A stretch of DNA of 64,000 nucleotides from Phaeobacter sp. B1627 (GTDB lineage: Bacteria > Pseudomonadota > Alphaproteobacteria > Rhodobacterales > Rhodobacteraceae): assembly GCF_006265095.1 (NCBI RefSeq), contig NZ_VCNK01000012.1:1-64000 (forward strand), written 5' to 3'. The notes below the pieces were generated by a model, which did no database searches, was not told where the DNA came from, and saw only the letters and a program-made list of their open reading frames with translations. Each line of letters opens with the position of its first letter. Position 1 is the stretch's first letter. The position numbers were made by a program, and so were the translations under genes. This document shows positions 1 through 64,000 of this stretch, piece by piece.

Positions 1-670
1 CTATTTTTAGGGGGGATTACCCAAAGACGGTTTCGTTTCCTTCGAAATCTATCTTGACGTCTTTCAAACGTCGAAAGTTTCGTATGACAATCTTCTTAAG
101 GTACATATAGCGCCGCCTCTCTAATTCATCCCGACGGTAGCAACTTGAGGACTAAATGGAAGCGAGTTTTCTTCATTTGCTTGCGTCTCGCAAGGAGATA
201 ATGCCGACGCTTCGAGGCCTCCGCACCATTAAAGCGATTTGGATGGAAGTGAGCATCCGCTGCGTTGCTCAGGTCGCACCAAGGTGGTCAGATCCCCGCG
301 ATGCTCAGTACGGCCTCACAACTTGGGTTAGGTTCGGTGGTGCAACTTGGCAGCGGACGCAGATTGCGTACAGCTGACGCTCATCTACTACGCAGCGAAT
401 GTCGACTCCCCGCCCTCTATGCGGGTCGTGCCGGGCTTGGCGGCGTGACCCCCTGGGAATGTCAGCTTCCACGTCCTGATACGGGTGCGTTCGCACGCGA
501 AGCGAACGACATCTTTTCGCCGTTCGAGCCAGGGCAGATCATCTTGCAGCGCCGGGCGTGAGCGGTGACTATGGCCCCTTGAAGCAAACCATGCGCTCCC
601 AAGAGCGATGACGCTTCGTGTATTCGTATCTGGTGTTGAGCCCAGTACCCCAGGAAGGCCTCGGGAGGAG
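1..670. other. left-edge stretch without a recognisable gene
   Basis: No open frame here gives a protein I recognise. The short frames on both strands have uneven composition and no convincing ribosome-binding sites. The first 130 bases are clearly more AT-rich than the rest of the window. This could be decayed accessory DNA or a long intergenic region; the true left neighbour lies outside the window. Confidence 0.5.
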
Positions 671-919
671 TCACTCAGGTCTGATCTCGCGCAGATGGCG
701 AGCAAGAAGCGTGACCAGTCTTCGGCCGGAAATCACCATCTGGCGCTTGAGGCGGATGAGGCCCCGTTCGACCGGTTCGAGGTCAACGTCGTCTCCACAG
801 ACGCGAGCAAGGGTGTCGGCGTAGACATCTGTTGCCGTGACGGGCACCTGACAATTTCTCCGACGCTGATATCGGGCTAGGATCGCAGCGACAGCTTGCG
901 TCGGCTTAATGGTCTTCAT
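671..919 (-). CDS. hypothetical protein, 82 aa (doubtful)
   Basis: This small, mostly helical, arginine-rich frame begins MKTIKPTQAVAA and ends HLREIRPE. The composition resembles a real alphaproteobacterial protein more than the other frames around it. The frame stays open upstream to 1084, so the start is uncertain; the ATG at 919 was chosen because residues before it look like random translation. A GGTGGGA stretch about 8 bases upstream could serve as a weak ribosome-binding site. I do not recognise a family. It could be a remnant of a larger gene in a decayed region. Confidence 0.35.
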   Translation of the reverse strand: MKTIKPTQAVAAILARYQRRRNCQVPVTATDVYADTLARVCGDDVDLEPVERGLIRLKRQMVISGRRLVTLLARHLREIRPE

Positions 920-1425
920 CGGAGTTCCCACCGCTTCTAAGCGACCTCGTGTCCAGGGTCTCACCACCCAAGCCATCCCCACTGTGCCATGCTCAGGCTC
1001 ATACAGGGAGGGCACAACGGCCCTCCGCCGGATCCTCTCCATACGCGAAAGGCGCCGGAGCATCAGCGCCAGCGCCTCTATCACCGTCTTTCAGAGAGCA
1101 GCCCAGGGACACCAGGCGGTACGTTTCGCCCCTGACACCCCTTGCGCAGACTTACGCTGCCGTATGCGCATTCATCTGCATCTCTCTGATGCCTCGCTGA
1201 AGCGATCGGCCTCTCAGTTCAGTGGCTTCAACAGGAGCAACATGCGCACTGCCCAAGCCAGTCCATGCGAGAGTCGATGGTCAGTCGAAGCGTCTCACTG
1301 GACCAGATGCCGAAAGCAATAACCGCGAAGCCGACTGAAAGCGGGTACATCCACGCCCTTCAAAATAGACCTCGGCCGGATCATGTGGCCTATTCGGCCG
1401 CAACTTGATCCCGATTTACACAGGA
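920..1425. other. intergenic stretch without a recognisable gene
   Basis: Frames exist on both strands, the longest being plus-strand 909-1322, but their translations are low-complexity and match nothing I know. No clear promoter, terminator or repeat was seen. The stretch ends at the stop codon of the NDUFS4-like gene on the minus strand. Confidence 0.45.
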
Positions 1426-1737
1426 TTAATGCGTCCAGGGGCCTCGGCGATTGGTGGCGAAATTCTCGCCGTAACCGCCTGCGCGCAGGTTGGGTTTGCG
1501 GGTCTTGGGATCCTGCACCTCGGCGTCAATCCCGTGATCGCGGGCGTATTCCAGCGCCTCTTCCTTGCTGTCGAAACGCAGACGAACCTGGCTCTGCGTG
1601 TCAGAGGAAGAGGTCCAGCCCATCAGGGGGTCCACTTCACGGGCAGATTCAGGTGCGAAATCCAGCACCCATTTTTTCGTCTTGGCCATGCCAGAGGTCA
1701 TGGCGTTTCGTGCTGGCCGGTAAATCCGCGCGCGCAT
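1426..1737 (-). CDS. NDUFS4-like complex I accessory subunit
   Basis: This 103-residue protein belongs to the ETC complex I conserved-region family (the bacterial counterpart of mitochondrial NDUFS4, PF04800). Members attach to the hydrophilic arm of NADH:ubiquinone oxidoreductase in alphaproteobacteria. The whole length fits the family: [13 protein letters not shown] at the start, a WTSSSDT segment near residue 41, and the characteristic C-terminal [24 protein letters not shown] ribosome-binding site precedes the ATG by about 7 bases. It is divergent from uvrB and not beside the nuo operon, as is usual for this accessory subunit. Confidence 0.92.
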
Positions 1738-1864
1738 GGCTGTCTCCTCAAGTAGATTCCTGACGTCCTATATGCGCCGGATGGGCGCTATCGGCAAGAT
1801 CGCAAATATCACGCATCCGACAGAGGTTGCAGCCCTGCAACCCGCCCCTGCCCGGCCGCAAAGT

Positions 1865-1899
1865 TTGACAGGCCCCTTGAAGTAGAACAAAAACGGACC
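1865..1899 (+). promoter_or_regulatory. candidate uvrB promoter with LexA-like box
   Basis: A TTGACA hexamer lies at 1865-1870. At 1885-1899 there is GAAC-N7-GACC, one mismatch from the alphaproteobacterial LexA operator GAAC-N7-GAAC, where the -10 element should fall. uvrB is an SOS gene in many bacteria, so a LexA operator is plausible, but the second half-site is imperfect and no good -10 hexamer is visible. Confidence 0.35.
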
Positions 1900-1932
1900 A
1901 AACTCTCTGTGCGTGCCGACAAGGAGTCGCAG

Positions 1933-4125
1933 ATGCCATATGCCAATTCAGACAAGTCCCTGCCGATGATGGCGGAGCGGCCGCCAGAGCGACGTGCAAA
2001 GCTCGAAGGCGGCAAACGCTTTGTCATGCAAACAGAATTCTCCCCGGCCGGGGACCAGCCCAAAGCGATTGCGGAACTCGCTCAGGGGGTGAAGGACGGC
2101 GAGCGCGATCAGGTTCTGCTGGGCGCCACGGGGACCGGCAAGACATTCACCATGGCCAAGATCATCGAAGAAACCCAGCGCCCTGCGATCATCCTCGCCC
2201 CGAACAAGACGCTGGCGGCGCAGCTTTATGGCGAATTCAAAGGTTTCTTCCCCGAAAACTCGGTCGAGTATTTCGTGTCTTTCTACGATTACTACCAGCC
2301 CGAGGCCTATGTGCCGCGATCCGACACCTATATCGAGAAGGAAAGCCAGATCAACGAGCAGATCGACCGCATGCGCCACTCGGCGACCCGGTCCCTGCTG
2401 GAACGTGATGACGTCATCATCATTGCCTCGGTCTCCTGTATCTATGGCATCGGGAGCGTGGAAACCTATTCCGCGATGACCCAGGATCTGCTGGTCGGGC
2501 AGGACTACGACCAGCGCCAGATCATGGCCGACCTGGTGGCACAGCAATACAAACGCAATGATCAGGCGTTTCAACGTGGGTCCTTCCGGGTTCGTGGCGA
2601 CACGCTGGAGGTCTTTCCCGCGCACCTTGAAGACCGCGCCTGGAAGCTGTCTTTCTTTGGCGAGGAACTGGAGGCGATCACCGAGTTCGATCCGTTGACC
2701 GGCGAACGCACCGGCAGCTTTGAGAAAATCCGCATCTATGCGAATTCCCACTACGTGACGCCGAAACCGACGCTCAACCAGGCGGTGATCTCGATCAAGG
2801 CCGAGCTGCGCCTGCGGCTGGACCAGCTGGTCGGCGAGGGCAAGCTGCTGGAAGCGCAGCGGCTGGAGCAACGAACCAATTTCGACATCGAAATGCTGGA
2901 GGCCACGGGTCATTGCAACGGGATCGAGAATTACTCACGCTATCTGACCGGCCGCGCCCCCGGCGAGCCGCCCCCGACCCTGTTCGAATTCATTCCCGAC
3001 AATGCCATCGTCTTTGCCGATGAAAGCCATGTTTCGGTGCCGCAGATCGGCGGCATGTACCGGGGTGACCACAGGCGCAAGATGACGCTGGCGGAACATG
3101 GCTTCCGCCTGCCCTCCTGCATGGACAACCGCCCGCTGAAGTTCGAGGAATGGGACGCCATGCGGCCGCAATCGGTGTTTGTTTCCGCCACCCCCTCGGC
3201 CTGGGAGCTGGAACAGGCCGGCGGTGTGTTCGCGGAACAGGTGATCCGCCCCACCGGCCTGCTGGACCCGCAGGTCGAGATCCGACCGGTCGAGATGCAA
3301 GTGGATGATCTGCTGGACGAAATCCGCCGCGTGACCGCCCAGGGCTACCGCACTCTGGCCACCGTCCTGACCAAGAGGATGGCGGAGGATCTGACCGAAT
3401 ACCTGCATGAACAGGGGATCAAGATCCGCTACATGCACAGCGACATCGACACGCTGGAGCGGATCGAGATCCTGCGAGATCTGCGGCTGGGGGCGTTTGA
3501 CGTGCTGGTCGGGATCAACCTGCTGCGCGAGGGGCTCGATATTCCGGAATGCGGCCTCGTTGCCATTCTTGATGCCGACAAAGAGGGCTTTCTGCGGTCG
3601 GAAACATCGCTGATCCAGACCATCGGCCGCGCCGCGCGGAATGCCGATGGCCGGGTCATCATGTATGCGGACAAGGTCACAGGGTCGATGGAGCGCGCCA
3701 TTGGCGAGACCAACCGCCGGCGGGAAAAACAGATCGCCTACAACGAGGAACACGGCATCACCCCCGCAACCGTGCGCAAGAACGTCGATGATGTGCTGGC
3801 GGGCCTCTATCAGGGCGACACCGACATGTCGCGCGTGACGGCCACGATCGACAAACCCATGCATGGTGCCAATCTGGAGGCCCATCTGGCGGGGCTTCGG
3901 GACGAGATGCGCAAGGCCGCAGAGAACCTCGAGTTTGAGGAAGCGGCCCGGTTGCGCGATGAAGTCAAACGGCTGGAGGCGGTGGATCTCGCAATCTCCG
4001 ACGACCCGCTGGCCCGGCAATCAGCGGTCGAGGCGGCAGCCGAACAGGCAACAAAGTCGCGGGGCCGCTCCACCGCCGGACGCGCCGGACAACGCGGCGG
4101 CAATGTCAAACGGCGCGGGCGATAG
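1933..4125 (+). CDS. uvrB: UvrABC system protein B
   Basis: This is the DNA-damage recognition helicase of nucleotide excision repair. UvrA loads it at lesions, and it recruits UvrC for incision. The 730-residue product has Walker A GATGTGKT at residues 64-71, the beta-hairpin region rich in Tyr ([10 protein letters not shown]), helicase motif [20 protein letters not shown] in the second half, the GRAARN motif VI, and a C-terminal UVR domain ([16 protein letters not shown]) that contacts UvrC. A basic tail follows. The start at 1933 was chosen because AAGGAG at 1921-1926 sits 6 bases upstream; the frame itself is open from 1909. A LexA-like box lies upstream. Confidence 0.98.
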
Positions 4126-4220
4126 GGCGGCGGGAACGCAAGCGGAAAAGGGGCGGCCCGGCCGAAGGCCCTGCGGTTTCAGACGACAGGGGTCGCCCCA
4201 CCCTATAGGCAAACGCCGCT

Positions 4221-4262
4221 GATATCGAATAACATGGGATTTTGACGTGTTATTCCTATATC
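4221..4262. promoter_or_regulatory. inverted repeat, possible operator
   Basis: GAATAACA (4227-4234) and TGTTATTC (4248-4255) form a perfect inverted repeat with centres 21 bp apart. The similarity extends outwards to GATAT at 4221 and TATATC at 4257. A TTGACG hexamer (4242-4247) lies between and into the right arm. The site is 40-80 bp upstream of the lipoprotein gene. Two-turn spacing suits a dimeric regulator; it could also act as a weak hairpin after uvrB. Confidence 0.35.
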
Positions 4263-4299
4263 CGCAATTTCTGTAGCCCTGACCCAAAGGACGCCGCAC

Positions 4300-4692
4300 A
4301 TGTCCCGCTTCATCCTGCCCCTCCTTCCCGCGCTGGCCCTTCTTGCGGCCTGTGCCACACCACAGGAACGCTGCATCCGCCAGGGCGCCGGAGAGCAGAC
4401 CCGGCTGGTGTCCGAAATCAAGGAAACCGAAGGCAATATCGCGCGCGGCTATGCCATCCATCGCCAGACCCTGCCGGAAACGGTCTTCTACCGGTGCCGT
4501 CGGATTCATGATGGCAAGGTCGTCGGTTACTACCCTTGTCCTGAAACGATCTATCGAACCATTGAAACCCCCGTCCCCATTGATGTCGCCGAAGAACGCA
4601 GGAAGCTGCGCGGGCTGCAGGACGCTCTGCCCGGCGCCCAAAATCGCGCCGCAGAGGCCGCCGCCCAGTGCCGCCTTCAATTCCCCGAATAG
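4300..4692 (+). CDS. hypothetical lipoprotein
   Basis: This 130-residue protein has a lipoprotein signal (MSRFILPLLPALALLAAC) with lipobox LAAC and the lipidated Cys at residue 18. The mature part is hydrophilic, with four further cysteines (CIRQ, CRRI, PCPE, QCRL) that may pair as disulfides in the periplasm, and a predicted helical C-terminal segment. It lies downstream of uvrB and is followed after about 55 bases by another exported protein, so the two may be co-transcribed. I know of no assigned function. Confidence 0.75.
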   Translation: MSRFILPLLPALALLAACATPQERCIRQGAGEQTRLVSEIKETEGNIARGYAIHRQTLPETVFYRCRRIHDGKVVGYYPCPETIYRTIETPVPIDVAEERRKLRGLQDALPGAQNRAAEAAAQCRLQFPE

Positions 4693-4747
4693 TGCCCCGC
4701 GACCGCTCGTCCGGTCCCGTGACACGCAGATCACCGAGGATTCCGTC

Positions 4748-5389
4748 ATGACCCGTTTGGCCCTTGCCACGACGCTTGCGCTGCTTCTGAGTTCCACCCT
4801 GGCCATGGCTGACCGCGGCTTCAGTGGCCGCAGCGGCTGGAATGTGCAGCTGAACGACGGCACCACCCAATCTATCGTGGATCAGCTGAAAACCGACTTT
4901 CGCCAGTGTCAGGCCGCGCCAAAGATCTACCGCTATGATTGCTACCGCCGCAGCTATCGCACCGGGGCGCAGGCCCTGAACGGCAGCCGGGACTATGCCC
5001 CGATCGCCCAGGCACTGGAGTTGATCGAGAAACGGATCGGGGCCGCAGTGGAGGCCAACCTGGACCCGGCCCAGCCCAATCTGCGCGAGAATATCTTTGT
5101 GCAGCACCGCGCGGTGAAACCGGCAGCGGTTCCGCTGATCAAAGAGGCGACGATTGCCGCGATGGAAGAAGCCACAACCATATTGCTGCGCACCCCGGAC
5201 AACAAAAAGAAGAAACACTTTCAACAAATTGCCGCAGTTATTCAGTCCAACAAGGTACTGTTGCGCTCGGCTCTTCTGTCTCTGCCCCAAGCCGCGATCC
5301 GCTTCGCCTCAGCCCTTGTGCCCGCCCGTGTGTCAGACCTTGTGTCAGACCTTGTGTCAGACCTTGTTCCAGCCCCTCGCCACGGATGA
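4748..5389 (+). CDS. hypothetical exported protein
   Basis: The 213-residue product starts with a clear Sec signal peptide (MTRLALATTLALLLSSTLAMA, cleavage near residue 21). The mature part contains a CRY-type segment with two cysteines (FRQCQAAPKIYRYDCYRRSY) and long helices around residues 80-150. GAGGA precedes the ATG. The last residues are encoded by three perfect 12-bp direct repeats (SDLVSDLVSDLV), unlike the rest of the protein, so the original C-terminus may have been shorter. It probably forms an operon with the lipoprotein upstream. No known family was recognised. Confidence 0.7.
   Translation: MTRLALATTLALLLSSTLAMADRGFSGRSGWNVQLNDGTTQSIVDQLKTDFRQCQAAPKIYRYDCYRRSYRTGAQALNGSRDYAPIAQALELIEKRIGAAVEANLDPAQPNLRENIFVQHRAVKPAAVPLIKEATIAAMEEATTILLRTPDNKKKKHFQQIAAVIQSNKVLLRSALLSLPQAAIRFASALVPARVSDLVSDLVSDLVPAPRHG
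5330..5365 (+). repeat. three perfect 12-bp tandem repeats
   Basis: The unit GTGTCAGACCTT is repeated three times without mismatch and encodes the repeated tetrapeptide SDLV near the C-terminus of the exported protein. The period of 12 keeps the frame, so copy-number change would lengthen or shorten the protein by four residues. Confidence 0.9.
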
Positions 5390-5575
5390 GACCCGGCGGC
5401 GTCCGGGGCCGACGCGACGCCGGACCCCTGCGCAACGGTCACCGCATAGGCCAGGATATGAGCCATGGCAGGGGCCGAACTGAGGCCCGCAGGGACACTG
5501 CAGCCAAGTGCGGAACACCGGCGTGGTCGACGCGGCCCGCTCCTGACCGCCTTCTGAGGGTCTGACTGTCAGAGC

Positions 5576-5896
5576 CTAGCTGTAGGTCGCCACGACATCA
5601 TACATGACCGGTTCGAAACTGCGGCACAGCGCGTTCAGCTCCCGATTGCGGCGTCGCATTTCGTCTGTTCGCAGCATCACCATGAAATCCTCTCGACGCT
5701 GCCATTGCGAATAATTCGCAATCCGGGTCTGCGCGTCGTTCACATGCAGCCCCGCCGCCACAAAGCCCGGTTGCCGCGAAATAAAGCCGGCATACGCCTC
5801 TTGCAGTGCATCCATCAGATCCTGACAGGTGCCCGGAGTCACCTCGAATGTGGTTATGACGGTCTGCACATCGCTGGATTGAGTAATTGTCGGCAT
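5576..5896 (-). CDS. ABM-fold monooxygenase-like protein
   Basis: This 106-residue protein resembles antibiotic-biosynthesis-monooxygenase (ABM) ferredoxin-like dimers. A beta strand (VQTVITTFEVTPG) leads into a helix (CQDLMDALQEAYAGF), then QPGFVAAGLHVNDAQTRIANYSQW, the typical core of the family, where a small barrel binds aromatic or haem-like substrates. GGAGGA lies 4 bases before the ATG. The family spans quinol oxygenases, haem-degrading enzymes and uncharacterised members; the substrate cannot be read from the sequence. It stands alone on the minus strand. Confidence 0.75.
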   Translation of the reverse strand: MPTITQSSDVQTVITTFEVTPGTCQDLMDALQEAYAGFISRQPGFVAAGLHVNDAQTRIANYSQWQRREDFMVMLRTDEMRRRNRELNALCRSFEPVMYDVVATYS

Positions 5897-6004
5897 CAGA
5901 TCCTCCTTCTCATCCTGATCCAGAGAGTATCCGGTCCCGCTTGAAAGTCGATGCTGTTCTGAATTACCAAGGAGAAAACCAGCAGGGCATCGGGAGGTCA
6001 GCGG

Positions 6005-6688
6005 TTGCCGAAACCCGTGGCCCAGTTTCTTCTCATCTGCATCGTATTGCTGATTGGCGTCAGGCCCGCGATGGCCGGCGCCTGGATGGAACAGGAAGGT
6101 GCGGGTTTCCTGTCGTCAGGCTTTCGCCTGCGTCCCTCCGGTCAGGAGCTCAGCACCTATGGCAGCTATGGTATCGGCCCGCGGCTGACCCTCGGCCTCG
6201 ACATCAATCAAGCGGAGGACAGCGGCAGCCGATCCGCCCATGCCCTGATCTTTGCCCGGCTGCCCCTGCGCCAACATGACACCGGCTGGCGCCTCGCCCT
6301 CGAAGTCGCTGTCGGTGCCAACCGTGACACCAGCCCGGCGGCGCAGTGGTCGGCGATGCAGCGGGTCACCCTCTCCGCAGGCCGTGGGCTGCGCATCGCC
6401 GGGCGCGATGGCTGGGCCGCCTTTGACCTCTCTGCTGAATGGCAGAACGCAGGGCTGACCCAAGCCTGGAAACTGGACGGCACGCTGGGGTTGAATGCCC
6501 CCTCGGGCCCGGCACCGCTGCTGCAGGTGGAACTGTACCAACCCCGGGGCGGAGACCTGCTGTGGAAGCTGCTGCCCGGCCTGCGGTTTCGGCTGACCCC
6601 GCAGCGGGAACTGGTCACCGGGCTGGAGATACGGTCCTTTGGCGATGCGCGATATGGCCTGCGCATGGAATTGTGGCACAGGTTCTGA
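6005..6688 (+). CDS. hypothetical exported beta-barrel-like protein
   Basis: The 227-residue product has a Sec signal peptide (QFLLICIVLLIGVRPAMA, cleavage near residue 24) and a mature part of alternating amphipathic strands with many Gly, Arg and Trp residues. It ends RMELWHRF, and a C-terminal Phe is typical of outer-membrane barrels. The start is TTG at 6005, supported by GGGAGG at 5992-5997 with 7-base spacing. No close family is recognised; an outer-membrane or surface location is an inference from composition. It is convergent with the beta-helix gene. Confidence 0.65.
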   Translation: MPKPVAQFLLICIVLLIGVRPAMAGAWMEQEGAGFLSSGFRLRPSGQELSTYGSYGIGPRLTLGLDINQAEDSGSRSAHALIFARLPLRQHDTGWRLALEVAVGANRDTSPAAQWSAMQRVTLSAGRGLRIAGRDGWAAFDLSAEWQNAGLTQAWKLDGTLGLNAPSGPAPLLQVELYQPRGGDLLWKLLPGLRFRLTPQRELVTGLEIRSFGDARYGLRMELWHRF

Positions 6689-6715
6689 CAGCACCAGAAC
6701 CGGCCCGCACCGCCG

Positions 6716-6750
6716 ACAGGTGGCCGCGCTGAACCTGCGCGGCCACCTGT
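6716..6750. terminator. strong hairpin between convergent genes
   Basis: A perfect 14-bp stem (6716-6729 with 6737-6750) closes a 7-base loop between the convergent genes ending at 6688 and 6819. There is no T run on either side, so it may be a bidirectional terminator of weak type or an mRNA 3'-end stabiliser. Confidence 0.6.
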
Positions 6751-6818
6751 GCCTCATCCCCTCGACCCGAGATGCCGACTGCCCCTTGCGGCCTGTGCCC
6801 TTGCTGCCGTCCCGACGC

Positions 6819-9104
6819 TCACCGGTCCATACGGACAAGGACCCGCACTGCCCCGCGCACGGCTTCCGGCCAGACGAGATCGACCTCGTTGCGATTGCTG
6901 CCCTCATTGGTGCGCACATAGTGAGAGGGGTAGACCACAGCCCCCCCGGAATTGCGCAACGCGCCTTCGATCACCACGCCGTCGACGCCACGGCTGTGGC
7001 CATTGAACGGCAACCTGCCATCTGTCGCCACTGTCCAGGTGCTGGCCACACTGGCGAGGTCGCGGTCCACCCGAAGCGGGTTGCGGGAGTGGGTGTTGAC
7101 GTTGTGAAACGTATTGCCGTCAAAGAACACATCCTTGGTGCGGGTAAAGTCCAGATTGGCAAAACTGGTGTCCACCCGTTCAGCCCGGTCGATGGTGCCG
7201 TTGATCGAGCGGAATTTGTTCCCTGTGACCGAGACGCCGTTCAGAAAATGCCCGGTGCCAAAGGGTTTGATCACAATGTAGCTGAACCAGCTCGCCACAT
7301 CCCCGCTGAGGAAGACATTGTCGGTGATCGACATGGCGGAAAACGAAAACCCGGTGGAGAAATCGGGAGTGGCGTCATATTCATTGGTCCATTCGATCGA
7401 ACAATTGTCGATGTAGTTCTCGGAAATCGTATGCGAGGCATAGGTATCCGTCACCACGATCCCCGCGGTCCGGACGCCCCCCGCGACACTGTCTCCCTGG
7501 AAAAAATGGTTTCCGGTGATGGTATGGTTGGACCCGGCCATGACCGCCCAGTGCAGAAAGCGGGTGGCCCGGTTGTGGCGTAGTTTTACATCGTTGGAAT
7601 TGACGTTGAGTGCGATGCTGGTCCGGTCCGACACGTCCTCCGCATCCTCGTTCGACAGGAACTGGCAATTGTCCACCAACATCCCCTGACAGCCGGTCCC
7701 GATCGAGGTAATGCCGCGCGCCTTCGGTCTGGTGACATGGCAATCGTGCAGTGCAAACACCGTGCCTGCCGGCGCCAACCGCAGGCCGCTTGCGGCACCG
7801 TTGCACTGAAAATCCACCCCGGAGATGCCGAATTTCTTCAGTGCAGAGAAGCCGGAAAAATCCAGCATGTATTTGAATTGGGTGAAGCTGAAGCTCTGGG
7901 TGCCTTCCGCATCGAACAGCGGCTGGCTGAGCGTCAGCTCATTGGCACCGACATTCTTGGCGTTGACGTAGACCTCGCGCCCGACCCCGGTCCCCTCGAC
8001 CAGCGACCCGACCTCAATCGCTGAGATATTGGCAACATTGGTGAGCTTTCTGTTGTCGGAACTGCTGTAGGTCGCCTGCGACGTGACCACGTCATGATCC
8101 CAGGCCGAGCCGGCCTGCGCGGAGAACTGGCCATTGCGGATGTAACGCCGGGTGGCATAGCTGGTGCGGTTCGGCACCGCCGCCTGCATGTCGATGGGCT
8201 CTGACACCGAAATATGGCGCCCGCCCAGATCCAGGCTCTCGTGATCGACACTGTTCAAAAGCGCCTGAAACGCCTTCTTGAAGGCCAGTTCCTCAGTTCC
8301 GAAGGCCGCGGCATAGGTCGGATAGGAATAGCTCTTGGTGAGAAGCAGCATGGCCGCATCCGGCATCGTCAGCGTCCCTTCAAACACCACGTCATGGTTC
8401 AGGGACAGGGTGCTGTTGATCCGAAACACCCCCTCGGGCACCAGAATGCGCCGCCCGTCGGCCGCGTCATCCGCTGCCTCGAAGGCCGCGTGACAATCGG
8501 TGGTGCCGTCACCGATGGCACCGAAATCGACCACATCGACGATGCTCAGCATGTCGCGCAAAAACACCTGGGTGATGTCTTCGATGATGATGTCGTCGAT
8601 GCGGACCACACCGCCGTTCGGTCCGGTCAGGTTGAGGCCCAGATGCCCGTAGGCCGCGTCGCGCCCCCAGGGCATATCGACCCCATTGCGACTGCCGGTG
8701 CCGACAATGGCCTGCACCTCGACCACCTCGCCATAGGACGACAGGGTGACTCCGGGCCCGGCCTCAATCACGCCAGAGACGTGGCTGTCGTTGCTGGCGC
8801 CTGCCCAGCCCGCGATGCGCACCGTGGGCAGTGCCCCGCTCATCGCCTTGACCCGCGCAGTGACCCGCAGGTAGCAGCCCGGCAAAATCGGTGTTTCCCC
8901 CATGAATCGCAGGCGCTGGGTGCTGTCGGTTTTCTGCATCTCCAGACAGCCGCCAAAATCCGCGTCCCCGGCGACCAGCGCGGCATTGGCGGCCCCGTCA
9001 TAGGTATCAGAGCCGGGCACCCCATCGCCGCTGGACCAGACATCCAGCCCATCCCCAAATGCAGGTGGCATCAATTGCAGTCCGTCGGTAATGACCTTGT
9101 TCAT
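6819..9104 (-). CDS. right-handed beta-helix (pectate-lyase-3-like) protein
   Basis: This 761-residue protein has an N-terminal lectin-like region of about 190 residues, then a pectate-lyase-3/GH28-related segment (VVDFGAIGDGTTD near residue 190), followed by a long right-handed beta-helix rich in N-x-h turns (NTFHNVN, NKFRSING, NYIDNCS). No signal peptide is visible. Similar proteins are widespread in Rhodobacteraceae and resemble phage tailspikes and polysaccharide lyases, but no catalytic residues can be assigned with confidence. The start at 9104 is supported by AGGAAAGGG upstream; an earlier in-frame start at 9131 is less likely. It lies downstream of the PAAR and 383-residue genes on the same strand. 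Confidence 0.8.
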   Translation of the reverse strand: MNKVITDGLQLMPPAFGDGLDVWSSGDGVPGSDTYDGAANAALVAGDADFGGCLEMQKTDSTQRLRFMGETPILPGCYLRVTARVKAMSGALPTVRIAGWAGASNDSHVSGVIEAGPGVTLSSYGEVVEVQAIVGTGSRNGVDMPWGRDAAYGHLGLNLTGPNGGVVRIDDIIIEDITQVFLRDMLSIVDVVDFGAIGDGTTDCHAAFEAADDAADGRRILVPEGVFRINSTLSLNHDVVFEGTLTMPDAAMLLLTKSYSYPTYAAAFGTEELAFKKAFQALLNSVDHESLDLGGRHISVSEPIDMQAAVPNRTSYATRRYIRNGQFSAQAGSAWDHDVVTSQATYSSSDNRKLTNVANISAIEVGSLVEGTGVGREVYVNAKNVGANELTLSQPLFDAEGTQSFSFTQFKYMLDFSGFSALKKFGISGVDFQCNGAASGLRLAPAGTVFALHDCHVTRPKARGITSIGTGCQGMLVDNCQFLSNEDAEDVSDRTSIALNVNSNDVKLRHNRATRFLHWAVMAGSNHTITGNHFFQGDSVAGGVRTAGIVVTDTYASHTISENYIDNCSIEWTNEYDATPDFSTGFSFSAMSITDNVFLSGDVASWFSYIVIKPFGTGHFLNGVSVTGNKFRSINGTIDRAERVDTSFANLDFTRTKDVFFDGNTFHNVNTHSRNPLRVDRDLASVASTWTVATDGRLPFNGHSRGVDGVVIEGALRNSGGAVVYPSHYVRTNEGSNRNEVDLVWPEAVRGAVRVLVRMDR

Positions 9105-9295
9105 GAGAAGTACCCTTTCCTGTTCCAGCACGCCGGGATCAGGAAAGGATATATCGGTCCGGATTTAAGTCCGGCTCAGCAGGGCGTGCGCTGCCTGCGC
9201 AACGGCGCAGCGGAAAACACGGCTCTTTCCCCGGCCAGAACGCGCAGAACGCCGCCACCGCCCGTCGGGTGCCGCTTCCCTCGCACTCTGATCGA

Positions 9296-10447
9296 TCAGA
9301 AGGCCATTTCGCAGGCTGAACATGCGCCAAAGGGCTTTTGCCCCATCAGTTTCGTCATCACTGATCCCAATGCTGCGATCACCTCGAGGAAGGGCGTGAT
9401 CGGCGGCGGCGGCATCTGCGCCGACATTGATGACATCAGGGCGGGCCCCGCCATATTGGCCGTCTGCCCCCCATCGATCACATCCTGAAGCTCCGGCAGC
9501 AGCTCGAACTGGCTCTGCAGGTCGGCGGCGGGCAACGGCAGCGGGATGCGCTTTTTCGCCCAATGGGTGAACATGGCGTTGATCCGGGACTGGCCGGAGG
9601 GGGTCAGCGCGTCCTCGCCAAAGGCCTCATGGATCGCGTCCAGATCCGCCATTTCAGCGGCCATGGCCATCAACAGCGCCAGCGGGGTTTTCATCCGCGG
9701 CACGGGAAAATTCTGCAGGGCCGCGAACTGGCGTTTCAGCTGATCGATGAATTCGGGCGTCAGCGGCGGCTTGTTCAGGGCCGCAGTGGTAGAGGCCAGA
9801 TCGGCCAATTGGGTTGCCAGCGCCAATTGAGGCAACGGCAGGCCAAAGGCCGGCAGCCGCATGCCGGGCAGGCGCCGGGAAAATTGCAGCGTCGCATCCT
9901 GCCGGGCCATGCTGGTGCCGGCGTCGCCCATGGTCATCGCCTCGCCCAGCTCCATCTCCATGACCTCGAACGGACAGAGCCCCTGCGTGCGCAGCGCGAG
10001 TGTCATATGGGCGCCGAGCGCGAGATTGCGGAAGCTGGGTGACGGCATTTGCGAAATCGAGTGGGTTTGCGCCATCACGTGTTCTTCGAGGCTGAGGATG
10101 GCCTGGGTCAGCTCGTCCTTCAGGGCCGCAAGATCGTCGAGCGGGAAGAGCGCCGCTGGCACCGCAAGGCGCATCGCCAGCGACAGTACCGGTCCGCCGC
10201 GCGGAGGCAACACCGACGGCAACGTCCCGTTCGGGGCCTGCGCCGCAATATTGGCCGTCAGCCAGTTCTGATCGACCGGCAGCAGCTCCGCCAGGTTGAG
10301 GTCGGCCCGCGCGCTGAGATTTGCATTCAGTTTCATCAGCTTGAGCATATTGGCAAGCTGCGGTGGCGGGGCGTCCACACGCAGGCTGTCCCGCTGCGCG
10401 GAGGGCAGCGCCGAGGCCAGATCAAGGTCTTTGCAAAAGCAAACCAT
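9296..10447 (-). CDS. hypothetical protein linked to a PAAR protein
   Basis: The 383-residue product matches no family I can name. It is rich in Leu, Ala and Met, predicted mainly helical, with long amphipathic stretches and no signal peptide. The N-terminus begins MVCFCKD and the C-terminus ends FGACSACEMAF, so cysteine pairs sit at both ends and could form one metal or disulfide site. The start at 10447 lies 11 bases after the stop of the PAAR gene; the frame continues upstream but there overlaps the PAAR gene antiparallel to sense. Linkage suggests a function with the PAAR protein, for example as cargo or adaptor; that is inference. Confidence 0.7.
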   Translation of the reverse strand: MVCFCKDLDLASALPSAQRDSLRVDAPPPQLANMLKLMKLNANLSARADLNLAELLPVDQNWLTANIAAQAPNGTLPSVLPPRGGPVLSLAMRLAVPAALFPLDDLAALKDELTQAILSLEEHVMAQTHSISQMPSPSFRNLALGAHMTLALRTQGLCPFEVMEMELGEAMTMGDAGTSMARQDATLQFSRRLPGMRLPAFGLPLPQLALATQLADLASTTAALNKPPLTPEFIDQLKRQFAALQNFPVPRMKTPLALLMAMAAEMADLDAIHEAFGEDALTPSGQSRINAMFTHWAKKRIPLPLPAADLQSQFELLPELQDVIDGGQTANMAGPALMSSMSAQMPPPPITPFLEVIAALGSVMTKLMGQKPFGACSACEMAF

Positions 10448-10458
10448 AGGGTGCCCGC

Positions 10459-10761
10459 TCAGCCGCCGATGATGACGGTCGGCGCGCCGACAACCACCAT
10501 GCCGCCATGGGCGCAGGTGTCCATGACAATGCGCACCGCAGGTTTCCCGCCAACCATCACGGTGGCGGACCCTTTCGCCAGCGTATCGGGAGGGCCGACA
10601 CAGACGGCCATATCGCCCAGCACCGCCTGCGGCATGCCACAGGTCAGCACGGTCGGGACGCAGGGGCCGGACACAGGGCCGCCAACATGGGGAATGGGGG
10701 GGACGCCGGGCGTCACCATGGGGCAGACATGCATATCCGTCAGTCGCGCCGCTGGCATCAT
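10459..10761 (-). CDS. PAAR-repeat protein
   Basis: This 100-residue protein is a complete PAAR domain: MHVCPMVTPGVPPIPHVGGP, then PAAR-type turns (VLTCGMPQAVLGD, KGSATVMVGGKPAVR) and the final HGGMVVVGAPTVIIGG. Conserved His and Cys residues (HVC, PHVGG, DTCAHGG) are the usual zinc ligands at the tip of the cone. PAAR proteins cap VgrG spikes of type VI secretion systems and related contractile injection devices. The first ATG of a tandem pair was chosen because GGAGGA lies 7 bases upstream. No VgrG, Hcp or sheath gene is in this window, so this is an orphan PAAR locus here. Confidence 0.9.
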   Translation of the reverse strand: MMPAARLTDMHVCPMVTPGVPPIPHVGGPVSGPCVPTVLTCGMPQAVLGDMAVCVGPPDTLAKGSATVMVGGKPAVRIVMDTCAHGGMVVVGAPTVIIGG

Positions 10762-10866
10762 AATAAAGTCCTCCAAAATATCCTTGGTTCAAAAGATAAA
10801 CACCTCAGCGGCCAAAAAGAAGTGAGTCCCGGCAGAAGTTTCTGAAAATAAGCTGTCAGACGTGGA

Positions 10867-10892
10867 AACGGGCGCCGTTACGGGCGCCCGTT
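10867..10892 (-). terminator. hairpin 3' of lysK, 5' of PAAR region
   Basis: A perfect 10-bp stem (10867-10876 with 10883-10892) closes a 6-base loop and is followed on the minus strand by only three T. It lies 31 bases past the lysK start side of the gap, upstream of the lysK stop at 10924 in minus-strand order, i.e. just downstream of lysK, and should end lysK transcripts before the PAAR gene. Confidence 0.6.
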
Positions 10893-10923
10893 CTATCGGT
10901 TTCAAACACAGAAGGCTTTGGTC

Positions 10924-12579
10924 TCAGGCCGGGGGGGCCAGCAACTCCCCCGCCAGCGCAGCCTCAATCAGCGCGACCGTTTCCTCGACCCCATAGAGCT
11001 GGATGAACCCTCCGAAACGCGGCCCCTGGCTGGCCCCCAGCAGCACCTCATAGATCGCCGAGAACCAGCCCCGAAGCGGCTCAAAACCATGCACCTTGCC
11101 AATGGCAAAAACGACGGATTGCAGGAACTCCTCATCGGTGAAATCTGCCGTGGGCAGCGGATCGTCGTTTCCGACCATCTGGTTTTTCTTCGTGATCGCG
11201 TCCAGCGCGGCCTCCGGCGCGGACAAAGCCACCGCCAGATCGGCAAGCGCCGCCCGTTCCTGATCGCTGGGCAGGCGATAGACCTTTGCCGGTTTGACGA
11301 AATCCTGGAAATAGCGCACGGCAAAACCCGCCGCCTGATCCATGCCGGGATGGGTCGCAGCCGTCGCTTCGGGGGCATATTTGTTGATGAAGCCCCACAT
11401 GGTGTCCTTGTCCTCGGCGCTGGAGGCCGATGCGAGGTTCAACAGCATGGAGAAGGACACAACCATGTCCGATTGCGGCACCTCGCCGCCGTGGATGTGC
11501 CAGACCGGATTGTTGAGCTGCCCCTTCAGATCCTGCCCGTGATAGGCCCGCAGCTGCTGGTGGTATTCATCGACCGCCTTCGGGATCACGTCAAAATGCA
11601 TCCGCTTGGCGGTTTTGGGCTTTTGATACATGAAATAGGACAGGCTCTCGGCGGAGGCATAGGTCAGCCACTCGTCGATCGAGACACCGTTGCCGGAGGT
11701 TTTCGAGATCTTCTGGCCGTTCTCGTCGAGGAACAGCTCATAGGTGAAATGCTCCGGCGCGCGCTGACCCAGGGCCCGGCAGATACCGTCGTAGATCGGC
11801 GTATTGGTGGAATGGTCCTTGCCGTACATCTCGAAATCCACCTCAAGCGCGGCCCAGCGGGCACCAAAATCCGGTTTCCACTGCAGTTTGACGTTGCCAC
11901 CGGTGACCGGCAGCGTCCATTCGCGGCCATCTTCGTCATCGAAGGTGACCGAATAGGTCTCCACATCGACCTTTTTCATCGGAACATAGAGAACACGGCC
12001 GGTTTCGGGATGGATCGGCAGGAAGATCGAATAGGTCTGGCGACGTTCCTCGCGCAGGCTTTTCAGCATGATCTCCATGATCGCGTCGTAGCGTTCGACG
12101 CAGCGTTTCAGCACCTCGTCAAACTGACCGGAGCGGTAGAACTCTGTCGAGGAATAGAATTCATATTCGAACCCGAAGGTATCAAGGAACCGGCGCAGCA
12201 TCGCGTTGTTATGGTGACCGAAGCTCTCGAACTCGCCAAAGGGATCCGGCACGCTGGTCAGGGGCTTTTGCAGGTGATCTGCGAGGCTGCCCGCATTGGG
12301 GACATTGCCGGGGATCTTGCGCATGCCGTCGAGATCATCCGAGAAACAGATGAGTTTGGTCGGGATGTCGGAGATAACCTCGAAGGCGGTCCTGATCATC
12401 GTGGTGCGGGCCACCTCGCCGAAGGTGCCGATATGGGGCAGACCGGAGGGGCCGTAGCCGGTCTCGAACAGCACGTAGCCCTTCTCCGGCGCGCCCTTGG
12501 CGTAACGTTTGAGAACACGACGTGCCTCTTCAAACGGCCAGGCTTTGCTCTTCAGAGCTTCTTCGCGCAGATCAGACAT
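10924..12579 (-). CDS. lysK: class I lysyl-tRNA synthetase
   Basis: This enzyme charges tRNA-Lys. The 551-residue product is the class I (Rossmann-fold, archaeal-type) LysRS used by many alphaproteobacteria instead of class II LysS. The HIGH signature appears as PHIGTF near residue 49, and the KMSKS loop as KISKTSGN near residue 290. The ribosome-binding site is TGGAGA before the ATG. The C-terminal anticodon-binding helices are complete. It is monocistronic here, with a hairpin after its stop. Confidence 0.97.
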
Positions 12580-12798
12580 GATGTTCTCCAGTCAGCGTCT
12601 TTTTCGGGATCATCGGCAGCAGCATGCAAACCGACGCTCCCCTGTATTGTGCCGACGCAGCATGAGTCAACACGGACCGCACAGCGGGAACCGGCGCAAA
12701 ACTGGTTTTTACCGCGCTTCTTCGTTGAATGGGGCCACTGCGGGGCCTATCCTGCAGCGTGAACACATGACCCCTCGGGCACAAAGGACGCCGGACAT

Positions 12799-13221
12799 AT
12801 GACAGAAGAGACCCTCCCCCTGCTGACGCCGCAGGACTGCCTGGTGGCCGTGATGGTGGCCGTGTCGGCCTCCGACGAAGACATGCGCACTGCCGAACTG
12901 GTCAAGATCCAGAATGCCGTCAACATGCTGCCGGTCTTTGCCGATTATGACGCCGACCGGATCGCGGCGGTGTCGCGGACGGTGTTTGATCTTTTTGAAC
13001 AGGAGGACGGGCTGGATGCGCTCTTTGGTCTGGTCAGGGACATTCTGCCGGTGCGCCTGCACGAGACCTGCTATGCGCTGGCCTGTGATGTGGCAGCGGC
13101 CGACGGCTCGCTCAACGACAATGAGCTGCGCCTTCTGGAAGAAATCCGCTACGAACTGAATGTGGAACGGCTGCATGCGGCCGCCATCGAACGCGGGTCG
13201 CGCGCTCGGCATATGGTCTGA
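12799..13221 (+). CDS. TerB-like (tellurite resistance type) protein
   Basis: This 140-residue all-helical acidic protein fits the TerB/DjlA-N family: a repeated helical hairpin with the conserved acidic turn VAAADGSLNDNELRLLEEI near residues 95-115. TerB domains bind divalent metals and occur in stress-response systems, but many single-domain members in alphaproteobacteria have no known role. No other ter gene is near. AAGGA lies about 11 bases before the ATG. It is convergent with tauC. Confidence 0.75.
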   Translation: MTEETLPLLTPQDCLVAVMVAVSASDEDMRTAELVKIQNAVNMLPVFADYDADRIAAVSRTVFDLFEQEDGLDALFGLVRDILPVRLHETCYALACDVAAADGSLNDNELRLLEEIRYELNVERLHAAAIERGSRARHMV

Positions 13222-13318
13222 AGCATACCCCAGCCTGGCGCAGGTGTTTGCCAGGCGTATGGGCAGGTGGCGCCGCCGCCTCCTTCGTTGCCACGGATGG
13301 GATGGGTGGCTGTGTCTC

Positions 13319-13385
13319 GCGCTCCCCCTATACGAGGTTCTGCCTTGTGCTCCCCCTATGCGAGGCTCTGCCTCGCGCTCCGAGG
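13319..13385. repeat. 28-bp tandem repeat, about 2.5 copies
   Basis: Two 28-bp units (13319-13346 and 13347-13374) share 23 or more positions, including GCTCCCCCTAT and TGCCT; a third shortened unit starts at 13375. They lie between the convergent terB-like gene and tauC, and run into the REP-like element. Confidence 0.75.
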
Positions 13386-13403
13386 TATTTTGACAAAGAT
13401 GAA
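13371..13403 (+). repeat. REP-like element, copy 1
   Basis: A small hairpin (CCTCG-CGCTC-CGAGG) is followed by a conserved tail, TATTTTGACAAAGATGAA. The 23 bases at 13381-13403 match 20 of 23 bases at 30351-30373, where a hairpin also precedes the tail. Such elements recur in intergenic regions of Rhodobacteraceae genomes; function unknown. Confidence 0.55.
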
Positions 13404-13434
13404 AGGGCGGCCGCAGCGGGTCGCCCTTTGTTTG
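13402..13434. terminator. bidirectional terminator between terB-like gene and tauC
   Basis: AAAGGGCG (13402-13409) pairs perfectly with CGCCCTTT (13422-13429), flanked by A-rich and T-rich sides (GATGAAAG and TTTGTTTG). It can end transcripts from both convergent genes. Confidence 0.65.
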
Positions 13435-13456
13435 ATCCGAAGGTCCGGGAGGGGGC

Positions 13457-14719
13457 CTAGCTGCGGCCTTTCCAGGGGACCAGAATATCTTCGGCCTTGC
13501 GCATCAGAATATCGATGCCGTAGCCGATCACCCCGATCAGTATGATCCCCATGATAACGATATCCGTGAGCTGGAATTTGGAGGCCGCGATGATCATCAT
13601 GCCTGCGCCCTTCTGGGCGGCGACAAGTTCAGCCGCGACCACCGTGCCCCAGCACACCCCCATCGCCACACGCGCACCGGTGAAGATCTCCGGCAGCGAG
13701 TTCGGCACGATCACGTGCCGCAGGATCTGCGCCTTCGAGGCGCCAAGCGAATAGGCCGCGTGGACCTTGGAGATATTGACGCCCGAGACCCCTGCCCGCG
13801 CCGCGATGGTCATGATCCACAGGGCGGCGAGGAACAGCAGCACGATCTTGCCCGTCTCCCAGATGCCAAACCAGATGATCACCAGCGGGATCAGGGCCAG
13901 CGGCGGCACCGGGCGCATGAATTCGACGATCGGGTCGAACCAGCCCCGCACCCAGGAGCTGAGCCCCATGGCGTAGCCCAGGGGAATGCCGATCAGAGAT
14001 CCGAACACAAACCCGGCCAGGACGCGCAGCAGCGACCAGCCCAGATGCTCCCACAGGGTGAAGTTCTGATAGCCTTCTGACGCGATTTCGACAAAACGTG
14101 CCACCACGGCCTCGGGGCTCGGCATCCAGATCGGCTCCATCTGAAAGCCCTTGTCGGGTTCGAAATTCAACGCGCCGCGGCGGGACATGGTGACCGTACC
14201 ATCGGGCACCCTGACCGTCTCGCCCGGGGCAATGGGCTGACCTTCGACGGCCGTGACCGTGACATCATCGCCATCATTCCCGGCCGCCTTGATCAGAACC
14301 GAGCGCCAGGCTGCGACCTTTTCGGCGTCATCCTGAGCGAAGCCTTCCGAAGCTCCGGTCTCGGGTGCGTCCGCGCTTTCGCCGAAGGCATGCACGCGCA
14401 CATGGACCCGGGCCTGCGCTGTTTCGCCCCCAGGTGCCGTCGCGGTATAGGTAAAGCTGGTGTCGCCCCGGAACGGCCCCGGCACATGAACAGGCACCAG
14501 CCTTGACCCGGTAAAGGCGCCCCAGATCAGGAAAATCACCAGAATGGAGATGACCGAGGCGGCGCGGTTCGGTGTGATCGCGCTTTCGTCGCCGAAAGTG
14601 ACTGTCTTCAGGCTGGTGAAATTCACGCCCGTCCGGCGCCTTTGCTGGATCGCATCGACGATGAAATAGGCGATGGTGAACAGGGCCACATAGGCCAGAA
14701 GGATGAGGAGCCCCGTCAT
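13457..14719 (-). CDS. tauC: taurine ABC transporter permease
   Basis: This is the membrane-spanning subunit of a taurine importer. The 420-residue protein is much longer than E. coli TauC (275 residues). Two N-terminal membrane segments (residues 3-22 and about 54-70) enclose a following soluble region of about 110 residues, probably periplasmic, before the canonical BPD_transp_1 domain with five or six membrane helices. The EAA loop is visible as HAAYSLGASKAQILRHVIVPNSLPEI. The start overlaps the tauB stop by 4 bases, so tauB and tauC are translationally coupled. Identification rests on similarity of all three genes to Rhodobacteraceae TauABC. Confidence 0.88.
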   Translation of the reverse strand: MTGLLILLAYVALFTIAYFIVDAIQQRRRTGVNFTSLKTVTFGDESAITPNRAASVISILVIFLIWGAFTGSRLVPVHVPGPFRGDTSFTYTATAPGGETAQARVHVRVHAFGESADAPETGASEGFAQDDAEKVAAWRSVLIKAAGNDGDDVTVTAVEGQPIAPGETVRVPDGTVTMSRRGALNFEPDKGFQMEPIWMPSPEAVVARFVEIASEGYQNFTLWEHLGWSLLRVLAGFVFGSLIGIPLGYAMGLSSWVRGWFDPIVEFMRPVPPLALIPLVIIWFGIWETGKIVLLFLAALWIMTIAARAGVSGVNISKVHAAYSLGASKAQILRHVIVPNSLPEIFTGARVAMGVCWGTVVAAELVAAQKGAGMMIIAASKFQLTDIVIMGIILIGVIGYGIDILMRKAEDILVPWKGRS

Positions 14720-15522
14720 GCTGCCGACTCCGTCCGGCCCATGATTTCCTCTTCCATCTCCCAGATCATCGACAGGATTTCATCCCGGGTCTGGGCGAAA
14801 CCGTCGAGTTTCTTGACCTCGCGCAGATCCATATTCACGCCCTGTTCCGCAAAGGGCAGCCTGTATTCCTTGTGAATGCGTCCCGGGCGTGGTGCCATGA
14901 CCAGGAGCCGCTCGCCGAGCAGCAGAGCCTCCTCGACGGAGTGGGTGATCAGGATCACGGTCTTGCCGCTCTCTTTCCAGAGTTTGAGCACCAGCGCCTG
15001 CATCTTTTCCCGCGTCAGCGCATCGAGCGCGCCGAGCGGTTCATCCATCAAGATCACATCCGGGTCATTGGCGAGACAGCGGGCCAGGGCCACGCGTTGC
15101 TGCATGCCGCCGGACAGTTCATAGACCGCCTTTTCGCCGAAATCCTGCAGACCGACCGTATCCAGCAACTGCTCGCTGATTTCGCGCCGCTGCGCCACCG
15201 GCATGCCCTTCATGCGGGGGCCGAACTCGACGTTGTCGCGCACGCTCATCCATTCGAACAGGGCTCCTTTCTGGAACACCATGCCGCGCTCCGGCGCCGG
15301 TCCCTTGACCACATGGCCATTCATGTGCACCGCCCCGTCCGTTGGGGCCAGAAACCCGGCGCATATGTTCAAAAGCGTGGTCTTGCCGCAGCCGGACGGG
15401 CCGAGGACAGACATTATTTCACCTTTGCCGATTTCAATTGAAACATCTTGCAGCGCCTGGATGTGCGAGCCATTGGGCAAGTCAAATCGCATCGACAGGC
15501 GGTCGATATGGAGGCCATCCAT
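14716..15522 (-). CDS. tauB: taurine ABC transporter ATP-binding protein
   Basis: This is the ATPase of the taurine importer. The 268-residue product has Walker A GPSGCGKT near residue 41, the Q-loop, signature [18 protein letters not shown], Walker B VILMDEP and the switch His (ILITHSVEEALLL). It belongs to the nitrate/sulfonate/taurine ATPase family. An 83-base gap with a strong hairpin separates it from tauA, and it overlaps tauC by 4 bases. Confidence 0.9.
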   Translation of the reverse strand: MDGLHIDRLSMRFDLPNGSHIQALQDVSIEIGKGEIMSVLGPSGCGKTTLLNICAGFLAPTDGAVHMNGHVVKGPAPERGMVFQKGALFEWMSVRDNVEFGPRMKGMPVAQRREISEQLLDTVGLQDFGEKAVYELSGGMQQRVALARCLANDPDVILMDEPLGALDALTREKMQALVLKLWKESGKTVILITHSVEEALLLGERLLVMAPRPGRIHKEYRLPFAEQGVNMDLREVKKLDGFAQTRDEILSMIWEMEEEIMGRTESAA

Positions 15523-15557
15523 GGGCAGCTCCTGCTCTTTTTGAGGAATGAACGGAG

Positions 15558-15586
15558 GGGGTGGCGCTCAGCACGAGCGCCACCCC
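15558..15586 (-). promoter_or_regulatory. intercistronic hairpin between tauA and tauB
   Basis: A perfect 12-bp stem (15558-15569 with 15575-15586) with a 5-base loop follows the tauA stop. No T run follows on the minus strand, so it is better read as an RNA-stabilising or partial-termination element that favours tauA over tauBC. Confidence 0.65.
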
Positions 15587-15605
15587 ACGGACCCGAATTT
15601 GCAGA

Positions 15606-16598
15606 TCAGTCCGCCACAGCGGACAGGTAGCTTGCGTCAACCGATGCGTCATAGCTGTCCAACGCCTGCGGGATGGATCCCGCAGTGGCGAAGACGCCCG
15701 CGACACCGACCATGAAGTCCTGCACGCCACCGCCGAGCCATTTTTCGCTCAGGGCCTCCTCGGTGGAGGGGAAGGAGAAGGTCGCCATGGTTGCTTCGGT
15801 ATCGGCGATTTCCATCCCTGCATCCTTGGCGATGACTTCGATCATCTTCGCCTTGTCCGTGCCCGCGTTCCACATCGCGTTGGCCTCGGCTGTGATCTTC
15901 AGGAACTGCGACAGCATCTCGCCCTCTTCGGCGGCAAAGGCGGAGGGAGCTGAAATTACGTCAAAGACGAGGATGCCCGCGGCTTCCTTCTCGGCGCCAT
16001 TCATCAAGACGTTGCCGTGCTCCTTCATGCGGCGCAGCGCACCACCCCATCCGCAGACCATGTCGAGCGAGCCCTGTGCAAAGGCTGCGGCCCCCTCAGG
16101 CGGCGCCATGTCAACGATTTCCATCGTCGAGATATCGACGTCGAAATGCGCCATCTGTTTGAGGAATCCGAAATGCGCCGCGGTCCCGATCGGCACGCCG
16201 ACGCGTTTGCCCTCCAGCTCCTTGGCGGAGGAGGCATCAATTTCCAGCGTTTCGGCGACAACACAGTTGTCGTTCTCGGAATAGCTGACCGCGATATCAG
16301 CGATCACCAGATCCTGACCGGCCGAAGCTGCGACGACGAAGGGCGGCAGACCCTGGCTCACCGAAATCTGCACATCGCCCGAGGCCATGGCAGCGGACAT
16401 CGCGGTGCCGGTATCAAAGGCCACCCAGTTGATGTCGACGCCCATCGCCTCTTCATAGGTTTCCATTGCCTTGGCATATTGGAACGGCATGGGCCATTCG
16501 AGGAAATAGCCAACTGTGAGGTCTTCGGCCACAGCCGCAGTGCCCGTCATGAGGGCCAGTGCAGCAGACGTTGCGCAGAGTGTGGTCTTGAAAGACAT
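15606..16598 (-). CDS. tauA: taurine ABC transporter substrate-binding protein
   Basis: The 330-residue periplasmic protein binds taurine and delivers it to TauBC. It has a Sec signal peptide (MSFKTTLCATSAALALMTGTAAVA) and the type-2 binding fold; the start of the mature part, LTVGYFLEWPMPFQYAKAM, is typical of Rhodobacteraceae TauA. GGAGGA lies 6 bases before the chosen ATG; the open frame extends further to 16661 without support. The usual taurine catabolic neighbours (tpa, xsc, tauR) are absent, so degradation must be encoded elsewhere. Confidence 0.9.
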   Translation of the reverse strand: MSFKTTLCATSAALALMTGTAAVAEDLTVGYFLEWPMPFQYAKAMETYEEAMGVDINWVAFDTGTAMSAAMASGDVQISVSQGLPPFVVAASAGQDLVIADIAVSYSENDNCVVAETLEIDASSAKELEGKRVGVPIGTAAHFGFLKQMAHFDVDISTMEIVDMAPPEGAAAFAQGSLDMVCGWGGALRRMKEHGNVLMNGAEKEAAGILVFDVISAPSAFAAEEGEMLSQFLKITAEANAMWNAGTDKAKMIEVIAKDAGMEIADTEATMATFSFPSTEEALSEKWLGGGVQDFMVGVAGVFATAGSIPQALDSYDASVDASYLSAVAD

Positions 16599-16898
16599 GG
16601 GGGTTCCTCCGTGTTGAACCGGTGTCGCGATCAATCGCTTGTTTTTCTCAGGTCGTTCCATTTTAGGTTATTTTTGCCGACCTTGCCAAATCGTCGCGAT
16701 CCGGACCCCACCTGACAACTGTCACGACCCCACTGGCCCCACGGAAACTGGATTCTGGGCTTATCCAGAACCGCATTTTGCCTCGCAGGGGGCAAACTGG
16801 TCTTATTGGGTGACGTTTGGCCGCGGAATCGGCGCCCGCCGAGGTCTGGCGAGATCTGGCGAGATCTGTCGGTGCCTGGCGAGATCTGGCAGGAGCGG
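16599..16898. other. tauA upstream region with short repeats
   Basis: This 300-base gap should contain the tauA promoter near 16600-16700, which is AT-richer than its surroundings, but no convincing hexamers were found. The half next to dacB carries helically phased 10-bp repeats, listed separately. Confidence 0.45.
16845..16894. repeat. 10-bp direct repeats TCTGGCGAGA
   Basis: TCTGGCGAGA occurs at 16845-16854 and 16855-16864; TGGCGAGA returns at 16877-16884 followed by TCTGGCAGGA. The block ends just before the dacB stop codon. A 10-bp period places each unit on the same face of the helix. Confidence 0.8.
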
Positions 16899-18392
16899 TC
16901 AGCTGCCGTATACTTGGCCCCAGCGCCGCAGCAGCGATTGCTGCAGACGTTTGGCGCGGCTGTTCCATCTGCGGGCACCCGGCGGGCGTTCCCGCTCGGC
17001 CCGGCGAATCCCGGCCCGGGCCCTCATATCGGCGGAAAAGATGGCAAAAGCCAGTTCAGTGCCATCAGCCGCAGTGACAAAGCCGCCCAGACCGGACACG
17101 AAATTCAGGGTCCCGGTCTTGGCCGCGATCTTGACCGGATGCGTCTTGATCGGTCGCCCCTTGGTGTCCTGCAGGTATATCTGTTTCAAAAGAGGCTTCA
17201 GCGCGCCGTCTTTCCTGGCCACCACCAGCGCCCGCACCAGATCATTCGCGGTCAGGCGCGATTCCTCGCCGAGGCCGGAATGGTCTACCAGGCGCGTTTG
17301 CTCCATGCCGTAGGTCTGGGCGGCCCAGCCGGACATGCGGAGCGCCGACTGTTGCAGCGACGATGGCCGCCCCCCGCGCTGCACGCTGGCGGTCATCCCG
17401 ATCATTTCCGCCATCAGATTGTTGGAATATTTCAGCATCCCCTTCAGGAGCACGGGCAAAGGCGCGCTCTGATACTCTGCCAGTTCGGTCCCGGCCGGAA
17501 GACGGCCGATCGGTTTCGGATTCGGCAGCGCGATGCCATGGGACCGGGCCAGCGTCTGAAACACATCGCCCGCATAAAGTGCGGGATTTCGAACCGGCAA
17601 CCAGCGTGCACCGCCATTGCCCAATGCGCCGCTCGCGACCGTCCAGTGGTCGACACCGGATTTGTCCTGATAGGTGTAGACGGGCACATCCCGGCGCACG
17701 ACGGCCATTTTCGAGGTAAACACATCGGGGCGATATTTCTTCGTGCGCGCATCCATCGTCACGGCCCAGCTGCTGCCTGCGCGCTTCCATTCGAAATGCA
17801 CCCGGTTGAAATTCAGCGCGATCCCGGAGACCGCCGGGCTATAGCCCACATGATCAGGTTGGTCGGGGTCAATGGAGGTCACGGAAGGCAACGCCCCGTC
17901 CCAGACCAGAAACCGCCCCTTGACCTCGCGCAGGCCCGCCGCCTTCAGCCGGGACGCAAGCTCTGCCAGCCCATCGGTACTGAGTGTGGGGTCGCCGCCT
18001 CCGGCCAGCACAAGATCGCCATTCAGAACCCCATTGCGCAGCGGCCCGGTTCCGATCAGGCGGGTGCGGAACCGGTAGCCTTCGCCCAGGGTGTTCAGTG
18101 CATAGAGCGCCGTCAGCACCTTGGCCACGCTGGCCGGCGGCAGCGCCCTGTCGCCTTGCGCCTCCTCCAGCAGCTGGCCGGTTCCGGCATCCGCCACCGC
18201 ACAGACCACCTCCCCCGTGAGGTCGGCAGCCTGCAGGACCGCTTTGAGCCCGTCGCCTCCGGGGCTGAGCGGATTGAGGCCGCGCATTTTCGGACGCGGC
18301 GTATATGCAGGAGCATCGGCCAATGCAGGACCGGAGCCAAGCACAGCAAGAGCAGAGGAGATAAAAGCGCGGCGTGAAATCATGTTGCCCAT
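16899..18392 (-). CDS. dacB: D-alanyl-D-alanine carboxypeptidase/endopeptidase (PBP4 type)
   Basis: This periplasmic class C penicillin-binding protein trims or cuts peptidoglycan crosslinks. The 497-residue product begins with SRRAFISSALAVLGSGPALA, a Tat-like export signal. The catalytic SxxK is S88-V-A-K91, the SxN motif is SNN (KYSNNLMAEM) near residue 325, and the KTG motif is KTGTLNF near residue 440. The insertion between SxxK and SxN is typical of DacB. Two close ATG codons (18392 and 18383) are possible starts. nadD lies 93 bases upstream on the same strand. Confidence 0.92.
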   Translation of the reverse strand: MGNMISRRAFISSALAVLGSGPALADAPAYTPRPKMRGLNPLSPGGDGLKAVLQAADLTGEVVCAVADAGTGQLLEEAQGDRALPPASVAKVLTALYALNTLGEGYRFRTRLIGTGPLRNGVLNGDLVLAGGGDPTLSTDGLAELASRLKAAGLREVKGRFLVWDGALPSVTSIDPDQPDHVGYSPAVSGIALNFNRVHFEWKRAGSSWAVTMDARTKKYRPDVFTSKMAVVRRDVPVYTYQDKSGVDHWTVASGALGNGGARWLPVRNPALYAGDVFQTLARSHGIALPNPKPIGRLPAGTELAEYQSAPLPVLLKGMLKYSNNLMAEMIGMTASVQRGGRPSSLQQSALRMSGWAAQTYGMEQTRLVDHSGLGEESRLTANDLVRALVVARKDGALKPLLKQIYLQDTKGRPIKTHPVKIAAKTGTLNFVSGLGGFVTAADGTELAFAIFSADMRARAGIRRAERERPPGARRWNSRAKRLQQSLLRRWGQVYGS

Positions 18393-18485
18393 TTTGAATC
18401 AAATTCCCTTCAATTCGGCAAATGCTTTGCGCGCAATGGGACAAAAAAATTATCTGCCGGGGCAAACCACACGCAATTCGCGCAA

Positions 18486-19088
18486 TCAGCCGTCCCAATC
18501 CCCGCGATTGCGGATCTCGGTCGACGATGCATTCACCATCGGCACATTCAAGAAACACCACGCAGGCGCGGGCGCGCGCGCCAGGCGCTGGCTCTCACCG
18601 GCGGAGATCCGGTAGCCCCCATAGGCCCGCGCCGCAGGGGACAACCGCGCCGAGATCCGCTCGCCCGGGCGGGCCAAGACGCCGACCGGCACCGTGTTGA
18701 GGATATCGCGCCAGTCCTTCCAGTGGTGGAAATGGGCCAGATTATCGGCGCCCATCAACCAGACGAATCGCACATGCGGATAGGCATGGCGCAAATGTCG
18801 AAGGGTCTGGGCCGTATACCTCGTCCCCAGCTGCGCCTCGATGTCAGAGATCCGCACCCGGGGATGGTCCATGATCCGGGCCGCCGCCTCCAGCCGCCGC
18901 GCCATCGAGGCGGGCGGGTTTTCCTTCAGCGGATTGCCGGGGGTGACCAGCCACCAGAGCTGATCGAGGCCAAACCGTTTCAGCGCGGCGCGGCTAATCT
19001 GAACATGCCCCTGATGGGGCGGATCAAAGGATCCGCCCAGCAGGCCCACGGTCATGCCCGGCCGCAAAAAAGGGTACGCGTTTCTCAT
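18486..19088 (-). CDS. nadD: nicotinate-nucleotide adenylyltransferase
   Basis: NadD converts nicotinate mononucleotide and ATP to deamido-NAD, feeding NadE (present at 32953). The 200-residue product has the nucleotidyltransferase signature [11 protein letters not shown] near the N-terminus, the [11 protein letters not shown] segment, and the C-terminal [10 protein letters not shown] that matches the ISSTxIR motif. The start is uncertain: 19088 fits the length of family members, but the frame is open to an ATG at 19115 and neither has a strong ribosome-binding site. Confidence 0.93.
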
Positions 19089-19185
19089 CGGCAGGACGAT
19101 GACCATATTTGCCATGGGATGGCAACGACGGATGCGTTGCGCCCGTCCGGGAAATCAATCCGCACGGCGGATCGCGTGGTGAAGT

Positions 19186-19686
19186 TCAGTAGCGGCCGAT
19201 ATTTACCCGGGTCTGTTCCAGCACCTTGCCGCTTGCCGAAATCGCCTTGACGATGGCGAAATACCGGTGCCCGTTCCCGCCCGAACATGGCGGCATATAC
19301 CCGTTGCTTTTATACTCGCCTGTCCCGCGTGACGCGGAAATCACCCGCGCCTGTCCGGGCAGTTTCTTGACGATTCCCGGAACCGGATACAGATCAGCGG
19401 TGGAGCCCTTGACAGGATAGCCAATCACCCCGTGCCCGCCGTTTTTGGACAACGGGCGATAGTCCTGATCGTTATATTCGACGTAGACCCAAGCCGTCCC
19501 ATCCGGCAGTTGCGAGACTTTCATCGGTGGGGTCGAGCCTTTGCCGCCGAACAGGTGGCATTGCTGCCCGCTGGGAACCTTTTTGCCGTTCCAGCCGCCG
19601 CCGAGTTGCACCGAAATTTCGGCGATTGCAGAGGTGGCGAAGACCGCGGAGACCACGGCGGCGCTTAAAAACTGAGTATATTTCAT
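19186..19686 (-). CDS. exported protein, distant PEBP-like fold
   Basis: The 166-residue protein has a Sec signal (MKYTQFLSAAVVSAVFATSAIA). The mature part carries features reminiscent of the phosphatidylethanolamine-binding/Raf-kinase-inhibitor family: GSTPPMKVSQLPDGTAWVYVEYNDQDY in place of the substrate loop, a GHGVIGY segment, and YMPPCSGGNGHRYFAIVKAI resembling the family's GPCPP-GHRYxFxxYAL core. The match is distant and the central catalytic-pocket His pattern is altered, so the fold call is tentative. It is the only gene between ettA and nadD. Confidence 0.65.
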   Translation of the reverse strand: MKYTQFLSAAVVSAVFATSAIAEISVQLGGGWNGKKVPSGQQCHLFGGKGSTPPMKVSQLPDGTAWVYVEYNDQDYRPLSKNGGHGVIGYPVKGSTADLYPVPGIVKKLPGQARVISASRGTGEYKSNGYMPPCSGGNGHRYFAIVKAISASGKVLEQTRVNIGRY

Positions 19687-19804
19687 GACGTCAAATCAAC
19701 TCCGGAAAATGGGTACACAGATTTCGGTTTATTCCGACTGGATCAGTACGACACACATGCGCCGCACTTGGTCTCACAGTCTATCAGGAACCTTCACGAC
19801 CGGT

Positions 19805-19842
19805 AAAAAAAACAGACCCGGCCGAAATCCTGCCGGGTCTGT
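19805..19842 (-). terminator. rho-independent terminator of ettA
   Basis: On the minus strand a perfect 10-bp stem (19833-19842 with 19812-19821) is followed directly by a run of eight T (A run at 19805-19812 on the plus strand). It lies 24 bases after the ettA stop. Confidence 0.92.
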
Positions 19843-19865
19843 CGCGCGCTTGCAGAACGGGCCGC

Positions 19866-21533
19866 TTAGCGTACGAATTTTTTGTGCTTCAAACGCTTGG
19901 GCTCCAGCGCGTCGGGACCGAGGCGGCGTTTCTTGTCTTCCTCATAGTCCTCGAAGTTCCCCTCGAACCACTCCGCATGGGCATCGCCCTCAAAGGCCAG
20001 AATATGGGTGCAGATCCGGTCGAGGAAGAAGCGGTCGTGCGAGATGACCACGGCGCAGCCTGCGAAATCCACCAGCGCGTCTTCGAGCGCACGCAGGGTT
20101 TCAACGTCCAGATCGTTGGTCGGTTCATCGAGCAGCAGGACGTTGCCGCCTTCCTTCAGCAGTCGCGCCATATGGACCCGGTTGCGCTCACCACCGGACA
20201 AGAGAGACAGTTTCTTCTGCTGATCGCCGCCCTTGAAGTTGAACGAGGAGCAATAGGCGCGGGAATTGACCTGCGCATCGCCCAGTTCGATGATCTCAGC
20301 CCCGCCCGAGATCGCCTCCCAGACGGTGTCGCCGTCGTTCAGATCGTCGCGGGACTGGTCCACATAGGACAGTTTGACCGTATCGCCGTATTCAACAGTC
20401 CCCTCGTCGGGCTGTTCCTGCCCTGTCAGCATCCGAAACAGCGTCGATTTACCGGCACCGTTGGGGCCGATCACCCCCACGATCCCGCCCGGCGGCAGGG
20501 AGAAGTCCAGCCCGTCGATCAAAAGCGTGTCGCCAAAGCCCTTCTTCAGCCCGTTGACCTCGATCACCTTGGAGCCCAGACGCGGGCCATTGGGGATGAC
20601 GATCTGCGCGCGCCCGACTTTCTCGCGTTCGGACGTATTGGCCATCTCGTTATAGGCGGAAATCCGGGCCTTCGATTTGGCTTGCCGCGCCTTCTGGCCC
20701 TGCTGCATCCACTCCAGTTCGCGCTCGAGCGTCTTTTGCTTGGCCTTGTCTTCGCGCGCTTCCTGCTGCAGGCGCTTGGCCTTCTGTTCCAGCCAGCTGG
20801 AATAGTTGCCCTCGTAGGGGATGCCCCGCCCACGGTCGAGTTCGAGGATCCAGCCGGTGATGTCATCCAGGAAATACCGGTCGTGCGTAACGCAGAGGAT
20901 GGTGCCCTTGTAGTCAATCAGGTGCTGTTGCAGCCAGGCAATAGTTTCCGCATCCAGGTGGTTGGTCGGTTCGTCCAGCAGCAGCATGTCTGGCGCTTCA
21001 AGCAGCAGCTTGCACAATGCGACCCGGCGGCGCTCACCACCTGAGAGGTCCTTGATCGGAGCATCGTCCGGCGGACAGCGCAGCGCCTCCATCGAGACAT
21101 CGACCTGGCTGTCCAGATCCCAGAGGTTTTCAGAATCGATGGCATCCTGCAGGACAGTCATCTCCTCCATCAACTCGTCTGTATAATTCTCCGCCATTTC
21201 AACGGCGATCTGGTTGAAGCGGTCGACCTTGGCCTTTTTCTCCGCCACGCCCAGCATGACGTTTTCGCGCACGGTGAGGCTTTCGTCCAGCTGCGGTTCC
21301 TGCGGGAGATAGCCGACTTTGGCCCCTTCGGCGGACCAGGCCTCGCCGGTGAAGTCGCTGTCGAGCCCCGCCATGATCCGCATCAGGGTGGATTTACCCG
21401 ACCCGTTGACGCCGACAACACCGATTTTTACGCCAGGCAAAAAGGACAGGTGGATGTTTTCAAAGCATTTCTTGCCACCGGGATAGGCTTTGGAGACACC
21501 CTGCATATGGTAGACGTACTGGTAGGCAGCCAT
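19866..21533 (-). CDS. ettA: energy-dependent translational throttle protein
   Basis: EttA is a soluble ABC-F ATPase that binds the ribosomal E site and gates translation according to the ATP/ADP ratio. The 555-residue product equals the E. coli length and has two ABC cassettes: Walker A GVNGSGKS near residue 39 and GPNGAGKS near residue 355, two LSGGERRRV/LSGGERNRV signatures, and DEPTNHLD / DEPTNDLD Walker B motifs, with the charged inter-domain linker (AKRLQQEAREDKAKQKTLER). The start MAAYQYVYHM fits the family; the frame is open upstream to 21878 without support. A strong terminator follows. Confidence 0.95.
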   Translation of the reverse strand: MAAYQYVYHMQGVSKAYPGGKKCFENIHLSFLPGVKIGVVGVNGSGKSTLMRIMAGLDSDFTGEAWSAEGAKVGYLPQEPQLDESLTVRENVMLGVAEKKAKVDRFNQIAVEMAENYTDELMEEMTVLQDAIDSENLWDLDSQVDVSMEALRCPPDDAPIKDLSGGERRRVALCKLLLEAPDMLLLDEPTNHLDAETIAWLQQHLIDYKGTILCVTHDRYFLDDITGWILELDRGRGIPYEGNYSSWLEQKAKRLQQEAREDKAKQKTLERELEWMQQGQKARQAKSKARISAYNEMANTSEREKVGRAQIVIPNGPRLGSKVIEVNGLKKGFGDTLLIDGLDFSLPPGGIVGVIGPNGAGKSTLFRMLTGQEQPDEGTVEYGDTVKLSYVDQSRDDLNDGDTVWEAISGGAEIIELGDAQVNSRAYCSSFNFKGGDQQKKLSLLSGGERNRVHMARLLKEGGNVLLLDEPTNDLDVETLRALEDALVDFAGCAVVISHDRFFLDRICTHILAFEGDAHAEWFEGNFEDYEEDKKRRLGPDALEPKRLKHKKFVR

Positions 21534-21753
21534 TCTCGTTGCTCCGTCATAAAGGGAAACTGGTTGGCTGGTGTGATAGCGCGTGCGACCGGCAGGGGCA
21601 ATCGCTGGTGCAATTGTGTCAAACTGTGCGAAATCCGTGCCGGTTTCCTGGTTCTCAGACGCCGTTTGCTCCTTATTCAGACCACATTTGTCCGCAAAAG
21701 TGAACCATGCTTGATGATCCCCCTCTTCGGCAGAGGACAGCAGGAGACAGTTT

Positions 21754-21966
21754 ATGATTCTGGCGGCCCTTATTCTCGCGATTTTCACCGGCGGGTTTTC
21801 CGCACTGATGGCGGGTGCCGCCTTTGGCGCATCCTTTGTGGTGTGCGTCATTGTATATGTGCTCTGCGGCAGTCTCACGGTCGTCTCCGTCGCTTGTGTT
21901 TCAGCGCTCTGCCAGTCGTTTCTCTCAGATCCTCATCCTGCGGAAGACAGGCAGATACACGCATAG
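21754..21966 (+). CDS. small membrane protein A, 70 aa
   Basis: This protein has two predicted membrane helices (residues 2-22 and 27-50) and a short polar tail. AGGAG lies about 7 bases before the ATG. It is a paralogue of the protein encoded at 22142: the pattern M-x-LA, AFG, VC-x-x-IYV and G-x-x-x-x-x-SV is shared at matching positions. The function is unknown; the size and topology suit an inner-membrane regulatory or stress peptide, but that is a guess. Confidence 0.65.
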   Translation: MILAALILAIFTGGFSALMAGAAFGASFVVCVIVYVLCGSLTVVSVACVSALCQSFLSDPHPAEDRQIHA

Positions 21967-22141
21967 AGGTCAGTGTCCGCCGTTGTTTCTGGTCGCCGCA
22001 ACGCGCGCGTTAACCTTTCTTAAAGAAGTTGATCGCTACGCTGTCAGCCCAAGAAACGTTGCATCGTCGGCGGTTTCGAAGTTTAATTGAATCGATGTCC
22101 AAGCCAGTACCCGGACGCCGATTTGGGAGGATCGCAGGAAA

Positions 22142-22357
22142 ATGGCACTCGCAGGAGTACTACTTGGAGTTGTGGCAGGCCTGATAACTGCCGCCATAGG
22201 CCTTTCAGCTTTTGGACTGCCCGTATGGGTTTGTTTGGCAATATACGTCGTGGTCGGCGTGGTCAGCGCGTTCAGCGTGATACTCACCGCCTATTTTCTG
22301 CAGGCGACCGACTGCGACTGGCCGTCTTCGGCTGGCAAGCCACCCGTCACCGGCTAA
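22142..22357 (+). CDS. small membrane protein B, 71 aa
   Basis: Two predicted membrane helices (residues 2-24 and 28-52) and a polar tail (ATDCDWPSSAGKPPVTG). GGAGG and GCAGGAAA directly precede the ATG. It is a tandem paralogue of the protein at 21754, sharing AFG, VC-x-x-IYV and SV at equivalent positions, with a 175-base gap between them. Retention of both, each with its own ribosome-binding site, argues that they are real genes although short. Function unknown. Confidence 0.65.
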   Translation: MALAGVLLGVVAGLITAAIGLSAFGLPVWVCLAIYVVVGVVSAFSVILTAYFLQATDCDWPSSAGKPPVTG

Positions 22358-22377
22358 CCCGCCCGGTCAGGAATTGC

Positions 22378-22407
22378 CCTATCCAGCCCTGACCAGCCCT
22401 GTCCAGC
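22378..22407. repeat. three 10-bp direct repeats
   Basis: CCTATCCAGC, CCTGACCAGC and CCTGTCCAGC follow one another without gap between the convergent small membrane gene and tesA. GACCGGC-type variants follow to about 22430. Confidence 0.8.
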
Positions 22408-22429
22408 CACGAATTGACCCGACCGGCCA

Positions 22430-23161
22430 CTATCGGTTGGATGCGCTTGGTGCGTCGCCATCGACTTCTGCTGCCGAGCGCCCCTCCTCCTCCGCCGCGG
22501 GCTCTGCGACTTTGATCCGCTCCAGAAGCTGCAGCACCACCGGCCCCAGGGCCTCTACGTTGGCGGCCACTCCCAAGGCGTTCGGGTGAATACCGTCATT
22601 CTGCATGAAACGCCCATACGCCGCCGGATCCTCTCCGGCCTTCTCCGCGATCCCCGCAAAGACAGAAGGGTGCAACAGCACATCATGTGACCGCGCCAGA
22701 TCCGTATACACGGCGTCGAACCCCTGTTTGTAGTCCGCGCCGTAGTTCAGCGGCGCATCAATGCCCACCAGCATCACTTCGACGCCTGCCGATTGCGCGG
22801 CTGCGATGATATGAGTGAGATTGGCGCGCAGGGCCTCGGGCGGCAACCCGCGCAGCAGGTCATTCCCCCCCAAGACCACAATCAGTCCGTCGGGCTGATC
22901 GGACAAGGTCCAATCGATGCGGGCCGCCCCCCCGGCACTGGTATCGCCCGAGACCCCGGCGTTTCCCACTTCCACGTCGGCGCCCTGCGCCCGCAACCAG
23001 CCCTGAAGCTGGGGCACCAGCCCCTCTGCCTGCGCAAGACCATACCCCTGCACAAGACTATCCCCGAAGGCCACCAGCCTGATCGTGCCGCCACTGGCCA
23101 ATGTCGCAGAGGCCGCAAGCACCGACAAAGTAGCTGCAATTTGCTTCAGTAACTTGCGCAT
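22430..23161 (-). CDS. tesA: SGNH-family arylesterase / lysophospholipase L1-like
   Basis: The 243-residue product is a GDSL/SGNH hydrolase of the TesA type, normally a periplasmic thioesterase/esterase. Block I is FGDSLVQGYG with the nucleophile Ser, block III is GGNDLLRG, and block V is DGIHPN with the catalytic Asp and His. A signal peptide (LLKQIAATLSVLAASATLASG) directs export. It is divergent from ybbA-ybbP, the same arrangement as tesA/ybbA/ybbP in E. coli. The C-terminal acidic, Ser-rich tail is extra. The start at 23161 places the signal at the N-terminus. Confidence 0.88.
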   Translation of the reverse strand: MRKLLKQIAATLSVLAASATLASGGTIRLVAFGDSLVQGYGLAQAEGLVPQLQGWLRAQGADVEVGNAGVSGDTSAGGAARIDWTLSDQPDGLIVVLGGNDLLRGLPPEALRANLTHIIAAAQSAGVEVMLVGIDAPLNYGADYKQGFDAVYTDLARSHDVLLHPSVFAGIAEKAGEDPAAYGRFMQNDGIHPNALGVAANVEALGPVVLQLLERIKVAEPAAEEEGRSAAEVDGDAPSASNR

Positions 23162-23213
23162 AGCCTGCGACACTCCATATCCAAATGAGATCCAAACAGA
23201 CAGGTTGCCCCCT

Positions 23214-23918
23214 ATGAGCACTGATGCCCGCCCCGTCCTTTCGCTTCAAGATGTGCATTTGTCACTGAATGGCAATACCGGCCCTGTGAGGATTCTTCAG
23301 CAGATTTCCCTCGACGTCCGGCGGGGCGAGACACTGGCGCTGATCGGGCCGTCCGGGTCCGGGAAATCCTCCCTGCTGATGGTGATGGGGGGGCTTGAAC
23401 AGGCCACCGGCGGGCGCGTGACCGCGATGGGAGAGGATCTGACCCGGCTGGACGAGGACGCGCTCGCCCGGTTCCGGCGCAACCACATGGGCGTGGTGTT
23501 CCAGAGCTTCCACCTGATCCCGACCATGACTGCCCTGGAAAATGTCGCCACGCCGCTGGAGTTGGCGGGCGAACGCGACGCCTTTGAGCGTGCTCGGGCG
23601 GAACTCGATGCGGTCGGGCTCGGTCATCGCTGCGACCACATGCCCGCGCAGATGTCCGGCGGCGAACAACAGCGCGTGGCGCTGGCGCGGGCGGTGGTGT
23701 CACGCCCCGATATCCTGTTGGCGGACGAGCCCACAGGCAACCTGGATCAGGCCAATGGCGCTCAGGTGATGGATCTTCTGTTTGACCTGCGGGACCGCCA
23801 TGCCTCCACGCTGGTGATGGTGACCCATGCCCCGGACCTCGCCGCACGCTGCGATCGCACCATCCGTCTGCGGGATGGTTTCATTCAACCCGAGGACACC
23901 CGGGAGGCTGCCGAATGA
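23214..23918 (+). CDS. ybbA: ABC transporter ATP-binding protein, YbbA type
   Basis: The 234-residue ATPase has Walker [10 protein letters not shown], signature [14 protein letters not shown], Walker [14 protein letters not shown] and the switch His (VMVTHAPD). It belongs to the MacB/LolD-like group that works with FtsX-type permeases. It overlaps the permease gene by 4 bases and is divergent from tesA, so the locus reproduces the TesA-YbbA-YbbP neighbourhood. The likely role is extraction or export of a hydrophobic substrate across the envelope; substrate unknown. Confidence 0.9.
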
Positions 23919-26458
23919 GCGCAGTCTCAATGAGCAGCCGTGCGCAACTCCAGCTGGCCTGGCGGTTCACCCTTCGCGAACTGCGCGGCGGGTTGCGCGG
24001 ATTTCGTCTGTTCCTGGCCTGTCTTGCCCTCGGGGTCGGGGTCATTGCGGCCATCGGCTCCATTCGGGCGTCGATCGAGGCGGGCCTGGCGCGTGAGGGG
24101 TCGAGCCTGCTGGGAGGTGATGCGGAATTGACCTTCACCTATCGCGCCGCGAACGACGCCGAACAGGACTGGATGGCTGCGACGTCCGAGGCCCGCTCCG
24201 AAGTGGTGGAATTCCGTTCCATGGCCGTGGTCGGCGACGAGCGCGCCCTGACGCAGGTGAAATCGGTGGACGCGGCCTACCCCCTGCGCGGCGACGTCCG
24301 GCTGACCTCGGGGCGCCCCCTGCACGAGGCGCTGACCGGCTCCGGCGACGTGCCCGGCGCCGTGATGGAGCGGGTGCTGGCCGACCGGTTGGGGCTGGTC
24401 GAGGGCGATCTTTTCCGCCTCGGCACCCAGGATTTCAGCCTGAGCGGCATCCTCGCCTGGGAGCCGGATGCAGCAGGCTCCGGTTTTTCCATCGGACCGC
24501 GTACTTTGGTCCGCACCGAGGCGCTGGCGCAGTCCGGCCTTTTGGCGCCGGGGACACTCTATTCGACCAAATACCGCCTCAGCTTGCCTGCAGAGGTCGA
24601 TCTGAAGGCGCTCGAACAAGAGGCGCGGGCCTTGTTTTCCGACAACGGCATGCGGTGGCGGGATGCCCGCAACGGCGCGCCGGGCATTGCCCGTTTCGTC
24701 GAACGTCTCGGCGCGTTTCTGGTGCTGGTCGGACTATCGGGTCTTGCGGTGGGGGGAGTCGGCGTCTCGACCGCCGTCCGGGCCTACCTCGCCACCAAGA
24801 CAGAAACCATCGCGACCCTGCGCACCCTGGGCGCGGAGCGGCGGGTGATCTTTCTGACCTATTTTTTGCAGATCGGTGTTCTATCCGCATGTGGCATCGC
24901 CCTCGGATTGATCCTCGGCGGGCTGGGACCGGTGCTGCTCGGCCCGTTGATTGCGGCGCAATTGCCCTTTCCGGCGGTGTTCTCAGTCTACCCCGGCGCC
25001 CTGTCGGAGGCCGCGCTCTATGGGGTATTGACTGCGGTGTTGTTCACCCTGTGGCCCTTGGCCCGGGCCGAGCGTATCCGCGCCGCCGCGCTCTATCGGG
25101 ATGCGCAGGGCGGCGGTCTGCAATGGCCCGCGCCGCGCTACATCGTTGCCACGGCCATGACGCTGGCGGTGTTGGTCGGCGCGGCGGCAGTCTTCAGCGG
25201 CGCGCCGGGCCTGGCCCTGTGGACGGCAGGAGGCCTGATCGGCGCCCTGCTGGTGCTGCTGGCCGCCGGGGCCGGCATCGGCTGGCTCGCCCGGCGGGGC
25301 AATCGCGCCGCGCGAGGCCGCCCGGCCCTGCGCTGGGCGCTTGCGTCGATCGGGGCCACCCGGGAAGGCGCGATGCCGGCGGTCCTGGCGCTGGGGCTCG
25401 GCCTCACCGTGCTGGCCGCGATCGGTCAGATCGACGGCAACATGCGCCGCGCCATAGCGGGGAACCTTCCGGACGTGGCGCCGTCCTATTTCTTTGTCGA
25501 TATCCAGCGCGATCAAGTCCCCGCGTTCCTGGACCGCGTCGAAGGCGACCCCGCCGTCAGCAAGGTCGACAGAGCCCCGATGCTGCGCGGCGTCATCACA
25601 CGTATTAATGACCGTCCGGCGAAAGAGGTCGCAGGCGAGCATTGGGTCATCCGGGGCGACCGGGGCGTGACCTACGCAGCCGCGAAACCTGCCAGCACCA
25701 CACTCACCGCCGGGCAATGGTGGCCCGACGACTATAGCGGCGCGCCGCAGATCTCCTTTGCCGCCGAAGAAGCCGCAGAAATGGGGCTGAACCTCGGCGA
25801 CAGCATGACACTCAACGTGCTGGGTCGCGACATCACCGGCACCATCACCAGCTTTCGCGAGGTCGATTTCTCCAACGCCGGTATGGGCTTCATCCTGACC
25901 ATGAACGAGGCCGCGCTGCGGGGCGCGCCGCACAGCTATATCGCCAGCGTCTATGCCCAACCGGAGGCCGAAGCGGCAATCCTGCGCGATGTTGCCCGCG
26001 CCATGCCCAACGTCACCGCGATCCGGGTCCGGGATGCCATCGACCGGGTGTCGGAAATCCTCGGTCAACTGGCGACGGCGACCGCCTATGGTGCGGCGGC
26101 CACGTTGTTTACCGGGTTCCTGGTCCTGCTGGGCACCGCGGCGGCGGCTGAACCGGCGCGGCGCTACGAGGCGGCTCTGCTGAAAACACTCGGGGCGCCG
26201 CGCGGTCAGATCCTGCGCAGCTTTGCCCTGCGCTCGGCGCTGCTTGGTGCCGCAGCCGGCAGCGTGGCACTACTGGCGGGGATCCTGGCCGCATGGTCCG
26301 TGAGCCGCTACGTGTTCGAAACCAGCTACGCGGTGATCTGGTCCAACGCCTTCGCAGTGATCGGCGGCGGCATCCTCGTGACCCTGATTGCAGGTCTGGC
26401 CTATGCCCTGCGCCCGCTGGCGGCGCGTCCGGCGCAGGTGCTGCGCAGCCGGGACTAG
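23915..26458 (+). CDS. ybbP: FtsX-family ABC permease, YbbP type
   Basis: The 847-residue inner-membrane protein has about ten membrane helices. An N-terminal helix (FRLFLACLALGVGVIAAIGS) is followed by a large periplasmic domain, then two FtsX cores (around residues 260-400 and 720-840), the second following another periplasmic domain. The repeated LRTLGAER and LKTLGAPRG motifs are the coupling segments that contact the ATPase. This double-FtsX layout is typical of YbbP. Its stop codon overlaps the stop of the convergent Rrf2-family gene by 4 bases. Confidence 0.9.
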   Translation: MSAVSMSSRAQLQLAWRFTLRELRGGLRGFRLFLACLALGVGVIAAIGSIRASIEAGLAREGSSLLGGDAELTFTYRAANDAEQDWMAATSEARSEVVEFRSMAVVGDERALTQVKSVDAAYPLRGDVRLTSGRPLHEALTGSGDVPGAVMERVLADRLGLVEGDLFRLGTQDFSLSGILAWEPDAAGSGFSIGPRTLVRTEALAQSGLLAPGTLYSTKYRLSLPAEVDLKALEQEARALFSDNGMRWRDARNGAPGIARFVERLGAFLVLVGLSGLAVGGVGVSTAVRAYLATKTETIATLRTLGAERRVIFLTYFLQIGVLSACGIALGLILGGLGPVLLGPLIAAQLPFPAVFSVYPGALSEAALYGVLTAVLFTLWPLARAERIRAAALYRDAQGGGLQWPAPRYIVATAMTLAVLVGAAAVFSGAPGLALWTAGGLIGALLVLLAAGAGIGWLARRGNRAARGRPALRWALASIGATREGAMPAVLALGLGLTVLAAIGQIDGNMRRAIAGNLPDVAPSYFFVDIQRDQVPAFLDRVEGDPAVSKVDRAPMLRGVITRINDRPAKEVAGEHWVIRGDRGVTYAAAKPASTTLTAGQWWPDDYSGAPQISFAAEEAAEMGLNLGDSMTLNVLGRDITGTITSFREVDFSNAGMGFILTMNEAALRGAPHSYIASVYAQPEAEAAILRDVARAMPNVTAIRVRDAIDRVSEILGQLATATAYGAAATLFTGFLVLLGTAAAAEPARRYEAALLKTLGAPRGQILRSFALRSALLGAAAGSVALLAGILAAWSVSRYVFETSYAVIWSNAFAVIGGGILVTLIAGLAYALRPLAARPAQVLRSRD

Positions 26459-26967
26459 GCCCCCGCAACGACCGCTGACCTTCCGGTCTCTGCCGGTGCC
26501 GCCACTGCCGGGGACGGTGGCGGGCCGGGACAGGAGACCGGCCCGAGAATGCGGTGCAGATCGATATTGTCGCAGGTCAGGTCGTCGAGCGTCACCCCAT
26601 CGAGCGCCCCATAGAATGCCGCGCAGGCATCGGCGAGCGCGTGACGCAGACGGCAGGCGGCGACAAGCGGGCAGGTGTTGTCCACATCGGCAAAACACTC
26701 CACCATCGGCAGACCGCTTTCGATCTGGCGAAACACATCCCCGATACAGATCTCACGCGCCGAACGACCGAGGCACAACCCGCCGTGGCGGCCGCGTCGG
26801 GTCGACAGGAACCCAAGCTGGGCGAGCTGGTTCACCACCTGCCCGAGATGATTTTCCGAGATATTGCAGCGCTGTGCGATCTCTGCCTTGGTGACAAGCC
26901 GTCCGGAATTCACCGCGCAATACATCAGCAGCCGGACAGCGATATTGGTTCTCTTGGTGATCCGCAT
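26455..26967 (-). CDS. Rrf2-family Fe-S transcriptional regulator (NsrR/RirA-like)
   Basis: The 170-residue protein has an N-terminal winged helix (MRITKRTNIAVRLLMYCAVN; ISENHLGQVVNQLAQLGF; wing RGRHGGL) and three cysteines, C91, C99 and C105, which would ligate an Fe-S cluster. The C-x7-C-x5-C spacing equals that of rhizobial RirA, while SENHLGQVVNQL and ACRL resemble NsrR. It could therefore sense nitric oxide or iron; the target genes cannot be told from position. A proline-rich C-terminal tail of about 25 residues is additional. An Fnr-type box lies about 60 bases upstream. Confidence 0.88.
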   Translation of the reverse strand: MRITKRTNIAVRLLMYCAVNSGRLVTKAEIAQRCNISENHLGQVVNQLAQLGFLSTRRGRHGGLCLGRSAREICIGDVFRQIESGLPMVECFADVDNTCPLVAACRLRHALADACAAFYGALDGVTLDDLTCDNIDLHRILGPVSCPGPPPSPAVAAPAETGRSAVVAGA

Positions 26968-27026
26968 GGGGGCGATCTCCCGGTGGCGACGATGTCACAG
27001 AGTTGCAAATCCCGCAAAAACCCGGT

Positions 27027-27040
27027 TTGACATACATCAA
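27027..27040. promoter_or_regulatory. Fnr-type box TTGACATACATCAA
   Basis: TTGA-N6-TCAA is a perfect match to the core of Fnr/FnrL and Dnr-type sites, and 9 of 10 positions match TTGAT-N4-ATCAA. It lies in the divergent gap between the Rrf2-family gene and the gamma-glutamylcyclotransferase gene, 29 bases before the latter's start and about 60 before the former's. Confidence 0.6.
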
Positions 27041-27068
27041 TGCAACCAGAGAAATTCCCAGAGGACCC

Positions 27069-27638
27069 ATGACCCCGTATTTTTTCGGCTTCGGCAGCCT
27101 GGTGAATACCGCCACCCATGTCTACGGAAACACCCGCCCGGCCCGGCTGCAGGGCTGGCGGCGGGCCTGGGTCCACACGCCTGCGCTCCGCCTCGCCTTC
27201 CTGAGCGCCACTCCCGCTGATGGGCACGCAATCGACGGGTTGCTGGCTGCGGTGCCGGGCGGCGATTGGGCGGCGCTTGACGAACGGGAGTTCGCCTATG
27301 TGCGCGTCGATGTCACCGCACAGGTCGGCCACGATATGACCCCGCCGCCGCAGATCTCGTTGTATCAGGTGCCGCAGGCAGATCAGGCGGCGGGCTCCGT
27401 GGCCCATCCGATCCTGCTGAGCTATCTTGATGTGGTCCTTCGGGGCTACACCCAGGTGTTTGGCGCGGCGGGCGCCGAGGCCTTCATGACGAGTACCGAT
27501 GGGTGGGACACGCCGATCCTCGATGATCGGGCAGCGCCGCAATATCCCCGCCATCAGGAGATCACCCCATCAGAGCGTGACTTCCACGACAGGCTGATTG
27601 CCGATGTGGGTGCCTCCGTGCTGGCGGCCGACACATGA
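27069..27638 (+). CDS. gamma-glutamylcyclotransferase family protein
   Basis: The 189-residue product starts MTPYFFGFGSLVNTATH, the glycine-rich loop of the GGCT fold, and contains LDEREFAYVRVDV, a conserved family segment with a Glu. GGCT enzymes cyclise gamma-glutamyl amines or glutathione to 5-oxoproline; many bacterial members are uncharacterised. The ATG at 27069 was chosen because the family motif starts 4 residues later. It overlaps the DUF2254 gene by 4 bases, so the two are coupled. Confidence 0.82.
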   Translation: MTPYFFGFGSLVNTATHVYGNTRPARLQGWRRAWVHTPALRLAFLSATPADGHAIDGLLAAVPGGDWAALDEREFAYVRVDVTAQVGHDMTPPPQISLYQVPQADQAAGSVAHPILLSYLDVVLRGYTQVFGAAGAEAFMTSTDGWDTPILDDRAAPQYPRHQEITPSERDFHDRLIADVGASVLAADT

Positions 27639-28813
27639 TTTCGCGCAGCCTCCTGTTGTTGCGGCGGATCACCCGTCAGCTGTGGTTCAGGGTGGTCGCA
27701 CTTTCGCTGTTTTCGCTGCTGGCGCTGGCCGTCGCGCCGCTGCTGACACCGGTCCTGCCGGAAGATCTGTCCGACCGCTTTGGCCGCGAGGCCGTGCTGC
27801 CGGTCCTGACGATCCTCGCGTCGGGGATGCTGGCGGTGACGACGTTTTCCCTGAACGTCATGGTCAGCGCCTACCGCACGGCATCGTCCATGGCGACGCC
27901 CCGCGTCTACCGTCTGCTGCTGGAAGATACGGTGACGCAGAGTGTGCTCGCCACCTTTACCGGCGGGTTTGTCTATTCTCTGAGTGCGATTATCCTGTTT
28001 CGGGCGCAGATCTATACGCCGCAGGCGGCGATTGTCGTGTTTGGCATCACGGTTCTGGTCGTGATCCTGATCGTGGTCGCCATCCTGCGTTGGATCGACC
28101 ACCTGTCGGATCTCGGCAGCATGGATCACACGCTGCGCCTGATCGAGACCCGGTGCCGCGACAGTTTGCTGGCACGCAAGGACACCCCCTGTCTCGGCGG
28201 GAACTGTGGCGAAGCCCCGCCCCCGCAGGACGCCACCGCGATCCCCGCGGCCCGCAGCGGGTTTGTCCGCTTTGCCGATATGGCCGCGCTGAACACGCTC
28301 GCCGAAAAAGCCGACGTGGAGGTGCATCTGATCCGGCTGCCCGGTGAATATGTGTTGCAGGATCGCCCGGTTGCCGTGGCAGAGGGGGCGGATCAGACAT
28401 TCTGCAAGGCGGCGTCCGGCCTGATCGACATCGGCGACGTGCGGAGTTTCGAACAGGATCCGTCCTTTGGCCTGACCCTTTTGGCGGAAACAGCGCAGCG
28501 CGCCCTGTCCCCCGGTGTCAACGATCCCGGCACTGCGATCGAGGTGCTCGGCCGTATCGAGCGCCTGTTGTGGGAGAACCTGCCAAAAGACACAGAGGCG
28601 GGCCGTGACGACATCCGGTTTCCGCGGGTGCATCTGGCGCCGGTCACGGCAAAAGAGTTGCTGAAAGCCAGCTTCCCCCCCATTTTCCGCAACGGGGGCG
28701 ACACGCCAGAAGTCATGGAATGGCTGGAAAAAGCCCTGACCGCGCTGGAAGACCACCCGAACGCCCCCATGAGCACCGCAGCGCGCGAGATGCGCGGCTC
28801 CCTGTTCGGCTGA
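27635..28813 (+). CDS. DUF2254 membrane protein
   Basis: The 392-residue protein has four N-terminal membrane helices (about residues 15-38, 55-77, 107-127, 131-151) and a soluble C-terminal domain, the layout of DUF2254 proteins. Conserved pieces include TFSLNVMVSAYRTASSMATPR and ALSPGVNDPGTAIEVLGRI. Function is unknown. It is translationally coupled to the GGCT gene and ends at a rho-independent terminator. Confidence 0.85.
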   Translation: MISRSLLLLRRITRQLWFRVVALSLFSLLALAVAPLLTPVLPEDLSDRFGREAVLPVLTILASGMLAVTTFSLNVMVSAYRTASSMATPRVYRLLLEDTVTQSVLATFTGGFVYSLSAIILFRAQIYTPQAAIVVFGITVLVVILIVVAILRWIDHLSDLGSMDHTLRLIETRCRDSLLARKDTPCLGGNCGEAPPPQDATAIPAARSGFVRFADMAALNTLAEKADVEVHLIRLPGEYVLQDRPVAVAEGADQTFCKAASGLIDIGDVRSFEQDPSFGLTLLAETAQRALSPGVNDPGTAIEVLGRIERLLWENLPKDTEAGRDDIRFPRVHLAPVTAKELLKASFPPIFRNGGDTPEVMEWLEKALTALEDHPNAPMSTAAREMRGSLFG

Positions 28814-28838
28814 GCGCCGCCGGGCGCGCGCGGAAAAA

Positions 28839-28871
28839 CGGGCAGCCCGCTCCGGACTGCCCGCCATTTTT
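28839..28871 (+). terminator. terminator after the DUF2254 gene
   Basis: CGGGCAG (28839-28845) pairs with CTGCCCG (28857-28863), followed by CCATTTTT. It lies 26 bases after the stop codon. Confidence 0.8.
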
Positions 28872-28873
28872 CA

Positions 28874-28909
28874 CTCTGTTCTTCGCTGTGTTCTTCGCTG
28901 TGTTTTCAG
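28874..28909. repeat. three 12-bp direct repeats
   Basis: CTCTGTTCTTCG, CTGTGTTCTTCG and CTGTGTTTTCAG follow one another between the terminator of the DUF2254 gene and the convergent gltX stop. Confidence 0.8.
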
Positions 28910-28927
28910 ACCGGCGATGATCCGCGC

Positions 28928-30253
28928 CTAGCCGCGCGCACGCACCACCTGCATCAGCGCCAGCAGCGCCGACATGTCTGGACCCCGCTCCATACCGGTG
29001 ACGGCCTTGCGCAGCGGCATGAACAGCCCCTTGCCCTTGCGCCCGGTCTTCTCTTTCACCTCGGCAGTCCATTTGCCCCAGGTCTCGCTGTCGTAGGGGC
29101 CTTCGGGCAAAAGCGCCATGGCTTCGGCAATGAAGTCGGCGTCTTCCTCGGCGATCAGAGGCTCCGCCCCGTCCCGGCAAAGCGCCCACCAGCCTTCAAG
29201 ATCCTTGAGGGTGGTGATGTTTTCCTTGGCCACCGCCCAGAAATCCTGCTGTTTGTCCTCGGGCACCCCGGCAGCATCGAGGTCCGCTTTCACCGCCGTG
29301 TGCGGCAGGGTTTGCAGGTAGCGGGCCGTCAGAGGATAGAGATCCTGGCTGTCGAGTTTGGTCGGTGCGGAGCCAAAGCGGCCGAGGTCGAACCCATCGA
29401 TCAACTCGGCCATATCAGTGCGCAATTCGATCGGATCCGAGGACCCCAGACGGGCCAGCAGCGACAGCAGGGCCATCGGTTGCACCCCCGCCTCGCGCAG
29501 GTCACGCAGAGCAAGCGTGCCGAGACGTTTCGACAACGCCTCGCCCTGGGGGCCGGTCAGCAGGGAATGGTGGGCAAACTCCGGGCAGGTGCCGCCCAGC
29601 GCCTTGATGATCTGGATCTGGGTCGCCGTGTTGGTCACATGGTCTGAGCCCCGCACCACATGGGTCACGCCCATCTCGGTATCATCGACCACCGAGGCGA
29701 TGGTGTAGAGCACCTGGCCATCACCGCGGATCAGCACCGGATCGGACACGGACGCCGCATCGATGGAGATATCGCCGAGAATGCCATCGCTCCATTCGAT
29801 CCGCTCGTGATCGAGTTTGAAACGCCAGACGCCATTGCCGCGCTCGGCCCGCAATGCGGCCTGTTCGTCGGCGCTGAGGCTCAATGCCGCCCGGTCATAG
29901 ACCGGTGGCTTGCCCATATTGAGCTGCTTCTTGCGCTTGAGATCCAGTTCGGTGGGGGTCTCGAAGGCTTCGTAGAAGCGGCCGATTGCACGCAGCTTGT
30001 CGGCCGCCTCGGCATATCGGTCGAGCCGCTCGGACTGGCGCTCCATCCGGTCCCAGGTCAAGCCGAGCCATTCCAGATCATGTTGGATCGCGTCGACATA
30101 TTCCTGCTTTGAGCGCTCCGGATCGGTATCATCGATACGCAGGATGAAGCTGCCGCCGGCCTTGCGGGCGATCATATAGTTCATCAGCGCAGTGCGCAGG
30201 TTGCCCACGTGGATATAGCCGGTGGGTGACGGCGCGAAACGGGTGGTGGTCAT
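28928..30253 (-). CDS. gltX: glutamyl-tRNA synthetase
   Basis: This class I enzyme charges tRNA-Glu and, if non-discriminating, also tRNA-Gln. The 441-residue product has the HIGH motif as SPTGYIHVGN near residue 10 and the KMSKS loop as ALSKRLG near residue 245. The C-terminal anticodon-binding domain is complete. AGGAG precedes the ATG by 7 bases. Many alphaproteobacteria carry two gltX genes and this length matches the shorter class; which tRNAs it charges is not decided by the sequence alone. Confidence 0.96.
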   Translation of the reverse strand: MTTTRFAPSPTGYIHVGNLRTALMNYMIARKAGGSFILRIDDTDPERSKQEYVDAIQHDLEWLGLTWDRMERQSERLDRYAEAADKLRAIGRFYEAFETPTELDLKRKKQLNMGKPPVYDRAALSLSADEQAALRAERGNGVWRFKLDHERIEWSDGILGDISIDAASVSDPVLIRGDGQVLYTIASVVDDTEMGVTHVVRGSDHVTNTATQIQIIKALGGTCPEFAHHSLLTGPQGEALSKRLGTLALRDLREAGVQPMALLSLLARLGSSDPIELRTDMAELIDGFDLGRFGSAPTKLDSQDLYPLTARYLQTLPHTAVKADLDAAGVPEDKQQDFWAVAKENITTLKDLEGWWALCRDGAEPLIAEEDADFIAEAMALLPEGPYDSETWGKWTAEVKEKTGRKGKGLFMPLRKAVTGMERGPDMSALLALMQVVRARG

Positions 30254-30322
30254 CGCAATTCTCCTGTTGGCCTTGCTGTGTCACAGGAGCGCGCAATTGT
30301 CCAGTTTTGCAGGCGTATCATG

Positions 30323-30373
30323 ACGCCCCTGACGGGGCGTGGCCTCCGGCGGAGGTATTTGGAAAAAGATGAA
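30323..30373 (+). repeat. REP-like element, copy 2
   Basis: Two small hairpins (ACGCCCC-TGAC-GGGGCGT and CCTCC-GGC-GGAGG) precede a tail TATTTGGAAAAAGATGAA. The 23 bases at 30351-30373 match 20 of 23 at 13381-13403. It lies in the gap between the divergent gltX and the metallo-beta-lactamase-fold gene. Confidence 0.55.
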
Positions 30374-30469
30374 GCCGTGGCCCCCCACGCATTCGTGAAC
30401 ATGCAACGGCTGATTTGGTCATGGGATGCGCTAGTGTCGAAGCATCAGTTCCATCAGGGAGAATTTAGC

Positions 30470-31408
30470 ATGACTTTGAACCTGACCCGCCGCGCCGCAC
30501 TCGCCGGTGTGACAGCGGCCCCTTTTGCCGCCTCGGTGGCCTCGCCCCTGCGCGCTGCAGGCCACGGCGATGCGCCGAAACCCTTGCATGCCCGCGCGTT
30601 CAAAGTGGGAGATTATACGGTGCACAGCCTGTTGGCGGGCACGACAGCACGCGACGGGGTTCAGGACATTTTCGGCGGCGGCGCCACGGATGAGGCCTTT
30701 GCCGGGGTCGCGGCAGAGAATTTCATCCCGCCCGACACTGCGCAGTTTTATTTCACCCCGACCCTCGTGGATACCGGCAGCCAGAAGATCCTGTTCGACA
30801 CCGGTCTGAATGCCGGTGGCATTACTGCGGCGCTGGCGGATGCGGGTGTGGTGCCGGAGGAGATCGACGTGGTTGTCCTGACACATATGCATGGTGACCA
30901 TATCGGTGGCATGACCGCGGATGACGGCGCTGTGACATTTGCCAATGCCCGGTATGTGACCGCCGCGCGCGAGTATGATCACTGGACCGGCCTGCCCGAG
31001 GGCAATGGTGGCGGCGACCGCGTGCGGGCCTCTGTTTCTCCGCAGGCCGAGAAGATGACGTTTATCGAGGATGGCGGCACTGTGGCCTCGGGCGTGACCG
31101 GGATGGCCGCATTCGGGCACACGCCGGGCCATATGGTCTACATGATCGAGAGCGGCGGCCAGCAATTGCTGCTGACGGCGGATCTGGCCAATCACTATGT
31201 ATTCCCCTTTGCCCATCCTGAATGGCAGACCAGTTTTGACACCGACAAGGACGCGGCCTCGGCCTCCCGGCGTCGGGTGCTGGAGATGCTGGCCGACAGC
31301 CGGGTTCCGATGATCGGCTACCACATGCCGTTTCCTGCCGCAGGTTTTGTGGAAAAACGTGGCGAGGGATTTCGGTTCGTGCCTGTGAGCTATCAGATGA
31401 TGGGCTGA
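30470..31408 (+). CDS. Tat-exported metallo-beta-lactamase-fold protein
   Basis: The 312-residue protein begins with a Tat signal (LTRRAALAGVTAAPFAASVASPLRA). The zinc motif HxHxDH appears as HMHGDHIGG near residue 143, and further ligands as GHTPGH and TADLANH. The fold is the quorum-quenching/hydrolase branch of the family, but the substrate is unknown; periplasmic location is expected. GGGAGA lies 8 bases before the chosen ATG; the frame is open upstream to 30278 but covers the REP-like element, so an earlier start is unlikely. Confidence 0.88.
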   Translation: MTLNLTRRAALAGVTAAPFAASVASPLRAAGHGDAPKPLHARAFKVGDYTVHSLLAGTTARDGVQDIFGGGATDEAFAGVAAENFIPPDTAQFYFTPTLVDTGSQKILFDTGLNAGGITAALADAGVVPEEIDVVVLTHMHGDHIGGMTADDGAVTFANARYVTAAREYDHWTGLPEGNGGGDRVRASVSPQAEKMTFIEDGGTVASGVTGMAAFGHTPGHMVYMIESGGQQLLLTADLANHYVFPFAHPEWQTSFDTDKDAASASRRRVLEMLADSRVPMIGYHMPFPAAGFVEKRGEGFRFVPVSYQMMG

Positions 31409-31492
31409 GGCCCGCTCCGGCCGACGGAGAGGCGTGCTCGGCCGGCAGTGTCGTAGTTGACAGTGTCGGCCGTGCCTGCAGACCCGGACCTG

Positions 31493-31516
31493 GGCCCCGA
31501 TCTGGTGGTCGGGGCC
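31493..31516. terminator. hairpin between convergent genes
   Basis: GGCCCCGA (31493-31500) pairs with TCGGGGCC (31509-31516) across an 8-base loop, between the metallo-beta-lactamase-fold gene and the convergent oxidoreductase gene. No clear T run. Confidence 0.5.
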
Positions 31517-31523
31517 TTGGGGA

Positions 31524-32819
31524 TCAGAAGCGGCTGAGGCGGAAGGGTCGCGGATCCACGATCGGGGTGTCGCCGGTGACCAGATCCGCCGTCAGACGGC
31601 CAGCCGCCGGGCCGATGCCAAAACCGTGGCCGCTGTATCCCGTCGACAGGAACAGACCCGGACGGGCCTGCACTTCGGAGATCACCGGAATTTCATCAGG
31701 CGTCACGTCGATCAGCCCGCCCCAGCTCTGGGTGACATCCGCCTGCGCCAGCGCCGGGAATGCATCGCGCGCTGCTGCCAGCGCGCGGCGCAGGGCTTTT
31801 TGCGAGGGCTGTGGGTCGAGGACGCGTGTCTCTTCAAACGGGGTCCGGTCCTGCGCGCCCCAAGGACGGTCCTGCGCGGCCTCGATCCCCCATCGCCCGG
31901 AGACGCGGAAGCGGACCGCGCTGATATCCTTCAGAAAGGCCGGCAGGAAGCGGTGACCGATGCGGAACGTATCCGGCACGATATCAAACGTATTCTCGCC
32001 CGCTGTGGCGACGGTAAATCCACCATCGGCGCGTTTGCGTATGGAAAAGCCCCTGGTCCAGAGCGCCGTCTCCGTCACACCTGCCACAGGCGACAGGCGC
32101 ATGACAGAGTTCAGCACCTTGAGTTGCGGCAGGAAAACTCCTTCGTTGCGCAAAAACAGCCGCGACCAGGCCCCGCCCGCAAGCACAACTGCCGTTGCGT
32201 TGACGCGCCCCTTTTCGGTGAAGACACCCCGAATACGCCCGGCCTCGACATCCAGAGCCCGCACGGCACAGCCCGTCACGATCACGGCCCCCTTGTCGCG
32301 CGCAGCGGAGGCAATGGCATGCGTTGCTGCCTGCGGCTCCGCCCGGCCGTCCTGTGGCGTGTGATAGCCTGCGCGCAGCCGGTTGCCATAGCCCGGCGCC
32401 AGTGCCTCAAGACCGGCAGACCGCAGCATCTTTCCTTCGACATCGAAATCCTTGAGATGCTCGGCCCATTTGGCGAGTTCTGCTTCACGGCGCCGCGTAC
32501 GTGCCGTGAAAACAATGCCCGATCGCGTATAGCCTGTCTTGTGGCCGGTCCGCTCGTCGAGCCCCTCCCACAATCGCAGCGCATGCGCCATCAGCTCCAT
32601 TTCGCGCGGATCCCGCTGAGACATCCGCACCCAGCCCCAATTGCGCGAGCTCTGTTCGCCGGCAATCATGCCCTTTTCGCAAAGCAACACAGAGTGACCG
32701 CGTTCGGTCAGCTCCAGCGCGGTCGACGCACCGATGATGCCGCCGCCGATGACGACGACGTCAACCGTGTGCGGCAGGGCACGGTCACCGTTGAACTGAG
32801 GCAGCTGTGGTCCAAGCAT
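31524..32819 (-). CDS. FAD-dependent oxidoreductase, DadA/glycine oxidase family
   Basis: The 431-residue protein has the Rossmann motif VVVIGGGIIGASTALEL near residue 20, a second FAD segment SSRNWGWVRMSQRD typical of this Rhodobacterales branch, and the C-terminal GYSGHGFGIGPAAGRLTADL. Members oxidise amino acids or N-methylated amines at a flavin; the substrate cannot be read off. No dehydrogenase partner or transporter lies beside it. Transcription is convergent with the preceding gene. Confidence 0.85.
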   Translation of the reverse strand: MLGPQLPQFNGDRALPHTVDVVVIGGGIIGASTALELTERGHSVLLCEKGMIAGEQSSRNWGWVRMSQRDPREMELMAHALRLWEGLDERTGHKTGYTRSGIVFTARTRRREAELAKWAEHLKDFDVEGKMLRSAGLEALAPGYGNRLRAGYHTPQDGRAEPQAATHAIASAARDKGAVIVTGCAVRALDVEAGRIRGVFTEKGRVNATAVVLAGGAWSRLFLRNEGVFLPQLKVLNSVMRLSPVAGVTETALWTRGFSIRKRADGGFTVATAGENTFDIVPDTFRIGHRFLPAFLKDISAVRFRVSGRWGIEAAQDRPWGAQDRTPFEETRVLDPQPSQKALRRALAAARDAFPALAQADVTQSWGGLIDVTPDEIPVISEVQARPGLFLSTGYSGHGFGIGPAAGRLTADLVTGDTPIVDPRPFRLSRF

Positions 32820-32952
32820 GGCTTCTTCTATTCCGCGTGGATTTGACGGGTCTACACGTCAATGGAAACAAGGGGACGGTTCCCCCGCTCTGTGCTCTCA
32901 GGGCCTCAATCAGGGCCGGATCGGTCTTGGTTTGGGCGTTCAAGCCCCGCGA

Positions 32953-34611
32953 TCAGGACGGATCGCGCCACCGGTTCACAATGGGATAGCGCCGGTCCAG
33001 CCAGAAGGCCCGTTTTGTCAGCCGCGCCCCGGGCGCCGACTGAAACCGTTTGTATTCGCTGATGTAGATCAGATGCTCCACCCGTTTGGCCACATCGCGG
33101 TCGAACCCGGCAGCGACACAGTCGGCGATCGACCCGTCCTGATCCACAAGTATATCCAGAATCGCGTCCAGCTCCGGATAATCCGGCAGGCTGTCGCTGT
33201 CTTTCTGATCTTCGCGCAACTCGGCGCTTGGGGGTTTGTCGATCACGCTCGGGCGGATGACCTCGCCTTCGGGTCCCATCATCCAGGAACGGTGATTGGC
33301 ATTGCGCCAGCGGCAGGTTTCGAACACCCGCGTCTTGTAGAGATCCTTGATCGGATTATAGCCGCCATTCATATCGCCGTAGATCGTGGCATATCCGACT
33401 GCGACCTCGGACTTGTTACCCGTGGTCAACAGCATCTCGCCGAATTTGTTCGACATGGCCATCAACAGCAAACCGCGCAGGCGCGACTGGATGTTTTCTT
33501 CGGTCACATCGGCCTCGCGCCCAGCAAACAGAGGCGCCAGCGTGTTGGTGATCGCGCTGCGCCCTTCGGAGATCGGCACATAGTCGTAGTGAACGCCCAG
33601 CGCTTTTGCCACCGCCTCCGCATCGTCCAGAGAGTCCTGCGAGGTGTATTCCGACGGCAGCATCACGCAGCGCACATTCCCTGCCCCCACCGCGTCCACC
33701 GCGATGGCCGCCACAATAGCGGAATCGACGCCGCCGGACAGGCCGAGCAGCACCTTGTGAAACCCCGTCTTGGCCAGATAGTCGCGCAGGCTCTGAACCA
33801 TTACGTGATAGTCCTGCTCCCATGCATCGGGGAGCGACGCCTTGTCGCCTTCGACGATGCGCCAGCCCTCGGGTCTGCGTTCCAGATCGAGCTGCGTCAC
33901 CGCCTCGTCAAAGACCGGCATCTGAACGGCCAGCCCGCCGCCGGGGTTCAAGGCAAAACTGCCGCCATCAAACACCTGATCGTCCTGCCCCCCGACCATA
34001 TTGAGGTAGATCACCGGCAGGCCCGTCTCGACCGAGCGGGCGACCATGTGGTTCACCCGTGTCTCCATCTTGCCGCGATAATAGGGCGAGCCGTTCGGGA
34101 TCAAAAGAAACTCCGCCCCGGTTTCTTCGAGGGTTTCCGCCACATCCTCGTGCCAGCCATCCTCGCAGATCGGACTGCCGATGCGGGTATTGCCGACCGC
34201 ATAGGGCCCGCCCAACGGCCCCGCATCAAAAATCCGGACCTCGTCGAAAACCGTCTCGTTCGGCAGGTGGTGCTTCAGGCACTTGGACGCCACACGACCG
34301 TCCTTCAGTATCAGATAGGCGTTGTACAGCTTGCCGTCCTCGGCCCAGGGGCCGCCAATCGCCAGCGCGGGGCCGTCCGCAGTGGCCTGCGCCAGCGCTT
34401 CGACCTCCGCCATGGCGGCTGCGTGAAAGGCGGGCTTCATCACCAGATCCTGCGCGTTGTAGCCGGTGATGAACATTTCCGGCAGAGCGACCAGATCGGC
34501 CCCGGCATCTCGGCCTTGCTCCCATGCGGCGAGGGCCTTGGCTGCATTGCCAGCCAGATCCCCCACTGTCGGGTTCAGCTGCGCCAGAGTTACGCGAAAT
34601 CTATCGGCCAT
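32953..34611 (-). CDS. nadE: NAD+ synthase, glutamine-hydrolysing
   Basis: NadE amidates deamido-NAD, the last step of NAD synthesis and the step after NadD. The 552-residue product fuses an N-terminal nitrilase-type glutaminase (Glu in LPEMFITGY near residue 45, Lys in KCLKHHLPN, Cys in SPICEDGWHED) to a C-terminal ATP-pyrophosphatase domain with the P-loop LGLSGGVDSA near residue 290. The start at 34611 fits the family; the frame runs upstream to 35016 without support. It is divergent from the MORN gene. Confidence 0.96.
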   Translation of the reverse strand: MADRFRVTLAQLNPTVGDLAGNAAKALAAWEQGRDAGADLVALPEMFITGYNAQDLVMKPAFHAAAMAEVEALAQATADGPALAIGGPWAEDGKLYNAYLILKDGRVASKCLKHHLPNETVFDEVRIFDAGPLGGPYAVGNTRIGSPICEDGWHEDVAETLEETGAEFLLIPNGSPYYRGKMETRVNHMVARSVETGLPVIYLNMVGGQDDQVFDGGSFALNPGGGLAVQMPVFDEAVTQLDLERRPEGWRIVEGDKASLPDAWEQDYHVMVQSLRDYLAKTGFHKVLLGLSGGVDSAIVAAIAVDAVGAGNVRCVMLPSEYTSQDSLDDAEAVAKALGVHYDYVPISEGRSAITNTLAPLFAGREADVTEENIQSRLRGLLLMAMSNKFGEMLLTTGNKSEVAVGYATIYGDMNGGYNPIKDLYKTRVFETCRWRNANHRSWMMGPEGEVIRPSVIDKPPSAELREDQKDSDSLPDYPELDAILDILVDQDGSIADCVAAGFDRDVAKRVEHLIYISEYKRFQSAPGARLTKRAFWLDRRYPIVNRWRDPS

Positions 34612-34782
34612 CGTCCGGGGTCCCCAAAACTGTATCGTCAACAGCCGTGTAACAGATCTCCGCTGAAGGAAAAGACCGGCAAGGCAAAACCGTTGCGACA
34701 AAGCGACGGCTCGCATAGGTTCTGGGGAAAGCACCCCATAGTACAGGCAGCTCTCGTAATTTCTGAGGCAACTGAGGTTTCC

Positions 34783-36246
34783 ATGACCCGCATCGGCTCC
34801 ACTCTCGCTCTGACCTCCCTGCTGGCCCTGACTGCGGCAGCCGGGTTCCCCCCCGCTCTGGCCCAGGAGGCGCAGGTCCTGACCACACAGGACGAAATCG
34901 GCGGCGTCTACGAAGGCGAATTCAAGGGCGGGCTGCAACATGGTCAGGGCAGCTACAAACTGCCCAACGGGTATGAATACTCCGGCACCTGGGTCGAAGG
35001 GGAAATCCGTGGTCAAGGCGTCGCCCGCTTCCCGAACGGATCAGTCTATGAGGGAGAGTTCGTCAAGGGCAAACCCGAAGGCATCGGCAAGATTACCTTT
35101 TCCGATGGCGGCACCTATGAGGGCGAGTGGCACAACGGGGTGATCAACGGTCAGGGCATTGCGGTCTACGCCAATGGCGTGCGCTACGAGGGCGATTTTG
35201 TCGACGCCAAACACGAAGGCAGCGGCGTGATGCAAAACCCCGGTGGCTATGAATACGACGGCGATTGGGTCGCCGGGCGCAAAGAGGGGCTGGGCAAGAT
35301 CACATACCCCAACGGCGCCACCTATCAGGGCGGCATCTCGGACGGCAAGCTGGACGGGCTGGGAACGCTGGTGATGCCCGACGGGCTGAAATACGAAGGC
35401 GAATGGGCCGCTGACCAGATGAACGGCATGGGCACATTGACCCAGCCAAATGGCGACGTCTACGAGGGACCGCTGGTCAATGGTCGCCGCCACGGTGAAG
35501 GCAAGCTGACCTATGCCAACGGCGACATCTACGAAGGCATGTTCGAGGACGACCTGCGTCAGGGTCAGGGCACCTTTACCGGCACCGACGGCTACATCTA
35601 CACAGGCCAGTGGCAGGCTGGCCAGATCGAGGGCCAGGGCCATGTGACCTACCCGGATGGCTCCGTCTATGAGGGGGAGTTTCGCGATGATCTCGCCCAT
35701 GGCACCGGCAAGATCACCTATCCGGACGGCTCTACCTATGACGGCGACTGGATTGCCGGGGTGATCGAGGGCACTGGCGCCGCGAGTTATCCCAACGGCG
35801 TGACCTATGAGGGGTCCTTCAAGAACGCCAAAAACGATGGTCAGGGGGTGATGACCTATCCTGACGGCTATCGCTATGACGGCAGCTGGAAGGACGGATT
35901 GCGTCACGGAGAGGCCAAGGTGACCTATGCGGATGGGTCCATCTACGAAGGTCAGTTCGAAAGCGGCCAGCGTCATGGTGCCGGCAAGATCACCATGCCC
36001 GACGGCTTCAGCTACGAGGGCGATTGGGCCGAGGGCAAGATCAGCGGTCAGGGCGTGGCCACCTATGCCAATGGCGATGTCTATGAGGGCAGCTTTGTCA
36101 ATTCCAAGCGCCAGGGCCCCGGAACCATGCGCTACGCCTCCGGCCAAGAAGCCGCAGGAACGTGGGACAATGGCGCGCTCACAAGCAATGAGGACGCCGA
36201 TGCCGGGAATGCGGCCGCCGCCAGCGATGCAGCCGACACAGAATAA
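34783..36246 (+). CDS. periplasmic MORN-repeat protein
   Basis: The 487-residue protein has a Sec signal (STLALTSLLALTAAAGFPPALA) and then 18 consecutive 23-residue MORN repeats of the form YEGEW-x-GxxxGxGxxTYPNGxx (about residues 43-455), a partial 19th, and an acidic Ala-rich tail (NEDADAGNAAAASDAADTE). MORN sheets form long rigid plates that bind proteins or phospholipid. GAGG precedes the ATG. Repeat-to-repeat DNA divergence suggests old duplication. The function is unknown; an envelope scaffold is a plausible inference. It is followed 16 bases later by another gene. Confidence 0.88.
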   Translation: MTRIGSTLALTSLLALTAAAGFPPALAQEAQVLTTQDEIGGVYEGEFKGGLQHGQGSYKLPNGYEYSGTWVEGEIRGQGVARFPNGSVYEGEFVKGKPEGIGKITFSDGGTYEGEWHNGVINGQGIAVYANGVRYEGDFVDAKHEGSGVMQNPGGYEYDGDWVAGRKEGLGKITYPNGATYQGGISDGKLDGLGTLVMPDGLKYEGEWAADQMNGMGTLTQPNGDVYEGPLVNGRRHGEGKLTYANGDIYEGMFEDDLRQGQGTFTGTDGYIYTGQWQAGQIEGQGHVTYPDGSVYEGEFRDDLAHGTGKITYPDGSTYDGDWIAGVIEGTGAASYPNGVTYEGSFKNAKNDGQGVMTYPDGYRYDGSWKDGLRHGEAKVTYADGSIYEGQFESGQRHGAGKITMPDGFSYEGDWAEGKISGQGVATYANGDVYEGSFVNSKRQGPGTMRYASGQEAAGTWDNGALTSNEDADAGNAAAASDAADTE

Positions 36247-36262
36247 GACCGCCTGAACAACA

Positions 36263-37300
36263 ATGGCCACGCTCGTTTATCTGGTTCACGGGGATGCACC
36301 GCGTGCCCAGCAGCAACTGTCCTACAGCATCCTGTCCGCGCTCCGGCACGGGCTGGAGGGGATCGAAATCCTGCTGATCTGCGATGCGCCCAACCAGAGG
36401 CCGGATCTGCCGGTGCGCCATCATATCCTATCCGCAGAGACCACTGCGGCATGGGCAGATCAGAACAATACGCCATTGAAGCGGCTACGGGCCGCCCAAC
36501 TCGGCCTTGAGGTGACCGGAGGCAACATCTGCCTGATGGCCACAGACACCGCCTTCAAGGCTCCGCCCCGCCAGCTGTTCGACCTCATCACCGCCGGGGG
36601 GATCCTGGTTCAGGATCACGACGGCTGGCTGGCCGGGCGCTCCGACTGGGATCAGGTCATTGACGCGTGCCGGGGCACGCAGCTGGAGCCACAGGTTCAT
36701 GCGGGGGCTGCGATGTTTGACATCGGGGTTCTGGGCCTGACCCCGCAGGACGTGAATTTACTCTTTCATGTCGAAGAGCTGGCGAAATCTGCTGAAATTA
36801 AGGATCAGCCATCAGAAATCGAACAATTCGCGTTTTCCGCCGCAATCGAGTTGGAGGCGCGCGACGTGGTTTATGCACGCGACCACGTGATCCATTATGA
36901 CGGCTACATGCGCCATGTGTATCACGGCAGGTTTGATGCGATGTTTCCCCCCGGCGCCCCCGTCAACACGGCTCTGGCCCACCGTCTCCCGGCGATAACG
37001 GAGCCTCCGAAGCCGCTGCCTCTGAAACTGCGGGCCAAGGTCTTCGCGCTTCGTCATCGCATGGGGCGGGCGACGGAATTTGGCTATCTGGCCTATCTCT
37101 GCGCCTTTGCGGCCCCCACTGCAGAGGGACGGGATGTCTGGGCGAATATCGCGCTCGACATGATGATGAGGTCCAGCCGCTCCGCCGCGCAGATCGCGCA
37201 GCACCTGCCGCGACTGGCACCGGGAGCTATTGACGATGCCGGGCTGAGGCCCGCGACCCTCGCCCGATGGCGCCACTTCTGGGCCGCACGCGGCACCTGA
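36263..37300 (+). CDS. hypothetical protein, glycosyltransferase-like
   Basis: The 345-residue product has no signal peptide. The N-terminal third (TLVYLVHGDAP, IEILLICDAPN) reads as a Rossmann-like nucleotide-sugar fold, and ICLMATDTAF near residue 93 resembles a strand ending in the acidic metal motif of GT-A glycosyltransferases. Conserved His/Tyr (HYDGYMRHVYHG) follow. This is only a weak resemblance. The spacing of 16 bases suggests co-transcription with the MORN gene, though no ribosome-binding site is visible. Confidence 0.65.
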   Translation: MATLVYLVHGDAPRAQQQLSYSILSALRHGLEGIEILLICDAPNQRPDLPVRHHILSAETTAAWADQNNTPLKRLRAAQLGLEVTGGNICLMATDTAFKAPPRQLFDLITAGGILVQDHDGWLAGRSDWDQVIDACRGTQLEPQVHAGAAMFDIGVLGLTPQDVNLLFHVEELAKSAEIKDQPSEIEQFAFSAAIELEARDVVYARDHVIHYDGYMRHVYHGRFDAMFPPGAPVNTALAHRLPAITEPPKPLPLKLRAKVFALRHRMGRATEFGYLAYLCAFAAPTAEGRDVWANIALDMMMRSSRSAAQIAQHLPRLAPGAIDDAGLRPATLARWRHFWAARGT

Positions 37301-37595
37301 TCCAAGCCGCCGTTCCAGCCGTCCCTAGCAGCCCCGGCATCGCACCTGTATCGACGCGCGCCGTGTTTTCAGCCGTGTTTTTCCAGTCGTGTGTCCCGAA
37401 AGCGCTGACCTGCATCGATGCGCAACGCCTCTGCCCGCTTCCATTGTGCTAGGCGCAGGCCTTTGGGCAGGGCGCAGGCTGCGGAGCCCCCGCTGATGTC
37501 CCGCTTACGGCCACCCGAGCGCGGACCGTGCTCCTGCTGCAATGCAGAGAACTTTGCCCCTTCCCATTCGCTTCGGCAGCTGTATAACTCCCCTC
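37301..37595. other. leuA leader upstream region
   Basis: About 295 bases with no gene. The part near 37369-37391 carries short repeats of CGTGTTTT. TATAAC at 37583-37588 is a good -10 hexamer, though no -35 element at the right spacing is clear. No terminator for the preceding gene was seen. Confidence 0.5.
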
Positions 37596-37682
37596 ATGAC
37601 CACGTATGCCGATATCCAGATTGCCGACGCTGCCCATCGCAGCGCGCTGTCGCGTGGCCTACTGCTCCTAATCCGCCTCTGA
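37596..37682 (+). CDS. leuL: putative leucine-operon leader peptide
   Basis: A 28-codon frame ends ...SRGLLLLIRL followed by TGA. Four consecutive Leu codons (CTA CTG CTC CTA, 37659-37670), two of them the rare CTA, sit one Ile and one Arg codon before a further Leu codon and the stop. This is the classic design of an attenuator leader peptide, placed about 110 bases before leuA. No ribosome-binding site is visible, but a TATAAC -10 lies 7 bases upstream of the ATG, so the mRNA may be leaderless, as for trpL in Sinorhizobium. It is too short to be reported by ordinary gene finding. Confidence 0.6.
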   Translation: MTTYADIQIADAAHRSALSRGLLLLIRL

Positions 37683-37732
37683 GCGTGCCATCCGGCGCGC
37701 CCGCTCAGAGGATGTGCACGCGCGCCACGGAT
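37676..37732 (+). promoter_or_regulatory. competing hairpins of the leuA leader
   Basis: Hairpin A: CCTCTGAGCG (37676-37685) pairs perfectly with CGCTCAGAGG (37702-37711) and overlaps the leader stop codon. Hairpin B: ATCCGGCGCGC (37690-37700) can pair with GCGCGCC-ac-GGAT (37720-37732). They share bases, so only one can form. A third possible stem lies at 37743-37770 (CCCCGA/TCGGGG). No T run is present, so a rho-independent terminator is not proven. Confidence 0.5.
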
Positions 37733-37794
37733 TGGACCCTTCCCCCGACACGAATGAACGACGCTCGGGGACCAGAGCTAGAAAGAATTCTGAC

Positions 37795-39363
37795 ATGACC
37801 AGCACGACCGACCAGGATCGCGTATTGATCTTTGACACCACTTTGCGCGACGGCGAGCAAAGCCCCGGCGCCACCATGACACATGAGGAAAAGCTCGAGA
37901 TCGCAGAGTTGCTGGATGACATGGGCGTTGACATCATCGAGGCCGGATTTCCGATCGCCTCCGAGGGGGATTTCAAGGCCGTCAGCGAGATCGCCGAGAG
38001 ATCCAGAAACTCGGTGATCTGCGGCCTTGCCCGCGCCAATACCAAGGATATCGACCGCTGCGCCGAAGCCGTGCGCAAGGCCGCGCAGCCCCGCATTCAC
38101 ACGTTCATCGGCACCTCGCCCCTGCACCGCGCCATTCCGAACCTGACCATGGACGAAATGGCCGAGCGGATCCACGACACCGTCACCCATGCGCGCAACC
38201 TGACAGACAACGTGCAATGGTCACCGATGGATGCGACCCGCACCGAATGGGACTACCTCTGCCGGGTGATCGAGATCGCGATCAAGGCCGGCGCGACCAC
38301 GATCAATATCCCCGATACCGTCGGATACACCGCCCCCCGCGAAAGCGCTGACCTGATCCGCCGCCTGATCGAAACCGTGCCCGGCGCGGATGATGTGGTG
38401 TTTGCGACCCACTGCCACAACGACCTTGGCATGGCGACGGCGAATTCGCTCGCTGCGGTCGAGGCGGGCGCGCGTCAGATCGAATGCACCATCAATGGCC
38501 TCGGAGAGCGCGCGGGCAACACCGCCCTCGAAGAGGTGGTGATGGCGCTGAAGGTGCGCAACGATATCATGCCGTTTTCAACCGGCATCGACACCCGCAA
38601 GATCATGCATATCTCGCGGCGGGTGGCGACGGTTTCGGGCTTTGCCGTGCAGTTCAACAAAGCCATCGTCGGCAAGAACGCCTTTGCCCACGAAAGTGGC
38701 ATCCATCAGGACGGCATGCTGAAGAACAAGGAAACCTTCGAGATCATGCGTCCCGAGGACGTAGGGTTGTCGGGAACGTCGCTGCCGCTTGGCAAACACT
38801 CCGGCCGCGCCGCGTTGCGCGACAAGCTCGGCACCCTCGGCTATGACATTGGCGACAACCAACTGAAGGACCTCTTTGTTCGGTTCAAGGAACTTGCCGA
38901 CCGCAAGAAAGAGGTGTTTGACGACGATATCGTCGCCTTGATGCGCACCGGTGGCGACGACAGCGACCATCTGAAACTGGTCTCCATGAAAGTCGTCTGC
39001 GGCACCGGCGGACCGGCAGAGGCCACCGTAGAGATGGAAGTCGACGGAACCGATGTGACCGAGGTCGCAGAGGGGGATGGCCCCGTGGATGCCGCCTTCA
39101 AGGCAATTCGCAAGATCCATCCGAACTCCGCGCATCTGCAGCTCTATCAGGTGCATGCGGTGACCGAAGGCACCGACGCCCAGGCCACCGTCTCGGTCCG
39201 GCTGGACGAGGACGGCATTATCGCAACCGGAGAAAGCGCCAATACCGATACGGTTGTGGCCTCGGCCATGGCCTATATCAGCGCGCTCAACCGCCTGATC
39301 GTTCGGCGCAGCAAAATGGGCGATGGCGCTGACGCGCGCGAGATTTCCTACAAGGACGCCTGA
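37795..39363 (+). CDS. leuA: 2-isopropylmalate synthase
   Basis: LeuA condenses acetyl-CoA with 2-oxoisovalerate, the first committed step of leucine synthesis. The 522-residue product has the TIM-barrel motif DTTLRDGEQSPGATM near the N-terminus, the metal-binding HCHNDLGMA, GLGERAGN, and the C-terminal regulatory LeuA dimer domain (about residues 390-520) for leucine feedback. The start at 37795 gives the usual N-terminus (TSTTDQDRVLIFDTTLRDGEQ shortened here); the frame is open from 37714. A leader peptide lies upstream and a rho-independent terminator downstream. Confidence 0.97.
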   Translation: MTSTTDQDRVLIFDTTLRDGEQSPGATMTHEEKLEIAELLDDMGVDIIEAGFPIASEGDFKAVSEIAERSRNSVICGLARANTKDIDRCAEAVRKAAQPRIHTFIGTSPLHRAIPNLTMDEMAERIHDTVTHARNLTDNVQWSPMDATRTEWDYLCRVIEIAIKAGATTINIPDTVGYTAPRESADLIRRLIETVPGADDVVFATHCHNDLGMATANSLAAVEAGARQIECTINGLGERAGNTALEEVVMALKVRNDIMPFSTGIDTRKIMHISRRVATVSGFAVQFNKAIVGKNAFAHESGIHQDGMLKNKETFEIMRPEDVGLSGTSLPLGKHSGRAALRDKLGTLGYDIGDNQLKDLFVRFKELADRKKEVFDDDIVALMRTGGDDSDHLKLVSMKVVCGTGGPAEATVEMEVDGTDVTEVAEGDGPVDAAFKAIRKIHPNSAHLQLYQVHAVTEGTDAQATVSVRLDEDGIIATGESANTDTVVASAMAYISALNRLIVRRSKMGDGADAREISYKDA

Positions 39364-39412
39364 GCGGTGCCGCCGCTCGGATCATCCGGCTCGCACTGCA
39401 CAGACTCTCGTG

Positions 39413-39438
39413 AAAAGGCACCCTCGGGTGCCTTTTTT
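39413..39438 (+). terminator. rho-independent terminator of leuA
   Basis: AAAAGGCACCC-TC-GGGTGCCTTTTTT: an 11-bp stem with a tiny loop and a T run, 50 bases after the leuA stop. Confidence 0.93.
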
Positions 39439-39505
39439 CGCTTCCCTGGTTTCGCTTCCCTGGTTTCGCTTCCCCGGCTTCGCATTTCCGGTTTCGCATT
39501 TGCGG
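39436..39505. repeat. five 14-bp direct repeats
   Basis: TTTCGCTTCCCTGG occurs twice without mismatch (39436-39463), then TTTCGCTTCCCCGG, CTTCGCATTTCCGG and TTTCGCATTTGCGG. The array fills the gap between the leuA terminator and the convergent rlmJ stop. Confidence 0.9.
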
Positions 39506-39515
39506 GCCTACGCGC

Positions 39516-40298
39516 TCAGTTCAGATCCGCAAACCGGCGCGTCAGCTCGGCGGTCTGCTGCGTGAACCCGAATGGAGCATTGAGGACAAACACGCCGGAG
39601 CCGATCATGCGATGCCCCTCCCGTGCAGGCGGAAAACGCACCTCGTGCCGCACACTGTCCGGCAGGCCCTGTGCCTCCAGCGCCGCAAGCATGTTCCGAT
39701 GCGGGCCATCCGTCAGGATCGGATACCACAGTATGATGACACCGACGTTCCATTTGCGATGCAGCTTTGAAATGATCCCCGGAATACGCGCGTAGTCCGA
39801 TTTGATCTCATAGCTGGGATCGATCAGCAACACGCCCCGGCGCGGGGTCGGCGGTGCGAGCGACTGCGCCATCTCGAACCCGTCCTGCAGATGCACCTTT
39901 GCGCCGGAGCCGCGCATCGCCTCGCGCAGCGCCTGCGCCTCCTGCGGGTGCAGCTCCGCCAGATGCAGGCTGTCGGCGGGCCGCAGCAGCTCTGATGCAA
40001 CGCGGGGCGAACCCGGATAGCTGTTGGGGCCGTGCTTTGCGTGCACTGCGTCAATCACCCGGGCATAGGGATGATCCGGCGCGAACCAGTCGCGGGCAAT
40101 GTCGATGCCACGCGCCGCTTCGCCGGTCTTTTGCGCCTCCGCAGAGGCCAGGTCATAAAGGGCGCGCCCGGCATGGGTTTCAAGATAGCTGACCGGCTTG
40201 TCCTTGCGGGTCATGTAGTCCAGAATCCACGCCAAGAGCGCGTGTTTCTGAACGTCAGCGAGATTTCCCGCGTGATAGATATGTTGGTATGACAGCAT
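39516..40298 (-). CDS. rlmJ: 23S rRNA (adenine2030-N6)-methyltransferase
   Basis: RlmJ methylates A2030 of 23S rRNA. The 260-residue product begins MLSYQHIYHAGNLADVQKHA, which is typical of the family, and has YLETHAGRALYDL near residue 40 (SAM-binding motif) and IDPSYE near residue 160, the catalytic (D/N)PPY motif with Ser in place of the second Pro. The start at 40298 matches the family; the earlier in-frame start at 40310 is less likely. Convergent with leuA. Confidence 0.92.
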   Translation of the reverse strand: MLSYQHIYHAGNLADVQKHALLAWILDYMTRKDKPVSYLETHAGRALYDLASAEAQKTGEAARGIDIARDWFAPDHPYARVIDAVHAKHGPNSYPGSPRVASELLRPADSLHLAELHPQEAQALREAMRGSGAKVHLQDGFEMAQSLAPPTPRRGVLLIDPSYEIKSDYARIPGIISKLHRKWNVGVIILWYPILTDGPHRNMLAALEAQGLPDSVRHEVRFPPAREGHRMIGSGVFVLNAPFGFTQQTAELTRRFADLN

Positions 40299-40408
40299 AT
40301 CGCCCCCCATAGCGGCAAACCTGCGCCGGAGGAAGACCGTGCCTTAAACCGAATCTAAATCACATAGGGTCATCCTGAGGCCACTTGACGCCCGCAGAAG
40401 CAGGTCCG

Positions 40409-41230
40409 ATGCCCCTCAGAACGAGCCTTTTTTTTGGCGCGATGCTCGCGCTCAGTCTGATTTCCCCCGCCTGGTCCAATTCCGGTGGGTATTCGCTGGT
40501 TGGCGACGGCAGTTTTTTCATGCGGACATCCACCACGGAGGCTCCGGAACGCGGAAGGGATCGCAGTCTGGGTAGCGGTCGGAGCCGCAGCCTGGGGGGA
40601 AACCTGGGCGGCAGTCTGGAACTCGGGGCGGGACGCAGTCCGGCTACGGATGATACAACCGGCCGGGGCGCTGTATCGCTCAATCCCAGCGCCGCAAGCC
40701 TGTTTCGCGGGCGCAGCGGTGGCAGCCTGTTCGCCAGCCCCGTCATGGCCTCCGTCGATGTGGCGGAAATCATGAATGTGATTGCCCAGGCCGAAGCCGG
40801 TCGGGCCGACTACGATGCGGTCCAGCATGGCGCCCGGATCAAGCCGCCCGCACCGCCCACGCAGATGACCCTCCAGCAGATCTATACGTGGATCAAGGAC
40901 ACGCCCGGACAGTCCCATGCGATTGGACGCTATCAGTTCATCCCTGCGACACTCAAACGCCTGGCCGGGCATCAGGGCGTACCTCTCAACCGCCGTTTCA
41001 ACGCTGCCCTGCAGGATCAACTGGCGCACCAGCTGATCGAGGAAGCGGGCCTCTCTGCCTTCAAAGCGGGCAAGATGGAGCAGGTGACCTTCATGAACAA
41101 CCTGGCAAAAATCTGGGCCGGGCTGCCGACATCCAGCGGCAAGTCCCATTACCACAATTATGCAGGCAACAAGGCCACGGTGACCTGGGCCAGCTTCAAA
41201 GCGCAAATGGACCAGATTTTTTCCGGCTGA
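40409..41230 (+). CDS. exported lysozyme-like muramidase
   Basis: The 273-residue product has a Sec signal (MPLRTSLFFGAMLALSLISPAWS), a low-complexity Gly/Ser/Arg-rich segment (about residues 40-80; GSGRSRSLGGNLGGSLELG), and a C-terminal domain resembling phage-lambda-type lysozyme/lytic transglycosylase: AQAEAGRADYDAVQHG with a candidate catalytic Glu, then SHAIGRYQFIPATLKRL. It sits just upstream of the mre operon, so a role in peptidoglycan remodelling fits. The ATG at 40409 was preferred over TTG at 40385 because it places the signal at the N-terminus. Confidence 0.75.
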   Translation: MPLRTSLFFGAMLALSLISPAWSNSGGYSLVGDGSFFMRTSTTEAPERGRDRSLGSGRSRSLGGNLGGSLELGAGRSPATDDTTGRGAVSLNPSAASLFRGRSGGSLFASPVMASVDVAEIMNVIAQAEAGRADYDAVQHGARIKPPAPPTQMTLQQIYTWIKDTPGQSHAIGRYQFIPATLKRLAGHQGVPLNRRFNAALQDQLAHQLIEEAGLSAFKAGKMEQVTFMNNLAKIWAGLPTSSGKSHYHNYAGNKATVTWASFKAQMDQIFSG

Positions 41231-41368
41231 CCCGACACCGCCCCGACGCTTCCCACCCACTGCCGGTTTCATGTGCGAAAGCGCACCGGCGGCGCGATTC
41301 CCGCGGCCAATCCCCGAATTTGGGGGCATCCACAAGCGAAAAGACGCTAGAGGATTGGATTACGCCCT

Positions 41369-42511
<1,143 letters not shown>

Positions 42512-42570
42512 CCCCCTTTCGTCCCGATCGGACGTGCCCGGGGTGACCCCCTGCGGTTGAAAGGAGAGCC

Positions 42571-43518
42571 TTGGCCAAAGACCGGTCACAGCGCGAAGAA
42601 TACACCGGCCCGCTCAAGCGCTTGCTTGTGGGGATTTTGGTGTTGGTGCTTGCCGTCATCTTTCTGATCTGGCGGATCGACAGCCCCCGGGTTGAACGGT
42701 TTCGCGCGCAGGTCGTGGATGCGGTGGTGCCCAACATGCAATGGGCCATGGTTCCCGTCACCGGCACCATCAACCTGCTGCGCGATTTCCAGAGCTACCA
42801 ACGCCTGTCGGAACAGAATCGGGAACTGCGATCCGAGCTGCGTCAGATGCGGGCCTGGAAAGAGGCCGCCTTGCAACTGGAACAGGAAAACGCCCGGCTT
42901 CTTGATCTCAACAACGTACGCCTCGATCCGCAGTTGACCTATGTGACCGGTGTTGTGCTGGCAGACAGCGGCTCGCCCTTTCGCCAATCCGTCCTGTTGA
43001 ACGTCGGCGCGCGCGACGGGATCATGGACGGCTGGGCCGCAATGGACGGTATCGGACTGGTGGGCCGGATTTCAGGCACCGGCCTGGACACCGCCCGCGC
43101 CATCCTTCTGACGGATGCCGCCAGTGCGGTTCCGGCGACGCTGCACCCCTCCGGACAGAACGCATTGGTCAGCGGCGACAATACCGCAGCCCCGCTGCTG
43201 AACTTTGTCGAGAACCCGGAATTGGTTCGCCCCGGAGACAGGGTCGTGACCTCCGGAGACGGGCATGTGTTTCCACCGGGCCTGCTGATCGGGCAGGTGG
43301 CGCAGGACCGTGCCGGGCGCCTGCGGGTCCGCCTGTCGGCAGATTATGAACGTCTGGAATTTCTGCGGGTGCTGCGCCATCAGGGCAGCGCGCCCATCAC
43401 CGATCCCGGTGCCCTGATCGCGCCGGTGCCCGATGATATGATCCCGCTGCCGCGCCCCGACAGCCTGCTTGACGGCGTCACGCCCGAGGGTCGCGCAGAA
43501 GAGGCCGAAAATGGCTAG
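42571..43518 (+). CDS. mreC: rod shape-determining protein MreC
   Basis: MreC is the periplasmic scaffold that activates PBP2-RodA. The 315-residue product has one N-terminal membrane helix (about residues 16-36), a coiled coil (LSEQNRELRSELRQMRAWKEA region, residues 75-105) and the two-barrel MreC domain (GDRVVTSGDGHVFPPGLLIG). The start is TTG with AAAGGAG upstream. Its end overlaps the mreD start. Confidence 0.95.
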   Translation: MAKDRSQREEYTGPLKRLLVGILVLVLAVIFLIWRIDSPRVERFRAQVVDAVVPNMQWAMVPVTGTINLLRDFQSYQRLSEQNRELRSELRQMRAWKEAALQLEQENARLLDLNNVRLDPQLTYVTGVVLADSGSPFRQSVLLNVGARDGIMDGWAAMDGIGLVGRISGTGLDTARAILLTDAASAVPATLHPSGQNALVSGDNTAAPLLNFVENPELVRPGDRVVTSGDGHVFPPGLLIGQVAQDRAGRLRVRLSADYERLEFLRVLRHQGSAPITDPGALIAPVPDDMIPLPRPDSLLDGVTPEGRAEEAENG

Positions 43519-44050
43519 GATGACGCCGGCCGGAATTTGGTTCATGCGCGCGGTCTTTGTCGCGGTGGCGCTGGTGATCATGTTCTTTCGCCTCCTGCCC
43601 CTTGATACCGTGCCGCGGCAATGGAGCCCGCCTGACCTGTTGCTGGCAACCGCGCTGGTCTGGTCAGCCCGCCGCGCGGATTTCGTCCCACCGCTGCTGA
43701 TTGCATCCGTCATGCTGCTGGCGGATCTGTTGCTGCAACGCCCGCCCGGCCTCTGGGCGTTGCTGGTATTGCTGGCTTGTGAATTCGTCAAATCCCGCCT
43801 CCCCGCCAGCCGGGAGACACCCTTTCTGGGGGAATGGTTCGCAATCTCTGTGATCATCGTCGGCATCACTTTGCTCAACCGAGTGATCCTTGGCATATTG
43901 GCCGTGGAACAGGCCCATATTGCACTGATACTGGTGCAGGTGATCATGACCATCGCCGCCTATCCGGTCGTGGTGTTCCTGAGCCAGAGCCTGCTCGGTG
44001 TGCGGCGTCTCTCGCCTGCCGAGATTGAAACCATGGGAGCGCGGCTGTGA
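43511..44050 (+). CDS. mreD: rod shape-determining protein MreD
   Basis: MreD is the small inner-membrane partner of MreC. The 179-residue product has five or six predicted membrane helices. The ATG at 43511 overlaps the mreC stop by 8 bases, which favours it over the upstream frame opening at 43469. The mrdA start overlaps its end by 4 bases. Confidence 0.92.
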   Translation: MARMTPAGIWFMRAVFVAVALVIMFFRLLPLDTVPRQWSPPDLLLATALVWSARRADFVPPLLIASVMLLADLLLQRPPGLWALLVLLACEFVKSRLPASRETPFLGEWFAISVIIVGITLLNRVILGILAVEQAHIALILVQVIMTIAAYPVVVFLSQSLLGVRRLSPAEIETMGARL

Positions 44051-45993
44051 AACGTAGCCCGAAAGATCTCGACGGAAGCCACAGATTGCTGACCCGCCGC
44101 ACGCTGCTGCTGGGCGGGATGCAGCTCGGCTTTGTCGGCGCCCTGGGCATGCGCATGCGGTTCCTGCAGGTGGATCAGGCGGATCAATTCCGGCTGCTGG
44201 CCGAAGAAAACCGGATCAACATTCGCCTGATCGCCCCCAGCCGGGGTGAGATTTTCGACCGCAACGGTCTGATCATTGCCCAGAACTCGCCGTCATACCG
44301 TATTGTTCTGGTGCCAGAGGATGCAGGCGACGTCGAGCAGGTCATTGCAAACCTGTCCCGGCTGATCACGATTGACGATGAGGATCTGGAACGGGCACGG
44401 GCGGAAATGCGGCGGTCGCCACCCTTCCTGCCGATCACCCTCGCCGATCAGATCTCCTGGAAGGACATATCCAAGGTCGCAGTCAATGCCCCGGCCCTTC
44501 CCGGTATCACACCAGAGGTCGGATTGACCCGTGTCTACCCGCTGCAGGATGATTTTGCCCATGTTGTCGGCTATGTGGGGCCGGTCTCGGACTACGATCT
44601 GTCGCGGATCGAGGATCCGGAGCCGATCCTGCGCATCCCGAGGTTCCAGATTGGCAAAGTCGGGTTTGAAGCAAAACGAGAGGCCTCACTGCGGGGCAAG
44701 GCGGGGGCCAAACGCGTCGAAGTGAACGCCATGGGCCGGGTGATGCGTGAATTGGACCGGCGCGAAGGGGAATCCGGGGCCGACACGCAGTTGACGCTCG
44801 ATGCCGAATTGCAGAATTACGTGCAGGCAAGGCTCGGTCGCGAGAGTGCGGCAGCCGTCATCATGGATGTGGAGAACGGCGATCTCCGCGCCATCTGTTC
44901 CAGCCCGAGCTTTGATCCGAACCTCTTTGTGCGGGGCATTTCGGTGGCGGACTACCGCGCGCTGACAGAAGATCCCTTTCGCCCCCTTGCCAACAAAACC
45001 GTTCAGGGCACCTATCCTCCCGGCTCCACCTTCAAGATGGTCACGGCGTTGGCAGGGCTTGAAAACGGCCTCATCAGCCCCGAGGAAACCACCTGGTGCC
45101 CGGGGCATCTGGAGGTCTCCGGCCGTCGGTTCCACTGCTGGAAACGGGCGGGCCATGGCCATGTCAACCTGCTGGACTCGCTCAAGGGGTCTTGCGACGT
45201 CTACTATTACGACCTCGCCATCAAGGTTGGGATAGACCGCATTTCCGAGATGGCAAACAAACTGGGTCTCGGCGTGCGTCACGACCTGCCCATGTCGGCC
45301 GTCGCTGCAGGTCTCGCGCCCAACCGGGACTGGAAATCACGCGTGCACGGACAGGAATGGCTGGTTGGTGACACGGTGAACGCCTCCATCGGGCAGGGCT
45401 TCATGCTGGCATCACCACTGCAGCTGGCGTTGATGACGGCGCGTATTGCATCCGGTCGCAGTGTCACGCCGCGGCTGGTCAAATCCATAGACGGTGTTGA
45501 GGAAGCCTCGGGCGAAGGCGCTCCGCTCGAGATCAGCGACATTCATCTGCGCAATGTCCGCAAGGCCATGTTTGCGGTCAGCAACGACCGGCGCGGCACC
45601 GGATATCGCTCGCGTATCATTGCCGAAGGGATGCGCATGGCCGGCAAGACCGGAACCAGCCAGGTCCGCAATATCACGGCGGCAGAGCGCGCCGCTGGTG
45701 TGATCCGCAACCAGGATCTGCCGTGGGAACGCCGCGATCATGCGCTTTTTGTCTGCTTCGCCCCATTCGACAAGCCCAAATACGCCGTTTCCGTTGTGGT
45801 CGAGCATGGCGGCGGCGGATCAACGGCGGCGGCCCCCATTGCGCGCGACCTCATGTTGCAGGCGCTCTATGGCGGGACCCCTCCGCTGGAGGCCTATCCG
45901 GCCAGTGATCGCCAAAAGATCGAGGCCCAGCAGGAACGGCTGGAACGAGAGCGGCTGAAGCGCCGCGAGAGCAGTGGCAGCGATCAGGCATGA
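44047..45993 (+). CDS. mrdA: penicillin-binding protein 2
   Basis: PBP2 is the transpeptidase of the elongasome. The 648-residue product has an N-terminal membrane anchor (residues 18-36), the PBP dimerisation domain, and a transpeptidase domain with S327-T-F-K330 (SxxK), S382-C-D384 (SxN/SxD box) and K534-T-G-T (KTG). The start is GTG, overlapping the mreD stop. The C-terminus is a charged Arg/Glu tail. The gene is followed by rodA with a 4-base overlap. Confidence 0.96.
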   Translation: MKRSPKDLDGSHRLLTRRTLLLGGMQLGFVGALGMRMRFLQVDQADQFRLLAEENRINIRLIAPSRGEIFDRNGLIIAQNSPSYRIVLVPEDAGDVEQVIANLSRLITIDDEDLERARAEMRRSPPFLPITLADQISWKDISKVAVNAPALPGITPEVGLTRVYPLQDDFAHVVGYVGPVSDYDLSRIEDPEPILRIPRFQIGKVGFEAKREASLRGKAGAKRVEVNAMGRVMRELDRREGESGADTQLTLDAELQNYVQARLGRESAAAVIMDVENGDLRAICSSPSFDPNLFVRGISVADYRALTEDPFRPLANKTVQGTYPPGSTFKMVTALAGLENGLISPEETTWCPGHLEVSGRRFHCWKRAGHGHVNLLDSLKGSCDVYYYDLAIKVGIDRISEMANKLGLGVRHDLPMSAVAAGLAPNRDWKSRVHGQEWLVGDTVNASIGQGFMLASPLQLALMTARIASGRSVTPRLVKSIDGVEEASGEGAPLEISDIHLRNVRKAMFAVSNDRRGTGYRSRIIAEGMRMAGKTGTSQVRNITAAERAAGVIRNQDLPWERRDHALFVCFAPFDKPKYAVSVVVEHGGGGSTAAAPIARDLMLQALYGGTPPLEAYPASDRQKIEAQQERLERERLKRRESSGSDQA

Positions 45994-47129
45994 GTTATCT
46001 CGAGTATCATTCAAAGACCACGCCGACCGGGCTGCGCAAAATCCTCTATCTCAATTGGCCCCTGGCACTGTTGCTGGCTGCGGCCGCAGGCGTCGGTTTC
46101 CTGATGCTCTATTCGGTGGCGGGCGGCTCCTTCAGCCCCTGGGTCGAACCACAGGTCAAACGGTTCCTGCTGGGAATGGGGGTCATGATTTTCGTCGCCA
46201 TGGTCCCGATCTGGTTCTGGCGCAATATCTCGGTGGTGGCCTATCTGATGGCGCTGCTTCTGTTGGTGGCGGTCGAGTTCTTCGGCACTATCGGCATGGG
46301 GGCGCAACGGTGGATCGACCTGGGGCCGGTGCGGCTGCAGCCGTCGGAGCTGATGAAAATCACGCTGGTGATGATACTGGCCGCCTATTACGACTGGCTG
46401 CCCGGCAAACGCACCTCCCGGCCCCTGTTTGTCGCGCTTCCGGTTCTGATCATAATTGTGCCGACCTTTCTGGTACTGAAACAGCCGGACCTGGGGACGT
46501 CCATTCTGTTGCTGGCGGCCGGGGGCGGGATCATGTTTCTTGCCGGTGTCCACTGGGCCTATTTCGCAGCCGTTATCAGCGCCGCCGTCGGATTGGTCTC
46601 TGCTGTGTTCAAAAGCCGTGGCACCGATTGGCAACTGCTCAAGGACTACCAGTATCGCCGTATCGACACCTTTCTCGACCCATCGCAGGACCCCCTGGGC
46701 GCGGGCTACCACATCACCCAATCGAAAATTGCGCTTGGCTCCGGCGGATGGTCAGGGCGCGGCTTCATGCAGGGCACGCAATCCCGGCTGAACTTTCTGC
46801 CGGAGAAACACACAGATTTTATCTTCACCACATTGGCCGAGGAATTCGGCTTTGTCGGCGGCATGACGCTGTTGTCGATCTATGTGCTGATCATCGTCTT
46901 CTGCGTGGCCACGGCCGTGTCGACAAAAGACCGATTTTCATCCCTGGTCACGCTGGGAATTGCGCTCAATTTCTTTTTGTTCTTCGCGGTGAACATGTCG
47001 ATGGTCATGGGGCTTGCGCCCGTCGTCGGGGTGCCGTTGCCGATGGTATCCTACGGCGGATCTGCGATGCTGGTTCTGCTGGCCGCATTCGGCATCGTCC
47101 AAAGCGCAAACGTCCACCGCCCCCGATAG
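45990..47129 (+). CDS. rodA: RodA peptidoglycan polymerase
   Basis: RodA is the SEDS-family glycosyltransferase that polymerises glycan strands with PBP2. The 379-residue product has about ten membrane helices and SEDS motifs: GAQRWIDLGPVRLQPSELMK, KQPDLGTSIL with the essential acidic region, and VGVPLPMVSYGGSAM near the C-terminus. The ATG overlaps the mrdA stop by 4 bases. Confidence 0.96.
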   Translation: MSYLEYHSKTTPTGLRKILYLNWPLALLLAAAAGVGFLMLYSVAGGSFSPWVEPQVKRFLLGMGVMIFVAMVPIWFWRNISVVAYLMALLLLVAVEFFGTIGMGAQRWIDLGPVRLQPSELMKITLVMILAAYYDWLPGKRTSRPLFVALPVLIIIVPTFLVLKQPDLGTSILLLAAGGGIMFLAGVHWAYFAAVISAAVGLVSAVFKSRGTDWQLLKDYQYRRIDTFLDPSQDPLGAGYHITQSKIALGSGGWSGRGFMQGTQSRLNFLPEKHTDFIFTTLAEEFGFVGGMTLLSIYVLIIVFCVATAVSTKDRFSSLVTLGIALNFFLFFAVNMSMVMGLAPVVGVPLPMVSYGGSAMLVLLAAFGIVQSANVHRPR

Positions 47130-47180
47130 CGCAAACAGTGCCGGATCAGCGCCGGCGCAAAGATTTGAAAAGGACCCCGC

Positions 47181-47591
47181 ATGAGCATTTTTCACCTCGC
47201 CTACAATGTGGATGACCTGGACGCCGCCCGAGAGTTTTATGGCGGCACGCTGGGGTGCAAAACAGCACGCAGCACCGACAGTTGGGTCGATTTCGATTTC
47301 TTCGGCCATCAGATTTCATTGCACCTTGGAGATCCTTTTGTGACCGCCAAAACCGGCCACGTCGGAGAGCATCTGGTCCCGATGCCCCATCTCGGGGTGA
47401 TCCTGCCGCTCGACCAATGGAGGGAACTGGCAGAGCGACTGCATGAGGCCGGGGTGGACTTCGAAATCCCGCCGACCACGCGGTTCAAAGGAGAACCGGG
47501 CGAACAAAGCACGATGTTCTTCTATGATCCGGCCGGCAATCCGATAGAAATCAAGGGGTTTGCCAATATGGAGGGGGTCTTCGCAACATGA
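47181..47591 (+). CDS. VOC-family (glyoxalase-like) protein
   Basis: The 136-residue product is a single-subunit VOC fold with two beta-alpha-beta-beta-beta modules: FHLAYNVDDLDAAREFY at the N-terminus, VILPL near residue 74 and FFYDPAGNPIEIKGF near the C-terminus. Candidate metal ligands are H5, a central His and the Glu in IEIKG. The reaction cannot be assigned. It overlaps ghrA by 4 bases and follows rodA by 51, so it may be read from the same transcript as rodA. Confidence 0.82.
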   Translation: MSIFHLAYNVDDLDAAREFYGGTLGCKTARSTDSWVDFDFFGHQISLHLGDPFVTAKTGHVGEHLVPMPHLGVILPLDQWRELAERLHEAGVDFEIPPTTRFKGEPGEQSTMFFYDPAGNPIEIKGFANMEGVFAT

Positions 47592-48514
47592 TCAACGTGC
47601 TTTTTGCCGCCCGGCCCGAACGCTGGAGCACCTATGAGGCCCCCCTGAAGACAGCCTTTGCCGCCCGTGGTCTGACCGTCGATCTCCGTCAGGAGTTTGC
47701 GCCGCAGGACGTTGACTATATCGTCTACGCACCGAATTCGCCGCTGCAGGATTTTCGCCCCTACACACGCTGCAAGGCGGTGCTGAACCTCTGGGCCGGG
47801 GTGGAAAAGATTGTCGGCAATGAGACGCTGTCTCAGCCTCTGTGCCGTATGGTCGATCCGGGCCTGACGCAATCCATGGTGGAATGGGTCGCCGGGCATG
47901 TGCTGCGCTACCATCTGCAAATCGACCGCTGCCTCGCCTGTCAGGATCGATGGGAGCCCTTTGTGCCGCCCCTGGCGGAAGAGCGCAGGGTGGCGATCCT
48001 CGGACTCGGCGCGCTGGGGCAGGCCTGTGCGGATACGCTGTGCCATCTCGGGTTCAATGTATCCGGCTGGGCGCGCACCGCAAAAGACATCCCCCCAGTG
48101 AGCTGCCATCATGGGCCGGAGGGGCTGCGAGAGGTCCTGTCCACGGCGGATATTGTGGTGCTTTTGCTGCCGGACACGCCGGAAACCCTGAACATCCTCA
48201 ATGCCGAGAGCCTGAGCTGGCTGCCCGCCGGCGCGCGGATCATCAACCCCGGCCGCGGGCCATTGATCGACGACAGCGCCTTGATCGCTGCCCTCGACAG
48301 CGGTCAGGTTGCACAGGCAACACTGGATGTCTTTCGGGTGGAGCCGCTGCCGGCGGGCCATCCCTATTGGGCGCACCCGCAGGTGACCGTCACGCCTCAT
48401 ATCGCGGCGGAAACCCGGCCGATCACGGCGGCGCGGGTGATTGCGGAAAACATCGACCGAGGGGAGGCGGGTGCCCCTTTCCTGCATGAGGTCGATCGCT
48501 CTCGCGGATATTAG
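47588..48514 (+). CDS. ghrA: glyoxylate/hydroxypyruvate reductase A-like
   Basis: GhrA reduces glyoxylate and hydroxypyruvate with NADPH. The 308-residue product is a D-2-hydroxyacid dehydrogenase with nucleotide motif LGLGALGQAC near residue 138, catalytic Arg in INPGRGPLID, the acidic residue in the DVFRVEPLP segment and catalytic His in TPHIAAET. The shortened first domain fits GhrA rather than SerA. It is coupled to the VOC gene. Confidence 0.85.
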   Translation: MINVLFAARPERWSTYEAPLKTAFAARGLTVDLRQEFAPQDVDYIVYAPNSPLQDFRPYTRCKAVLNLWAGVEKIVGNETLSQPLCRMVDPGLTQSMVEWVAGHVLRYHLQIDRCLACQDRWEPFVPPLAEERRVAILGLGALGQACADTLCHLGFNVSGWARTAKDIPPVSCHHGPEGLREVLSTADIVVLLLPDTPETLNILNAESLSWLPAGARIINPGRGPLIDDSALIAALDSGQVAQATLDVFRVEPLPAGHPYWAHPQVTVTPHIAAETRPITAARVIAENIDRGEAGAPFLHEVDRSRGY

Positions 48515-48547
48515 AACGGGACGGCGAGAATACCTCTGCCGTTCCAG

Positions 48548-48610
48548 ACATCTCCGCGCTGAGGACCGGTCCCGACATAGGCCCCGACATAGGCCCCGGC
48601 GCGGAGATGT
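48548..48610. repeat. 12-bp inverted repeat enclosing 12-bp tandem repeats
   Basis: ACATCTCCGCGC (48548-48559) pairs perfectly with GCGCGGAGATGT (48599-48610). The 39-base interval contains CCCGACATAGGC twice in tandem (48571-48594). It lies between the convergent ghrA and M3 peptidase genes. Confidence 0.85.
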
Positions 48611-48639
48611 GTTTCACCCTGCGGGCGGGGTCCGCAGTG

Positions 48640-50655
48640 TCACTCTGCTGCCAGGCCACGCCCCTTCAAAAGCGCATCGACCCCCGGCAGACGCCCGCGG
48701 AAGGCCCTATACAACTCGGCGGCATCCCGGGATCCGCCGGTCGAGAGGATGTTTTCCTCCAGCGCCCGGGCGCGTTCCGCATCAAAAGCTCCACCGGCTT
48801 CTTCGAAGGCCGCAAAGGCGTCCGCATCCATGACTTCGGACCACATATAGCTGTAATAGCCCGACGAATATCCGTCCCCCGAGAACACATGGGCGAAATG
48901 GGGCGTTGCATGGCGCATCCGGATGGCGTGCGGCATCCCCAGGTCCGCCAGCACGTCGGCCTGTTTCGCCATCGGATCGGCCGGCGCGGCACCATCGTGG
49001 AATTCCAGATCGACAAGCGCCGAGGCAACATATTCCACGGTCTGGAACCCCATGTTGAAGGTCGCGGCCCCGAGGACCTTGTCGAGCATGTCCTTCGGCA
49101 TCGGTGCGCCGGTTTCCGCATGCGTGGCAAATTCCTGCAACACCTCCGGCACTTCCAGCCAATGTTCGTAGAGTTGGCTGGGCAATTCTACGAAATCACG
49201 TGCGACAGAGGTCCCCGAGACGCTCTCGTAGGTTACGTCGGACAGCATCTGATGCAGGGCATGGCCGAACTCGTGGAAAAGGGTGCGCGCGTCGTCATAG
49301 GACAACAATGCCGGATCCCCTTTGGCGAAATTGCAGACGTTGACGACAATCGGTGTCTGCACCTCGGGGAACTTTGCCTGTGCCCGCATGGCCGAACACC
49401 AGGCGCCGGAGCGTTTTGAGCCACGCGCGAAGTAATCCCCGATAAAGACCGCCAGATGCTGCCCGCCCCGGGTCACTTCCCAAGCGCGACAGTCCTTGTG
49501 ATAGAGCGGCACATCCAGCGGCGCAAACTCCAGCCCGAACAGGCGGTTGGCGCAGGCGAAGGCCGCCTCGATCATGCGGTCCAGCTGCAGATATGGCTTC
49601 AATTCCGCCTCATCGAGGTCATGCTCGATCTTGCGCCGCTTTTCGGTGTAGTAGTGCCAGTCCCACGGCTCCAGATCCCCGTTGATCCCATCCTCATGCA
49701 TCATCCGGGTGAGCACCTCGGCGTCCCTGTCGGCCTGTGCCTTTGCAGGTCCCCAGACATCCATCAACAGATCCCGCACCGCACCGGGCGTTTTTGCCAT
49801 CTCGGTTTCCAGCTTGTAGGCTGCGAAGTTTTCATAACCGAGAAGCGCCGCGCGCTCCTGTCGCAGCGCCAGAATTTCGGCAGCGATCTCGCGGTTGTCG
49901 TGCTCTGCTCCGTTGGCGCCGCGTGCAACCGAGGCGCGATACGCCTTTTCGCGCAGATCGCGACGGGGCGAGAACTGCAGAAACGGTGTCACGATGGACC
50001 GCGCAAGGGTGACGACCGGCCCATCGGCCCCCTTGTCTTCGCCTGCGGTGCGCGCCGCGCTGACGACAAATCCGGGCAGCCCCTCAAGGTCGTCATCGGA
50101 CAGCGGCATGACCCAATCCCGCTCGTCCGCGAGAAGGTTCTGGGTGAAGGTCGTGCCCAGGGTCGCCAGCCGCGCCTTGATCTCCTGCATGCGGGTATCT
50201 GCCGCCCCTTCCAGCGCCGCGCCCCCACGGACAAAGCCCCGGTGGGTCAGCATCAATACCCGCGCCTGTTCCTCTGTCAGATCCAGATTGTCGCGCTGGT
50301 CCCAGACGGCCTTGACCCGGGCATACAGCGCCTTGTTTGCCGTGATCGCGGAAAAATGAGCCGCCAGTTTCGGCGAGAAATCCCGCTGCAGCGCCTCGCG
50401 CTGCGGGTTGCTGTCGGCGCCGGCCACCGCATAGAACACGGACAGAACCTGCTCCAGCGGGGCGCATGGGGTTTCCAGCGCCTCGATCACATTTGCGAAC
50501 CCCGGAGGCTCGGTGCTGGCGGCGATGGCATCGATCTGCCTGGAATGGATCGCAAGCGCTTCGTCCAGCGCAGGGGCGAAGTCCTGATCCGAAATCTGGT
50601 CGAAGGGCGCAATTCCGAAAGGTGTTTTCCAGTCGGACAACAGCGGATTTGTCAT
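48640..50655 (-). CDS. M3-family metallopeptidase (oligopeptidase A / Dcp-like)
   Basis: The 671-residue zinc peptidase has the HExxH motif as LFHEFGHALHQM near residue 460 and the downstream Glu in FVELPSQLYEHW. It is of cytoplasmic oligopeptidase type, with no signal peptide, and degrades short peptides. Oligopeptidase A and peptidyl-dipeptidase Dcp cannot be separated with confidence from the sequence alone. AAGGAG lies before the ATG at 50655; the frame is open to 50706. Confidence 0.92.
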   Translation of the reverse strand: MTNPLLSDWKTPFGIAPFDQISDQDFAPALDEALAIHSRQIDAIAASTEPPGFANVIEALETPCAPLEQVLSVFYAVAGADSNPQREALQRDFSPKLAAHFSAITANKALYARVKAVWDQRDNLDLTEEQARVLMLTHRGFVRGGAALEGAADTRMQEIKARLATLGTTFTQNLLADERDWVMPLSDDDLEGLPGFVVSAARTAGEDKGADGPVVTLARSIVTPFLQFSPRRDLREKAYRASVARGANGAEHDNREIAAEILALRQERAALLGYENFAAYKLETEMAKTPGAVRDLLMDVWGPAKAQADRDAEVLTRMMHEDGINGDLEPWDWHYYTEKRRKIEHDLDEAELKPYLQLDRMIEAAFACANRLFGLEFAPLDVPLYHKDCRAWEVTRGGQHLAVFIGDYFARGSKRSGAWCSAMRAQAKFPEVQTPIVVNVCNFAKGDPALLSYDDARTLFHEFGHALHQMLSDVTYESVSGTSVARDFVELPSQLYEHWLEVPEVLQEFATHAETGAPMPKDMLDKVLGAATFNMGFQTVEYVASALVDLEFHDGAAPADPMAKQADVLADLGMPHAIRMRHATPHFAHVFSGDGYSSGYYSYMWSEVMDADAFAAFEEAGGAFDAERARALEENILSTGGSRDAAELYRAFRGRLPGVDALLKGRGLAAE

Positions 50656-50832
50656 GAGGCATATCTCCTTTGCGATGACGCTAGCGGGTCTTGGGAGGCG
50701 CTGCAATCGCGTCCCGTCGGCGGCGTGGCCGCCGAGCGCCCAGGCTCGACCTGCGCTGCACCTGTCAGGGTCGACGGCCTGCCAGACGCGCCAGCGAGCC
50801 GCGGCCCGGGCATTGCAGGAGCGACAGCAGCC

Positions 50833-51639
50833 TCAGCCGCGCTGGTGACGGTTGCGCAGCCGACGTTCCAGCCCACGCAGCGCCAGCGACAGGGAGATCG
50901 TCATCGCCAGATAGACCAGAGCGACCATGTTATATGTCTCGAAATAGCGGAAGTTTCCGGCGGCCGTGACCTTGCCCAGTTGGGTAATGTCCAACACCCC
51001 AAGCACCGACACCAGAGAGCTGTCCTTGACCAGCGCCACGAAATCATTGCCCAGCGGCGGCATCACCGTTCGGATCGCCTGTGGAAAGATGACAAACCGA
51101 AACCGATGCCAACTGCCCAGCCCCAGCGCCTTGGCGGCCTCGATCTGTCCGACCGGCACCGAGTCCAGACCGGCGCGAAAGACCTCGGCGATGAAGGCGG
51201 AATAGGCGATCATGAGCGCCAGGATCGCCCGCCACAGCAGCGGGAAATGGCGGGTCCGCACGTCTTCCATTCCCAGCAGCCCGCCAACCCAGTTGCGCAG
51301 ATCGACCAGAGCGGGGGCCAAGACGAAGGCAACATAAAGGAGCAATACGATGATCGGCACGCCGCGGACGATTTCGATATAGAAACGGCACATCTGACGC
51401 AGCACAATCCATCGGGATTTGCCACCCAGCGCCAGCAGAAGCCCCAGAGCGCTCGCCGAGAAGAAGCTGACGCCCGTCACAAAGACGGTGACACCGATGC
51501 CGCGCCAAAGCGTCGACATGATCTGGGCATAGACCTCGCTCTGGACGACCTCGACACCGAGGTAAATCGCCGTGAGCGCCACAGCGACAAGCCACCAGGG
51601 AAAGTCATCCTTTTCTTCGCGCTTGCGCTGTTCGGCCAT
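50833..51639 (-). CDS. amino-acid ABC transporter permease
   Basis: The 268-residue protein is a HisMQ/GlnP-type permease with about five membrane helices and the EAA motif region IEAAKALGLGSWHRFRFVIFPQAIRTVMPPLGNDF. A tandem TTG (51651) and ATG (51639) are both possible starts; ATG was chosen. It follows the binding-protein gene after 69 bases containing a strong hairpin. No ATPase gene adjoins; the next downstream gene is the M3 peptidase. Confidence 0.85.
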   Translation of the reverse strand: MAEQRKREEKDDFPWWLVAVALTAIYLGVEVVQSEVYAQIMSTLWRGIGVTVFVTGVSFFSASALGLLLALGGKSRWIVLRQMCRFYIEIVRGVPIIVLLLYVAFVLAPALVDLRNWVGGLLGMEDVRTRHFPLLWRAILALMIAYSAFIAEVFRAGLDSVPVGQIEAAKALGLGSWHRFRFVIFPQAIRTVMPPLGNDFVALVKDSSLVSVLGVLDITQLGKVTAAGNFRYFETYNMVALVYLAMTISLSLALRGLERRLRNRHQRG

Positions 51640-51661
51640 TGCATCATCCAATTACGACAAA

Positions 51662-51682
51662 CCCCGGCCAAAGTGGCCGGGG
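51662..51682 (-). promoter_or_regulatory. intercistronic hairpin after the binding-protein gene
   Basis: CCCCGGCC (51662-51669) pairs perfectly with GGCCGGGG (51675-51682) over a 5-base loop, followed on the minus strand by only TTTG. It lies between the binding protein and permease genes, the position where differential-expression hairpins are found. Confidence 0.6.
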
Positions 51683-51708
51683 TGAGAATTCAGGTCAGAA
51701 CGTCGGGT

Positions 51709-52497
51709 TTACTGGCCCATCTTGTAGTCAAGAAACCACGTCTTGTTGAGCGCATCCAGCGTCCCGTCTGCCTTCATCTCGGCCAGAGCCGCATTGACCG
51801 GGGCGACCAGATCGCTGCCTTTGGGAAAAATGAAACCGAAATCCTCGGTGCCCAGCGGCTCGCCCACGATCTTGAGAGCGCCCCCCGCTGCGGCGACAAC
51901 GCCATTGGCGGCCGTGCTGTCCGAAAGCGCCAGATCCACATCGCCCGCGCGCAGCGCCTGCAGCGACGCGCCGAATGTCTCGAACAGTTTGATCCGCGGA
52001 TTGGCTTCGTCCCCGTCGAGCACATCATAGACCGTCACGTAAAAGGGGGTCGTCCCCGGTTGTGCCGCCGCCAGCAGATCCGTATCGGCGGCAAAGCTTG
52101 CCGCATCGTCGAAACGGTCCTCATCCCCCGCGACAATCATCTGCATCTGTGAGGTCAGATATGTGTCCGAAAAGTCGACTTTTTCCCGGCGGTCATCGCG
52201 AATGGTAATCCCATTCATCGCCATGTCGTACTGGCCCGCCCCGATGGCCGGGATCATCGCGTCCCAGCTGGAGTTTTCATAAACGACGGTGATGTTGATA
52301 CGCTTGGCGATTTCGGCAACCGCGTCATATTCCCAGCCGATTGCCGAACCGGAGGCGGGATCGACGAATTGCAGCGGCGGGTATGTGTTTTCGGTCACCA
52401 CCACCACTTCGCGCCCGCCGAGATCCGGCAGATCGGCGGCAGATACACCAGTGGCAAGAACAGCCGCCGCAGCGGCCAAAGCAAGAATACGGGTCAT
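51709..52497 (-). CDS. amino-acid ABC transporter substrate-binding protein
   Basis: The 262-residue periplasmic protein is a family 3 solute-binding protein: signal [20 protein letters not shown], then [28 protein letters not shown] and [20 protein letters not shown], the usual amino-acid clamp region. The ligand is probably a polar amino acid, but is not assignable. It starts 2 bases after the moeB stop, so transport and moeB are co-transcribed. Confidence 0.88.
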
Positions 52498-52499
52498 GG

Positions 52500-53579
52500 T
52501 CAGTTTTCTCCTGTCGAGGCCGGTACGATCCGGGACTGTCCACAGATGGGGCAGTCGGCGCGCGCACTTAGGGTGATCCGGCGGGTTTCACCATAAAGGC
52601 CATCGTAGATCAACATCTGCGCGCGCAACACCTCTCCGGCACCCGAGATCTGCTTCACGGCCTCCATCGCCATCATCGCCCCCAAAACGCCGGGCAAGGG
52701 GCCGATCACTCCCGCCTCGGCGCAGCTGGGTGCGAGGCCCGGCGCCGGTGCTTCGGGGAATATGCACTGATAGCAAGGTCCGCCTCGCGCCGGGTCAAAT
52801 ACGGAAATCTGACCTTCCCATTGGCTCAACGCACCAGAAATCAATGGTTTTTCCTGCGCAACCGCCACCCGATTGGCAAGATAGCGGGTGGCAAAATTAT
52901 CGGATCCGTCGAGAATGAGGTCAAAGTCGGAAAACAGATCCGCCGCGATATCATCGCTCAACCGCCTGTTATAGGGGCGTACGGTGATAAACGGGTTCTG
53001 CGCCTCCATCGCGGCCTGTGCAGAAAACACCTTGGCGGTGCCAATATCGCGATCCCGGTGAATCACCTGCCGCTGGAGGTTGGCATTTTCGACGACATCG
53101 TCATCGATCACGCCGACTGTTCCAACCCCCGCCGCCGCCAGATATTGCAGCGCAGGCGCCCCGAGCCCCCCTGCCCCGATCACCAGGACACTTGCATCCT
53201 TCAACCGTTTCTGGCCAAGCCCCCCCACCTCTCGCAGCACAATATGGCGGGCATAGCGATTGAGTTCGACCTCGCTAAATGGCGGCGCCTCGGCACCGGA
53301 TGCGGCCTGCGCCCCCTCCGCCCGCTCTGCCCGCGCCCGCAGGTGCTGCAGCCCCATGGTGTAGACCGCGACCAGCCCCCCGGCTCCCGCCAGAATGAAC
53401 CACAGGCTGGCCGACCCTCCGGTCGCCTCACGCAGGGGGGCGCCGTCGGGCAGCGTCAGCTGCAGGATGACGACTGCGGAAAAAAGCACCGTCAGCAGTG
53501 AAATTCGGACAGGGCGCGTCACCTGCATGAGACGCCCGCCCCACCAGATCATCGCCGCCAGGCCAAGCACAACAATCAC
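52500..53579 (-). CDS. moeB: MoeB/ThiF-family adenylyltransferase with membrane anchor
   Basis: The protein adenylates the C-terminus of a small sulfur-carrier protein (MoaD or ThiS). The 359-residue product has an N-terminal segment with two membrane helices (residues 1-20 and about 45-65), unusual for MoeB, then the E1-like domain: [19 protein letters not shown] near residue 142 (ATP motif), catalytic-region [12 protein letters not shown], and the zinc CxxC pairs CYQC and CPIC. The GTG start overlaps the dut stop by 4 bases. MoeB or ThiF substrate choice is not decided. Confidence 0.88.
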
Positions 53580-54064
53580 GCGGCACCTCCAGAACCGGTG
53601 GACCCAAACCCTCCGGCACCACGATCCGTCTGCTGCGAAAAATCCTCCACGACCTCCAAAACCGGGCGCAAGATCGGGACAAACATCAGCTGAGCAATCC
53701 TTTCGCCGGGCTGAATGACAATCGGAGCATTGTCGGCCGGGTTTCGGTTCCACGCGCTGATAAAGACCTGTCCCGTGTAATCCGCGTCGATCAGACCGAC
53801 ACCATTGCCCATCACCAGACCTTTTTTGTGGCCCAGCCCGGACCGTGGCAAAACCAGCGCCGCGCATTGCATATCCTGCATGTGCAGTGCCAGACCGGAT
53901 GGGATCAAAACGGCGGCGGCCTGCGGCTCCAGGGCAAGTTCGGCGTCGATGCAGGCATATAAATCGACCGCCGCCGCTCCGGTGGTCTGATAGGTGGGCA
54001 GCCCCCATTCCCGGATGCGCGGATCAATAATTTTCAGTTCCACCGCAAAGCCCCCGTGCTGCAT
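53576..54064 (-). CDS. dut: dUTP diphosphatase
   Basis: Dut hydrolyses dUTP to dUMP and pyrophosphate, keeping uracil out of DNA and supplying thymidylate synthesis. The 162-residue product has the five dUTPase motifs, including PRSGLGHKKGLV (motif 2), GVGLIDADYTG (motif 3, with Asp), and the Gly-rich C-terminal GAGGFGSTG that closes over the substrate. GAGG precedes the ATG. It overlaps moeB by 4 bases. Confidence 0.95.
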   Translation of the reverse strand: MQHGGFAVELKIIDPRIREWGLPTYQTTGAAAVDLYACIDAELALEPQAAAVLIPSGLALHMQDMQCAALVLPRSGLGHKKGLVMGNGVGLIDADYTGQVFISAWNRNPADNAPIVIQPGERIAQLMFVPILRPVLEVVEDFSQQTDRGAGGFGSTGSGGAA

Positions 54065-54387
54065 CTCGCCATCCTCATGCTCTTCTTCTGCCGACCCGTT
54101 CTTGGGCTGGCAGTGGTCATGTTGCGGTTATGCCCCGGAACACACCAGAAACGCCACCGGTCAAATGGTGGTCACGGTTCCTGTCCCTGCGACTCGTCGC
54201 GATCCGATGCTTCCTGTTCCGGGATGCGGGATCACCCCCGGGCAAATTTCGGGCAGTTGTGCCTGTGCGCCGGGAAAACTGCGGGACCGTGGGGTTGTCT
54301 GACCTTGGTGAAAACGGCGGGTCACGACGGTTTTGGCGACGGATCGCCCTCCCATGTATCTTTGGGCTTTGTCCGCTGCGACCGTCC
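54065..54387. other. gap of about 320 bases upstream of dut
   Basis: No gene is recognised. Long frames on both strands give low-complexity products. The dut promoter should lie here but no convincing hexamers were found. Confidence 0.45.
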
Positions 54388-54753
54388 TCAGCCAGTGGGC
54401 AGCAGGTCCAAGAGGGCCAGTTGGATATCTTCTTCGGACGCAGGCTTTTGCACAATCCGCCCCCGCACCGGCCGGGATTGCAGCTCGGCCACATTCTCCC
54501 TTTCGGTCAGCAGCAAGATCGGTATGGATTTCGCATTTGCCGCAGCCACGGCACGGTGGCAATCTTTTCCCCGTACCGTCAAATCCACGACACACAAATC
54601 AAAGCGCTGGCTTTGCAACATCTGGCAGGCATCGATTTCACTGGTGGCCAATTGAGGCGTCCCAATACGGTTCATCAGGATCATGTTGCACAAAAGCTGA
54701 CCGAGCAGGGCATCGTCTTCCAATACAAGGATCTCAATCTGATGATGTCTCAC
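54388..54753 (-). CDS. stand-alone response-regulator receiver protein
   Basis: The 121-residue product is a receiver domain without an output domain: LEDDALL with the acidic pair near residue 12, the phosphorylation Asp in LCVVDLTV near residue 52, a Leu-rich ILLLTER strand in place of the usual Thr/Ser position, and the conserved Lys in VQKPASEE. A GTG start at 54753 is inferred; the frame is open to 54813 and no ribosome-binding site is strong. It sits between dut and coaBC, which are often adjacent in alphaproteobacteria. No histidine kinase is nearby. Confidence 0.65.
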   Translation of the reverse strand: MRHHQIEILVLEDDALLGQLLCNMILMNRIGTPQLATSEIDACQMLQSQRFDLCVVDLTVRGKDCHRAVAAANAKSIPILLLTERENVAELQSRPVRGRIVQKPASEEDIQLALLDLLPTG

Positions 54754-55091
54754 TCGAGCACCATTGAGCCAAAATAGATCACACAGATGACACCGGGAAT
54801 GCGTCCATTCCAATTCTTTCCAAGCGTATCAATCATTTAAAACTCAACCTCCAACTCGCGCCGATATCAATATTTCCTTCAATACAGACACATAGCGAAA
54901 TACAAAGCCCGAGTCGCAAAATTACAGCGACGCGCCCCTCGTCAATTTAGACCCAAAAAAGTTAACCGGCCAACTACCGTCCGTAAAAAAACGAACGCAG
55001 AACATTTGGAGAGGGCCCTGCCTGCCAGGCTTCTGACACATAGACTCCGAGGTCTTGGCTGTGTGCGTCTCCGCCTGCAACCCTGCCCGTA
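54754..55091. other. AT-rich gap between coaBC and the receiver gene
   Basis: About 340 bases, clearly more AT-rich than the surroundings, without a recognisable gene. A GTTAAC half-site occurs near 54961. The receiver gene promoter probably lies here. Confidence 0.45.
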
Positions 55092-56288
55092 TTAACAGTC
55101 CAGAGCAGATGCGATACGCTTTGCCAGTCGCTCTGCAACCGCCTCTTTTGCCATACGAGGCCAGGTTTCCGCGCCGTCCTCACTGATAAGCGTCACCGCG
55201 TTTTCGCCGCCGCCCATTATGCCCGTCCCCGGGGACACATCATTGGCAACGATCCAGTCGCACCCTTTCCGGAGACGTTTCTCGCTCGCATATTCCAGAA
55301 CGTTATTTGTTTCCGCGGCAAACCCCACAACCAGCGCCGGACGATTGGTCTTCATTGTCGATACGCGTTTCAGAATATCCGGGTTCTCGGCAAACTCCAG
55401 AACCGGCAGCCCCTCTTTGGTTTTCTTCATTTTTTGGCTTGCGGCCGATACAACGCGCCAATCCGCAACAGCTGCGGCAAAGACGCCCGCATCCGCCGGC
55501 AGGGCCGCCAGGACCGCGGCCTCCATTTCGCGCGCGGTTTGCACCGGTACGACCTCTACGCCCTCGGGCGGGCGCACCGTTGCCGGGCCCGTGATGAAGA
55601 CCACCTCCGCACCCAATGCCCGCAGAGCACGGGCCACCGCCGTCCCTTGCGCGCCCGAGGACCGGTTGGCGATATAACGTACCGGATCAATTGGCTCATG
55701 CGTCGGACCGGAGGTCACGATTATGCGCTTTCCCGCCAAAGGTCCCTTCTCGAATCTGGCGGCGACTGCGGCAACGATTTCCTCCGGTTCAGACAGCCGT
55801 CCGGGACCGAACTCACCGCAGGCCATGCCGCCTTGGTTTGGTCCGACCACCTCAATGCCATCGTCAATGAGCCGCGCCAAATTGCGCTGCGTTGCCGGGT
55901 GTTCCCACATCCGGACGTTCATCGCCGGAGCGAGAAGCACCGGCGTGTCCGTCGCCAGCAAAAGCGTTGATGCCAGATCGTTCGCCAGCCCCTGCGCCAT
56001 CTTGGCCATCAGATCCGCAGTCGCCGGCGCAACCACCACCAGATCGGCGCTGCGTGACAGTTGGATATGCCCCATGTCAGCTTCTGCCGTCAGATCAAAC
56101 AGGTCGCGATGCACGGCACAGCCGGCAAGGGCCGAGACCGAAAGAGGTGTCACAAACTCTTCGCCCGCCTTGGTGAGAACCGGAGTGACCCGCCCCCCCT
56201 GATCCTGCAGGCGTCGGATCAGATCCAGCGCCTTATAGGCCGCTATTCCGCCCCCGATGATCAGGAGAATGTGTTTACCTGCCAGCAT
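55092..56288 (-). CDS. coaBC: phosphopantothenoylcysteine decarboxylase / phosphopantothenate-cysteine ligase
   Basis: This bifunctional enzyme makes 4'-phosphopantetheine in CoA synthesis. The 398-residue product has the N-terminal flavin decarboxylase CoaC (GGGIAAYKALDLIRRL, His in DMGHIQLSRSADL, PAMNVRMW, GGMACGE with the substrate-recognition Cys) and the C-terminal CoaB ligase from about residue 188 (TSGPTHEPIDPVRYIANRSSG, KMKK). It follows rpoH2-chaN with a 75-base gap and may share their transcript. Confidence 0.96.
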   Translation of the reverse strand: MLAGKHILLIIGGGIAAYKALDLIRRLQDQGGRVTPVLTKAGEEFVTPLSVSALAGCAVHRDLFDLTAEADMGHIQLSRSADLVVVAPATADLMAKMAQGLANDLASTLLLATDTPVLLAPAMNVRMWEHPATQRNLARLIDDGIEVVGPNQGGMACGEFGPGRLSEPEEIVAAVAARFEKGPLAGKRIIVTSGPTHEPIDPVRYIANRSSGAQGTAVARALRALGAEVVFITGPATVRPPEGVEVVPVQTAREMEAAVLAALPADAGVFAAAVADWRVVSAASQKMKKTKEGLPVLEFAENPDILKRVSTMKTNRPALVVGFAAETNNVLEYASEKRLRKGCDWIVANDVSPGTGIMGGGENAVTLISEDGAETWPRMAKEAVAERLAKRIASALDC

Positions 56289-56363
56289 GATGCGCCCTCA
56301 TCCCTTGTCTTTTCACAATGCTACCGTGCCCATGGGAGAGAGGGAAATGCTTTTGCGCAGAAG

Positions 56364-57215
56364 CTACCGGAAGGCGGCGCAGGGATCGGGACGGTCGACC
56401 GGATCCGCCGAAAGGACCACGTCAAACGTCCCGTCGATGCGGCTTCCTTCGGCCTGCCCAAGCACCCGAACCGAGACATGCGGCGCGGCCTGTGCCAGAT
56501 ACACCGGCACGCCACGATCCAGACGGGCGTGCCCGTTTCCGGTCACGATGACCACCGGCCCGCCCACCTCATTCCAGGCCTGCAACGCCGCGCGCGCCAG
56601 ACTGGCATCCCGCAGGCGTTGAATGTCGACCATCGCAGGCAACAGATCCTGAGGCAGCGCATCACAATGAGCCGAAAGCTGGTCGGCTTCGCGGCGCATC
56701 TGCTCCGCTTCGGCCAAAGGCTGGTCGAGACCAAAGACCTCGGCATCCCGCGTTCCGAATGACGCAACGATCCCGGATTGCATAGAGGCCCGCGCCTTGT
56801 CGCGTGGGACCATGGCCCCGAGGTGGCGCGCCGCACGTGCGGCCTCAAACACGGGTTGGTACAGGGCAAACTCAGGCCATCCCGAGGCGGACCAGTCCAG
56901 CAAATCGCCAAGGGTTTCAGGGCTTTCCAGTTCCGCAGGCGTCAGAAGCGCAGCTTGGGAGGGCGTCAGCATCTCCCATACGACCGCCGTGGGATCGAGT
57001 TCCGAGATCAGGCGCGCCTGAATGCGATGGTGCTCAGGATTGTCATGGGTTTCACCCAGAATGACGATGTCTGCGGCGGATAGGATTTCTGCCGCCTGTT
57101 CTACCGTTTCTGACTGAGCGTAGGCACCACCCAAGCCAAATATTGCAGATCCGACAGAGCTGACAGCGGCGCGGGCGATGAATGAAACGGCATGGCGCCT
57201 GAATGGTATCCTCAT
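56364..57215 (-). CDS. ChaN-family haem/iron-linked envelope protein
   Basis: The 283-residue protein belongs to the ChaN/Tiki-like family (PF04187): LGETHDNPEHHRIQARLI near residue 54, WEMLTPSQ and VTGNGHARLDRGVPVYL near residue 215. An N-terminal signal-like stretch (FIARAAVSSVGSAIFGLGGAYA) directs export; no lipobox Cys is seen. ChaN proteins bind haem pairs in some bacteria. Its ATG overlaps the rpoH2 stop by 4 bases, so it is translated with the sigma factor gene. Confidence 0.85.
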   Translation of the reverse strand: MRIPFRRHAVSFIARAAVSSVGSAIFGLGGAYAQSETVEQAAEILSAADIVILGETHDNPEHHRIQARLISELDPTAVVWEMLTPSQAALLTPAELESPETLGDLLDWSASGWPEFALYQPVFEAARAARHLGAMVPRDKARASMQSGIVASFGTRDAEVFGLDQPLAEAEQMRREADQLSAHCDALPQDLLPAMVDIQRLRDASLARAALQAWNEVGGPVVIVTGNGHARLDRGVPVYLAQAAPHVSVRVLGQAEGSRIDGTFDVVLSADPVDRPDPCAAFR

Positions 57216-58090
57216 AGGAGGAAGTTCTGCACCTCACGCGACTGGCCTTCAAGAGATTTTCGCATTTTCTGGAATGCAGCGGCTTCCAACTGACGGACGC
57301 GTTCCTTGGAGAGACCAAGCTCGCTGCCAAGGCTTTCCAACGTACGCGGCTGTTCCCGAAGTTTGCGTTCCCGCACGATAAACCGTTCGCGGTCGTTCAA
57401 CCCATTGAGCGCGGTAATCAGCCATTCCCGCAGCTGGCGCGTGTCGTGATCTGCCTCGACCAGCTCGGCGGCCTGCTCGCTGTCATCCTCCAGCGCGTCG
57501 ATCCACTCGCGGCCGTCCTCATCCGCCGATTGCACCGCATTCAAGGAAAAATCGGCCCCTGCCAAACGGCCATCCATCATCTCCACGTCGCGCAGGGGAA
57601 CGCCGATCTCCTCGGAAATCATTTGCTGCAGTTTGTGACGATCCAGCTCGACACCTTCGCTCTGCGCTTCGCGCTCCAGTTGCGCCTGCACCCGGCGTAG
57701 GTTGAAGAACAGAGACTTTTGGGACGATGTTGACCCGGTGCGCACCATCGACCAGTTGCGCATCACATAGTCCTGAATCGACGCTTTGATCCACCAGACC
57801 GCATAGGTTGAAAAGCGCACCCCCCGGTCAGGATCAAATTTCTCGGCAGCTTTCATCAGGCCAAGACCCGCTTCCTGTATCAGGTCGTTCATGGGGGCAC
57901 CGTAGCGCCGGAACTTCGACGCCATCGATATAGCCAGACGCATATAGGCGGTGATCAACCGGTGCAGCGCCTGTACGTCGCGCTGATCGCGCCAGGCGTA
58001 GGCAAGCGCCAGCTCCGTTTCAGCGTCCAAAAGCTCGGCTTTCATGGCTCGCTTTGGAAGAGGGTTTTCAGATGTGTCATCCAGTGCCAT
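57212..58090 (-). CDS. rpoH2: RNA polymerase sigma factor RpoHII
   Basis: The 292-residue sigma-32-type factor has region 2 (YMRLAISMASKFRRYGAPMNDLIQEAGLGLMKA, RFSTYAVWWIKASIQDYVMR) with the -10 binding helix, and region 4 (TLESLGSELGLSKERVRQLEAAAFQKM). The sequence follows the RpoHII branch of Rhodobacteraceae rather than RpoHI; in Rhodobacter sphaeroides RpoHII works in singlet-oxygen and general stress responses. GGGAG precedes the ATG at 58090, chosen over the open frame to 58207. Overlaps chaN by 4 bases. Confidence 0.92.
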   Translation of the reverse strand: MALDDTSENPLPKRAMKAELLDAETELALAYAWRDQRDVQALHRLITAYMRLAISMASKFRRYGAPMNDLIQEAGLGLMKAAEKFDPDRGVRFSTYAVWWIKASIQDYVMRNWSMVRTGSTSSQKSLFFNLRRVQAQLEREAQSEGVELDRHKLQQMISEEIGVPLRDVEMMDGRLAGADFSLNAVQSADEDGREWIDALEDDSEQAAELVEADHDTRQLREWLITALNGLNDRERFIVRERKLREQPRTLESLGSELGLSKERVRQLEAAAFQKMRKSLEGQSREVQNFLL

Positions 58091-58145
58091 TTTAAACTCC
58101 CTTTTCCATAAGCTACGTTTACAACGCGCGAGGGGCGGCTTTGGT

Positions 58146-58161
58146 TCAAAAATATTTTTGA
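58146..58161. promoter_or_regulatory. 16-bp perfect palindrome upstream of rpoH2
   Basis: TCAAAAATATTTTTGA is its own reverse complement. It lies 56 bases before the rpoH2 ATG and about 127 before cobU. It may be an operator or a curved AT-rich promoter element; no regulator is assigned. Confidence 0.5.
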
Positions 58162-58171
58162 TGCGTATCGA
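58158..58171. promoter_or_regulatory. candidate Fnr-type box
   Basis: TTGAT-GCGT-ATCGA matches 9 of 10 positions of TTGAT-N4-ATCAA (TTGA-N6-TCGA versus TCAA). It overlaps the 16-bp palindrome by 4 bases and lies in the divergent gap between rpoH2 and cobU. Confidence 0.35.
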
Positions 58172-58287
58172 AAATGAACTGAGATTTCGGTAGTACGTCG
58201 GCAGCACAGCGCCGTAATGCCGTTTAGAAACCGAACAAATTTAGTGGCACAACGGGCAGCACACTTACAACTTAGAGGTTAGACACC

Positions 58288-58806
58288 TTGGCAAGCAGAG
58301 TCACAGTTATTCTCGGCGGTGCGGCGTCCGGAAAATCGGCGTTTGCCGAACAAACATGCGTATCCACAGGCAAAAACAGGATTTATTGGGCGACTTCACA
58401 AATACTTGACCCAGAGATGCAAGACAAGGTGGACCGCCACCTTGCCCAACGCGGAGGCGATTGGACCACGATCGAGGACCCTCTGGACGTCGCGGCGGTT
58501 GCATCCCAGCTCTCGGGGGGGGATGTCCTGTTGATGGAGTGTGCCACGATGTGGCTGAGCAATCACCTCTTTGCCGATCATGATCTCGCAGCCGAGACCG
58601 ACGCCCTTCTGGCCGCGTTTGCCGCCTGCCCGGCGGAAATCGTGGTGGTGACCAATGAAACCGGCCTTGGCATCGTCCCTGAAAACGCAGTGGCACGCCG
58701 GTTTCGCGAAGCGCAGGGGCGGTTCAATATCGCATTGTCCGCACGGGCGGATTGTGTCGTTCTGGTCGCCGCCGGCCTGCCACTGGTCCTGAAGGGCGCC
58801 CTGTGA
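58288..58806 (+). CDS. cobU: adenosylcobinamide kinase / guanylyltransferase
   Basis: CobU (CobP) phosphorylates adenosylcobinamide and transfers GMP to it in late cobalamin synthesis. The 172-residue product has the P-loop ILGGAASGKSAFAE near residue 8, the WATSQ segment and VTNETGLGIVPE near residue 121. The start is TTG with GAGG upstream. It overlaps the CobC-like phosphatase gene by 4 bases, so both act in the nucleotide-loop pathway. Confidence 0.93.
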   Translation: MASRVTVILGGAASGKSAFAEQTCVSTGKNRIYWATSQILDPEMQDKVDRHLAQRGGDWTTIEDPLDVAAVASQLSGGDVLLMECATMWLSNHLFADHDLAAETDALLAAFAACPAEIVVVTNETGLGIVPENAVARRFREAQGRFNIALSARADCVVLVAAGLPLVLKGAL

Positions 58807-59384
58807 TCACCCGGTTCCATATGGTGCGGCACGGCCCCACCCACGCGCGCAGCATGGTCGGCTGGTCTGATCTGCCCGCGGACCTGTCAGACGCGGCTCA
58901 GCTGTCGCGCCTGGCGCAGATGTTGCCCCCTGAGGCGGTCGTGGTCTCATCCGACCTGATCCGCGCGGTGACGACGGCCGATGCCATTCAGGGATCCCGC
59001 CAGCGCCTGTCCCATACTGCGGATCTCCGGGAAATTCATTTCGGGGAGTGGGAGTTGCGGACCTGGCGCGAGGTGGATGCCGAAACCCCGGACCACATCC
59101 GCGCATTCTGGGAAACCCCCGGCACGATTGCCCCGCCCGGCGGAGAAAGCTGGAATGACCTGTCAAAACGGGTCTCGACACGCATGGATCATCTGGCGCA
59201 GGCCCATGCCGGGTCGGATGTGATCGTTGTCGGTCACTTCGGTCAGATCCTCTGTCAGGTGCAACGGGCAGCGGCCCTGTCCCCCTCCGACGCATTCGGC
59301 CACAAGATCGACAACCTTTCGGTCACCCGCATAGATCACACCGACGGAAAGTGGATACCCGGCCCGATCAATCAAATTTTGTGA
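58803..59384 (+). CDS. histidine-phosphatase-family protein, CobC-like
   Basis: The 193-residue product is a phosphoglycerate-mutase-type phosphatase with RHG motif MVRHGPTHA near residue 8, VSSDLIRAVTTA, FGEWE and VVGHFGQIL near residue 140 (second catalytic His). The GTG start overlaps the cobU stop by 4 bases. Next to cobU, alpha-ribazole phosphatase activity is the natural guess, but other sugar-phosphate roles are possible. Confidence 0.82.
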   Translation: MITRFHMVRHGPTHARSMVGWSDLPADLSDAAQLSRLAQMLPPEAVVVSSDLIRAVTTADAIQGSRQRLSHTADLREIHFGEWELRTWREVDAETPDHIRAFWETPGTIAPPGGESWNDLSKRVSTRMDHLAQAHAGSDVIVVGHFGQILCQVQRAAALSPSDAFGHKIDNLSVTRIDHTDGKWIPGPINQIL

Positions 59385-59443
59385 TGGCTTCGCATATAAA
59401 TATTCATTTTACTGATATTGAGAATATGCACTAGTGTCGCCCT

Positions 59444-60124
59444 ATGACATATACACTCTACATCGGTGATCGCATGTTTTCCAGCTGGTCTTTGCGCGGC
59501 TGGCTCATGCTTGAAAAGTTCTCCTTGCCCCATGACGTGCAGTTGGTGGGGCTGTATTCCGGCACAATGGCGCAGGATCTTGCGCCCCTGGCGCCAGCCC
59601 GCCTCGTTCCGGCCCTGAGGCTGCCGGAGGGCACTGTGGTGGGGGAAACGCTGGCTATGGCGGAGACGCTGGCCGAACGCCATCCCGATGCCCAGCTGTG
59701 GCCCGAGGATGCCGCCTGCCGTGCCACGGCGCGCTGGCTTTGTGCCGAAATGACCTCTGGTTTCAGCGCCTTGCGGGGCGACTGCCCGATGCAGCTGAAC
59801 CACATCTGGCAGGGGTTTGCCCCCTCGCCGGCGGTTCTGAGCGACCTGGATCGTATTCAGACGCTGTTCGCGCATGCCAGATCCGTTTCAGGTCACAAAA
59901 GCGGGCCTCTGTTCGGGGCATATAGCCTCGCGGATGTTTTCTATACGCCCGTGGCGGCGCGGATCATCGGATATGATCTGCCGGTCTCTGACGCCACACG
60001 CGCCTATTGCGCCACGCTTTTGAATGATCCCGCCGTGCACCAGTGGCAGAATATGGCCCGACAGGTCACCTACGACCCCCTCCCCTACGCTCAGGACCTC
60101 GAACACCGGCCCTGGAGCGTCTGA
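59444..60124 (+). CDS. glutathione S-transferase family protein
   Basis: The 226-residue product has an N-terminal thioredoxin-like half (YTLYIGDRMFSSWSLRGWLML) with the active-site region Ser/Trp, PALRLPEGTVVGETLAMAETLAERHP (the GST cis-Pro and Glu-Ser/Thr binding loop), and an all-helical C-terminal half with YSLADVFYTPVAARI. The substrate is unknown. It follows the CobC-like gene after 59 bases. Confidence 0.85.
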   Translation: MTYTLYIGDRMFSSWSLRGWLMLEKFSLPHDVQLVGLYSGTMAQDLAPLAPARLVPALRLPEGTVVGETLAMAETLAERHPDAQLWPEDAACRATARWLCAEMTSGFSALRGDCPMQLNHIWQGFAPSPAVLSDLDRIQTLFAHARSVSGHKSGPLFGAYSLADVFYTPVAARIIGYDLPVSDATRAYCATLLNDPAVHQWQNMARQVTYDPLPYAQDLEHRPWSV

Positions 60125-60151
60125 CGATTTCGCGGCAGGTTTACGGCCAAC

Positions 60152-60166
60152 TTAACCAATCAGTAA
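60152..60166 (+). promoter_or_regulatory. CtrA-like site upstream of comM
   Basis: TTAA-CCAATCA-GTAA differs by one base from the CtrA consensus TTAA-N7-TTAA and includes TTAACC. It lies 65 bases before the comM start. CtrA controls comM and GTA-recipient competence genes in Rhodobacter capsulatus, so a site here is reasonable. Confidence 0.45.
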
Positions 60167-60192
60167 CCACGATTTCCAATGCTGCTGTCCGG

Positions 60193-60221
60193 GAGTTCCC
60201 ACGTGAACTCGGGGGGGGGGG
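60193..60221. promoter_or_regulatory. dyad and 11-G tract before comM
   Basis: GAGTTC (60193-60198) and GAACTC (60205-60210) form an 18-bp dyad that is directly followed by eleven G (60211-60221). The last G bases are part of the comM ribosome-binding site (GGAG), 7 bases from the TTG start. The tract is the longest single-base run in this window. Confidence 0.75.
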
Positions 60222-60230
60222 AGAGCAGCA

Positions 60231-61739
60231 TTGATTTCGCGGGCACATACAGTGGCATTTCAGGGCGTCGAAGCCTGCCCTGTCGAAGTACAATGCGCCA
60301 TCTCACCCGGATTGCCGGCGTTTTCGATCGTCGGTCTGCCGGATAAAGCCGTCAGCGAGGCCCGCGACCGGGTGCGCTCTGCACTGGCGGTGATGTCGAT
60401 CGCCCTGCCGTCGCGTCGGATCACCATCAATCTCTCTCCTGCTGACCTGCCGAAAGAAGGCAGCCATTTTGACCTTCCCATCGCCGTCGCCCTGCTGGTC
60501 GCGCTTGAAATTCTCCCGCCCGAGGCGGCCAGTGAAACACTGTCACTGGGGGAGTTGTCGCTCGACGGGACATTGGTCGCCATCAATGGCGCCCTGCCCG
60601 CAGCATTGGCAGCAGCCGAACAGGACCGGACGTTGCTTTGCCCCAAGGGGTCCGGGGCAGAGGCCGCCTGGGTCGCCGCTGCCACGGTCATCGGCGCCAA
60701 ATCCCTGGCCGAGGTGATCCGTCATTTCACCGGACAGTCTGTCATTGCCGTCGCCCAACCCGGAGAGGTGGTCAGCGGCACCGACGACAGGGATCTGTCG
60801 GATATCAAAGGGCAGGACAGCGCCCGCCGCGCGCTGGAGATCGCTGCCGCAGGCCGTCACCACCTGTTGATGAGCGGTCCACCGGGCGCGGGCAAATCCA
60901 TGCTGGCGGCGCGTTTGCCCTCCATTCTGCCCCCCCTGTCGCCGCAAGAGGCGCTGGAAACCTCGATGATTCACTCCATATGCGGCATGATCGAAGCAGG
61001 TGGCGTCAGCCGGGCCCGGCCCTATCGCGCGCCCCATCACACGGCCTCCATGGCGGCGATCGTCGGGGGCGGGCGGCGCGCGCATCCCGGTGAAATCAGC
61101 CTCGCGCACAATGGCGTTCTGTTTCTGGATGAGCTGCCCGAATTTGCCCGCGCGGTGCTGGAAACGCTGCGACAGCCGCTGGAAACCGGGGATGTGATGG
61201 TGGCGCGGGCCAACGCCCATGTGCGGTACCCCAGCCGCTTCATGCTGGTTGCGGCTGCCAATCCCTGCCGGTGTGGATATATGACCGATCCGGCGCGGGC
61301 CTGCGCGAAGGCGCCGCAATGCGGAGCCGACTATATGGGGCGGGTTTCCGGTCCGTTGATGGATCGGTTCGACCTGCGCATCGACGTGGAGCCCGTTGCA
61401 TTTGCCGATCTGGAACGCAGCCGCAGCGGCGAAAGCTCTGCCACCGTTGCGGGTCGCGTTGCAGCCGCCCGCGCCATCCAGACCGAGCGCTACGCGGGCT
61501 GCGAGGGCGTCAGATCCAACGCGGATGCAGAGGGACGTGTGCTGGATGACGTGGCCCGGCTGGATAGTGAAAGCCGGGACCTGATGCGCGCCGCTGCGGA
61601 GCGGTTTGGCCTCAGCGCCCGGGGCTACCACCGTGTCCTGCGGGTCGCCCGCACGATTGCGGATCTTGACGGCGACCCGACCATCGCACGGGACCACGTG
61701 GCAGAGGCCCTCTCCTACCGGCTGTCCGGTTCCGGGTGA
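60231..61739 (+). CDS. comM: ComM/YifB-family branch-migration helicase
   Basis: ComM is a hexameric AAA+ helicase that moves branches during integration of single-stranded DNA in natural transformation. The 502-residue product has the Lon-like N-terminal domain (HTVAFQGVEACPVEVQCAIS), Walker A SGPPGAGKSMLA near residue 216, Walker B LFLDELPEF and a zinc-like CRCG-x-C cluster (NPCRCGYMTDPARACAKAPQCG). The TTG start fits the family N-terminus exactly. Its 5' region carries a CtrA-like site, a dyad and an 11-G tract. Confidence 0.93.
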   Translation: MISRAHTVAFQGVEACPVEVQCAISPGLPAFSIVGLPDKAVSEARDRVRSALAVMSIALPSRRITINLSPADLPKEGSHFDLPIAVALLVALEILPPEAASETLSLGELSLDGTLVAINGALPAALAAAEQDRTLLCPKGSGAEAAWVAAATVIGAKSLAEVIRHFTGQSVIAVAQPGEVVSGTDDRDLSDIKGQDSARRALEIAAAGRHHLLMSGPPGAGKSMLAARLPSILPPLSPQEALETSMIHSICGMIEAGGVSRARPYRAPHHTASMAAIVGGGRRAHPGEISLAHNGVLFLDELPEFARAVLETLRQPLETGDVMVARANAHVRYPSRFMLVAAANPCRCGYMTDPARACAKAPQCGADYMGRVSGPLMDRFDLRIDVEPVAFADLERSRSGESSATVAGRVAAARAIQTERYAGCEGVRSNADAEGRVLDDVARLDSESRDLMRAAAERFGLSARGYHRVLRVARTIADLDGDPTIARDHVAEALSYRLSGSG

Positions 61740-61766
61740 CTTGTCCGGTTGACCAAGCTGGTTGCC

Positions 61767-61826
61767 CGGACTGGTCGGACTGGAGCGAACTGGACTGAGC
61801 CGGACAGAGCTGGACCGGGACGGAAC
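61767..61826. repeat. degenerate 10-bp repeats ending GGAC
   Basis: Successive 10-bp units CGGACTGGAG, CGAACTGGAC, TGAGCCGGAC, AGAGCTGGAC and CGGGACGGAA follow CGGACTGGT between the comM stop and the convergent gshB stop. The shared core is CTGGAC or its variants. Confidence 0.7.
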
Positions 61827-61843
61827 CGGAGGGGACGTCGGGA

Positions 61844-62776
61844 TCAGACCTTGGCTTCGATCGCCTGCCAGACCTTTTCGGCGATATTGACCCCGTCAAA
61901 GCGTTCCAGTTCCTGAATGCCGGTCGGGGAGGTGACGTTGATTTCCGTCAGATAGTCGCCGATCACATCGATACCGACAAAGACCTGACCGCGCTCCTTC
62001 AGAAGCGGGCCGATCGCGGCACAGATCTCCAGATCGCGGTCGGTCAGGCCGATCTTTTCCGGGCGCCCGCCCACATGCATGTTGGAGCGTGTCTCACCCG
62101 CTGCAGGCACCCGATTGATCGCACCCACCGGCTCTCCATCGACAAGAATCACGCGTTTGTCACCGTTGGACACATCGGGCAGGAATTTCTGCACGATCAG
62201 CGGCTCGCGGCTGAAGCCTGTGAACAGTTCATGCAACGAGGACAGGTTGCGATCATTGGCGTCCAGACGGAACACCCCGGCGCCGCCATTGCCATAGAGC
62301 GGTTTCAGGATCACATCGCCATGCTTTGCCTTGAAGGCCTTGATGGTCGCAAGGTCACGGGCAATCGTGGTGGGTGGCGTCAGGTGGGGGAAGTCGAGCA
62401 CCAGCAGTTTTTCGGGAAAGTTCCTGACCCAGAACGGATCGTTCACCACAAGGGCCTGCCCCTTCAGGCGGTCCAGAAGATGGGTGGACGTGATATAGTG
62501 CATGTCAAACGGGGGGTCCTGCCGCAACCAGACGACATCGAATTCGGCCAGATCAACTTCGCGCAGCTCGCCCAGGACGGCGGGATCGCCTGCGATACGC
62601 TGAACCGTCATGTCATGTCCGCGCGCCGTCACCCGCCCTTCCTGATAGGCCAGTTGGTCGGGCGCATAATAGAACAATGTATGGCCGCGCTTTTGCGCCT
62701 CCTCGGCGAGACGGAAACTGCTGTCGGCATTGATGTCGACGCCCATGATCGGGTCCATCTGAAAGGCGATTTTCAT
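61844..62776 (-). CDS. gshB: glutathione synthetase
   Basis: GshB joins gamma-glutamylcysteine and glycine with ATP. The 310-residue product has the N-terminal [21 protein letters not shown] typical of GshB shortened here, and the ATP-grasp region [15 protein letters not shown], ending [24 protein letters not shown] with the Mg ligands. AAGGGA precedes the ATG. It follows yraN and rsmI on the same strand, with a 61-base gap. Confidence 0.96.
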
Positions 62777-62837
62777 GGCGGGTGTCCCTTTTGGTGTTTT
62801 TCAGTACATGGCCCAGCGGCTTGTGCGGTTCAATGGG

Positions 62838-63212
62838 TCAACCGTGGCCAAACGCATTTTCGAGGATCTCGACGTGGCCCGGCCCCCAGACCAGAACGAC
62901 GTCGAGCCGGGTTTCGGTCAACTGGCCACGCGGCTCGGTATCGAGAAACACCGCCGCACTGGCCATCACCCGCTGCATCTGACGCGCCGAGATCCGGGCG
63001 GCTGCAGTATCGCGCGACACACTGGATTTGACCTCGGCAAAGATCACCTCAGTGCCCCGGCGCAGGATCAGATCAATCTCGCCATGAGGCCCGCGCCAGC
63101 GTTGCTCCGCCAGGGTATAGCCGCGATCCAGATAGCTCTGCAGGGCCAGCTCTTCCGCCGCCGCTCCGGACAGATGCGACACTTCTCCGCGGGTCTGGCG
63201 CGAACGGCTCAT
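62838..63212 (-). CDS. yraN: YraN-family (UPF0102) putative nuclease
   Basis: The 124-residue product has the YraN pattern: GAAAEELALQSYLDRGYTL, then GPHGEIDLILRRGTEVIFAEVKS with the Asp and Glu-x-Lys of a restriction-endonuclease-like fold. The role is unproven; the family is often beside rsmI. The ATG at 63212 is 4 bases after the rsmI stop, so the two genes are coupled or tightly linked. Confidence 0.9.
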   Translation of the reverse strand: MSRSRQTRGEVSHLSGAAAEELALQSYLDRGYTLAEQRWRGPHGEIDLILRRGTEVIFAEVKSSVSRDTAAARISARQMQRVMASAAVFLDTEPRGQLTETRLDVVLVWGPGHVEILENAFGHG

Positions 63213-63216
63213 CGGC

Positions 63217-64000
63217 CTAGACCTCCCTCGCGATCTGCAGGGCCTGCTGGTATATCTTGCGCCGCGGGGCCCCATGCGCTTCGGCGACGATGGCGGCGGC
63301 ATCCTTGACCGAATTGTCCCTGAGGGCCGCACGCAGATCCGCCTCAAGATCGACCTCACTGGTCGCGGCCTCCCGCTGCCGGTCGACCAAAACAACGATT
63401 TCGCCCTTCACGGAGGCTTCAGCCAGAGCCGCCGCAAGCTCCGACAGAGGTGCGCGGCGCACTTCTTCGAATTTCTTCGTCAATTCCCGACACAGCGCCG
63501 CCTGCCGGTCTCCCAGCACCGTCGCCATGTCCAGGAGCGAGGCCGCGATCCGTTTGGGCGATTCGTAGAACACCAGCGTGCCGGGGATATTCGCCAGTTC
63601 CTCAAGCCGCTTGCGCCGCGCGCCGGTCGCATTCGGCAGGAAGCCTGCAAAAAAGAACGCATCCGTGGGCAGACCCGCAAGCGTCAATGCGCAAAGCGCC
63701 GCCGACGCGCCCGGAGCCGCCGTAACCAGATGCCCCGCCGTGGCCGCCTCGCGGCTGAGATCATAGCCCGGATCGGCAATCATCGGCATCCCCGCCTCGG
63801 AGGCATAGGCCACTGATTTGCCTGCGGACAAGGCCTCCAACAGCTTCGCACGGGCGCCGGGGCCTGAATGGTCGTGATAGGCGATCACCTGCCTGTCACC
63901 GAGCGGAACCCCGTGGATTTCAAGGAGTCTGCGCATCGAGCGGGTGTCCTCGGCGGCGATCAGATCGGCCGAGGCCAATACATCGAGCGCCCGCAATGTG
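63217..64000 (-). CDS. rsmI: 16S rRNA (cytidine1402-2'-O)-methyltransferase, truncated by window edge
   Basis: RsmI methylates the ribose of C1402 in 16S rRNA. The visible 261 residues begin inside the gene at TLRALDVLASADLIAAEDTR, the segment after the usual IGNLGDI start, and contain the SAM-fold motifs SEAGMPMIADPG and GFLPN. The N-terminus lies beyond 64000. The C-terminal domain is complete. Order rsmI-yraN-gshB is typical of Rhodobacteraceae. Confidence 0.93.
   Translation of the reverse strand, partial: TLRALDVLASADLIAAEDTRSMRRLLEIHGVPLGDRQVIAYHDHSGPGARAKLLEALSAGKSVAYASEAGMPMIADPGYDLSREAATAGHLVTAAPGASAALCALTLAGLPTDAFFFAGFLPNATGARRKRLEELANIPGTLVFYESPKRIAASLLDMATVLGDRQAALCRELTKKFEEVRRAPLSELAAALAEASVKGEIVVLVDRQREAATSEVDLEADLRAALRDNSVKDAAAIVAEAHGAPRRKIYQQALQIAREV

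Follow-up and report, generated by a model that had tools for sequence, protein, structure and literature searches.

In this stretch of DNA from Phaeobacter sp. B1627, leuA lies behind a leader that, judged by comparison with relatives, is a real and strongly conserved element: a short reading frame with a run of leucine codons near its end and helices built around its stop codon. The leader is probably leaderless, control of leuA is most likely translational rather than classical transcription attenuation, and the cell probably raises leuA when leucine is short. All positions refer to the forward strand of the window, the whole 64,000-nt stretch that was analyzed.

A leucine leader ORF precedes leuA

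The gene itself (37795..39363) encodes a 522-aa 2-isopropylmalate synthase, and a weak sequence, AGAAAG (37780..37785), was read as its probable ribosome-binding site. Upstream, a preliminary description of the region had pointed to a 28-codon frame, and we found it as described, running from an ATG at 37596 to a TGA at 37682 (MTTYADIQIADAAHRSALSRGLLLLIRL); its sequence and its relatives indicate that it is probably leaderless. The frame contains four consecutive leucine codons, CTA CTG CTC CTA (37659..37670), at which Leu is conserved with synonymous switching among relatives, and a final CTC directly before the TGA, so that the peptide ends in GLLLLIRL. CTA is rare, making up 2 of the 183 Leu codons in five window genes. 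ORFs of 10–60 aa with four leucines in a row arose in 18 of 2,000 dinucleotide shuffles of 37301–37794. The leader stop is separated from leuA by 112 untranslated nt, which include a C-rich stretch at 37737–37746.

We collected leuA loci from two sources: a search of 61 genomes, 55 of which had a match and from which 30 loci were taken, and the best 80 among the matches listed for a named genome collection. One locus with a truncated gene (L100) was dropped, and the 109 others were examined for a leader. A Leu-run leader was recognized by script in 103 of them. On follow-up of the six misses, the element proved to be present in five, before a cupin gene in L019, L037, L050, and L061 and near a contig end in L049; L098 was the sole one of the six without it. 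The stop codon is UGA in all 103 leaders, and Leu occupies codons −7, −6, −5, and −4 in 87, 99, 94, and 103 of them, respectively, with varying synonymous codons. Codon −4 is CTT or CTA in 99 of the 103, and the amino acid at codon −3 varies. These counts retain four weak leaders (L027, L085, L087, and L094) and some redundancy, as L012 and L032 apparently represent a single genome and L045 differs little from L046.

Many core bases are invariant across the family. A covariance model of the core, comprising its sequence and the helix termed A below, was built from an alignment (A2) of 91 rows, six of which were, by eye, cut too early (L020, L029, L055, L063, L070, and L093). This model, itself trained on family members, found one match each in 194 of 199 Rhodobacteraceae genomes sampled at one per genus with a completeness of at least 90%. 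Among the five unmatched genomes, two show no leader (L141 and L142), one has a Leu-poor leader (L143), one lacks the gene start (L144), and one contains a distant homologue (L145). Across the class, the model matched 5 of 143 genomes, 3 of them Rhodobacteraceae. It matched the genome of the window's own strain once, and further core copies there were rejected.

Outside the Rhodobacteraceae, inspection by eye, with no statistics, revealed a Leu-containing leader and a stop-holding hairpin at 11 of 13 leuA loci (present at L106–L109, L126, L127, and L129–L133; absent at L128 and L134). Two of these loci, L126 and L127, come from the model itself, and L131–L133 have Leu-poor or broken runs. Leu-poor leaders were seen in distant alphaproteobacteria (L132, ..LLALRLTIA; L133, ..LLALRLIVP; L143, ..LRLTITVD) and may represent a separate variant or decay. 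A further side observation concerns Phaeobacter inhibens M650 (L115), where leuA and a leader of the same kind stand beside rlmJ in a record labeled as a 17.9-kb plasmid.

The preliminary description had proposed an alignment of the leader across Rhodobacteraceae, in which conserved Leu codons and covarying stems would count in its favor; the alignment was made and both were found. The comparison showed an element of greater extent and stronger conservation than the window alone reveals.

Promoter spacing suggests a leaderless start

A −10 box, TATAAC (37583..37588), ends 7 bases upstream of the leader ATG, as noted previously. It is preceded, across a 16-bp spacer, by a weak −35 hexamer, TTCCCA (37561..37566), which agrees with 4 of 6 consensus positions and coincides with a T-rich block in the family. 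A promoter scan of 37300–37900 reported no sigma-70-type site; TATAAC escaped it, as the scan accepts only −10 hexamers whose last base is T.

When the best in-frame start and −10 box were chosen for each leader, 87 of the 103 had a strong −10 box ending 6–9 bases upstream of the start codon, with a gap of 7 bases in 53, 8 in 26, 6 in 6, and 9 in 2. As a control, 96 of 2,990 ATGs inside leuA scored as well, although picking among several starts favors good −10 boxes and the ATG control shares this bias only partly. The commonest boxes among the 87 leaders were TATAGT, TATAAA, and TATAAC. The base before the start codon is C in 85% of these leaders, and their family profile contains a conserved T-rich block spanning roughly −35 to −28 relative to the leader ATG. 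Such a gap leaves little room for a Shine-Dalgarno site of the leader, and we regard a leaderless start as well, if indirectly, supported by this spacing. The earlier proposal of a leaderless leucine leader peptide is thus strongly supported by conservation, including that of the Leu codons, the UGA stop, and the core across genera. A longer in-frame version starting at 37542 was rejected, as the conserved −10 spacing points to 37596.

The sequence [C/G]ATAT[C/T] occurs near the 5′ end of 66 of the 103 leaders, compared with 148 of 7,931 control windows in leuA. In the window it lies at 37611–37616, about +15 to +20 of the leader, and it often encodes His-Ile or Asp-Ile; it could be an aid to leaderless initiation.

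Two crossing helices surround the stop codon

The hairpin previously reported to overlap the stop codon is present as a perfect 10-bp helix, here called helix A, whose 5′ arm CCTCTGAGCG (37676..37685) contains the UGA and whose 3′ arm is CGCTCAGAGG (37702..37711). The second hairpin, initially placed at 37690–37732, is best drawn as GGCGCG (37694..37699) paired with CGCGCC (37721..37726); this helix B crosses helix A. The predicted fold of 37597–37800 had a z score of −2.68 and was better than all but 1 of 200 shuffles.

We aligned 71 compact, distinct leaders with the window (alignment A1, 72 leaders). Helices A and B together had 93.0% of cells paired, versus 88.9% after shuffling, and 46 double-change cells, versus 11.9, and neither value was reached in 500 shuffles. 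The number of pairs with any double change, five, was ordinary, being reached by 67 of 500 shuffles; sliding the partners by +3 gave 6 double-change pairs and 29 cells. As drawn, helix B has its outermost pair open in 31 and its innermost pair open in 28 of the 72 leaders. Both crossing helices are conserved and covary, giving a fold capable of forming a pseudoknot. The two may alternate instead of coexisting, since the linker between the 3′ arms of helices A and B is only 4–5 nt in 23 of the 72.

Leu codons can pair with the leuA ribosome-binding region

We also identified a helix that the preliminary description did not mention, which joins the Leu codons, together with the codon after them, to the stretch that follows helix B. 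In the window, as supported by the own-versus-swapped test described below and the MFE fold, the 5′ arm of this helix C (37664..37675) lies mostly within the Leu codons and consists of an outer GCTC (37664–37667) and an inner CTAATCCG (37668–37675). The inner part pairs with CGGATTGG (37728..37735), and in predicted folds the outer part pairs with GAGC (37775..37778), a single base ahead of the probable leuA ribosome-binding site. Between the two 3′ arms, predicted folds place a clade-specific insert, hairpin D (37742..37770; CCCCCGA at 37742–37748 with CTCGGGG at 37764–37770), for which no counterpart was found in the compact leaders.

The 3′ arm of helix C was too variable for a MAFFT alignment, and we therefore scored the pairing of each leader with its own tail and with tails swapped among loci. 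For 95 unique loci the mean score was 16.2 with the own tail and 10.9 (standard deviation 0.5) with swapped tails, and none of 500 swaps scored as high; the set was without L035, L101, and L106–L109, in which no 3′ arm of helix A or B was recognized. Examples of the variable pairings are TCCTTAGC/GCTAAGGA, TCCTAAGCC/GGCTTAGGA, and TTCTTACGCT/AGCGTAAGAA. A strong helix C (score of at least 16) was present at 53 of 97 loci, in 38 of which its 3′ end lies at most 25 nt from the leuA ATG; the other 44 of the 97 fell under this cutoff, and the test found no helix C at all at L071 and L084.

The window belongs to a clade in which helix C is split by hairpin D, so that the inner arm ends 59–77 nt from the leuA ATG. 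Predicted folds, inspected by eye, place the outer Leu codons on the GAGC beside the leuA site in 10 of the 11 clade members (not in L006), and this outer stem is short, with 4–5 bp at the ribosome-binding site. A base stem joining the Leu codons to the Shine-Dalgarno region is thus present for the family, with the window clade having only the short outer part by predicted fold.

Five operons (L019, L037, L050, L061, and L125, the last from the class-wide model search) have a cupin-like gene of about 118 codons, named by eye, between the leader and leuA; the GTG start of the L050 gene is our own reading. Helix C scored 16–24 in these operons, here without a swap control, and ended 4, 5, 7, 7, and 8 nt before the cupin start. 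Its end overlies the cupin ribosome-binding site, and the cupin-like gene is presumably under the same leader control. These operons amount to a natural experiment in which the switch strand keeps to the start site of the first gene. By eye, L099 seems to retain the remains of a cupin-type intervening gene, and L035 does so less clearly.

The leader region lacks a recognizable intrinsic terminator

The preliminary description had proposed an attenuator while noting that no T run follows the hairpins. The latter agrees with our scan of 37300–37900, in which no terminator-like site was found. Among the 103 relatives, TTTTT occurs between the leader stop and leuA in 3 and TTTT in 15, and a G+C-rich hairpin followed by a T run, the mark of a classical attenuator, was not seen. 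Because T runs are this scarce, an intrinsic terminator is unlikely; we rejected it, and with it a classical attenuator that works through a terminator.

Masking the Leu codons opens the leuA start region in predicted folds

We compared the predicted openness of positions −22 to −6 with and without the Leu codons available for pairing, in folds that ignore helix B; this set was without L027, L035, L038, L042, and L099 and had the five cupin leaders added. In 82 compact leaders, masking the Leu codons raised openness from 0.51 to 0.64, and a change above 0.1 was an increase in 45 leaders and a decrease in 1 (P = 8.5e-9 in a Wilcoxon comparison of masked folds with folds that begin at the Leu codons). 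Among 21 longer leaders the rise was from 0.51 to 0.63 (7 up, 1 down), and in the window the change was small, from 0.48 to 0.55. Shuffling the Leu segment gave an openness of only 0.58. A ribosome placed at the stop codon gave 0.67 in compact and 0.62 in longer leaders; a ribosome there would open the site as much as one on the Leu codons, and the model therefore needs quick release at the stop. These modeled changes support, without proving, control of translation initiation.

Discussion

We consider it rather probable that the element is a leucine-sensing leuA leader acting mainly on translation initiation. The leader peptide, its codons, the promoter spacing, and the helices are conserved; from these we infer the leaderless start, the stalling, the direction of the response, and the translational level. 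Transcription would begin at the A of the leader AUG or next to it, and ribosomes would load directly onto the 5′ terminus. If leucine is sufficient, the translating ribosome would run on to the UGA and depart, after which the Leu codons could pair with sequence overlapping or immediately preceding the ribosome-binding site of the gene that follows, forming helix C around the A/B core and hindering initiation there. When charged tRNA-Leu is short, the ribosome would stall on the Leu codons and cover one strand of helix C, and the site would open. Since CUN codons can be chosen to complement a purine-rich ribosome-binding region, the Leu codons could act as sensor and switch at once. Translational control had been offered earlier as one of two options; it is now the better supported one, since the Leu codons have their pairing partner close to the ribosome-binding site of whichever gene lies first downstream.

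The main rival to translational control is Rho-dependent attenuation, the other earlier option, in which departure of the leader ribosome would leave an untranslated leader open to Rho. In this reading, which we regard as fairly unlikely, stalling or an alternative fold would keep Rho off. Such a mechanism would suit the lack of a detectable intrinsic terminator, and the untranslated stretch before leuA in the window, with its C-rich segment, could serve Rho. In the 71 distinct compact relatives, however, the stop-to-start distance is under 94 nt and largely structured, mean C and G contents are nearly equal (0.32 and 0.31), and helix C tracks the start site of whichever gene stands first.

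A protein or other ligand might instead bind the conserved core and block leuA, with the leader peptide secondary. The many invariant core bases would fit such binding, and the authors who described the actinobacterial LEU element favored a protein, stating that Leu-codon mutations had no effect (PMC1262725). We nevertheless consider this quite unlikely, as the Leu codons are kept with synonymous switching, CTA or CTT stands at codon −4 in nearly all leaders even though both are rare in the five window genes, and the promoter tied to the leader AUG points to leader translation as the sensor.

It is very unlikely that the leader merely boosts leuA translation by reinitiation, without leucine sensing. 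Reinitiation at leader genes has been proposed generally (PMC4833913), but the leader stop and the leuA start are 69–93 nt apart in compact leaders, and as much as 130 nt apart in the genus of the window, far from the 10- to 13-bp peak given there, and a Leu-codon run before a leucine gene would go unexplained. Finally, a chance short ORF with chance hairpins, of the kind that shuffling occasionally yields, was rejected as hardly credible, given the low shuffle counts, the matches in 194 of 199 genera, the Leu codons kept in relatives, and the covarying helices.

The gammaproteobacterial leu leader, a Leu-rich peptide before leuA, is a classical transcription attenuator. RF00512, which we take to be the Rfam family for it, had no match in the window or the tested loci. 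The window gave only unrelated Rfam matches below the gathering score, and no Rfam family reached the gathering score at eight loci, of which six carry actinobacterial or rhizobial leuA; membership in a known Rfam family (release 15) was rejected on these grounds. In the literature searched, we recognized no alphaproteobacterial leuA element, though Vitreschak et al. (2004) and Lopatovskaya et al. (2010) may describe one.

The preliminary description had drawn a parallel to trpL (rnTrpL) of Sinorhizobium meliloti, a leaderless tryptophan attenuator that, according to PMC10117765, gives rise to an attenuator RNA. The parallel holds for a leaderless leader peptide in an alphaproteobacterium; the window leuA differs in that no terminator was found, and the LEU element of actinobacterial leuA comes closest. 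A nearby likeness is leuL1 of Streptomyces lividans (MRFGLLLLSCRGEGL) before leuA, which PMC8079986 describes as giving a leaderless transcript and lacking a typical Rho-independent terminator; it is likewise a leaderless leucine leader, but from an actinobacterium.

According to Seliverstov et al. (2005; PMC1262725), the LEU element of leuA combines a Leu-run leader with a pseudoknot or alternative hairpin, a base stem of Leu codons with the leuA Shine-Dalgarno box, and no obvious terminator. The Rhodobacteraceae element shares with this account a Leu-run ORF before leuA, crossing helices, a base stem of Leu codons, and the lack of an obvious terminator. In sequences that we fetched, Tsukamurella and Nocardia have, after the Leu codons, a helix of 11 bp crossed by one of 7 bp (GACCGGC/GCCGGTC), in the same arm order, and Microbacterium has a 10-bp Leu-codon stem that ends a few bases before the leuA start. 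A −10-like box lies, by eye, 6–10 bases before four actinobacterial leuA leaders. The elements differ in phylum, in sequence, and probably in LeuA type: the window leuA scores under the cutoff of TIGR00970, presumably the actinobacterial type. By eye, the stop codon also lies in the 5′ arm of helix A in Rhodobacteraceae and in the loop in the fetched actinobacterial sequences. By analogy, the element appears to work like the actinobacterial LEU element. The same arm order with different sequences bears on whether they share descent, and convergence is possible. Separately, leuA genes of Shinella and Sinorhizobium related to our Streptomyces LeuA query (L121 and L122) have a Leu-run leader (LLLLGL..RGCRVR) with stable helices and a −10-like box 7–9 bases before the ATG (by eye, 7 in Sinorhizobium and 9 in Shinella).

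Nearly every genome in the family sample carries the element, for which Rfam release 15 offers no match. We hold it to be close to, if a little short of, an even proposition that one leuA architecture is common to Alphaproteobacteria and Actinobacteria, in which the Leu codons of a leaderless ORF close the ribosome-binding region, so that the sensor is the switch and no terminator is needed. It could have had a single or a repeated origin because Leu codons can mimic an anti-Shine-Dalgarno strand. PMC1262725 cites Streptomyces leuA leader mutations with some effect at odds with classical attenuation and, elsewhere, Leu-codon mutations without influence on regulation; it also reports no homologue of the ML1624-type helicase outside Actinobacteria at the cutoff used there. 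A dual role of the Leu codons might explain these confusing mutants, since a Leu-codon mutation could alter sensor and stem together. If true, this would carry a little-understood actinobacterial leuA element over into a second phylum and provide it with a testable mechanism.
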